Positions 1 through 50,055 of a DNA stretch of 50,055 nt are shown here, in pieces. The stretch's first letter is position 1, and the number at the start of each line of letters is the position of its first letter. The DNA is from Chromera velia (taxonomy: Eukaryota > Sar > Chromeraceae), in NCBI GenBank assembly GCA_018398765.1, contig JAHBMJ010000246.1, forward strand, positions 1 to 50,055. The letters run 5' to 3'. A program made the translations under genes and the position numbers. The notes below the pieces were generated by a model. That model did not search any database, had not been told where the DNA came from, and saw only the letters and a list, made by a program, of their open reading frames with translations.

Positions 1-408
1 AGCTAAAAGCCACTAAGCATGCAAAAGAATTTATGGATGTAAAGAAAAGGTTGAATAAAGAAATGTTGAGGAGAAACAAATTTTTTTAATAGGCTGAGGA
101 ACCCATTGAAGAAAAAGTTGGGGAAACGAAAAGGAAGACCACAACGCTCATCCATAGATAGGCAGAGTTGACCACGCGAACACACGGAGAATGAAAGGTA
201 TTAATTTTTGTCCACCGTGGAGTAGTATAAGCTAGGCGCGGCGGCCTAGTTCGAGGGGCTTGCGCTTGCAACAGATTGGCCATAACAGACGGACAGGACC
301 TATGCCTAGGCAAGATGTATACTGGCCCGACAAAGGACCAGAGAGACACTAAAGAAGAATGCATATATATACCAAACAATCCCCTGAGCCCACGCATGCA
401 GCTGTTGT

Positions 409-479
409 CCTTTTTGGAGTTTTCCTTTAGTGTGTGCACGCTTGATAACTTAGATTGTAATGAATCTGCGCAGAGCGTC
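409..479. repeat. 71-bp dispersed repeat, copy 1
   Basis: Nearly identical to 1461-1530, with only a few substitutions and one indel. The shared block starts in a TTTTGGAG motif and ends in CTGCGCAGAGCGTC. The second copy appears to be the 3' end of an intron plus the first bases of a hydrolase exon. This copy may therefore be a duplicated exon boundary that no longer leads into coding sequence. Confidence 0.85.
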
Positions 480-516
480 ACAATCTTTCTGGTGCCTGCT
501 TGTCGGTCCATCAACG

Positions 517-518
<2 letters not shown>

Positions 519-557
<39 letters not shown>

Positions 558-578
558 AAGAGAGAAAGAGAGAGAGAC
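519..578. repeat. (AG)n microsatellite
   Basis: An almost pure AG run with a few AAG interruptions. The long Ser/Leu frame on the minus strand through this tract is an artefact of the repeat. Confidence 0.95.
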
Positions 579-1460
579 TGTATGACATGTGGACGTTTTT
601 TTTTCAAGATCTCATCCCGCACAATGTTTTGTGATTCGGACTGTATGAATACATCAGGACACCCCGCGGTCATTGTGTGCGTCTAGCTGTTGTTTGTATC
701 TCTGCCTGCCCCTGCATGCATGCAGGAAACTCTGATCCAGCAAAGAGACCGAATGCACCCGCTCCCAGGAGACCTGGAGAGGGGCGGGGGGGCTGCCTTT
801 CATCCCCTCCCCTCCTCTCCCCCGTCTCCTCAACCGAGGTCACCCCAAGGAGGGTCTCTCACGGGGGGAGCTGCAGGGAGAATCTCTGCGGCAGCACCGC
901 GTCGCTCCTCCTATGCAGCAGCACCTGTGTCCGCTCAGGAGAGGGGGGGGAAGCTGAGGATCTCAGAGGGCGGGCGGACACGCAGTATCGCTCGTCGGCC
1001 TTCTCGGAGTGCTTGGAGATTTGTGCGCAGATCCAGGTCGAGAGTTGACGTGGCCCCCGCCCCGCATTCCGTCACCACCCAGTCCGCAGTTCAACTAGGG
1101 CGGGCCGACGCCACAGATACCGCCGCGCCCCGAGAGGAGGGGGGAGAGACGGGCCGTGAAAAGGGGGCGGGTGATAGAGCTGCGGGTCCGGGTCTGTCGC
1201 CTGGTGGAGGGGGGCAGGGTGAGGAAGAAGAAGAAGAGGGGGGTGAGTCGGAAAGTCAATCAGAAGGGTCGGTGGTGGAGGCGCTGACGAGGCCATCCAG
1301 GCAAGCGGTGTCACCCCCCGAGGGCCCACAACCTGATCCGAACTCAACGACGAAGTATATCAAGTTTGGCAATGTCAGTTTGTTGGGTTGTTTGATATTG
1401 TAGTCCTACTCGTTCATGCATGGACTTTTGAGTTTGGTACTATGGGTTTCGTCTGTTATC

Positions 1461-1530
1461 CCTTTTGGAGTTTTCCTTTGGTGTGTGCACGCTTGACAAC
1501 TTAGATTGTAATGAATCTGCGCAGAGCGTC
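1461..1530. repeat. 71-bp dispersed repeat, copy 2 (intron end plus exon start)
   Basis: Second copy of the block at 409-479. Its CGCAG at 1520-1524 serves as a plausible acceptor for the first hydrolase exon recognised in the window. Confidence 0.8.
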
Positions 1531-1560
1531 TCTCCGACATCGTGCGGGCCGTTTTGGCCT

Positions 1561-1604
1561 CGAGCCTTGGTCGGGCCCTGAGCGAGCCTTGGTCGGGCCC
1601 TGAG
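1561..1604. repeat. Perfect 22-bp tandem duplication inside an exon
   Basis: Positions 1561-1582 and 1583-1604 are identical, beginning CGAGCCTTGG. Since 22 is not a multiple of three, the extra copy breaks the hydrolase frame. Confidence 0.95.
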
Positions 1605-1980
1605 CACTCGCATGATCCGTAATGAAATTGGGGACTTCATGCTGAAGAAAAGTTTCACGTCCCGAAAGGCGTTGACGAAAGAAGTCCTTGCGGGGTATCG
1701 ACGGCCCATGCAGGTTGGCAGGCAGGCAGCGGGCTCATTTGATGCCTGTATGTACTGCTGTGAGGGAATGTTTGCCTGGCAATATTGTTTTTGTCTGTCC
1801 ATGCTTCGCGTGAGTGATCGGGAAAGTCAGTGAGGGAGTCGAGTGAGCGCTAGAGTGAATTAGAGAGTGAGAGTGAGACTTGGAGTGAGAGGGTGAGCGA
1901 GTGGACGAACAAGGGTGACTGTAAATCAATGAGTGAGTCATGAGATAGAGAAAGTTTGAGTGGGTAAGTGAATGAATAAA

Positions 1981-2024
1981 TACGCGCGTGCGCGCGCGCG
2001 CGTGTGTGTGTGTGTGTGTGTGTG
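1981..2024. repeat. (GC/GT)n tract forming an intron 3' end
   Basis: An alternating CG then TG run leads directly into the TGTGCAG acceptor of the hydrolase exon at 2028. The GT run therefore stands where a pyrimidine tract would be expected. An AT-rich TATATACA tract lies in the next intron at about 2161-2250. Confidence 0.85.
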
Positions 2025-3269
2025 CAGAGGCCCGATTGGGACGTCGGGATGTTCGAATTTGCCCGGCAGTATTCGCCTCTTGGAGATGGTCTCAATAGAG
2101 TCCAGGTATGTCGGTCGGTCAGTCGTTGGATTTTGCTCTGTTACGTGTTTTCGTTCTCTTTCTATATATATACATATATCTATATATATACATATATACA
2201 AACGTATATGTATATACAGATACATACGTATACATATATACATATATGTTTGTCACCTTTTGTCCTGTTTTTATTTGTTTAGCTCGTGTGTTCTGTCTCT
2301 TTCTCTGTTGATTGTACCCTCTTTTTTGCTGTAATCTCTTTCTGTTCCAGTCTGGTTCGTTTCTGTTCTCTCAGAATGAGTGCGTTGATGCTGACTTTTC
2401 TCTCGTGCTGCTCCCGGGTCGCATCTCAGGCGGCAGGAAAGTCGATCGCGAATGAATGTCTGCAAGAGCGGAGGTGCAGGTCAATACGTACGTGTGCATT
2501 TGAAGGGAATGGAGGGGGCGTATCAATGTACTGTCCGACTGAAGGCCTTTTGGGGACTTGTCGATCTTCTGTGTGGGGGTGTGTGCGCCCATCTTTCTTT
2601 TTTATTTGACTTTTTTTTTTCAGGCCCGCACGCTTGTCGTGATTGGAGGGGACGACAAAATGATCTCCCCTCACGATAAGAACAGTCTCTCCAGAAGCCT
2701 CATCACCACAAACGTCAGTGAGTCAGTCAGTCAGCCGGTTAGTCAGTCAGTGAGTATCGCCTGATAGACTGAAGAAGCACAGGTGCCCGCTACCTCCACT
2801 GGCATTTCATTCAAAAGGCCAAACGGTTTCAATGGGTCCTTACAGTGGGTTATTTCGATCATCCACATTTTGTCGAGAGAAAGTGCGGGGTGTGTTTATG
2901 CAGTCACATGCAGAGGTCGTTGAAGAAAGGCAGCAAAAGGGGAGGCCCAACGTGCAATCGCACGCACACACAGATACAGAGGGGGGATGGGGCAAAGAAA
3001 TACAGGCAGCACTCACTGATGGACTCAATGCGAAAGAATGAGTAACATGAATATGCACGCAGCTCTGCTTCGTATATATGTGTGTCAGTATGTATGCATG
3101 CATCCGTTCACGCATGCGAATACCCAGACGCAAAAGTTTATGCCTTGGATCTACATGCATGCAGCTCCAGTTTATGAGGATCGTGATCCCCAAGTGTGGC
3201 CACCTACCTCAAGAGGAGCGTCCGGATGAGTTTGTCTCTGCTGTGGACTCCTCTCTCTTCCTTCTTTGA

Positions 3270-3584
3270 ATAGGAAGACGACCTTGCATATGAGGGGAGG
3301 CCTAGGGCTCAGACTTCCTTCTCTAGAAGGGGGACACTGGCAGAGAGGGGGCCGGGAGGTGAGGAGAGTGTACATGCCGGTGCTGCACGGGCAGGGGGGC
3401 CGGCTGTAATGAGAACAAACAGCGGAGACGACGTGGCACCAATACGAGATGTTGAACGATAGCTTAGTTATAAAGGGTGACAGCTGATAAAACAGCCGTT
3501 AACATGATTTTAGCATAAAATATTTGATATGTTATATTCCAGCGATGATTTCGCCTAGCATTCCGCAGTGATATACATGTTGTC
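3270..3584. other. Intergenic, nothing recognised
   Basis: Sequence between the hydrolase stop codon and the first long direct repeat. I see no gene, no polyadenylation signal I would defend and no structured repeat. Confidence 0.6.
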
Positions 3585-3933
3585 TATAAGGGGCGTACTA
3601 TAAGGGCTCATAACTTGCACTGCCTTCTAGAACTAAAGACAATCCTTACGATAACGTTCAGAGAGCTCTCATGCACTGTTGGAGGGAGAAGTCCATCGGT
3701 AAGTCTGACAGTCTAACCTCATACGATGACTCTTTGAATCAGGCCCACTCTTATACTTCATCTCTTGATTGCATCACTGTGCATGTATGCTCGTCTATCG
3801 ATCAGTCAGTCTACGTGCGCGCCCGCGAGCCATTCCGTTCTCACGCAGGCCGAGGCCGCTGAGCTAAGCGATACCAATTCTAGTTAAGTCACCTTAAGTG
3901 CCCCATAAGCCTAGACTCCTGGCAATCACCTCA
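3585..3933. repeat. 349-bp direct repeat, left copy (LTR-like)
   Basis: Starts TATAAGGGGC and ends GGCAATCACCTCA. It matches 6699-7043 over its whole length at about 90 per cent or better by eye, with one small indel. It lacks a canonical TG...CA boundary, and I find no clear target duplication, PBS or PPT. It may be a terminal repeat of a non-autonomous element or simply a dispersed repeat family. Confidence 0.85.
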
Positions 3934-6698
3934 CACATGCCCGCCCACCAGACTAACGTCCACGCTTGGTTCAAATGCAAGCATACACCTCACACATGTT
4001 CACTCACAGGGCGGGTGGTTAGGAAAATGTACACAACAAACAATTTCAGACACTCTGACTCATAACTCTTACCTGAGAGTCTCCTTGTGTAGTCTCTGAA
4101 ATACGCATACGCGAGATCAAAGATTAATTGATTAAGTGTTCGCATGCAATGTATCACGAACTTCAAGTCTAAGCATTCATACGTGTAACTTGTCTCAGGG
4201 GATTCATGTGATTTCTGGCTAGACCAATACGATTGGATGCACTCTGTTTCTCTCCCTCTTGTTCCAGATTCTTCCCATCAAGGGTCACTGGATGAATGCA
4301 TTAGGTGCATTGTCTATGCGATCGAAGAATAAGACTTGAGTCATCCTGGTTCTATGGATCGCGATCTTTCCCTTCCTGTGAATAGATACCGAGTAGGTAT
4401 CACACCATGCAGCCTGTCATAAATCTAGAAGGCACACACAATGCGGCCACTACTGTATACACCCTGGGCACTCCCCCCACACAGCGTACACACACTCGGT
4501 GAGAGTATAAAGAAGCTCAACTCTGCATACTCAGAAGACTTAAGACTTTGAAACTCCGTAGCCGACTACCTGCTGACTGAGCAAGGCAATCAACTCAGAG
4601 GTTAACAAGAACACACTTTCCAGCCAGACCGAAAGCAGAGAGCAATTCAAAGCACACACATTCAGAATAAAAGTAAACTGGGGTGCTGCACTGGCTTGCA
4701 TATGGATATCATTTGCAGGGTTTGACTCCCTAACACGAATGACTGAAGCGCCTTCTGCCCGCCGGCTTACAACACACACAACGTGCGCTGTACGCTCACC
4801 CCCAATGCTCCTCACAGCGGCTTCCTGCGATGTGTCAAAACTATCTGAATGACCCTGGTGTTTTCGGCCATCCTGTGATCACCTCTTCCTTCTCTGCTTC
4901 ATACAGCGACCACCTGTCTCTATATAGAGACAGCCCAACCTCACTGCAGAATTTGTACCCCAAACTGCATACCAGATTCAAAAACATGAACACTCGGGCG
5001 ACTCCCTTGATTGAAATCGAGGCGACTCAACCAGAGCACAAGTCGACGCGACCGAAATGTACTACACGCATGCTACTTCACTTGATGTGCAGTCTTCTTC
5101 TGCAGCAAGTGCATGAATACATCCGATCTCACTCGGGCTTCGACCGTCTTGCTCGGGCTTCAACCGTCTCGCTACATCAAGACACCCCATGCTTCGATCA
5201 CAGTTTTTCATTCAGATAGCTCGATCGATTCTTCTCTGACATGTGCCTCTTTTATTAGAATGTTTAGTATCTAGGTTTAGCATGCTCTCTTCTCTTCTCA
5301 GGAATTAAAGAAAAACTAAAATCCATAGATTGACACACCTAACTTCCTGGCACTAAACCAAGCTCTCCGTCTGATGTGAATGGTAATCGCCCGCTGCAAT
5401 TCGAAGACATGCAGCTTACCGCAGCTTGCCCAACTGCGGAGGCAAAGAACTGCACACTCTCTTAAGCAGTCTGACCCAACAGCCAAACACAGTGCATGCC
5501 ACTCTCGAAAACTCTTTAACCAAACATTGGAGATCCGATGTGCCAACCTTCCACCCTTCTTTTCCCTTCTCTCCGTCTCCTTGTTTTTCAGGGTGTCTGT
5601 TTCTCTTTGCTTTGAGTCTCGGAAGTCCATCTCCCCTTCGATCTTTCTTTTTTCTGTATTATCCTCCCACACCCAAACGAATAGAGGGAAAGGTCAGAGA
5701 ACAGATGAAAATAAAACACATTCACCCTCACGACATCACCTTGCCTCCTGTCTCTCTCCCCTTCTTTCAATTTTGCTTTTATTTTCTTTTCTCCCCAACT
5801 ATCTTCAACCCCCATTCATCTTTCATAAATAGAAAAAGAAAACAATCAGAGAGATTCAGAGAGACACACAAATGAGAGACGATAGACAAATGTACCGGCC
5901 ACCACCAACCATCATCATGAGTCTCACCCCATACACACCACCTCCATCTCCCCTCCAAACAAATTCCTCCAAACACAATAGAAACAGAAAAGTTCCAACA
6001 AGCTTCCAAGCCTCCAAGAATCCATCTACGATAATAGCTCCTGTGTCGTGTGCTTCCGTATGATGCAACCGCCATGCTCCCATGGCACTTCTGCGCAGTT
6101 AGAACTTCAAGGCGGCTTGAGACTCCCAGTGATGTCCAATAAATCAGACTGAGCACGAAAGAACCTTCTTCTCAACCAAAAGGTCGCTGCACCTTGATAA
6201 AGCTCCTCTGTTTTAATGTGTACAAGAAAAACACTCCTGCACAGCGGCCAAGAGATCCTGCTTCTCTCTTTGGGGCACTTTCTCCGTGGGCAACAGCGTC
6301 TCTGCTTGATGACGTTATCAGGGGTCAAAGTCAGTCTCCTCAATCTTTTTCCTCACTTTTTCCTGCTTCAAGCTCCAAGTTCTCCTTCACTCCTTCCAGT
6401 AAGGTTCTATGAATACTGCTCTGCTGCCACAAGCGGTAGAAAGCAGAAATACCTCTCAGACCTCTTCAGCTCCTCATCTTCCCTCGCAACGCCACAAAAT
6501 TCATGATAGAATGAAACAACACAACGGAGCTGAAAACTGTCTGTCAGTGAATCGATCAATCCTATGGCTATCATTGCACAGTGTACTACTCATTTCATTG
6601 AGTGGACAGCCCACGTCTTTACTGAAAGCTCTGATGGATCTCAACAAGCTCCATCACACTGTCTGCCCCTGTGCAACCAAAAGCTCTGCTAAACCACA
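3934..6698. other. Interior between the 345-bp repeats, no recognised coding
   Basis: About 2.77 kb of moderately AT-rich DNA. Open frames of 90-150 codons occur on both strands, but none shows a gag, pol, transposase or other domain, and several overlap each other antisense. If the flanking repeats are LTRs, this would be a large non-autonomous (LARD-like) interior. Confidence 0.5.
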
Positions 6699-7043
6699 TA
6701 TAAGGGGCATACTATAAGGGCTCATAACTTGCACTGCCTTCTAAAACTAAAGACAATCCTTACAATAATGTCTAGAGAGCTCTCACTGTTGGAGGGAGAA
6801 GTCCATCGGTAAGTCTGACAGTCTAACCTCATACGATAACTCTTTGAATCAGGCCTACTCTTATGCTTGATCTATTGATTGCATCACTGCGCATGCATGC
6901 TCGTTTATCGATCAGTCAGTCTACGCGTGCACCCGCGAGCCATTCTGTTCTCATGCAGGCCGAGGCCGCCGAGCTAAGCGATACCAATTCTAGTTAAGTC
7001 ACCTTAAGTGCCCCACAAGCCCAGACTCCTGGCAATCACCTCA
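6699..7043. repeat. 345-bp direct repeat, right copy (LTR-like)
   Basis: Right copy of the repeat at 3585-3933, in the same orientation. Differences between the copies are mostly transitions. The flanking bases differ on both sides, so the repeat ends are where the match stops. Confidence 0.85.
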
Positions 7044-8177
7044 TATTGTCTAAACTGGGGGGGGCGGGGAGGCATGCCCCCCCCGCGCCCTTCGGGCATG
7101 CCCCCTCCAGAAGTTTAATATTCAAATGAGGCTGGGGGGGAGCCTAGGTTTTACTTATGCCCCCCCCGGCCGAGAGCGCTACCCCCCCTCTGGCTTACAA
7201 CATTGTGTTGTATACACCCGCACGCGTGCGTCGAAGTGATGTCGAAGTGTTGCACGTGAGTTTGGGATGCGTGCATACATGCAGTCAAATTGTTAGTTTG
7301 TCTGACTTTGCAGGCTCTGTCTGTTTTGGAAGTGAATGGGCTTTAATCTGGAAGTACATTGTCACATCGTGGGCCGCTTAAATTGGGATGAATGAATAGG
7401 TGGATAGAACCTGGTCGAGTCATAACTGGATCGGACTCAGAGTCTACAGTGGATGGAGAAATGGATGGACAGACTGAGTATGAAACAATCGCACTCTTTG
7501 TAGACTTCAATGACATATATCTTTGTCCACTTCAATTTTTTACTAGCTGTTTTAAGTTTCATAAGTGGACCCGGGAAGCCTTAATTTNGGGGGGGGGGGG
7601 GGGTCCAGCATTCTTTCCATTTAATTATTAATAAAACAGATAAGGTGACTGTCGTAGCCCTCACTTTTCAATAGTTTGTCGCGGGGTTTCATACAAGCTT
7701 TGGGTTCAGTTAGATTCAGTTTACCCACATCAGACTCACCACTTGTGTTTATCAAGCGCCCCATGCTTTGCTGGCTGAGGAGACGAGAGCTGTGATTTAT
7801 GCGTGGAACGCGCCTCTGATGGGAAGGGGGGTCTGCAATGGATCTGCCAATTGAATCATTGGCGTGATAGCTCGGTTGTGATAAGGGCTGATGGTCCGAG
7901 AGGCATTGACTGCGTGCAGCAGATGCTGAGCAAGATTTGCTGACATACTTGCCGGAGACAGATAGAAGTCAAGCTTGTTTTTCGTTTCGCAGCAGACTGA
8001 GCCGGTCGGGGGAAGTACAAGGAGTCTTTTCTTCCCTTGTGCACCGACAACTGACTTGGCCAACTCCTTTCTTCACGTGCTTGAGAGCTTGGGAGTGACC
8101 TCTGCGTGAAGTTGGATTGACGGAAAGTCAAGAGGAGGAACAAAACAAGGGACAGGGACACGTTTTCCGGAATCGAA
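7044..8177. other. Intergenic with poly-G tracts and an assembly N
   Basis: A G/C homopolymer-rich patch at about 7057-7170 contains several GGCATGCC palindromes. A single undetermined base at 7588 opens a run of about 15 G, a probable sequencing stall. I recognise no gene in this stretch. Confidence 0.6.
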
Positions 8178-9576
8178 ATGATCGGTCAGCTGGTGTGCAC
8201 TACAAAACCAGTGGTAGGGTTTGGACGCCTGCACGTTTGCAATGCTGGTGGATTCGTGCTGTGAGCTTTCGAGTGCTGGGAAATTGTGTTTCTTTCTGTT
8301 CATTCCAAATCAATGCAACCGTCACGCTCCAGAAATCTCTACGACTCACTTTTTTGTCTCCTCACCCTCCCTCTTCCTCTCTCGTTCCTCTTTCCGGTAC
8401 AAACGATTTTTCTGCCCGTGTGTTTGCAGACTCCTCTCTCGGGGCTCTCAAAGCAGAGCTCCGGGTGGAGAATACGGCACAGAGAGTTGAAAATCTCCAA
8501 AGCGTCGCGGCAGCATTGGGCCCTGCAACCACTGTCTCTGACCTGTTGCCGCTGTTGCGAGGTCAGTCAGTGCAGTCGAGATGAGAGGGATCCCGTCTCT
8601 TTTCGTTCGTTCCCTCCGCTTCTCCTCGAAACGCATGCAACAGGTTGGGCAGCACCCAATCCTAAACTGGTTGTGTGGCCGTCCACCAGCGCACTTGTCT
8701 CACCAGCAGATCGATAAGTGGCGCCTTTCCTGATCCGATCCCTTTGGTTTCTGTCCTGTTTCTATGTGTCTTTCACATGTGTTTCGCCCCCCCTCCCTTT
8801 GGCTCTCTCGCAGAGGTTCAAAAGACGACTGAAAAGGAGATTTTGCTTTGTCTCGCGGAGCAGTATGAGGTCCTGACTGATTTCATTGGAGGGGAGGAGA
8901 ACCTGCACATGTTGATCCCGCCTCTCGACAATCTGGTTTCTCGGGAGGAGACGGTGGTCAGGGAGAGGGCAGTACAAAGCATCTGTGCCCTGCTGGAGAA
9001 GTGCAAAACACAGGAAGTGAGGGAGAAGTTGGTCATGCACCACATCTTTCCACTCGTCAAACGACTTTCAAACGGTTGGTCGGCGGTTCAGAAGGATTTT
9101 TGCTCATCCCTAAAGTTCATGGTCGCGGTATGAACTTCTTCCCCCTTGTCACGCAAACGAGGGTTCGAGTTTTCAGGCATTGTCTGCGTGGTCTGACTCC
9201 GAGAGCAGATTTGAAACAAGTGGGGTGGGGATACTTTCTGCCAGCATTGAGGGCTCTTGGCTTCTATGAATGGGCAACTCTTGCCGCCGCACCCTTGCAC
9301 ACTTTCTGGTCGAGTGTCTCTATCCATACGCCTCTCCTACTGTCTCTGTGTGTGTGTCGGTGTAGTTGTGGGTGAAAAAAAGTTAAGGTGGGACAATGAA
9401 TGTGAGAGGAGGCGAAGTTAAAAGAGACAGGGAAAGAAGGAGGTCGAAACAAGAGGTCGACAGGGTTGAAGGAGCTGGGCGACGATGCAGCGACCCGATT
9501 CATATGATCGGTCTCAAGCCAACTGTATTGAAGCACCTCTTCCAGCCCCTTCTTTGTCTGCCGACTTCATTCGTGC

Positions 9577-9614
<38 letters not shown>

Positions 9615-10173
9615 CAACGTGTGTGTGTCTGAAGAGAGAATGCTCATATGTTTGAGACGGTTGGGGGAATATGTGTTTGTGCAGTCGACTGGTTCTCCAG
9701 CAGTGTTGCTGCGAAGGGTCTTGTTGCCCTTTGCTATCGTGACTGTGGGAGTGAAGAGAGGACCGAATTTGCCACGTCAGTTGATTCGACTCGACAGGAA
9801 TGTCTCCTGGGGTTGCACCGACTTTGGATTGTGTGTGTGTACGGTTCTGTATAGGACGCCGCATCAAAGAGCTCCTCAAGCACCTTTTTGCGTCTTTTGA
9901 GAAGGGACCTCATGCATGTGTTATTGTTTGAGAGCAAGCGCTGACCTTTCTCCACAAGTCTCATTGCTTCTCCATTTCGAGGGACACATTCGCCTGCATG
10001 GGGGCCAGTCTGAGAGCGATCATTGATTCTTGTGAGGCAGTCCGGATTTCACAGCACCCCTTTTTATCATGTTTCCGTTTATGTTCGTGTTCGTTGCCCT
10101 TTGCAGTGGCTTGGTCAAACCGCGCGAAGATGAAACGCAGATGGTGCGAATAGCAGCGGTTGACAGCACAAAG
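8178..10173 (+). CDS. PP2A scaffold A subunit (PR65-like HEAT protein), N-terminal exons
   Basis: The PP2A A subunit is a HEAT-repeat solenoid that joins the catalytic C subunit to a regulatory B subunit in the cytosol and nucleus. Exons 8430-8561, 8814-9074, 9685-9775 and 10107-10173 join in frame. They follow PR65 order: a first HEAT repeat (ALKAELRVENTAQRVENLQS), then ILLCLAEQYEVLTDFIGGEE, then EETVVRERAVQS, then DWFSSSVAAKGLVALCYRD and DETQMVRIAAVDS. A tiny first exon, ATGATCG at 8178-8184 with donor GTCAGC, fits the phase but is a guess. The total is about 186 codons, roughly one third of the usual 570-590 residues. I could not find the remaining HEAT repeats between 10174 and 12055, so the gene is partial, divergent downstream or broken. 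Donors include GTCAGT twice. Confidence 0.8.
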
Positions 10174-12237
10174 GTGGGTGGGGTGGGGTTGCTGGCTGTC
10201 CTTTCAGCACAAGACGTATCGGTGGTGAGTGAGGAAGGGGTGTGTGTAAAGGCGTCTGTAGAGGGAAAGGCACACGTTTTCTGCCGCTGAAATGCAATCG
10301 TACGGATGCATGCTGGTGACTCTGTGTTTGTCTGCTGTTCTTTGCACGCCGTTTTTCATAGGCAGGTCTCCGGCCGCCCGCGTACTCAACATACCCCTCT
10401 GCAGACTTTCTCCCACATCCCGCCTCAGACGTCCCTTTCTCCATCATGCTTCCCAGTCATCAGCCAGAATCAATTGATCGGGAGCGCCCCGGGCCTGCCA
10501 CCAGTTCCGCTGTCTTGCATGCAGTCAAAGCATGCACCAAAATTTTCCCCCAACCGATCCTTTCCTGCGGCGCGTGCTGCAGGGAGAATCTCGAAAGACA
10601 GGCTTCTTGGAAAAGATGAGGGACCAAGCAATTGGAGCGCTACGTCAATCTTTTGTGTCTCCGAGTTCTCCCCCCCTACGTTCCCGTGTATTTTCATTCT
10701 TTCTCTTCTTTCGGACTTTCGCGTCATGGCTTGTTGTTTGCCTGCCTCTCCACTCTTATTGGAGACTTCCCGATGGCCTCTTGGTCTTTGAATCTGTCCA
10801 ACTCTTCGGTCCTGTCTTGGAAATTTTTTGACTCCGCCTCTTTGGGGAGCAACGCCCATAGTTGGCGGTGTTTTTGATCGGGGGGTCCTTCCTGTCGTTC
10901 CCCCAACGGAGTAACAGTCTATGAACGATAAGGAGACAAGAAAAATCGACAACCTGTCACCCGTCCTGGAAAGCCGCACATAATACCTCTTCTCTTGTTT
11001 TCCTTTTCAGGCCTCCTCCTGTATGCCCTCTCTTGCCCTCAGCTGTTTTCCGCGCCCCGCTCACCCCACCTCCAAGCACATAAGAATTATGATGTTGCGT
11101 ATTCACGCCATAGAATTCTTCCATGCACTCACTCATCGTGCAGGTCTACGACGTCTGTGGTATCCTCTTCTCCCACGAGGACCCGCTACGGGACTATGTG
11201 CGTCTGAAAGGAAAGGAAATCTGTCTGTCTGCATGTCTGGTTTTTGTTTGTCTGTGTCTGAATCTGTGCCTCTCTTCTCTTCATTGGTTTCTGCCTATCC
11301 TTTTGTACGTCTGTATCGTGAAAACAAGTAGAGAGGCCAGGGAAACGGAAAGATGTACAAAGTGTGTCTGTGTCTGTTTCTGCCTTTCTGTCTCGCTGTC
11401 TCTCTGGGTCTGTCTGTTTCAGGAGGTCATTTATCATTCTTTTCTGCCTTCTCTGGGGCCTTGCGTAAGCAGCAGAAAGTCGCCCGTTAATTCAGTGATC
11501 GCGTGAAATCCTGTCGGGAGGGGTAGAGGAAGCCACACAGTCTGTGCATTGGTCTGTCTGTGTTTCAGTGTTTAGCTGCAGAGTTGGATTCAAAAGCAAG
11601 ATTTAAATGCCCCTCGGTCACTTGTGCGTGCGGCTCGTATCCCCCTGCAGATTGCCTCCTCTTCCTGTTCCCCTCAGGTCGAACAGTCCGCGGTCACATC
11701 CTCTCCCTCTCCTTTCAGTGCTTCAGCGGCTTTGACGCAGGGACAGGGAACGGCAGGGCTGCTGGGGGTAAGTGCACGAAGGGGTGAGGAATACTGACAG
11801 AGCGCACGCAGGGTTGCAGGCAGAGAACGTGGCCATGCGGCCGAAGTGATCCAAAAGGTCTGGGAGAAGAAGGCAGTTCGAAACGTGTTGTTCGGGAGAC
11901 TGTCCCCAAATCAAATAGCTCCTCTCGTCATTTGTGTGTTCTGTTTGTGACCATGAACTGCAGTGATGAGGTGTCTCTTTGTGTCGACGGGGTGATGCTT
12001 CTCCGAAAAATGTTTTGTCTCTTCAGCAATCAGACAGCTTTTCTAGTGTCCTGCTGTGAGATTTTGTGCAACGATTCCTGTCCTCTTGCAGGTTGCCTCT
12101 TCTTCGTCTTCGTCTTTCTCTTTCTCTCAGCTCCAGTCTCAAGAGATGGGCCCAACCTGTGGGACAGCTGACGAACTGGATTTGGGAGCCGCTGACCCGC
12201 CTCCTCTGGAGTCCGCGGTTTCCTCTTCTGCCTCTCT
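10174..12237 (+). other. Unresolved stretch downstream of the PP2A exons
   Basis: Several acceptor-like pyrimidine tracts followed by CAG are present, for example near 10518, 10583, 11144 and 11719. The short frames after them do not resemble later PR65 repeats. A frame at about 12092-12237 encodes a Ser-rich acidic stretch (QEMGPTCGTADELDLGAADP) that runs into the minisatellite and could be an exon of the following unknown gene. No function can be assigned. Confidence 0.4.
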
Positions 12238-12790
12238 TTCTTCTTCGATTCCTTCAGGACAGGGAGAAATGAAAGGAAAGGGGGCTTTCTTCTTCGATTC
12301 CTTCAGGACAGGGAGAAATGAAAGGAAAGGGGGCTTTCTTCTTCGATTCCTTCAGGACAGGGAGAAATGAAAGGAAAGGGGGCTTTCTTCTTCGATTCCT
12401 TCAGGACAGGGAGAAATGAAAGGGGGCTTTCTTCTTCGATTCCTTCTGCTTTCTTCTTCGATTCCTTCAGGACAGGGAGAAATGAAAGGGGGCTTTCTTC
12501 TTCGATTCCTTCAGGACAGGGAGAAATGAAAGGAAAGGGGGCTTTCTTCTTCGATTCCTTCAGGACAGGGAGAAATGAAAGGAAAGGGGGCTTTCTTCTT
12601 CGATTCCTTCAGGACAGGGAGAAAGGAAATGAAAGGAAAGGGGGCTTTCTTCTTCGATTCCTTCAGGACAGGGAGAAATGAAAGGAAAGGGGGCTTTCTT
12701 CTTCGATTCCTTCAGGACAGGGAGAAATGAAAGGAAAGGGGGCTTTCTTCTTCGATTCCTTCAGGACAGGGAGAAATGAAAGGAAAGGGG
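12238..12790. repeat. 49-bp minisatellite of 12 units, each with a splice-acceptor-like core
   Basis: The unit contains CTTTCTTCTTCGATTCCTTC then AGGACAGGGAGAAATGAAAGG. There are twelve copies of the TTCTTCGATTCCTT core. Eleven continue into CAGGACAGGG; the copy at about 12432 is truncated. Most spacings are 49 bp, so the frame rotates by one base per unit and every frame meets a stop within three units. The array therefore cannot be one continuous exon. Confidence 0.95.
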
Positions 12791-13455
12791 GCGCAAGGGC
12801 TAAGGCTAAAGCGGCTGGAGGGAAGAAGAACAAGTGGGCGGACAGACCGGAGACACGAATAAAAGGGGAATTTTCGGAGGGTGAGTCGGTGTGACACTGT
12901 CATACAAGCCCGAAAGCATTGATGGCGGGAGCAACGCAGCTTCATCTCGCAATGTCTGTCCTCATTTCGTGCGCGGCTGTTAAGGGCGCATATAGCCGGC
13001 CGTCAAAGAAACTGATTCAATTTGGAATGCGATTGGTTGTTTTAGAAGTATCGATCCACGGAGACGGATAGCGGTGGCGCTTCGTCGCCACTGTCCTCTG
13101 GTGTTTCACCATCGTTCAATCAATTGTGCGTGCAGTTATGAAGAGGCCGGACCGTGATGGGTGGAGGTCTCTGAGAACTGCCCTTGACGTTGCAGTCAAA
13201 ACTTTGCTTAGAGGGTTGACGGGGGTTGAGCCTCAGCACATTGGGTGGTTCGACAGTAGTTTCGACTTCCGAATCGATGCACAGAGGCCTCAATTCACGG
13301 CACGCCTCTATTATAACAATCCAAGCTGGAGAGACGAGGTCGAGAAAATCTTGAAACGAGGAATGAAAGAAACGTCGATACAGCTTTCGGGAACGACCAT
13401 CGGCGTCACATTCTGCTATTGTCCAGAATCAGAACTGAAAAAGCTAAAATCCTGA
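12765..13455 (+). CDS. Unknown protein, last two exons
   Basis: Exon A runs from the last acceptor in the minisatellite (12765) to 12880. It encodes a basic, disordered Ala/Lys/Gly segment including AKAAGGKKNKWADRPETRI, and ends at donor GTGAGT with one base left over. Exon B, 13136-13455, begins in the matching phase after GTGCGTGCAG. It encodes a compact 105-residue region with DGWRSLRTALDVAVKTLL, then IGWFDSSFDFRIDAQRPQF, and ends with TGA. The predicted alpha-helix then alternating strands look like a small folded domain, but I do not recognise it. The 5' part of the gene is not determined. Choice among the upstream tandem acceptors decides the reading frame. Confidence 0.5.
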
Positions 13456-14250
13456 GCAATTTGGAACCAAAACCTAAAGAAAGTCAAACATTTAACAGAA
13501 AGATGAGTAATAATTCAATGATTGTGAACAAGATTTATTTCACCAAATTATAAATCTCTATATTAGATTAAGTAGTATTTAAAGTAGTATATATACTATA
13601 CGGAATTCTTCTTTTAATTTTACCCTAAACAATGTCCGGTGGAATGTCCGGTAAGTTAAAAAGTCTAGTAGTGACTTAAAAAGTCTAGTTACCAGACATT
13701 TTGACTTACTTTTTTGAAAAGTCAACTTACCATTTTGAAAAAGTCCCGTTGGTGCCTAGGTTGGACCACCTGCATGAATTTTGAGAAGTAATTTGAGTAT
13801 GAAGCTAAAAATTTCTGTACAATATAATTAAAGCGGGTTTGAAGCGGCTATAGCCTATAGAAGTAAACACTAATTTTTAAAGGCCTTTACCATTTTTTTT
13901 TTCATAACTAAAAAGAAATGGCTGAAATGTTCGGCTGTATCCGGTTATCAAAAATGGTAAATCCCTATTGTAGAACACGATTTTTAAACTAGTTAATTTA
14001 CTAAGTTAAATTTTAAAGAATTTTAAAGTTTAAACTCAGTTTGTGTGCAATTAAAGCTAATTTTAGAAACTAAAAAATAAATGTAGACAGATTACTGTTC
14101 TAGCAGTTGTACACGTTATACCGTAGATCAATCCATAAAACTCGATGTAAAGTGTTTTAAAGTATACCATTGTAACTGGCAGTCTGGCACTGTTGTTTGC
14201 AAAAGACGAAGCCGTTTTATAAAATGTTTTCCTTTGATTTTGCCACGTCT
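13456..14250. other. AT-rich intergenic island
   Basis: Abruptly AT-rich compared with the flanks. Short repeated words occur (AAAAAGTCTAGT twice, and opposed GTAAGTT/AACTTAC near 13650-13730), suggesting a degenerate inverted repeat. No coding is seen. Confidence 0.55.
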
Positions 14251-15546
14251 TCAAAATCTACGTACTCCTGCAGCAGGATACGGAAAGCATTGACAGGACC
14301 TCCAAACGCACCCCCGCTTCACTGGTTTTCTTTCGTGTTGACTTGCTTGCCCCCTCTGGCGCTCATCAGAGAGATTCACCTCCCCCCTCGCTTGGTCGAA
14401 GCGGTATGACGTGTTATGCCAAATTGATAAGCCCCTCTCTGTGGCCGCATGGTGGGTTTCGGAACAAAAGTGTGTGTAACTGCAGGTCGCACGCTTTGCT
14501 TGCTTCCACAACGAAAAGACAAGACCCCTGCAAGGGATTCTTTTCAAGAATGATCGTTTGTCTGCGCGTGAAGGCCGGTCAACTGGGAGAATTCTGCCGA
14601 TAACTCGATCGTGTTTTCGTTTCTGGCCTCTTGTCTCTCTCTCTCTCTGTAGCATCTGTACCCACTCCTACCTTCCGGTTATACCACGGGACGCTCTCTC
14701 ACCACTGAGACGCAGCGACCGCGCCGGGGCGATTAGGGGCAGTCCTTCCCGAATGGGGCGAGAAGGACTTGTTCATTCGACAGGGACGCTGCCGAACTAG
14801 CCTGTGGGCAAGATTACTACAGAGAGAGACAGAGGAAAGATGGACCTAGCTTGCTTCTGTGAGCTCTCGTGGAACCCGCTTTCCTTCCCTTACTCGTCTG
14901 TGCGGAGTGCAAAAGGGCAAGATTTGAGCCGTCACGCAGGCTTCGGGTCATCCATCTTGCGAGGCCCGTCCTCCATGAGTGGGATGGAGAACGAGCGATG
15001 GGGAAAACGCGGGCAGCTGGTGTCTCTTCGATTTGTCTGGGACGAGAGGACGGCTATTCGTCCTTCAACAAGGAGGACTGCAGTCGACCCCTGGTTGGTT
15101 TTTCGGTCGGTCCCATGCAGGTTTTCTGTGTCGGCCTCCCAGAAAGGGCTTGCATGGCAACACCAGAAATCAGCTGCTGCCACCTCACTTCTCGTCTCTT
15201 ATCTTTCGTTTCCGCTCGGCTTCGTTTCATGTAGAGAGAGACTTGAAGGACTGCTTGCCGGCGGGGATCACTGGTGGGTGATGCTGAAATATGCTGAATC
15301 AACTCATCCTGAAAGGATTGGGGAGGCTGTTGCATGCGGATGAACCCCGGTGGGCGTTTCTTTTGCTTTGTGCGTCTTGCTCGTCTTCCTGCTTTAGAGC
15401 ACTGACGGAGAGATGGGTCGGTTTGGACGGGGGGGCTGATGTGTGTGTGCCCTTTCTGTAGGAACGTCGTGAATGATCCTTTTCTCTTGGGGCATATGGG
15501 ATGGAAAGTTGAGAAAGACCGGGAGGCCTGTGGAAATCGATCCGAT
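14251..15546. other. Open frames without recognisable product
   Basis: Frames of 120-180 codons exist on both strands (for example 14804-15343 plus and 14251-14655 minus). They overlap each other and lack any motif I know. Some may be exons of the minus-strand gene to the right. Confidence 0.4.
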
Positions 15547-16192
15547 TCAACTGTCCGGATTGCACTGTGGAAACCGAGAAGGACCGGTTTGTACTTTCCC
15601 TATGTATGTAGCACCTCCTGAAAGCAATTGAGACTGATCTGTCTGCTCTTCGGTACTTGGGTCGTTGGGTGACCCGTCTCTCTCCGCCTTCTGCTTTCTC
15701 CTCTTTTGGATCTTGTGAGGTGGTAGCGGTTTCTTGGGAAGGCCATCTGGTGGCTGCAGGTGGTGCTGATGAGGCCGGGGGCTCATGCACTCACTGATGG
15801 TGGCTGGAGGAGAAGAGTCGCCTGCAGAGGGAACAGACGGGTTGGAGAAGGGCGCGGGTGCGGGCCGTGAAGGGGTTGGCTGCGAGGGGAAACCTGCTGG
15901 AGGGGGAGCGGTCGGATTGAGGGCTGACGGGGGGGGGAGGGGGGTGACCCTGAGAACGGGGGCGGTTTGGTTGGTTGGGAGAAGAGGGGGATGATGGGAG
16001 GGATGATGGGAGGGCCGGTGTCTCGACAGGGTTTCGAAGCACAGGAAGGGCTGTCCGGAGGTGGAGGGAGAGGTCCGTCTCCCCCACTGGACGTGTTGGG
16101 GTTGTTATAAGAAGTGAAAAGCGTGCTTGACGTCCGAACGGATTTGACCAACGTCTTGGCCAACCTCCTCCTTCTTTTCTTTCATCTGGCAA
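15547..16192 (-). CDS. Hypothetical proline-rich, basic disordered protein (partial)
   Basis: On the minus strand a Pro-rich frame (about 16163 to 15822) reaches an acceptor-like CTCTGCAG. Downstream of it, 15821-15547 stays open with HHLQPPDGLPKKPLPPHKIQ and a KIQKRRKQK cluster, then Asp/Ser/Glu-rich residues. The composition looks like a real intrinsically disordered protein with a nuclear-type basic cluster, but there is no conserved domain. The start and further exons, possibly including 16596-16250 on the same strand, are not fixed. Confidence 0.35.
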
Positions 16193-17063
16193 GTCTTTGT
16201 GCTTGAAAGTTGGTCTAATGTGTATTTGCTTTCTCTCGCAATTTCCGATATTGATTCTGCTCCCCGCCAGACCAGCAAGTCCAACCTGGGCACTCGTTCT
16301 GTCCGTGCAGACTGATCAATCACTGCCGGCATCCCCCACAAAAGACAGGCAATTGGCTGGCTTTCTCTCACTTCTTCTCCTTGCTTTCTCTCAAATTTTG
16401 CCCGATCGAGTGCATGGGACGGCACCCTTGACTCTCCTCGCGCTTTGTGATGCTTCTTCCCTTCCGGTCTCTGAGCGACTGTTCTGCAAGATCCCCTCAG
16501 CAAGAGAATGGCGGGACCGCTTTGAGCTGATCCCGACGGAGAGCCTGAGTGCAATGGAATGGAACGAAGAAGGAAAGAAAGAAGGACAACGAACAAAAAA
16601 AAGAGGCAACGAAGGAATCCAAGTGGAAGGTAGTCAAGAGAGAAAGGGCAAACCGGGAAAAAAACACAGGTTCAGAGCAGGAGTCGACGGTCAGCGAGAA
16701 AGAGCTAGCGGCAGAAAGTTTCCAAAGACAGAAGACAACCTGCGTGTGAGTGCACGAAACTGGGTAAAAAATGAAAGAGCAATCCACTGACCAAAAGGAT
16801 CAAACTGGTTGACAGAGGGTGTTTCGGTCGCGTCGGCATAATCGTTCGCATTCAAGCGCCGAGCCCCAGCTGCGCTCCCTCTCCTGACTGCACAATGCCC
16901 AGCCTGGGGTGCGCTAGTCCTGATAGACCCACTGCGAAGCCGCACAAGACCGAGGCACGTCTTCCCATGACTGGGGTGCTCCCTACTTCTCCCGAATAAA
17001 AGCGAAGGGTCCGCGGGTGCTTTGCATCTCTCTCCTTCGCTTGATCAGTCTGAAGTTGTGTAC
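16193..17063. other. No confident gene
   Basis: A Lys/Glu-rich plus-strand frame at about 16549-16745 ends at a GTGAGT donor-like site. Its purine bias may simply be low complexity. Nothing else is recognised. Confidence 0.4.
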
Positions 17064-17327
17064 ACATGTGGACGCGAAGAAATGCGGCCGCCCCCTATCG
17101 TTTGATGATCAGGCGCAGACCGCCATTGGGTCGTGAAGTCATTGTTGTGCGCACGCTCTCCCTCTGAAAGTCGTTGGGGGAGTCTCGAGCGCTGGAACAT
17201 GTGGACGCGAAGAAATGCGGCTGCCCCCTATCATTTGATGATCAGGCGCAGACCGCCATTGGGTCGTGAAGTCATTGTTGTGCGCACGCTCTCCCTCTGA
17301 AAGTCGTTGGGAGTGATGCCAGCGCTG
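17064..17327. repeat. 133-bp tandem duplication
   Basis: Copies begin at 17064 and 17197 with ACATGTGGACGCGAAGAAAT. The first 115 bases match almost perfectly, with two substitutions, both C/T transitions; the tails diverge slightly before AGCGCTGGA. Young tandem duplication of otherwise unique DNA. Confidence 0.9.
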
Positions 17328-17591
17328 GAGGGCCAAACACGAATAAAATTCGGGGATGGGTGTAGCGTTTAATTTGCGAAAGGCAGGGAGAGGGAACAGC
17401 CGTGACACGTGGGAGAGTTCAGGTAGGAGAGGAACAGGGACGGAGAGCTGCCTGGCGACGGAGTGGTCCACGAAAGACGAAGACGTGGCCAGAGAAGACA
17501 AGGGCCGCTTTGACTGGCCGACTGACTGACTGAAATGACGGCTTTCGAATGACTCTGGGGTTCTTGCAATCTTGAATTTTGACGCATGCAT

Positions 17592-18732
17592 TCAGTAGAC
17601 TCCTCCCGTGAAGCCAGCCATCACGACGCTCAGCAGGACCATGAAAGTTTTCTCCAGAGGAACTGCATGGAAACAATGGATCGAATCAAAATACACGCAG
17701 ACAAAGGGTGCGAACGAGCCGTCAAAAATTGTCAGCTGACCCCCCAAAAGATCGAAAATGCTGACAGACCTATATACTTTGCTGACAAGAACCGGGGAGA
17801 ATTGGGGGGCCAAGCGTGCAAGTACACTAGAGAATAAGACAGAGGGACTGCGAGAGAAGAGAAGAGAGAAGAACAAACTTGAGCGAGGACCCCCCCCATC
17901 AAAAACAAAGGACGTAGAGCGACTTGCGATCGGACCAGTTGCAGAGCACCTTGCATGTAGTCATACACACACGTGCATATCTCGGAATCTCCTCAAGCTT
18001 TTGTGTATACCCCCTCAATACCAACCTTGAACACTCCCTCGGGCTTTTCGTCCTCTTTTGCGATCCTCTCGTGTTCCATCAAGAAGAGAACGCAGGCCTG
18101 TCTCTCTTCTTCGTTTGCAAGAGGAGAATCGTGCAGAGAGTACTCGTCGCCGTCAGGAAATTCATCCACGAGCTCCCACTTCTCTTCGTTTGTAGAGGGG
18201 GTCACAAAAGACGAAGACGAAGAAGGGGAAGCCGATGAGGAGGCGGACTGAGAGATTGGAGAAGAGATGTCCACTGTGGAAGCGGGGTTTTCCTTCAGCC
18301 AGAGGGCTCTCTCACGATCCATTTCTGACATCTCTGTCCTTGTGTAGGACTCTCTGTCCTCCTCGTACATGTCTGATTGTGCCTCGAATCCTGAATTGGA
18401 CAGTCTGTCCTTTCATCGATCTCTGATCCTGATTGGGAGAAGGGCTCCTCGGAGTCCACCTCCGAGTTTCCAGTAGAAAGGATCGACATTGCCAAGCTCT
18501 CCTCCGGGGAGAACTCCACAAGTGTTCCGACTGCCATCAATGGAATGGCAGTTTCTGTATCGCTATGGTCGGAGTACATTTTGTTGGATGGTCTCTTTCT
18601 GCAATGGTGGCTTGGAAGACGGTCGAGAGGGTTTCTTCTTGCGAAGTTTGCAGACGTGGCTTGCAGCAGCGTGGAAGAGGAGTTTCTTTCGCTCTTGGTC
18701 AGGCAAGAATGGCATGGAGAGGGAAAGGACAT
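17592..18732 (-). CDS. Hypothetical acidic Ser-rich protein, minus strand, several exons
   Basis: The best exon is 18370-18026 on the minus strand. It includes LVDEFPDGDEYSL and RERALWLKENPAS, is rich in Ser, Glu and Asp, and ends at a donor (AAG then GTTGGT). Upstream on the same strand, 18732-18371 is open and encodes another Ser/Glu-rich segment (VEFSPEESLAMS, SGSEIDERTD). Downstream, a frame ending in TGA at 17592 carries a hydrophobic stretch, KTFMVLLSVVMAGFTGG, that could be a C-terminal membrane segment. The phases between these pieces do not all close, so at least one exon is missing from my model. No known domain; the divergent neighbour is the tetraspanin-like gene. Confidence 0.4.
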
Positions 18733-19234
18733 GACTTATCTGAGTATATATATAGATCAAAGATCGAAGTTCGATCGACCGCGATGCGAAAAATAATTTT
18801 AAATGAATTAATATTAGCATGCATGCATGCATGCATGCGAAAATTCAATATGAATGAATTAATTAATTAAAAAAAAAAAAATTGAAAAAAAAACATACAG
18901 CTATATATATAGAGAGATCAGCTATATATAGTCGTGAAGTTCGCCTTCTCCATGGCGTCGCCAGTGGCGTCGCCGCAGGGCAATTATTCTCTCCCTCCCT
19001 CTTGGTCAGTCTGCATGGTTGTCAGATCCCGAGTGCCTTACATATCTGAATGACCATCAGCAGTTCCCTTGCGATCTGAAAACACTACTGGTGTTTTGCC
19101 TCTAGACAGAAGGAAAGGGTGAGCCTGTGTGCGTCTTTACGTTTCTAAAAGTCGAAGTAATGACTGTGCATTTGTTTTTTATGATGGTATTGAAGAGACA
19201 GCATCGATAGGCAGTCTTCGAGGGAGGCAGGGAA
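18733..19234. other. Intergenic between divergent genes, with (GCAT)n
   Basis: Contains a five-unit GCAT palindrome array at 18817-18838, AT-rich TATATATAG tracts and a poly-A run near 18870. It lies between the minus-strand hypothetical gene and the tetraspanin-like gene, so promoter elements for both are expected here. No TATA box or start site can be pinned down. Confidence 0.5.
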
Positions 19235-21062
19235 ATGCCGAAAAAGACAAGGGGGTGTTTGCAGGGTGGTGTAGGTGCCAAACTGTGTGAGCACTGTAAG
19301 GACCACGAACAGCTCTGGATCTTCTATGCAGTCGTGCTTGCCATTCTCACTCTGATTGTGTTCTTCGATACCGGCACTAACTTCGCTTCTGAGCACGTGC
19401 GAATATGGTGCCAAGGCTTTCCCATCTACACCGAGTGGGCTGCTCTCGGGGCGCTGCTCCTGGTTGCGCCCTTTGCCAGCATCGTTCACTGCATGCAGCT
19501 CTCTCAAGCCAAGACACGAGTCCTAGTGGTCAGTCAGATCGCCGTCATGGTTTGGAAATCTTATTGAGTGTATCTCGCCGGTGTGTGCTCGGAATGCGAA
19601 GTCTGGAGGTCATCGCTTCCGTCGACGTGCCAGTGAAGTTTAGGTAGCAGTCTCCTTACCTTCACCGCTCTCCCCTCTCTTTTCTCGCTGTTGTAAGTGT
19701 GATCGGTGTGACTGTTGGAGGAAAGACGGTGGAGACGGCTAAAGGCTGGGTGTACTCATATGTCTTCCATGGGTGCGAAAACGATCGTGCAGACAAGTTT
19801 TTTCTCTGTCCTGGGGATTGTCTGTATCGGACTGGCGGCACTCAACCTCAGGCAGACATACCTGGTCAGTCTCTCTTCTGTCTCCAACCCTCACCCAACA
19901 GAGCTTCAAAGGGAGTCGAAAGAAAAATCTCTCTTATTCCCCTCCTCGATCGACTGCTTCCTTTAACCGCCCCGCCCCGTGGCTCCCCTTCTCCCCTCCA
20001 CGTTCTTCTGCTCTTCCTCCGTCATCACCCCAATGTTCCTTTCCATCCATTCTCCTGAATATCACCTCCTCACGCCCCTCCGCGGGCCTCCCTTCAAAGT
20101 TTCTCGACTGACTGTATGCTCCGCGTCGCCTCCCTTGCATCATCACCTCCCCTCCAGTCGCTGCCTCCACACAGAGAGGCTGCATCATGACAACACGAAG
20201 CGCAGCTCGTCCCTCTCCCACCATCTTTCGTTGTCCTCCTTTGTCCTCAAGCAGCAGACCTGTGCATTGGTGTTTGTTTTGGTGGGGTTTGTGGGTGTGG
20301 AGGTCTGAGTGTGTATTTGTGTGTGTGTTGCTGATCGCTTGTGTTCCATCCTCTTCTTCTGCCTTCTCTCATCAATACTCTGTGCCGCTTCTGTGGCTCC
20401 ACCCATATTGAAGAGAATCTGTGCTCTACTCTGTTGTGTGCTGTCCTGTCCTGTGCGGTAATCCAAAGCGCACTTCAATTTTGCAAGGACACTTCTCGTG
20501 TTTTTTTGCGGAAGAGAGGGAGAGGCACAGCGTCCTGAATCTTTGCTCATTTTCCCATTTTGTTGGATGTCCTGCGTGCTTTCGAAGGACTTCGAGATGG
20601 GAGCGCTGCGGTAGGTTTCGAAAGAATGCAGGAAACGTGACATGAAAATCAGTTGAGGTAGACTTCCGTCCTCTCCCACGACTGCATGCTCGAGCCTTTC
20701 GATGATGGATGTTGTTCGTGCACTGCATGCAGACAATGGCGGAGCTCCGGAAGGATTGCGGCAAGGCAGGTCTCACAAAGGAGATTGAGGCTGTGTGGCA
20801 GAGGGCAGACGATATCTACACAGAGTGCGACAGGGCGAGACAGAAGCCTCTCTTCAAGTGCCCCAATCTCCACCTCGACAAATGGAAACCCGCGTGAGTC
20901 GAGTAGAGGCGTCTCCCTGGGGTTTATTTTGCTGTATCGATTTCCCCCTGAAGTACAGCTGTATGACTCAAGTTCTCCTTCCTCTCTGTTAGTCCTTTTG
21001 TCGGTTGGCATTCAGAGAGGGGGGGTCAAGCAATGTCTCTCTCTCTCTCACTCTCTTTGCGT

Positions 21063-21119
<57 letters not shown>

Positions 21120-21858
21120 ACTTTGTCCATGGACTTCACGCTCGCTGCACTGGAGATACAAGACCAATGGGTGAGTTTGCGCAATGGCTGCCCAGGTTTC
21201 TTAGTCAGGACCAAAAAGGATCTCCCTGCATGTATGTCTCTTTCCCTTTTCCTCTTTGCAGAGACAGAGCCCTGCTGGAGTATCTCGAGGAGACGGAGAG
21301 CGACTTCCACTGCTCTGCTTTCTGCCAGAAAGACCAACAGCCCCTCTTTCTGCGACAGAAAAAAATATCTAAAAATGGGTCAGTCTGTCGTTCGGGCTGC
21401 AGCTGTTTTGTGATTCTGTCTCCCTCTGCACTTTTGCAAAGTCTAGCGGGAGTTTCGAGAGATACTTCTGCCACCCTCAGTTCTGTACAGAAGGAAGGGG
21501 TGAAGGAAGGAAGGAAGGAAGGAAGGAAGGAAGGCAAAATGGAGAAAGGGACGGGCGGGACGGAGGAATCACGGAAGAAGGCTCTTCTCTTCATATCCAC
21601 CTCTGATGCTACCAAATGCACATATCACGGTCACAAATGAGAATCAAAAACCTTGTTGCAAACAAGAAAGTTGTTAGAAATCATGGAATAAAAAAAAGAA
21701 TAAGTTCCAGCTGAGGGTCAAACCTGACTCACTGACTTATTCGCTCAATAGGCCGGTCGTCAGGAAAAGAATCCCAGCTGCATCCAGCAGAGATTCAAAG
21801 GCTCTCTCTTCCAGATGCCAAGGCTCTCTCTCTGTCTCTCTCTCTCTCTCCGTGTATA

Positions 21859-21897
<39 letters not shown>

Positions 21898-21934
21898 ATG
21901 TATGTATGTGCATATGTATGTATGTATGTATGGA

Positions 21935-21974
<40 letters not shown>

Positions 21975-22113
21975 TGTGGCTGTGTGCAGGTGTGCGTGGC
22001 ATGTGGGGGGGAGAGTGGCCCTTGCAGGACGTGCCGCCTCTGTGGTGGCGGGGTCGATGGGGCTCTTCTTCTTTGCCATCGGCCTGATTGCAGCGTTTCT
22101 TCCGAATCTGTAG
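19235..22113 (+). CDS. Tetraspanin-like four-helix membrane protein, five exons
   Basis: Exons 19235-19528, 19793-19864, 20733-20893, 21262-21378 and 21990-22113 join with perfect phase into 255 codons ending TAG. TM1 is LWIFYAVVLAILTLIVFF (residues about 27-44). TM2 is AALGALLLVAPFASIVHC. TM3 is the whole second exon (SFFSVLGIVCIGLAALNL). TM4 is in the last exon (SVVAGSMGLFFFAIGLIAAF), followed by a four-residue tail. The roughly 100-residue loop between TM3 and TM4 carries five or six cysteines, including CSAFC. The short first loop, large second loop, total length and short tails match tetraspanins, which organise plasma-membrane protein microdomains. The classical CCG motif is absent, so it is divergent or a convergent four-TM protein. 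Start chosen at the first ATG, which gives a basic N-terminus (MPKKTR). Three of four donors are GTCAGT. Confidence 0.75.
21059..21119. repeat. (CT)n(GT)n microsatellite in a tetraspanin-gene intron
   Basis: Pure CT run passing into a GT run inside the intron 20894-21261. Frames through it are artefacts. Confidence 0.95.
21499..21534. repeat. (GGAA)n microsatellite in intron
   Basis: A (GGAA)n run of about eight units inside the last intron of the tetraspanin-like gene. Confidence 0.9.
21860..21974. repeat. (GT)n/(ATGT)n microsatellite at an intron end
   Basis: A long GT tract with ATGT interruptions lies just upstream of the CTGTGTGCAG acceptor at 21989. As in the hydrolase gene, a GT run replaces the usual pyrimidine tract. 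Confidence 0.9.
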
Positions 22114-22785
22114 GGGGGGGGAAGAGGGTAGGGTCATTGGTCTTCCTTCCGAATCCACTTGATCTCTCATTCCCTCCCCTTTTCGTTTTGCCCTTCTTGG
22201 CTGACAGTGTCTGCATGGTACTAATAGTTAAAAGTCTGAGCGGCTCCGTCTTTTTTGTGCAAAGTGATGTGGCCCCTGGGCAAGAAGGAAGCGAAACGGT
22301 GCAGCATGAAGGTGCTGAAGGATGAGCAAAAGAAATACACAAACTGGATTTGTTTCTAGATCTTGAGTTTGAGAAGCGTGCAGAGATGATTAGCGGCTTC
22401 TTCACACTCAGATTTAACAACCACACTTGCGAAGATAGAAGCTTAACAATACTTGACAAACATGTTTTGATTTCAAGTCAACAACTGCCATTTTTAAATA
22501 TTACTATAAACTTATAATCAAAGCTATAATTATATAATATATATCATCATCATCATCATCATCATACGCCATCGCTATCGGCCCATAATAGGCGTCTAGC
22601 GTTCGGCAAGTCACAACACGCAAGGCAGATTATTAAATAATGGACCCTTATTTCACAACCTTTAGCAAATAGCTTAACAGCTACATTTTTTCTCAAACTC
22701 TTCCACTTCTGGCAGGGCGTGCTTGCGCATGATTTATAAATATATATATATAATTATATATTATGGACTGCCAGAGCTCGGCTCC
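22114..22785. other. Intergenic with (ATC)n; ends in the copia target site
   Basis: Contains an ATC trinucleotide run at about 22543-22565 and AT-rich TATATA tracts near 22740. No gene is seen. The last five bases, GCTCC at 22781-22785, are the left target-site duplication of the following retrotransposon. Confidence 0.7.
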
Positions 22786-23247
22786 TGATGAGGCATCAAA
22801 GGTCAGAGAAAAGAGGCGCGCGCAGCATCATACCAGTTCAAATCGATCCGCGCACGCCGTCGAGCGAATTGTACGTGTCAGCAACATATGCATGAAGCGT
22901 TGCATGCGGGAAATTGCAATATACTGATTATATACACGTGAACATGCATACAGAGAATGCAGTACTGAAAGAGACTGGGTGCGAGTGAACAGAAAAGCAA
23001 AGAGCATGTCATGTACGGAATATACAAACAAATATATTACATAAAATATGACAGATATAGACACAGCAGACGTGGACGTGAGTGATCGATCGACCGATCG
23101 ACCGAGAATTACAAATACAGATAGAGAAAGTGTATCGAGGTCCGGACTAGAGAGATCTGTGAACTCGAGACCATTCCCGGAAGGCCAGACTTACGAGTAT
23201 ATGTACAAGCGTGGATCTCTGAGCTTAAATAAGCTAGGGATTCATCA
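22786..23247 (+). repeat. 5' LTR of copia element 1
   Basis: 462 bp, TGATGAGGC...GATTCATCA. It contains the palindromic GATCGATCGACCGATCGACC array near 23082-23102, which is conserved in the right LTR. Confidence 0.95.
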
Positions 23248-23262
23248 GATGGTGACAAAGAA
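23248..23262 (+). promoter_or_regulatory. Probable primer binding site
   Basis: TGGTGACAAAG begins two or three bases after the LTR end. TGG at this place is the complement of a tRNA CCA end. Which tRNA is unclear; the nested TRIM-like element also starts its site with TGGTGAC. Confidence 0.55.
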
Positions 23263-23389
23263 GTGGGGTCTTTGTTCCATTTGTTGTCTTCTTCTTTGAA
23301 AACGAATTACATCTGCATTGAGGTGTGTGGTGTGTATGCAAGCTTGAACGTTTCCATCCTTCGATTTCTCAGACTATCTAAACTCAACA

Positions 23390-24690
23390 ATGGTTCTCTT
23401 CTCTCCTCAGCAGGTAGACGTTAATGCAAACTTCGGGGATCAGGTCGCGGCAATGTTCCCCGGCCTCAAAATCTACCTTACCGAGAAGATGGAACTGCAG
23501 GCTATCGACCCCGAGTCCCAGATCAACGACCTAACTGACCAGCAGGTCGCGAACCTCTCTTTTGAGCACCCTGACCGGATGGTAAAGAGCTCCATCTTTA
23601 AGTCCCTCTACAAGGACAAGAAGAAAATCCTTAAGCACGTCTACAACGAGACACTTCAAGGCAGAAAAGTGGACGGAAAGGATCCACTGATCTAGCTTGA
23701 AGTCGCTGATGCTGTTTTTTTGAAGATGGCGATGGACATCCTAGGTCTGGACACTAACCTTCTGAACAAGAGCAGCAGCGGCTGCCAACTTTTCCGGAAG
23801 TTGATTTACAACTATATCTTGACCACCATCGCTCAGAACATACTCTCCACCATGGACGCGGCCTTTGATGGAATTAAAAGCAGCAAGAAATTTAAGTAGG
23901 ACCCCTTCTGTCTCCTTGCCTACTTAGAGACTCATGGCACGAAGGACCCATGGAAGATCTTTAGATCCAAGAAGAGCGCCTTGTACACCTACATCAACTG
24001 CATGAGGCCTCGTGATGTACCTTTTGCCAACTGGATCCGGGACGCGGAGAAGTTGATGATCGAATTGGGTCAGGTGCCTTTGCCTGAAAGAAAGCCTGAC
24101 GGCACCTTTGAGACCGACACGTCCTGCCGATCAGGGGAGAGGGGCAAAGTTGTCTACTATGATATTACCACCAGCCCGCCCATCATCACCGAGATATACA
24201 TGACTCTAAAAGACAACTGCGGGTTAGAGATGCTTGCAGTCGAGTTGGACAGAGACATCGCAGACAGGACACTGTCCTGGCAAGCTTTTTGTGCGATATT
24301 TGCAAAGTACTTCACATCCACATTCCCGGATCAGGGGAAAAGGGGGAACAAAGAAGGGTATGTTATGGTTTTTCAAGAACAGTGGAAATAAATATAACAG
24401 CAGCAGCAGAGGCAACAGCCTCAGTATCCCCAGCATCAACAGATGCAGCAGTAGCAGAGTTGGAACAGGGGACGGGGAGGAAGAGGGTGTGGAGGATACA
24501 GAGGTGGCAGAGGAGGGTATGGACGGGGCGGCGGCAGGTACGGAGGAGGAGGGGACAGGGACTTCGGCGGCAATGCCGGCCAGCACTCCTCTTCCTCTTC
24601 TAACCATGGAGGAGGAAACGCAGGGAATCGCCAACAGGGGAGTCGCCAACCTGAGCAGCAGAGCAAAAACTTCTGGACTGAGAACAACGG
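23390..24690 (+). pseudogene. gag of copia element 1
   Basis: A single frame runs from the ATG at 23390 through in-frame UAG codons at 23693 and 23897, and UAA/UAG at 24389, 24395 and 24452. The N-terminal 300 residues are the presumed capsid region (helical, with LERK-type charged stretches). The C-terminus is a glutamine-rich tract (CAG/CAA runs) followed by an RGG-type basic domain (GGYRGGRGGYGRGGGRYGG). There is no CCHC knuckle, so the RGG region probably serves for RNA binding. The interrupting UAR codons lie inside or next to the glutamine-rich part. A GTGAGC at about 24691 and a TATGCGTAG at about 24791 could bound an intron just after it. Confidence 0.75.
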
Positions 24691-25344
24691 TGAGCAAGCC
24701 AGCCTCTCTGTCTTTCCTCTTATGGTTTTCAACCTCTTTTTCTTCGCGTGCTCCTTTCTTCCAATTTTGTCTGCTCTGGTCATATGCGTAGCCCTTCATA
24801 CTTTGACGGACATAAGCAGTTGCACGCAGATCAGCACTAACATAGAAATGGAAGAACCATCCGCAGAGGAAGTCATGTGGCTGTTTGAATTTGATCAGAA
24901 GAATGATACAGAAATTTAAAGTATGAACAGTTCAAGAAATAGCGGAAGGATTTTCATATCTCTGTCTCGAAGAAAAAGGTGAGTAGACTGTTAGAAGAGA
25001 AAAAGGTTCGGCCCTGTTTTTCTTCCCTAAGCAGTTTTACTGTTCTTTTCACAGAGATTGAGGAGGACAGTGAGGAAGTGAGTGAAAGACATAAAAGTAG
25101 AGAGAGTCAGACAGAAGAAACAAATGAGAGAAGTAGAGACACATCAGAGAGGAGAAACACACATACAGACAAGCAAAGGAAGATGGTGGGAAGAGAAGAG
25201 AATGACAAGAAGGCTTCACCAAACAACGCAGAGAAAGAGGAAAAGAAAAAGATGACAAGAAGGGGGAAGAGACAGTGAAGGAAGAACGAAGAGGAAGATG
25301 AGACTCAAAAGACACCGACAGGGGAAAAGAGGGGGGAAGACTTC

Positions 25345-26052
25345 TTGGCGGAGGACTACGCTTTCTGGAGAGTCACCGGTGAGAGCGTACAGACAGCCTT
25401 GCAGACGGCGGAGGAGAAAGAGACGGTTCCTCTGGGTGAGTCCAAGCTGGTTGGAGTGGTCAAAGATTCAAGAAGCACTGGAATGATCACGACGTCGATG
25501 GGTTGGTTGAGACTCGCCATGGCATTGTTCCTTTTATGTACGCTAGGCAGGTGGTTGTGGAAGCATGACAAAGACAGAGGGCCGAGAATCGGGACAGCAA
25601 ACGGAATGGTTGGAATTGTTGGGGTTCGGGGGAGAGGCCTTCACCTCACCGATCGTATCTTGCTGTCTTCACGAATGGTGGTTCTAGATACAGACACCAT
25701 CGTTCCTTTCCTGGTCGGGATGAAATTTTTGAAGGCATGGGGGGTAAAAATAGATTACGAGACCCTACAGATGAGACTGTGCCTTCCAGATGGGCGCAAA
25801 TGTACCATCAAATGGCAGGAGAAGGGCAGTGGACTCTTGACTCTTCCGGTCAGACCGGGGAGAGCGTCCCTTGCCGTCTCTGGCAAGCTTGGGGGAAACA
25901 GCCTAGACATCCAAAGTTTGACTGACACAGCAACAGGGGAAGAGGTCGTCGTTCCACGTGAAGTGATTTTTGGAGAATGGAAGGAGCGGCGTCGGGAGAC
26001 CGGTGCATGTGGGAAGAAACTTTGGGCAGGTTGCGTTCAGAAGGAAACATAG
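25345..26052 (+). pseudogene. Aspartic protease region of copia element 1
   Basis: Hydrophobic-Asp context VVLDTDTIVPFLVGMKFL at about 25679-25735 corresponds to the retropepsin active-site loop. It reads Asp-Thr-Asp where D-T/S-G is expected, so the enzyme is probably inactive. The frame is continuous through a UAG at 26050 into the integrase frame. Confidence 0.65.
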
Positions 26053-26088
26053 GCACGTCAGTCTGTAGAGAGTCTGAGAGAAGGAATT

Positions 26089-28362
26089 ATGATGGATGAG
26101 GTGTTTGTGGGCTCTCAAAGAAGGAGGACTAAGAGAGTGACTTTTCAGGAGACAGTTTCTGGTCGGTTTCTAGATAAAGAGACCGGGAGGCTGAAAGGGC
26201 GGCCCTTCAAGACAAAGTTGAAGGAGCATGCCACCAGGACAAAGGAATGGAAAAGGGGGCGTACGAAACATCCTTCCGCTCTTGACATCTCGACGAGTGG
26301 CCACGCTCTAGATGAAGGGGGTGTTAGGAGATCGCCGCGTCTGGCAAAGAAGGAACAAGCGTTGCATGACCCTCCACCTAGGCCCTGTAGTCACAGTAGC
26401 AGCAGCAGTAGCCACCAGGTCGACCATTGTGACCCTTCTTTTGCCAATGATCCCTTTTTGACACCTGCAGACAGGATTGAGGACGAAAGAGGAGGAGAGA
26501 GTTTAACGGAGCCTAGGGAATCGCTTCAGCAAGTTCAGAAAGACAGCCTTCAGTCAGATTCAAATGAGATAGAAAAGGCAGAAAGGCAGTCAGAGAATGA
26601 ACAAACGGAAGGAAAGAAACGAAAAAGATGGAAAGAAAAGGAAGAAAAAAGGAGGAAAAAGAAGGGAAAGAAAGCGAAGGCTTCGGCTGCTGGGTCCAGG
26701 GTGGAGAACGGCAGGGTCTGCAGGGACCACAGATATAATCCAGGAGAGGGAGGGGGAACGAGATCCGGGACAGACAACAGAGACGACGCACCTGTATCTG
26801 AGACAGGAGGGCCCAGGTGCTCACATAAAGGAGAAAGGATATGGGTAGAAGGAAAAGAGTTGGAGGAGCTTATCCAGAGAGCATACAGGGAGATGGGGCA
26901 TCTAGAAGGCACACCTCTCAGTCAATCGCTTTCAAAGTTCATCAAGGGAAGTCGGTTGAGGGAGGTATGTAGAAAGACGATAGAGGGTTGCAAGGAATGT
27001 GCCCAGGTAAAAGGAGCTCCACCCAGGTGGAGAGGATGGACAGCAAGATTGAGGAGAAGAAGACTACTCAAAAGGATTGCAGTTGACCTTCACTTCATTG
27101 AAGGGACCCCAATAGTTACCATCATCGATGAATGCACTCGGTGGTTGGTGGCGGTGCCAGTAGAGGAAGAAGACGCAGCAACGGTATGGAAGGCAGTGCG
27201 GGATCCCTAGATTACGCCTTTTGGCTAAGCAGTTGGTCTAAGGTCGTGCTTTAGGACAGATAACGGAAGTCACTTCAAGAAGGTGTTTGATCTGCAGTGC
27301 AGAATAAGGGGCATCAGTCATGAGTGGACACCGGTGGGTCACCCGCAGTCGATGGGGATCCTCAAAAACCGCCATTACATTCTGGATACACAGATCACAC
27401 TTCTCCGTCTTAAGAGAGATATCCCAGAAGAAAATTGGCAAGATGTACTTCCCATGGCAGTGGCTCTTGTCAACCATATGCCAGCAGCCAGAGAACCGTA
27501 TTTGTCTGCGTATGAAAGGATGACGGGGGTTTGCCCAGTCCCAGCTAGCATTGAAGAGAAGAGAAGGAGTCATCAAGAGTTCAAGGGAAGGAGGTTTGAG
27601 GAGTCAGAGATGCTTCTCTTCCGCCACCCTCTCCGTCACTACGGAAAGCTGAAGGAAGACTGGAAGCCAGGTGAGGTTGTGAAGGTCATTTCCCCGACTC
27701 TGTTTCGAATCAGACCCATCAGAGAGAGAGACAGGGGGTATGAATCCTATGAGGTGGATCTCTTTATGACGGTCATTCAACTGATGCCTGAAGAATTGCA
27801 GCAGGAGCTGAGAAAACCTGGAGGGGTGTTGGAGAATGAACTTTCGGCAGCAGAGAAAGAAAAGGAAAAAAGAAAGAGATCAGATGGAAAGAAATTTATC
27901 ATATGGAAGGATGAAAAGATGAAGCAGTTGTTCTTAGGGGAAGTGAAGGAAGAGAAGAGAGGGCGAGTGACTGTGCAGCATTACGGGTCGTATGGGAAAG
28001 GGGCGTTGAGAGATCGGCTTTATCGTCCTGCAGTAAGGAGAAAAGGAGAGAGAGCGGTAATGTTTACAAATAATACGAAGAAGTATGAGGCAATGGAGCC
28101 AGATCTGTTTGAGGTGGAGAGAGAAGACATCGTGATTGAAGACGCGGAGGTTAAGAAGAATGGGAGGCTAGGTGAGAGCACGATCAGTACTCTTCTCAGA
28201 GAGTACATCGAAAAAAAGGAGTTTGCTTTGTCTACAGAGCCTGAAGACAGAATGTCAGATTCTGGCATCACTTCGTTTCTTGATTCCCTTATCAGTACAT
28301 CTTCCTTCTTCTGTTCAGACCAAGAGGTGGGAAGAGTCCTACTGATAGAGACTACGCATTAG
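26089..28362 (+). pseudogene. Integrase and post-integrase region of copia element 1
   Basis: The region opens with a Lys/Glu-rich linker. The zinc-binding part is recognised by CKECAQVKG. The catalytic core has the first Asp in AVDLHFIEG (about 27083) and the second in FRTDNGSHF (about 27253). The third catalytic site reads GILKNRH, with Lys (27364-27366) where Glu is required. In-frame UAG at 27208 and UAA at 27226 interrupt it. After the integrase, at about 27892-28070, is an extra domain (FIIWKDEK, FLGEV, GSYGKGALRDRL) also present in copia element 2. The frame closes with UAG at 28360, one base out of phase with RT. Confidence 0.85.
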
Positions 28363-28366
28363 GAGC

Positions 28367-29985
28367 TTGACTCCAGAGATGAGAAAGAAGTACGACGAAA
28401 CGAGGAGAGCAGAACTAGCCAAGCTGATGAAGTACAACACCTACGACACGGTCAGGAAGGAGAACATCCCCGCAGGAGCAACCGTCCTAGACATGCTGGT
28501 GGTGGATACTTTGAAGATGAAAGCAGGAGGAGAGAGAGAGTTTAAAGCAAGAGCAGTAGCAAGAGGAGACTAGGATCCGAGACAGGGTGTAAAGACCGCC
28601 ACGTGTGGTTGCCCACCTGATTCTGTTCCTTTCGTTTTGCTTGCAGCATTAGCGTCCCCAAACTACGAAAAGAACTCAATCGCCTCCGTAGATTGTCAGA
28701 ATGCCTATCTCTAGGCGAAGCTGAAGTCCCGAGTCCCAGTCTACGTCAGACTGCCTCCCAGTCATCCCGACAGAAAAGCAGGTTTGCTCTGGAGATTGAA
28801 GAAGGCCCTGTATGGTTTGAAGGATGCAAGGAGAGCATTTGAAGACTATTTGTGGGAGGTTTTGAGGAAACTAGGTTGAGAGCTTAGTCTGTTGAGCGGG
28901 GTGTTTTGGAAAAAGAAGGGAAGAAAGGTTGTTGGGTTGCTGAGTCAGTACGTTGATGATTTGATTATCGTTTCGTTGGAAGGGGACACACAGGAGATGG
29001 TAAAAGAAATTGCAGAAGAGGTCCATTGCAAGGAGCCGGAGGTGTTGGGTCGGTATGTTGGAAGTGATTATGAGGTCCTTTCAGACGGAAGAATCTGGTG
29101 CTCTCAGAAAGCGTACGTTGAGAATATTCAAGGAGAACAGAGTAAGCAGGGATCTCAGCCTCTTCCAAGAGGGGTGACAAGAGAAGATGATAGGTCGGAG
29201 GTGCTAGATGTAGAGGGACACAGACGGTACAGACAGTTGTTGGGGGAGTTGTCCTATGCAGCGCACAGCACCAGACCGGATCTCGAGTTTGCATCCGCAT
29301 GGCTGAGTCAATTTAACTAAAAACCAACCGTCAGAGCATGGAGACTTCTGAACAGAGCCATCAAAATGCAGCAGGGGGAAGCGAATTGAATCTATACCCA
29401 CAGACAGGCTGGATACTTACCGTGAATGGAAGACCGATCGCTTGGAAGAGTCGAAAACAGAAGAGATGTGCAAAGAGCATCAATCGGGCAGAACTCTGCG
29501 CACTGGAGGATGTGCTTAACTACGCATTGGTGATGATGAGATTCATTCGGGAGATCTGGAAGGACTCGTATTGCACAATTCGAACGAATTCAGATGGGGT
29601 GTGCAAGATGCTTAAATCCAGAAACCCGAAGCCCCAGGAAAAGGACTTGATTGAATAAATAAGAGAGATGGGGGGGAAAGTGTGTGTAGTTCCAGCAATA
29701 GCTGCAATGAACGGAATGGAAGAAGGGAAGATCAGAGCACAGCATGTGTACGGCCATCAGAACTACGCAGACAGTTTCACAAAGCCAATGGATGTGGATC
29801 TGATTGCATCACTTCTTGAGAAAGACAGACAGGCACAGATAGTATACATACCCACAGGTCTGTCAAGAGAAGAAAAAGAAAAGGAAGAAGAAGATGATGA
29901 TGAATGGCCATGTGTACAGGTGGATTCGAAGATGTCTGAGATTCAAGGCAGAAGCGCGAGGAGAGAAAGACTGAGGAACAGATAA
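28367..29985 (+). pseudogene. Reverse transcriptase and RNase H of copia element 1
   Basis: Copia-type RT motifs occur in order: REFKARAVARGD, SVDCQNAYL, KKALYGLKDA, then the catalytic YVDDLII near 28949. RNase H follows with the copia LGELSYAAHSTRPDL and the terminal ADSFTKPMD (the family's ADxLTK motif). Interruptions are UAG at 28571 and 28712, UGA at 28877, UAA at 29318 and 29656, and one frameshift near 29380. Confidence 0.92.
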
Positions 29986-30443
29986 CGGGTTGACTACAAA
30001 GCGATTGCAAAAAGGATCAAAGTCAAGAAAGAGGGAGAAAGCTTGATGACTGATCGATTTGATGAAAAGGGAAGGAATGCATGGAGAAAAGAGGTGTGGG
30101 TAAAAAAGGGAAGGTAAAGGAGAAAGCATTTTGCAGAGATAAGAGACGCAGAACTGATAACAGGAGATCAAAGGGAGAGAAGCTATACCTAAGAACGGAG
30201 TAAAGGCAACACGCTTGGTCTGTTGGGGGGCAGATCATTCCACGTCTATGTGTTTGCCTGCGTCAACACTCCAGATGTTCGAAGGAGGTAACTCAAACGG
30301 AGATCAAATGTAGTCAGGAAAGCACCTCAAATCAAAGCAAGATGTCATTGACAAAAGAGAACGGAAGAGACAAGAAGGTACATGTGTATGAATGATCATG
30401 AATGGGAATGATGAATGAATGTGTAAGAGTGGGTTCGCTCCGC

Positions 30444-30459
30444 GAAAAAAGAAAAAGGA
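30444..30459 (+). promoter_or_regulatory. Polypurine tract of copia element 1
   Basis: GAAAAAAGAAAAAGGA lies six bases before the right LTR, the expected place for plus-strand priming. Confidence 0.8.
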
Positions 30460-30465
30460 TGCGAT

Positions 30466-30901
30466 TGATGAGGCATCAAGGGTCAGAGAGAAGAGGCGCG
30501 CGCAGTATCATACCAGTCTAAATCGATCCGCGCACGCCGCCGAGCGAATTGTACATGTCAGCAACACATGCATGAAGCGTTGTATATACACATGAATATG
30601 CATACAGAGAATGCAGTACTGAAAGAGACTGGGTGCGAATGGACAGAAAAGCAAAGAGCATGTCATGTACGGGATATACAGACAACTGTATTATATGAAA
30701 TATGACAGATACAGACATAGCAGACGTGGACGTGAACGATCGATCGACCGATCGACCAAGAATTACAAATACAGTTAGAGAGAGTGTATTAAGGTCCGGA
30801 CTAGAGAGATTTGTGAACTCGAGACCATTCCCGGAAGGCCAGACTTACGAGTATATGTACAAGCGTGGATCTCTGAGCTTAGGTGAGCTAGGGATTCATC
30901 A
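30466..30901 (+). repeat. 3' LTR of copia element 1
   Basis: 436 bp, with the same ends as the left LTR and one internal deletion of about 30 bp relative to it. Followed by target duplication GCTCC at 30902-30906. Confidence 0.95.
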
Positions 30902-30906
30902 GCTCC

Positions 30907-32313
30907 ACCTGGCTTAGTCATTCATTCATTCATTCATTCATATATATCATGGCATATGAGGATTAGGATCAGAGGGGGTATAATCTAAACTCTGCAGGGT
31001 ATACATATTTGCGATCAGATTAGGAAAATATGATTGACTAATTAATCATTGATCATATAGGCATAATTATTGTCATGATACCTAACATTATTATAATCAT
31101 ATTTACAATAATAATAAATTAAAAAATTCTGTATTTAATAATACAAGCAACGCTGAACATTAGGCTAGATGCACTGCCAACGACAGACGGAGGTTTAACC
31201 CTGTAACCAAGTGTAACCAACGTATGCCTTTTGTGAAGGCTTTTCTTTTCAAACTGTCCGTCTAGCTGGTCATGCTCCCCAGCTAGGCGACGCACAGTGA
31301 TAAAAAAAAAAAAAAAAGAAGATCTTGAGATTTAAGTTGAGAAGCCTAATCTTTTTTATTTTTTTTATTATTATTGGAAGTGCAAAATATATAACAAAAA
31401 CCTAGACAAAAACACATTTAACTACAAAACCTACCTTTGCTAAGTTTGCTTGGACCTTTGACCACCACACTAAAAAAAAAAAAAAGAAAAAAAGAAATCT
31501 TGACATGTCTGTTCTTTTTTGTTTTTACCACTGTGTGTCGCCTAGCTCCCCAGGTCAGCACAACCATTATCGATGAATGAGACAAACGTGCCAGGGTCTG
31601 AGCCATGGCAAACAAATTGATTTCTGTTTTGAACTTCCGATCAGTTTCCATGCCGATGGTATTTCAAACGAGAACGCTCAAGCCAGTCAGCGGAGTCAAC
31701 TCCATGAAGGCACTGGAAATGCGGCTTCCAGCCACAAAATGCAGTCAATGAATTCATCTATCAGACCGTCCACGTACAAGTACGTCCTCCCATCCTTCTA
31801 CACATCTAGCTTTCAATCCAGCCGGTTGCCCACCAGCCATCATGCCATCCATCCATGTATGTTATCAGACATCCATCCGTCCGTCTGTCCATCCATCCCA
31901 GCGTCAACCGCGCTCTGTTGTTCAGGTTTTTTAATACTTCAATTTCACGACACCCACACGCATGAGTCATTGAGAACCTGATGACCATGGGGAGGAGAAA
32001 GGGATGTCTGAAAACGTGAGCGACAAAAAAGGTGCAATCTTCATTCATTGATCCACACAAACACCGAAACATCCAAACATTCGAATAAAGAAATTCATTT
32101 TCTATCCACAAATGTTTTTACCGTACAGCTCTCAATCGTCTCATCTTCGTCCTTCAATGTTCCACAAAACTCTTCACCATTCGACAAGAACAAATCCCTC
32201 ATTCAATCGATTGACCCATCGACCCAGGTCCCCCCCGATGAAATTCAATGAAAACACTCAGGCATTCGAGCACATACAAAACGAACCAGACACCCAAATC
32301 TGATCACTCCATA
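30907..32313. other. Intergenic, AT-rich, low complexity
   Basis: Begins with a (CATT)n run near 30917-30940, then an AT-rich block (31000-31500) with poly-A and poly-T tracts and two CTAGCTGG/CCAGCTAG-type motifs in opposite orientation, possibly a small degenerate inverted-repeat element. Further right (31780-32280) is a CATC/CATT-rich simple-sequence area. No gene is supported. Confidence 0.5.
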
Positions 32314-33895
32314 TCACTCCCCTCCGAACCTCTCCTCGGCCTGAAAGGATTCCCTCCGAGCACACGAAGGCTCAGGGACAGACTCTGTCAGCAGACGCCC
32401 TTCTCCCATTTGCGTCTCAGGACAGCCCCCTGCAGCCCCACCAGAACTCTCCCACTGCCCCCAAGGATCCTCCGAAACTGCAGCCAGCGCTCTATCACTC
32501 GGGCTCTGGGTGAGGAATTGTTCCAGTCGCCTACTGCTGCTGGGGCACACCTGCTCGCTCACAGAGATTTCGCACTGTTGCCCCCCGGAAGCCCTGCAGG
32601 AAGACCGCGCGCTGCTCTCTGCCTCCGACCGTGTGTTCCCGTCAGCACGTGCGCAGACGTTGCAACGGAAGCAGCAACTCACTGCAGTGTGCTTACAGCC
32701 TGTGCTGGGTGCTCGGCAGCTGTTGGACGTGGAAATGTGTCTGCAGTTTTGCCCTCCTGCGCTGGTACACTGAGAGCGTGCAGCACTCTGCGCACTGCCC
32801 CGATCAGACCGAGAGGCGATGCCACACACACGACACTCGTAACAGCAGAAAGTTGAATCCTGCACGCAACGAGGCCCCCCACTACCGCCACTGCCACCGC
32901 TTGGCGGTCCTGCAGGCCTGCCCCCTCCTCTCCTTGGAGACACACTCGAGGAGGGAGGTCTGGCGGGCATTGGCGCCCCTCCGCCACCTCCACCTGAGAT
33001 CATTCGATCAGTGGATCTATCGATGGGGATATTCATACATTGAATGCAAACGGAGTCGGAGTGAAGCAGGTGTAAACTCACGAAAAGAGAATAGCAGAAA
33101 ATGCGACCGAAGGGAACCGATAGTCGTGCGTTTTTGCAGCACTCCAAGAGCACATGGACATAGAAAGGACCACCACAGGAGCCTCAGGCAAAGAGGGAAG
33201 CGTAGCTGTGCGCCTGTAAGAAGGAGGGAGAGAGGGAGAGAGGGATGCTCTGGACAAGAAAGCAGAAAGTAGGAGAAGGAGAGACAATCCAAGAGATAGA
33301 CAGATATCCTCTGACTGAGCGTCAAAGCGACTCACCACAAGCAGCCATGTTACAGCTCTGGAAACAGAACTGTTGGGACTGGATGGGTTGAGATGAGCAC
33401 AGGTTGCAGCACATCCCCCTGTTCCCACCCCCCCTCATATCTATCCAGTTTCCGTTCACTCTCCCGAAGTTTTGTTTCTCGACAGAATCCAGTTCCTCTG
33501 CCTGAATTGTAGATTCCTGCAGAGGGCAACAAGACAATTAAGCAGAGGAAAAGGTCATTGCATAATCTTGACGCGGTGTGGGGGATACTCACTGGGATTT
33601 CAAGCAAATGAGGCAACGCCCGTCACTAAGCTGGGTGAAGAGCATTCATACGAAGAATGCATAGAGCTTTTTCGAGGGAATCCGCTGAGGAGAGAGGTCA
33701 AAACAAAAAGATGAAAACGGAGACGGGGAGACGGCAATTGAGAAACTGGCATACCAATGGAGTGTCCAAGGAAAGCGTAGACGGTCCATCAAAATCTCCA
33801 GCATCTCTTAAAGGCACAAAGACCTCCTGACATGAACATTTCAGGACCGTACAAAGTGACACCAGCACAAAACCGCGAAAAGCGACCCTCACCAT
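32314..33895 (-). CDS. Secreted cysteine-rich protein with repeated CC-x2-C modules
   Basis: Minus-strand exons 33895-33755, 33516-33336 and 32993-32314 join in phase to 333 residues and TGA. Residues 1 to about 22 (MVRVAFRGFVLVSLCTVLKC) form a signal peptide. Three cysteine modules start with a double Cys: MCCNLC in exon 2, then FCCYECRVC and SCCFRCNVC in exon 3. The last two are about 50-residue repeats with matching spacing, each ending in a Cys after a Gly-Gly-Gln step (SAGGQNC, ASGGQQC). A Gly/Pro-rich linker (GGGGGGAPMPARPP) separates module 1 from the others. An extracellular, disulphide-rich adhesive or wall protein is the natural inference, but no known family is recognised. Introns are 238 and 342 bp. 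Divergent from the helicase gene. Confidence 0.72.
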
Positions 33896-34627
33896 ATTCT
33901 CTTTTCTTCTTTTTTCAGGATGTGGCAGACTGAACAGCTGGCGGTTTCAATCGTCAATCAAACGACTCTTTTGAATCACTGGAGTGCTGCTTTAGCGTGA
34001 CTACTGCAGGGCCAAGAGATTTCCACAGTCGAAGTCAGATCATTGTTGTCTACAGGTTGCAGATTCTCGACATGGTGATCGACAGTGCAAAAGTCCATCA
34101 GCAAAATTGTCTTGAGGGTTCGTGGCAAAATATTTTCCGGCGGCGGTTGGCCTGCATGCATGTGACGCGATCGACGTACGGGCCGGGTCGACCCGCGGTC
34201 TGATCGGCGCTCGGCGAGCTGCATGCATGCATGCATGAACCCGGCCTGCGCGACTGCGGGCGCACCAGCTAGCTCGTACCCGGACCCATGCATGCAGGAC
34301 TTGGTCCTCGCGCGCGCGCGCGTGCGTCAGACTTAAAAATAACTCGTCGCGCACGCGCCTCTTGCGCATGGACGTCGGCCGTTTTCCGTCGAGCTGCGCC
34401 TCGAGTTAATTAACAGCTTGAACCATTGAGTGTCCAGGCAACCGAGCCTTGGCACGCAAGAGGAAACAGCTCTCAACTTCCCAAGTTTCCTTTTCCCCAC
34501 GGCCGACACTTTGCTGCTTTACAAAAGCAGCAGATGCCTGTCGAAACCTCGGGAAAGTGTTGGCGTCTCCTTTCATTGCTAGTCCTCTGTCTCCGTTTCT
34601 GTCTCTCCACCGCTCACCGCTTCTCAG
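33896..34627. promoter_or_regulatory. Shared upstream region of the Cys-rich and helicase genes
   Basis: A 0.73-kb divergent intergenic region with clustered palindromes: GCATGCATGCATGCATG at 34221-34237, further TGCATGCA sites near 34154 and 34290, and a (CG)n run at about 34309-34321. TGCATGC-type sites are known ApiAP2 targets in apicomplexans; use as such here is inference. A pyrimidine-rich stretch ending CTTCTCAG abuts the helicase ATG. Confidence 0.5.
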
Positions 34628-37600
34628 ATGATCTTCGCTCACCGCCGCTCTGGTCGTGACCAGCGGGCTGTTCGAGCACCGAGACCTCCTCCACGTTCCT
34701 CCAGTGGAGTTAGTGAAGTGTATGAGAAGGTCGATACTCTTCTCGGATACCCCGAGGGGGTCGACGTTCCAGAACTTCCTCCTTGCTCTCCACCCGAAGA
34801 GTACCTCAAATCTGTGATCCTTCTCTTTCGACAAGAAGTCCGGGCAGCTGTCGAAGCGGCATTCGACTTCGAGGACTCGAAACCCGGCTTCATGTCCCGA
34901 AGCATGTACCAGAACCAGATAGAGATTCGAGTATCCTCCGCCATGCTTCTCGAGAACTCTTTCGAAGTGACTAAGCCTCATTTTCATCAGCAGTGCGCTT
35001 TGAGAAAGCTGGCCGATCTGCAGCATCACATTTGTGTGATCGGTAACCGTCTCTTTGTGGTGCGGTTGAACAAAGACAAATCGGCCCTTCGCTTCATAGA
35101 AGGGGGGTTTCTCGAAGAGTTGAACCTACCTTGCGACCCTGAGGAGGCCCTCGGAGACTCCTTCCCTATACAGAAAGTGTCTGCGTACTCCCTCGGCTAC
35201 TTCGGCAGTCAGCGAGCAGACGCGATCGGACTCGTGAAACTCCAGGCGAATCCGCACGGGCAAAGTACTCTGCTGCGTTCTCTTGCGGATCCAACAGGTC
35301 GTTCGATTTTCTTTTGAATCTGCTCTCTCATCTTCTTGTGGTCATTTGTTTTGCGGTGTCCTCTTCGCAATGTTGCCAAGGAGACCGTCTCTCCGTCAAG
35401 CGCAAGCTTTGCCTGTCCCCAAAACTCTTCCTGGTTCTTCCTTGTCCTTTTGCTTTCGAACGCAAGATGTTTTCTTCTATGATTGTCGTCTGTCGCTCTT
35501 CACGCCTCTTTCAGCAATCGCACACCTTTCCTCCCCCCTTTTTGATAACGCTGCAGTACGATGCGAGGCGTCGCTAATGCCGTTCCTTGACACCTCGGGG
35601 GATGCTGCAGCAGAGGCCGTTCCCCTGAATTCTACACAGAAGGAGGCTGTGCGGGGCCTGAAGTACGAGATCGAGGCCATCCAAGGCCCCCCGAGGACAG
35701 GAAAGTCCACCACGATCTACCACACAATCAAGGGACAAGTGCCTCTCACGCAGGTGGCCCTGGTGACATCCGTTCAGAACAAAGCGATCGACAGCTGCGC
35801 AGCGAAGCTCCAGAAGACTGTAGACTCCGTTCCCTTCTTCGTCTTCGGACAGGCTGAAAACATCGGAGAGACAGCAAAGAGATGGACACTCCAAGCACAG
35901 GTCTGTCATCAATCGAACAAATGTCTGGTGGTCAAAAGCCCATCACCTCACACGAAGGTCTATCCATCTCTTCCGGCCTTCTCCTCTCTGGATTTGCCCT
36001 GGTGTTCCTGCTCGCGAGCTTGCCTGCCTGTCACCGGTAGTTTGTATCTCTGACCAACTGTTTCTTTACATGTTTTTATTACTACCTGTTTGCTTTTCTA
36101 CCTGCAAGTTTTCTCATCATTATGCCTGAAGTTTGTGTCCCAGCCTGCCTCCTGCCTGCCTGCCTGCCTGCTCGCTTGCCTTTTAGCGGTATGTAAACCT
36201 CGTTTTCTGTCTCCTCCCCTGGCTATCTCTCCCTCTGCATCCTTGCCTCTATGATATCTCTTTTTTCTTTGCTTGCAAGTTGTCTGCTGCTCGGGACCTT
36301 TTGTTTGCATCGACGGTACTTGAATACTTAGAGAGGGGGCCCTGTCGACGGCTTTTGTCAATTGTTTGCGTCATCAATGCAGGCCGATAGACACCCGGCA
36401 GTCCAGAAGATTCTGGTCGAAATCAAGAACTTGGAAAGGGAGAAGGCGACAGTAGACAGGCAGTTGCGGGGAATACTGAAGAAGTGGGAGGTCCAGTTTC
36501 CCAAGCAGGCGGAAGAAATGTGGAAAAAGTGCAGGTACAGAGAAGTACTTGCAAGAGTGATCAAAACAGAAGGATTTGAAGAGGCAAGGAGATACAGGAG
36601 CAGTCAACCCGACTTTTCAAACAGCTCGATCAGCTCAAGTCACACCAGCTGCCCGCATTGCGAAGGAACGTCGAACTTGATCTCTCTTCGAAAGCTCGCG
36701 CGGTTCTTTGTACCATCGGGTCTGCGTCTTCTCTGCTCTTTCAGGTGTGTCTGCCTCTCTGCTGCAGCTTTATTTGTGTGGCCGACCCTCTAATAACTGA
36801 CTTGCCCTCACCAGTTCTGCCGCTTTTCTGTCTGCGTGGACTTTTTCTCGCCTGTGAGTATCCTGCCCCGTCAAACTCCATGCCAGACCGAATCCCTGTA
36901 TCGTCATATCGCGTTTGCAACTGGACATGTCAGAGCGCCACCCTTCTATCTTGAAGTCCTCGCCTCTTTGTGCGATGACTGCAGATGGAATCGGAGGACG
37001 GTTCCCTCAGGACCCTCAATGGGAGACTGGGGGTCGCCGTGATGGACGAGGCCGGCCTGACTCCAGAGTACAAAGTGCCGGCTCTCCTTCAGGTGGGGGG
37101 GGAGGGTGCATGACTGACCAGATTCTGTGCTCCTCCAACTCCCATTTGAAATTCTGTTTCTTCGACAGTAGCCCTGTGACTGTCTTTTCCCTCTGCCACT
37201 AGGGTTTCCTGAGGTTTTCGACTGTCTTCCGCTTGGTTGCAAGCATCAGTAACTTGCCCCCCGGATTGCTTGACGATTTGATCGTATGCATTTGTTGCCA
37301 AATGCACGCACATTCTGCCACAAACATGCGTGGAAATGAATTAACATTCCAAGGGTGGGCGTGCAGTATTGCGTCTCTCCGCATGAATCCCTTCCTTTTC
37401 TTTCAAAGGGTGAATCAACGACGTGATGAACTTGAGACTGCAGCTGGGGATCAAGACGATCGTCGCCATTGGGGATCAGCAACAACTGCAACCGTTCTCC
37501 CAGAGGTTGGTCGCATGGTCGTCTTTTCTATTCTAGACGAAGATGCCTTTGTGCTGCCTGTCGCGTTGGCACCAGCAATTGCATGTATGGGTGCTTTCAT

Positions 37601-37921
37601 GGGAGTGCCACGCGAAATCCTCCATAGACTCTCTGCTTCCTGTCGCTTATTTCTTCCTTCCTTCATTCCCTCCTTCCTTCCTTCCTTCCTTCCTTCCCCG
37701 CTTGCTTCTTTCGTTCGATCTTTCGTCTTTCCTCCGTTCGCTTGTTCATCCCCCCCCTTCCCTCCAGCCTGCCGGTCTTTGTCCCCATCCTCCTTTCTCA
37801 GATTGCCGAAATGATCTTTCAAATGAGCGTTGCCAGATGAAAGGATCAGCCCTCAAGTTATCTTCACTGCATGTCCGTCAAATCCGATGCAAATTATTTT
37901 CTTTCTCTGTTCCCCCCTCTC

Positions 37922-37956
<35 letters not shown>

Positions 37957-38381
37957 GTCTGTCTGTCCCTCCGACTGCATGCAGGACAGTGATCAACGAA
38001 GAGTCTTCTGTCGGCACCGGATTCTTCCAGAGAGTTGTGGCCGCTCTGCAGGCTGCAGGACAGCCTCTTCCCATGCTCACCCGACAGTACCGAATGCACC
38101 CAAAGATAGCGTCAGTGGTGTCCTCTTCATTCTACGGAGGAAGGCTGGAGACAGATGAAGACACGGCACTGAACAGGTCCCTTGCGACGATGGGCGAACC
38201 TGCAATCGAGTGGCTCACCTACACTGGGTGCAAGGTGCGTCCGTTCGTTCGTTTGGTTGGCTGTGTGTCCCTCTGTGCGTCTCCGTGTTTGCTCGTGTGC
38301 GTGCGCGCGTGCGTGCGTGTGCGTGTGTGTGTGAGAGTGAGTGAGTGTGTGCGTGTGTGTGTGTGTGTGTGCGTGCGTGCT

Positions 38382-38419
<38 letters not shown>

Positions 38420-39079
38420 NTGTGTGTGTGTGTTTGTGTGTTTGTGTGTGAGAGAGAGAGAGAAAGAAAGAAGAGGGGGGGCGGGAGGGGGGGGGGAGAC
38501 AAAAAGAAACTTCTTGAGCGAGCGTGCGTGAAGTGTTAGCCAAAGATGCACATTTTCATGCGTTCCAAATGATGCCTCTGCGCACGGCGAGCAAACCAGA
38601 CTATCCTGATAGACTTGTCTTATCTTTCCTGCACGCTTCTGCAGGAGGAGTTTTCCCAGAGAAGAAGCAAGCAAAACAGCCACGAGGTCATGATGGTCAG
38701 GGATTTGTTGGAGAAGAACAAAGCAGCGTGGAGGTCGAAGTCCAAGATGGTGATCACCTTCTACAGAGGCCAGCACTTTCAGTTGGAGAAGAGCTTGAGA
38801 GACTTGGTGAAGCAGTCTCGAGGAGGAGACGCTGCAGAAGGAGAGCTCAGAGTCGTGACCGTGGACTCATCTCAGGGTGCCGAGGCTGATGTCGTGATTC
38901 TCTCCTGCGTTCGGTCGAACAAGAAGGGGAAGATCGGGTTCCTCTCCAACCCCCACCGTCTCTGTGTGGCGGACTCACGGGCCAAGGAGCGGCTTCTCAT
39001 TGTTGGAGACGCCGAGACGGTCTGCAACAAGGATGAGATCTTCTCCCGCCTCAGAGAAGCAGCTCATGTGGTCGAATGA
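34628..39079 (+). CDS. SF1 RNA/DNA helicase of the UPF1/ZNFX1/senataxin group
   Basis: Seven exons: 34628-35297, 35557-35900, 36383-36744, 36985-37092, 37444-37505, 37985-38234 and 38645-39079 (TGA), about 727 codons. The motifs come in order: Q-type NSTQKEAV; Walker A GPPRTGKST; stalk coiled helix ILVEIKNLEREKATVDRQL; Walker B VMDEAG; motif III IGDQQQLQPF; motif IV LTRQYRMHPKIAS; motif V VDSSQGAEADVVIL; motif VI CVADSRAKERLLIVGD. These helicases unwind nucleic acids in RNA decay, silencing or termination; the motif VI context IGFL...R..VA.SRAK is nearest the ZNFX1 type. Exon 3 holds a frame change: a 47-nt unit at 36535-36581 (GTACAG...GAAG) must be removed to keep frame, either a very short intron or an indel. 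The first ATG directly follows an acceptor-like CTTCTCAG, so an upstream exon is possible. No Zn-finger is seen. Confidence 0.88.
37665..37697. repeat. (CCTT)n microsatellite in helicase intron
   Basis: A run of CCTT units, imperfect at its left end, inside intron 37506-37984. The same intron carries a (CTGT)n run at about 37920-37970 before its GCATGCAG acceptor. Confidence 0.9.
38300..38470. repeat. (GT)n microsatellite with an N, helicase intron
   Basis: A long GT/GC tract with an undetermined base at 38420, followed by (AG)n. Sequencing through it was clearly imperfect. Confidence 0.95.
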
Positions 39080-40836
39080 ATAGGCCCACGGAGGATGGGG
39101 GGAGAGAAAGACAGGGGGGGGGCGAGGAGAGAAAGCAGAAAGAGGAAGGGCAAAGAAGACAGGCAGCGGGGAGGAGGAGAGGTTTAGATGGAGAAGAGAG
39201 AAAGACCGTATTAATTCATCGAGTGATTGAGTTGTTTTTTGCATAGGCGCTTCACTAGAATCCTTTTTTGATGCTTTCTCCTTGTCATAGGATCACATAC
39301 ATTGAAGTGTCCGCAGTCTATCAGAAGTGGGCTGCGAACATGAACAGGCGGAAAGGTTTGGTGGTGCCCTTCTGTACGCAGAGAGCTTCTTTGTGTTTGT
39401 TTTGTCGATGCAGAGAATGTGAAGCGAGGCGATCTCCTCTTCATTTGAACGCAATGCTAAGAGAGGCGTTCATTGAAGGAGGATGATCGCCTTGCGGACA
39501 ATCAAATTTTGGTCGAACTGGGTTGTTGATAAGTACATTTTGACCAGCCCGAGATGTGGAAAGGAAAGGAGTGAGTGACTGCGCTGAGACTAGCAGACAT
39601 GGAATGATGAGAGGAAACGACACTGCAGTATAGGCAGAAGAAGATCGGATGTTTGATTCATGCACCCCTCCTTTCATCCTACAGATAGAACAGCATTGTG
39701 TCTGACCTTCCAGAAGACAGCAGGGCTGAACTTTGTGTTCAGCCTGATTCTTAGCGTACGTGTGCCTGTAGGTTTATCCCTACACCGATTTTGAAGAGCT
39801 TCAATGATGTTGCACATCTTTTTGTGTTCTCTAAACTCTTCACGACATCTGTCTGCATGTATGCCATTGCGATTATGCTCGTTTGCTGTTGAAGCCGCAG
39901 AGAGAGAAATCGAGAACAGTGTCCGAGCGGAGTAGCTAGTTCCAAATTTTCTTAGAGGAGGGCAAAAAGACGGAAAAGGGGGTAAGAAGGACAACAGTCG
40001 AGAGAAGAAGCCCTGTTACTAAATGTGTATACCAATTGTTATAAAAGCTGTAGGAAAATGTGTAAAACCTTGAAAAATGTATTTAATAGTTTTAATTTTC
40101 ATTTGAAAACTGGGAACTCTTCGAAACGAAAATAAACGAGACCCAAGTTCGCCGCCTATAACTATTATTAACTACATGTATTAAACTGCATACTATAACT
40201 ATACATACAAACTGTTTATTCAGTATTTAATATTGTATAGCTGTGTATCGTTTTCGTTCATTTAAAATAAATGATAAAAATCACTAAAACTCTGAACGCA
40301 GTGAACGATAACAATCATAAGATATAGATTCAAATTGAATTAAATTTTTAAAACGGTTCCATTGTTTTCAAAAGCATTGTTTCATTTATCATAATTATTG
40401 TATGAATAGCCTAATAACAATTTAGGACTTCAGGGCTATATGCAAAGTACTAAACTTATCTTAAGTTTAATGAAAAAAACATGCAAGGATCGATGAAATA
40501 GCTTGGATAAAATTCTTTTAATTTTGAAGACTAGGTTGAGCATTAACACGGTTTTCGTTCTAATTTGAGATACAATTTCATGAAGAATCAAGAAAAAACA
40601 AAACCTTATTTTACTAAAAAAACTAGCCAACAGTATGACCCTAGCTAGAAGCTGCAGCCTTGAGGGCGTAACAGTTGTACACTCATATCTCTTCCCTTTA
40701 TTCTACATACTTGTATATAGAAGTCTGCTAGGAAGTTAGAAGTCCGTTGGGACGACAATCGTATATCTTCTTCCATCCTTGCTCATGAAACTCTTTCTCA
40801 CTCATGACAGCATGCAGCACGCAGTAGCCTGCATAT
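39080..40836. other. Intergenic, becoming strongly AT-rich
   Basis: Purine-rich just after the helicase stop, then unremarkable, then strongly AT-rich from about 40010 to 40640. Short frames exist, but none has a motif. A sequence GTAGCCTGCATAT precedes the second copia element. Confidence 0.55.
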
Positions 40837-41079
40837 TGTATGCCATAACTTATGCACCCGCGGCCCCACCTGCGTATGTACCACGCCGGCGCCCGACGCA
40901 AGCCCTGCCATGCCTTGCCGATCTAATTGAACACATTGGACTCAGAGATGCCCGAATAGAACAAATCAGTCTGAATCCGTCTGCTGATTGAGTGGAAAAG
41001 TCTATGAACAAACCTCTTGCATACTCCTACGAATGAGTAGAATGGACCCGTGAATGCTGCTTCACTGTGGTCTATATCA
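40837..41079 (+). repeat. 5' LTR of copia element 2
   Basis: 243 bp, TGTATGCCA...TATATCA. Most differences from the right copy are C/T or G/A. Confidence 0.85.
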
Positions 41080-41091
41080 TAGTAGCAGATG
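41080..41091 (+). promoter_or_regulatory. Probable primer binding site, initiator-tRNA type
   Basis: TAGTAGCAGATG resembles TGGTAGCAGAGC, the complement of a typical eukaryotic initiator tRNA-Met 3' end, with one change in the first ten bases. Confidence 0.5.
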
Positions 41092-41233
41092 TGGTTTGAT
41101 CCGCTTCTTGCTATGCAGTGGTAGAGGACTCTTCTTCGTTTGATCATGTGGTGCACTCTCGGCATCTACACAATAGAGTCGACGTCATCCTCCCCGGCCT
41201 CGCTACGACCTCTCCTCACTGGTCAGCTAACCA

Positions 41234-41695
41234 GTGTCTGTTGCCTCACTTAACAAAATTCTTACTCCAGGCAAAGTCTATCCGAAAATCTGCTCGCACA
41301 ACAGCACTGAGACCATCGTCTCTGGTTGCTCTTCTTCATTTTCCTTGTTGCTTGTTTTGCAAGACCCTGAGGAGGTCACCCTGAATGCTTGCTCTGACCC
41401 CTCCAGCATCTCCACTGTCTTGAACGGTCTCCCTGCAGATGTCTGCGTAGCTGTGGAGAATGCTTTGGCAGCTTTACGTGCCGCACAGAATTCTGCACTC
41501 CTCTCTTTTGCCTTTCATGGATTCTTTACGATCCTGGACAGTGGAGCCAGCCACACCTACTGCACTCGTGGGTGGCTGCGCAAGTAGAAAGAGGAGGATG
41601 GGCTCACATGGATCGAGCTCCGCTTGCCCCGGCCTTCCACCTCCTTGACTGCCAACGGTCAGGTGCCTGTAGAGCTAAAGGCCATTATCCCATGT
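41234..41695 (+). pseudogene. Protease fragment of copia element 2, left part
   Basis: Contains the copia protease active-site motif ILDSGASHTYC at about 41531-41563, followed by an in-frame UAG at 41585. The frame then runs on until it is cut by the TRIM-like insertion at 41696; the protein resumes near 43781 with residues such as LEINAITPVLIGN. Confidence 0.8.
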
Positions 41696-42702
41696 TGCTA
41701 TATACTAGTCGAGACATCCGAGAAAATGAAATTCAAAGAAAGAGATTAAAGAAAGAAAAATGATAGAAAAAGTATGAGAAAGTGATGTCAAAAGTATTAG
41801 AAATTTAAATAAAATGAAAAAGTATTGGAAAATGATAGAAAATAATATGAAAAGGTGCAAAGAATTTAACATTTTACTTAGACCAAGAAACAAGACTGAA
41901 CGATTGAAAATAAAGATAAAAAGAAGTAAAAAGATAAGGAAAGACAAGAACCAGGCAAACACGATCCTTTAGTCAGGACCCAGCCTCTTTGGCCTAGTGG
42001 TTAGGATGAGCGGCTTGGACCGAGAGGTCCTAGGTTCGAGTCCCACCATCGGCAGAATTCCAAAATCTATGTATCCGAATAAAGCGCCGTCTAAAATCAA
42101 TAGAACCGAATAAAACCCGGTCTGAAATCGAAAGAAGAAAGAAGCGCGATCAGAAATCGAGACGTCGAATAGTGCGCAGTTTAAATTTAAATAACTGTCA
42201 GGCCGAAAACCGAATAGTGTGCGGTCTGGATTTGAAATACCCGAATACCGTACGGTGCATGCTCAGAATACCCGATTTTACCTGGTCGAATTCCGTGCGG
42301 TTTAAATTTAAATTTAAGTGTAACGATTATTTGGTTCTGAGGTCGAATAATCGCCTGGTCTGAATGGACTGTCGCATTTGCAAAATCGGATCACGCAAGA
42401 AAAATTAAAATCTAGATTTCCCTAAGAGGACCTCCGAGGTCGTCGGTCATTTCGAGAGGTCCGACACCGTCAGAATTGCCTCTCTGAAGTCAACTTCCAA
42501 ATCTGAGCAAAAACACGAAGATCTGCAGTCGATACTGACGTAAAATCGATTGATTACTGATAGATCCTAGCGCCATAGATTGAACTTTCTTGAACCAAAC
42601 CTCTAACTCTTCAGACACTTAAAACTATCTTGGAGCCTCACTGGAGTCAACCTTGCGCCACTTCCCTTTATCTATTCTAAGGGCTTTTAGTAGCTCTTAA
42701 CA
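41696..42702 (+). repeat. Left LTR of the TRIM-like element
   Basis: 1007 bp. AT-rich, purine-biased first quarter, then a tRNA-like segment (about 41983-42054), then a periodic region (about 42060-42370) with repeated CGAATA and GGTCTGAAT words, then a unique tail. Confidence 0.8.
41983..42054 (+). other. tRNA-derived sequence with Pol III A and B boxes (left LTR)
   Basis: TGGCCTAGTGG fits the A-box consensus TRGCNNAGYGG, and GGTTCGAGTCC fits the B-box GGTTCGANTCC exactly. The D-arm words resemble tRNA-Glu/Asp. Acceptor and T stems do not pair well, so this is a tRNA-derived promoter rather than a tRNA gene. Confidence 0.7.
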
Positions 42703-42764
42703 CGTGGTGACGCCTATGTGTTTGTAATTTGGGCGTGGAACCCCAAATTTAAAAGAGAGACGCA
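42703..42764 (+). other. 62-bp interior of the TRIM-like element
   Basis: Holds TGGTGACGCC two bases after the left LTR and the purine run AAAAGAGAGA five bases or fewer before the right one. Nothing else would fit. Confidence 0.65.
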
Positions 42765-43776
42765 TGCTATATGCTAGTCTAGACATATAAGAAAATAAAG
42801 TTCAAAGAAAGAGATTAAAGAAAGAAAAATGATAGAAAAAGTATGAGAAAGTGATGTCAAAAGTATTAGAAATTTAAATAAAATGAAAAAGTATTGGAAA
42901 ATGATAGAAAATAATATGAAAGGTACAAAGAATTTAACATTTTACTTAGACTAAGAGACAAGACTGAACGATTGAAAATAAAGATAAAAAGAAGTAAAAA
43001 GATAAGGAAAGACAAGAACCAGGCAAACACGATCCTTTAGTCAGGACCCAGCCTCCTTGGCCTAGTGGTTAGGATGAGAGTCTCGGACCGAGAGGTCCTA
43101 GGTTCGAGTCCCACCATCGGCAGAATTCCAAAATCTATGTATCCGAATAAAGCGCCGTCTAAAATCAATAGAACCGAATAAAACCCGGTCTGAAATCGAA
43201 AGAAGAAAGAAGCGCGATCAGAAATCGAGATGTCGAATAGTGCGTGGTCTGAATTCGAATAACTGTCAGACCGAAAACCGAATAGTGCGCGGTCTGGATT
43301 TGAAATACCCGAATACCGTACGGTGCATACTCAGAATACCCGATTTTACCTGGTCGAATTCTGTACGGTTTAAATTCGAATTTAAGTGTAATGATTATTC
43401 GGTTCTGAGGTCGAATAATCGCCCAGTCTGAATGGACTGTCGTATTTGCAAAATCGGATCACGCAAGAAAAATTAAAATCTAGATTTCCCTAAGAGGATC
43501 TCCGAGGTCGTCGGTCATCTCCAGAGAGCCGACACCGTCAGAATTACCTCTCTGAAGTCAACTTCCAAATCTGAGCAAAAACACGAAGATCTGCAGTGAC
43601 GGTCAATACTGACGTGAAATCGATTGATTACTGATAGATCCTAGCGCCATAGATTAAACTTTCTTGAACCAAACCTCTGACTTTTCAGACACTTAAGACT
43701 ATCTTGGAGCTTCACTGGAGTCAACCTTGCACCACTTCCCTTTGTCTATTCTAAAGGCTTCCAGTAGCTTTTAACA
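42765..43776 (+). repeat. Right LTR of the TRIM-like element
   Basis: 1012 bp, about 90 per cent or more identical to the left copy by eye, with mainly transition differences and a few small indels. Confidence 0.8.
43051..43122 (+). other. tRNA-derived sequence with Pol III A and B boxes (right LTR)
   Basis: Same A and B boxes as the left copy, unchanged. The part equivalent to the anticodon arm differs between copies, so only the promoter boxes are preserved. Confidence 0.7.
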
Positions 43777-43780
43777 ATGT

Positions 43781-45841
43781 CGAAGCCCCTCCGGTGATCT
43801 CTCTCTCGAGGCAGACATCCTGGAAATCAACGCGATCACTCCGGTCTTGATCGGAAATGCGGCATTGATTCCCCTTAAAGCGTTATTTAAGTATGCCACA
43901 AGCATTCTTTCCGTTCCCTATCGCCCCTCTCTGTACTTTCAACGCTTCTCAAACGACTTGTTCTTCTTTGCGTTGTCTTAGCCCCCAGAGCTTTGCACGA
44001 ATGACACCGTCTCTACCTCTAAACCTACAGAGCCCCGTACCCTTATCATGGCGTCTTTACATTCAGTGCCAACTTCATCCTCTGTTGTGCCCTCAGAGGA
44101 CAATGGACGCTACACACCTCTTCGCTGCCCATCCGACTCGAGTCATACTAAACCGAATGTAGACCTGCCCCAGCCGCAGACTGCTGGGCCCTCTTCGACT
44201 GCTCAGTCGGTCGTCTCCAGCCAACTACCCTTGACGATGGTCATGAGCCCCTATCTCCTTACCGGACCAGGTCAGCCGTGCTCATGCTGTCATACAGCTT
44301 CTACAACTGAAGCTATAGCGTGCCCCGCGTTGTACATCAAGGGTCTGCCTGCTGAAAAGAAGAAGCGAAAGCGCCGTCTGTGCAAGCGCCGCCCTTAAAA
44401 GGGTAGCCGCTCCCCTCCAGCTGCTGAGTTGGAGACCATCAGTTTTGAGATGGTCGATAAATTGATTTGTGCACACCATGTTGAGATTAGGCATGCAAAC
44501 GTCACAAAAACCTGGATTTCCCTCCGTCGGGCATTGAAAAGGCACCCCAAAGCCCCTTTTTACGGTATTTCATGATGAGCTGTGCAGCGTGCCCTTCAGC
44601 CATGCATCAAGGGGGGGACTTGCGTACACGTGAAACCTCGCAATGTTTCTGATGGTTGCACATCTCCCTTGAAGGTCACAGGTCCCAGGCAATGCCTGCA
44701 AGCTGACCTAGTGTACGGAAGGGCCGACCGCCCTAACGCATGCTATTACCTCACTCTGAAAGACGAGTGGAAAGACGACCCGCACTATATTGCTGTGCCA
44801 GACAGGTGTGCCGCCACCCTTCGTGAAGCCTACAAGGGGTGGGTAGTGACCTCAGTGGGGTACTATCCCAATGAGGTCATCACGGATTTAGGAAAGGAAT
44901 TTTAGAGGGACTGGGCAGACTTCTTATCTCAGATAGAAGTCGGGCACACGCTTGTCCCCGTCGGTTGGCACCGGACCCTCAGGCACCTCGAGCGTGCTCA
45001 CTGGGAGGTCGATATAATTCTGCGGGCGATTATCCACGACAATGGACTGCCCATTGATTCATGGCCTAACGTGGTTCAATTGGCTATCGAACACTACAAC
45101 CGCTATCCAGGTCGAGGGGACATTTCTCCTGCAGAACGTTGACATGGTGAGCCTATTGTTTTCCTGAGAATTCAGGCAATGCTTGACCTCCTTTCAGCAG
45201 AAGAGTTAAAGAATGACCCTTCTTTACACACTTTTTCTGCAGGGGATCGGGTGTTGTTCAATCATCCAGAAAAGCAGAGGGACAAGAGAGAGGATTTGTG
45301 GGAAGATGCAATCATCAAACAGAGATACGGGGGGCATGTATACACCATTCAGCTGTTTCGCATCCAGCACTCTATGCTTGCACACATTCGGTGTCTTCGT
45401 CCCTCCTCAAAGACCTCCCCCCCCGCCTCCTGTTCTTCCCTGCCGCACCCTTTGAATCTGCCATACCCTCCCTCCAGCTCTCCTTCAGATAGTCAGCCCT
45501 CCCCGCCTTTACTACCCCATGCTTCATCTGCTATCCCTTCGGCACTGTCTGAGCCCACCCTCGGTGAGTTGCCTTCTATTCACGATTTTCATCAGGGAGA
45601 GATGATCATCTGGGAGGTCCCCAAGACGCAGAGGCGCTTCTTGGGGAAGGTGGTTGGGATTGACAAGAAGACAGAACTCTTTGAAGTCCATACATGGGGC
45701 TCTCTCAGGCACGGTGCCCTGAGGAACCGCACGTTTGCTCCCATGTGGCGCCGTCCCACAGGGCACCGTGTCCAATACCAGTACCAGCAGCCCCCTTCCC
45801 ACAACCCCAACATCTGTATCATTGCCTTAGATGAGATTTGA
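43781..45841 (+). pseudogene. Protease end, integrase and post-integrase domain of copia element 2
   Basis: After the insertion the frame resumes with LEINAITPVLIGN. Integrase catalytic acids are all identifiable: Asp in LQADLVYG (about 44697), Asp in VITDLGKEF (about 44882), Glu in LERAHWEVD (about 44988). Interruptions are UAA at 44396, two UGA at 44570-44575, UAG at 44903 and UGA at 45140. From about 45602 the extra domain seen in element 1 recurs (MIIWEVPK, FLGKV, WGSLRHGALRNR). A Pro/Ser-rich linker precedes it. UGA ends the frame at 45839. Confidence 0.82.
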
Positions 45842-46397
45842 GAGCGTCGCATCTCCCTTTCCCCTGAGGGCCGACTCCCCTATTCTACTGTCTCTATGCA
45901 TGCCTCCGCATTCTTTGTCGCCCGCACTCCCGCCCCCGACTCCCTCTGGAGCATCCCAATCCTTGCCGAACTTGCTGCCCTCTCCATAACCACTCAGTCT
46001 GCTGAATCGGAGTACCGCCCCTCTCCTGACCCCTCCGTTTGCCCTGCTGCCTTTGCTACCTTTGCGACCGCTTCCGATCCTTGCAGCAATGCCATTACAC
46101 ATATCCCGGTCCGCATTCATGACTTGAAGGACCCTGAGGAATAGGCATAACACCAAGCACAGAAAGAGAAGAAGTTAGGGAAGTTTGAGACTTATGGTGT
46201 GAAGGAAAGCATTTCAATCGATACAGTTCCTCCCTGAGCCCGTCACACCGCCATCTCCTTGATCTAAAGGGACATATTGAAGCACATGTCAGAACATAAG
46301 CGCATTTTCAAGTCCCGTCTCTGTGCTAACGGCTCCCCCCGCTTCGACTGCCGGTCGGACATTCCCGTTTCCAACTATGAATGTGATGGTTGGCTAG
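45842..46397 (+). pseudogene. RT N-terminal part of copia element 2, cut by insertion
   Basis: The frame continues through UAG 46142, UAA 46148, UGA 46235 and UAA 46265 to the RT motif IFKSRLCANGSPRFD, the equivalent of KARLVARG in copia RT. It is broken at 46398 by the fold-back element. Confidence 0.7.
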
Positions 46398-47368
46398 GGG
46401 GCCACACTGTGGGTATACCTAAACTTCACCCCTAACTTTTCCTACATCCTTTTATACTATATATTATATCCCAAGTTATAAGGTTAAAACTAGCAGATAA
46501 AATACTTTCTGAAGTGTTATGTTGGGCTATTTTCAAGCTCTAGTTCAACTTCAGTCTTAAAAAATGTCAGTCTAAAGTCGTGTCGCCAGGTTCTGTTGGG
46601 CTTGTTACCTGTTGGGCTCTGTTGGGCCTTTCATCAGCTGCATAACAGGTCATGAAGCCCAACAGTGCCCAACAGAGCCCAACAAGGTCCTTTCCCTTCC
46701 TTACAAGCTTGTCTTACACGCCAGGTCCACATATCAAAGCATATGAATACAACAGACACCATTCAAGACATTCAGCGCTGCACATTGGTGCAGTATGAGC
46801 CTGAAACTCTTCGTAAAACGGTCACAATATACCAAAGAAAATTGAGACAAACCTGCACACATAATATTATTCAGAGAAGGGACTGTTTGAAAGAAAATAG
46901 ATATGGGTTGAGAGGGAAGAGGCGGCTGGTGCTGCTGCTTCCGGGTCCTCTCTGGTGATCTGGGCTGACTGCTAGAACACCAACAGTGTTTTATATTGTT
47001 CTAGTATTCTTCTAGCTCATTTTCATCATCATGATTGTACGTGTTATGCATGTTGGGAATGTTTGTTGGGCTGTTGGGCTGTGTTAGGCTTTCTTGTTGG
47101 GCGTGTTGGGCGCCCAACAGCTTCCTGGCAAGGTGAAGCCTAACAGTACAACAAGCCCAACAGCCCAACAAAACCTGGCGACACGAAGGTTTTTATAAAA
47201 ATGAATGTATGTTTCTAGCCCAATATAAAAACTAATGTTACTGTCATGTTTTTTATAATTTATAGTTTTTGGTTTTTTATGAAACTTCTTGCATAACATT
47301 CCTAGATTTTTGTCTGTTTTTCTTTAAAGTCAGGGGTCATGATCTACTTATATATAGAGTGCGGCCCC
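46398..47368. mobile_element. Fold-back DNA element, 971 bp, CTAG target duplication
   Basis: The ends are inverted: GGGGCCACACT at the left and the complement of GGGGCCGCACT at the right, each next to CTAG (46394-46397, 47369-47372). The inverted similarity continues inward in patches for roughly 200 bp, including GTGTCGCCAGGTT (near 46580 and, inverted, near 47175). The inner parts are packed with TGTTGGGC/GCCCAACA words. No transposase is present. It is a MITE or fold-back element of a family I cannot name. Confidence 0.75.
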
Positions 47369-47372
47369 CTAG

Positions 47373-47828
47373 GATGGTCGGGGCGGGGCTGACATATGTA
47401 GCCCGATCAAATACCGCGGTGTGAATTCCTGGGGGGCCACGACATGCGCAAGCGTGCGGGGGCTACGTGCCTTGCTGAGGAGACAGAGTTGATTCAGACT
47501 GATTGATCTGATAGTTGTGTGATTGAGAGTTGTCAGTCTGTTGTCGTACGTCAGACAGTGCAGATCGTAAGATAAACGGACACCGCGTGTTTTAGACACA
47601 CGTTTTTGTGGGCAGCTTATGTATGTGTCTCGTCTCCAGCCTGAATTAATTGAGGCTTCTAGATCGATCAGCAAAGGAACCTCTCAGAAAGGGAGCAATG
47701 CATACGGTGAGTTTGAACAGACTCTTATGTGTCGTGTACGTTGAGTAGTGGCAGCCTTCTAGACGTTTAGAGAACATGCACACCGTAATACCAACGTTAC
47801 AGTAGCTTAATGCGGTCTCCGCATTGCG
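47373..47828. other. Unassigned insert between the two RT fragments
   Basis: About 450 bp that do not read as copia RT in any frame, although RT sequence lies on both sides. May be another small insertion. A GGGGGGCCACGACATGCGC word near 47431 recalls the end of the neighbouring fold-back element. Confidence 0.45.
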
Positions 47829-49212
47829 TTGTGCATTGCTTTCGCCTTTTCTGAATTCAACCCCCTCACTTCCTTCCTCCTTACCGACATCACAAATGCC
47901 TACCTCACAGCTTCCCGCCCTGACTCCCCAGGCGGAGAGCCCATATATGTGCGGCCCCCTCCTAACCATCCCGAGTACCGCATACACCTCTGGCTCCTTT
48001 TCAAAGCCGTCTACGGCCTCAAGAACAGCGGCTTCATCTTTGACCGCCATAGAGACCGTGCGCTCCTCGAGGCAGGGTACGTGAAGAGCGGGGTTCCGGG
48101 CTTGTGGTAGAAATGGTCCGGCCAGTCAGGAGCAGAGTCCTCTCGACTGCTTAGCCTGTGCACGACTTTCATCGACGACCTGTCCATGATTGGCATTGGG
48201 GCGTCTCCGTCCGACCTTGTCGACAAGATTGTATCCAAAGGCCCTTTCACCATCACTAAAGTGAAAGCGGATACAAATGGCTACGCCCGGTGGGCTGGGG
48301 TAGACATTGAACTCCAATAAGACAAGATCCGTTTGAGTCAGGCAGAGTATGTGCAGCCTCTCTTGCAGACCGTCCCACCTGGACCTATCCCACATACTCC
48401 GCTTCCCCCCAATTTTCGCGACCGTCTAGACGACTCCCCCGCTTTGCCTGCTTCCCAGGCCCGCTCATTCCATTCTCTCCTGGATTGATTGAGATATCCG
48501 ACCAGACCCTGCTGAGGCCTGCAACGAACTCAGTCGCTCCGTTGCCTATCCAACCGAGCGCAGCCTCTTGTATCTCCACGGCGCCGTCCGCTATACAGCC
48601 GCAACTAAACACCGCACTCTCTGTATTCGCAGAAATGATATCCCCACTAGCATCCCCAAGCGTTCAGAGCCATTGGACATGACTGGGTGGGGGGATGCAG
48701 CACTCGGCACTGCGAGATATGCCCACCCACACACTGGGTGGTTGACTGCGAGCAGAAACTTCTTGATTCATTAGAGGTCCTTTCGATAGCCCCGCGTTGC
48801 TCGAAGCAGTGCTCGTGCTGAGCTGTACGCCTTGCATGACCTGGTAGATTTTATAAAGTTTGTTTTTCCCTGCCTGCGGGTCGTCTGGGGAGAGGGAGTA
48901 TCTAGCACAGTGCACACTGATGCGCAAGACGTGCTGCACTTAGTTGCCACAGACCACCCATATCTACGTGAGTGGTCTGTTACTAAGGTTGTCGAATCCC
49001 TCCAAGAAAAGCTCCTGGAGCGGTCTTTGTCTGCCCTTATGACACAGTCTCTCGCATTGCGCGACGCTCTGGATGCATGCCGCATCTGTCTGTATTATAT
49101 TTTAACCAATCTCAACCGCGCTGACCCCTTGATCAAAAGTATAGCCCCCACGTTACTTCTCCTATTCTTCAGCCAACACATCCCCGATGGGTGGTCAGAA
49201 GTAAAGTTGTAA
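47829..49212 (+). pseudogene. RT catalytic part and RNase H remnants of copia element 2
   Basis: The copia RT motifs TDITNAYL (about 47880), FKAVYGLKNSG (about 48002) and FIDDLSMIG (about 48168) are in order, followed by IRLSQAEYVQPLL. UAG at 48108, UAA at 48318, UGA at 48486 and frameshifts after 48480 break it. The RNase H part is scattered over frames (ALHDLVDF, SSTVHTDAQD). Confidence 0.82.
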
Positions 49213-49228
49213 AAGGAAAGAAAAGAGG
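49210..49228 (+). promoter_or_regulatory. Polypurine tract of copia element 2
   Basis: AAAAGGAAAGAAAAGAGGA just upstream of the right LTR. Confidence 0.75.
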
Positions 49229-49236
49229 ATTTGTGT

Positions 49237-49482
49237 TGTATGCCACAACTTATATACCCATGGCCCCGCCTGCGTATGTACCACGCCAACGGTGTCTAAC
49301 GCAAGCCTTGCCGCGCCCTGCCGATCTAATTGAACACATTGGACTTAGAGATGCCCGAATAGAACAAATGAGTCTGAATTCGTCTGCTGATTGAGTGGAA
49401 AAGTCTATGAACAAACCTTTTGCATACTCCTACGACTGAGTAGAACGGACCCGTGAATGCTGCTTCTCTGTGGTCTATATCA
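49237..49482 (+). repeat. 3' LTR of copia element 2
   Basis: 246 bp, matching 40837-41079. Ends at TATATCA, after which the two flanks differ. Confidence 0.85.
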
Positions 49483-50055
49483 CTACACTTTGGTCCCCAA
49501 GATGGGCAGCGCTCCGTGGCGGCAAAATGCAGTACGGCTTGTCCTTCCACTCTCTTGGTGGCGCCTTTCGGCACCCCACTTGTAAACTGACTGTATTGAC
49601 AATTGAAACTTTTGTACTAGAAAATGACTTTTAATTTTTTATATATCACACTAAATTCTGTATAAAAACTTAAGTCTTTAAAGCACTTAGAATGATTCTA
49701 TTTATTGTTTTTACCTATATAAAGGCATGAACAACTTTTAAAGATAAGGTTTAATAGGTGTGTGGTGTGTTTGTTGGACGTGAGTGAGGTGAAACAGTTA
49801 TAGTATGTTGATGTCGGGGAGTGAGTTGATGTTGGCCTTCCTGCCCGCCCGATTGCTTTCCCAATTTTGGTCTTCCTGCTTTCATGTATCATTCTGATGC
49901 AAATTAAAGATACAGGTTGTATTTACATGCATGCTTTTGTGTGTATTCTGGCGATTTGACTGACGTTTTGTTTGTGTGCACGTAATTCTGCAGGTGGCGT
50001 TCATGGGTATGTATGTTTGATATATACTGAGATGTCCCCCCCCCCCCCCCCCCCC
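49483..50055. other. Right flank, no gene recognised; poly-C end
   Basis: AT-rich from about 49620, with no supported gene. The last 20 bases (50036-50055) are a pure C run, which may mark the contig edge or an unresolved homopolymer. Confidence 0.6.

Follow-up and report, generated by a model that had tools for sequence, protein, structure and literature searches.

A tRNA-like module in the LTRs of a Ty3/Gypsy-like retrotransposon family of Chromera velia and a probable internally deleted copy

The window analysed here, a stretch of 50,055 nt from Chromera velia (contig JAHBMJ010000246.1), contains a non-coding unit of 2081 bp which is very probably a single member, with an internal deletion, of a Ty3/Gypsy-like family of LTR retrotransposons. 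Coding and deleted copies of this family share their LTR, including a 72 nt tRNA-like module with an A box and a B box, and this is the new point of our analysis. The family identity is supported by the common LTRs, the primer-binding site (PBS), the purine tract and the 4-bp target site duplications, and by relatives that contain gag, protease and reverse transcriptase (RT) sequences.

The initial annotation had described two TG...CA repeats of 1007 and 1012 bp around an interior of 62 bp that holds a PBS and a purine tract, flanked by ATGT duplications, and these coordinates were confirmed (Table 1). The two LTRs are identical at 955 of 1006 aligned bases, and 45 of the 51 mismatches are transitions. 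As judged by eye, the PBS can pair over 10 nt with the 3′ terminus (CCA added) of the host tRNA-Trp(CCA) (L070); the host tRNA-Val(TAC) likewise matches, over the first 7 nt only. The unit had also been proposed to split a copia protease frame. The frame in question (41231-41584) gave no Pfam match at E values up to 0.1 and only a DSGAS motif was recognised by eye, and this part of the description was dropped. Direct repeats at 40836-41079 (244 bp) and 49236-49482 (247 bp) are 90% identical and possibly represent the LTRs of a host element that received the unit; no matching duplication was seen by eye. A weak integrase signal (E 0.071) is present at 44579-44902, and a tandem repeat block with copies that are 83-100% identical spans positions 12219-12792.

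Table 1. Features of the LTR unit and its flanks, with positions in the window.
Feature	Position	Strand	Remarks
Target site duplication ATGT, left	41692..41695	none	
5′ LTR, 1007 bp, TG...CA	41696..42702	+	
tRNA-like module, 72 nt, in 5′ LTR	41983..42054	+	A box 41990-42001, B box 42033-42043
First TTTT past B box, 5′ LTR	42276..42279	+	possible Pol III terminator
Interior, 62 bp	42703..42764	+	junction at GACGC microhomology, single in assembly
Primer-binding site TGGTGACGCC	42705..42714	+	read from sequence; matches host tRNA-Trp(CCA) by eye
Polypurine tract	42751..42760	+	read from sequence
3′ LTR, 1012 bp, TG...CA	42765..43776	+	
tRNA-like module, 72 nt, in 3′ LTR	43051..43122	+	A box 43058-43069, B box 43101-43111
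First TTTT past B box, 3′ LTR	43344..43347	+	
Target site duplication ATGT, right	43777..43780	none	

Exact A-box (TGGCCTAGTGG) and B-box (GGTTCGAGTCC) sequences are present in both LTRs of the unit, in agreement with the initial annotation, with a start-to-start spacing of 43 bases. An A/B-box matrix was derived from 40 of the 52 tRNA matches in the genome and gave a pair score of 33.0 bits for both LTRs. This is within the range of the host tRNAs (24.1-36.1 bits, median 32.3), while the maximum among 1000 dinucleotide shuffles of the 3′ LTR was 22.9 bits. The two modules are the top-scoring A/B sites on either strand of the whole window. When compared to the host tRNAs, the 72 nt module scored higher than all 400 shuffles in each of the 40 LTR pieces that span it (39/39 distinct LTRs); the lowest copy scored 39, the shuffle maximum was 38, and 67 other windows of the 3′ LTR did not exceed 31. 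The commonest best host match was tRNA-Thr(CGT) (16/40 pieces, 15/39 distinct). The A/B pair outscored all shuffles in every piece but L018 and L021 (38 of 40 pieces, 37 of 39 distinct LTRs), and the exact sequence GGTTCGANTCC was found in only three of the 39 distinct LTRs. No tRNA gene was called at the modules by ARAGORN, nor by Rfam at E values up to 10. A functional tRNA is thus rejected, and the module is regarded as a promoter-like segment and not as a tRNA gene: of the tRNA-type Pol III promoter that had been annotated, the A/B pair in each LTR stood, and a tRNA call by these programs did not follow. Since the module occurs in all 39 distinct LTRs that span it, the predicted Pol III-type promoter belongs to the Ty3/Gypsy-like family and not to the miniature unit. 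As far as the sequences can tell, the module would already have been in the LTR when the sampled subfamilies diverged. A tRNA-Ala(GGC) gene with an encoded CCA end (L078, contig C4039) is bacterial-looking, and C4039 is a possible contaminant contig.

A genome-wide count, as suggested by the initial annotation, located the LTR, over a substantial length, at no fewer than 41 places in the assembly, the two of the window included (best 40 of 69 candidates scored), with solo LTRs, 5′ LTRs and 3′ LTRs among them. After removal of duplicates the set consisted of 43 pieces, 41 of them distinct; L024_1 and L034_1 are second reads of both LTRs of another short unit on contig C703. The LTRs of the family diverge by up to about 20%. 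Nine solo-looking LTRs have both ends, and five of these are flanked by a 4-bp duplication (AGTC, GCAT, GCTT, GACA, CCTA). The remaining four are without duplication; where L016 and L020 begin is uncertain. This count leaves out L022 and L038, which were assigned to 3′ LTRs from their upstream bases. Contigs C1804 (L037 271-462) and C2135 (L028) have the same 5′ flank of the LTR, with C1804 breaking within that LTR, and represent either alleles or a misassembly. Downstream of the tRNA-like module the LTR contains degenerate repeats of ~30 bp (43141-43381; CCGAATA...GGTCTGAAAT). L047 contains, ~50 bp ahead of the 3′ LTR, a second, short version (4360-4416; GACGCATGCTATGTGCTAGT) of the purine-tract end together with the LTR start, and variants of it occur in L040, L045 and L055; the extra purine tract could be a second priming site.

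The initial annotation had also proposed to look for an autonomous partner with the same LTR ends. Coding relatives with gag, protease and RT were found, none of them demonstrated to be intact. On contig C3468, LTRs on both sides and GTAG/GTAG duplications enclose an interior with matches to Retrotrans_gag (9.8e-13), gag-asp protease (2.2e-07) and RVT_1 (8.9e-26), in which the protease precedes the RT and no integrase lies between them. The best PDB matches of this RT were 4ol8 (1.2e-42), which we take to be Ty3, and 7q5b (Ty3 Gag-Pol; 9.6e-42). With a Ty3-like RT, and with the protease ahead of it, in relatives that share the LTR, the family is Ty3/Gypsy-like. The RT-side DNA of C3468 gave 20 matches across 15 contigs. 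Twelve fetched 5′ LTRs are followed by a PBS, and seven of these have an RT match on the same strand 4.1-4.8 kb downstream (C141, C235, C548, C1814, C879, C3468 and C3889; C141 and C548 partial). As to the other five, C3708 has no RT match despite a continuing contig, C1561 and C3197 are cut by contig ends, and the units of the window and of C703 are short. Two parts of the RT-side query that adjoin in C3468 are 4.0-4.6 kb apart on C879, C3381 and C4000, so that C3468 has probably undergone a deletion of its own and there would be longer copies, or the other copies gained ~4 kb beside the RT. The stretch after the RT, in which RNase H and integrase are expected, is absent from C3468, and among the best 150 of 635 candidates, in a list read by eye, no match to the integrase profile PF00665 was located inside a known family element.

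The unit had initially been read as TRIM-like, and TRIMs with LTRs of this length and a tRNA-derived segment inside them had not been recognised as a known class. TRIMs with tRNA-like LTRs are in print: in Kojima 2024 (PMC10886601) they are named Helenus and, together with Cassandra and Ajax, form TRIMp3. The Helenus screen was for elements under 1000 bp and the families measure 311-1263 bp. A true TRIM of this kind would be a miniature element that depends on Pol III for its transcription and is moved in trans. This would be in line with a non-coding unit that has PBS, polypurine tract, tRNA-like LTRs and a clean duplication, but we consider it improbable. The LTR is common to coding copies, and the unit of 2081 bp is longer than the Helenus families. 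The junction in the 62-bp interior has one exact match in the 178-Mb assembly, which consists of 4040 contigs and has gaps, and the 31 further matches at 2-3 mismatches stay below the reversed-pattern control (66). The interior comprises ~11 bp from the PBS end and ~51 bp from the purine-tract end of the family interior, with small further changes, and GACGC is found on both sides of the join, beside the PBS; it looks like the product of a deletion at this microhomology. The second short unit, on C703, speaks for a miniature family, yet the junction of its 799-bp interior was also found only once exactly, and this unit has no target duplication. The 3′ LTRs of C744 and C1536 come with 99.7% identity to the last 293 interior bases of C703. 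Since both contigs end within this shared interior, they are maybe further copies of the C703 type. The unit of the window and that of C703 look like separate deletions, without an amplified miniature family. The first TTTT past the B box also lies inside the LTR, ahead of the PBS, and an RNA ending there could not be a genomic template. Because its junction was found once and its LTRs are common to a family with coding copies, the unit is not regarded as a TRIM class of its own, and the TRIM reading was not upheld. Far less probable still is a SINE family or SINE/LTR chimera with a module that moves alone, for which the A and B boxes with their 43-base spacing would speak. When the module alone was used as query (best 40 of 55 candidates scored), 31 matches were located in LTRs already listed and nine elsewhere. 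Six of these nine were fetched, and all six align to the family LTR, one with an insert of ~66 bases; the matches near contig ends at C742:41248, C2929 and C2176 are outside these six. Among the fetched matches there was no free module copy outside an LTR, 4-bp duplications are located at LTR ends in five of the nine solo LTRs, and the fetched copies have TG...CA-type ends and form no array of three or more units, as would be seen for a satellite. A SINE origin is therefore disfavoured, and the chimera suggested by the initial annotation is not borne out.

It is quite possible, although short of probable, that the module descends from a tRNA or SINE that inserted long ago into an ancestral LTR, and is now a fossil with no present role. 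To compare rates of change, we used a tree of 35 LTRs with 815 placements of the boxes and 820 windows of module size. The boxes showed 0.0286 changes per sequence-site versus 0.0453 overall (5.6% of the 815 placements were as low). On internal branches these values were 0.174 and 0.462 changes per site (3.8% of the 815 placements as low), and such slow boxes argue against a fossil, as does the fact that the A/B pair of 37 out of the 39 distinct LTRs still outscores every shuffle despite the divergence within the family. The whole 72 nt module, on the other side, does not change more slowly than the LTR (as slow or slower: 66% of the 820 windows). The rate of change at CpG sites is about threefold that of other sites. 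With CpG sites set aside, internal changes per site amounted to 0.190 in the boxes, 0.189 in the rest of the module and 0.404 across all non-CpG sites, so that the boxes are no slower than the remaining module. This is what a fossil would lead us to expect, as are the missing tRNA call and an ordinary retention of TTTT. The first TTTT follows the B box after 230-239 nt in 29 of 33 copies measured. Of 35 copies 31 retain it; among AT-only 4-mers, 61% are retained equally well. A conserved Pol III terminator is not supported, since this retention is no better than that of the AT-rich background. The constraint on the boxes is weak and suggestive of a working promoter; that the LTR module is active as a promoter is a tentative reading of the sequence comparison.

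For the unit as a deleted copy of the coding family, the ordinary LTR pathway would apply, with a tRNA primer at the PBS, second strand synthesis from the purine tract and integration with a 4-bp duplication. A template switch or a deletion at GACGC may have removed the interior, either prior to insertion or at the present site. If the deletion preceded insertion, a coding relative would have supplied the proteins. The genomic RNA would be made by Pol II. The LTR module may be able to recruit TFIIIC and Pol III, and the predicted Pol III product would be a short LTR transcript (~0.3 kb) that terminates with the TTTT ~233 nt past the B box. A further reading, quite possible though short of probable, is a coding Ty3/Gypsy family with dual promoters: transcription of the genomic RNA would be by Pol II, and a Pol III promoter of tRNA type, captured by the LTR, would make a short LTR RNA, or would bind TFIIIC and keep the LTR open or insulated.

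The unit shares with Helenus (Kojima 2024, PMC10886601) the tRNA-derived A/B segment in both LTRs, the PBS and polypurine tract between them, solo LTRs with duplications and the lack of a tRNA call. Fungal Helenus was aligned to tRNA-Thr-CGT, which is also the commonest best match here, while the 4-bp duplication of our unit fits the description of animal and not of fungal Helenus. It differs by its length with LTRs of ~1 kb, by an LTR common to coding Gypsy-like copies and by its single junction. With regard to the definition of Helenus/TRIMp3, tRNA-derived sequence is present in both LTRs, the unit exceeds the short length, and a family of such non-autonomous units was not found in this contig-broken assembly. 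Cassandra likewise has a Pol III internal promoter within the LTR, which is predicted here, but according to the same source this is of the 5S type, in plant elements of 565-860 bp with no coding partner known (PMC10886601).

The relatives of the unit have the protease-RT order, Ty3-like RT, PBS, polypurine tract and TG...CA LTR of Ty3/Gypsy elements (Metaviridae). Unlike these, the LTR has a tRNA-like module, and the copy in the window is without a coding interior. TRIM and SMART elements are also non-coding LTR units with PBS and polypurine tract, but the LTRs here are ~1 kb long and amplification of the unit is not demonstrated.

Kojima 2024 (PMC10886601, section 4.2) argues that coding partners of TRIMp3 elements have to rely on Pol II and that, given the weak processivity of Pol III, the two are unlikely to have long parts of the LTR in common. 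The same paper notes similarity to a portion of a tRNA in "not a few" LTRs of Repbase, and coding Gypsy cases may therefore exist undescribed. In a literature search covering titles and the beginnings of abstracts, no tRNA-like LTR on a coding Gypsy element was named. Coding copies with a tRNA-like module in the LTR run against this published expectation for TRIMp3 partners (PMC10886601). They suggest a simple route by which TRIMp3 elements may be born, namely the loss of the interior from a coding element in which the promoter is already part of the LTR, and the promoter question becomes testable within one genome.
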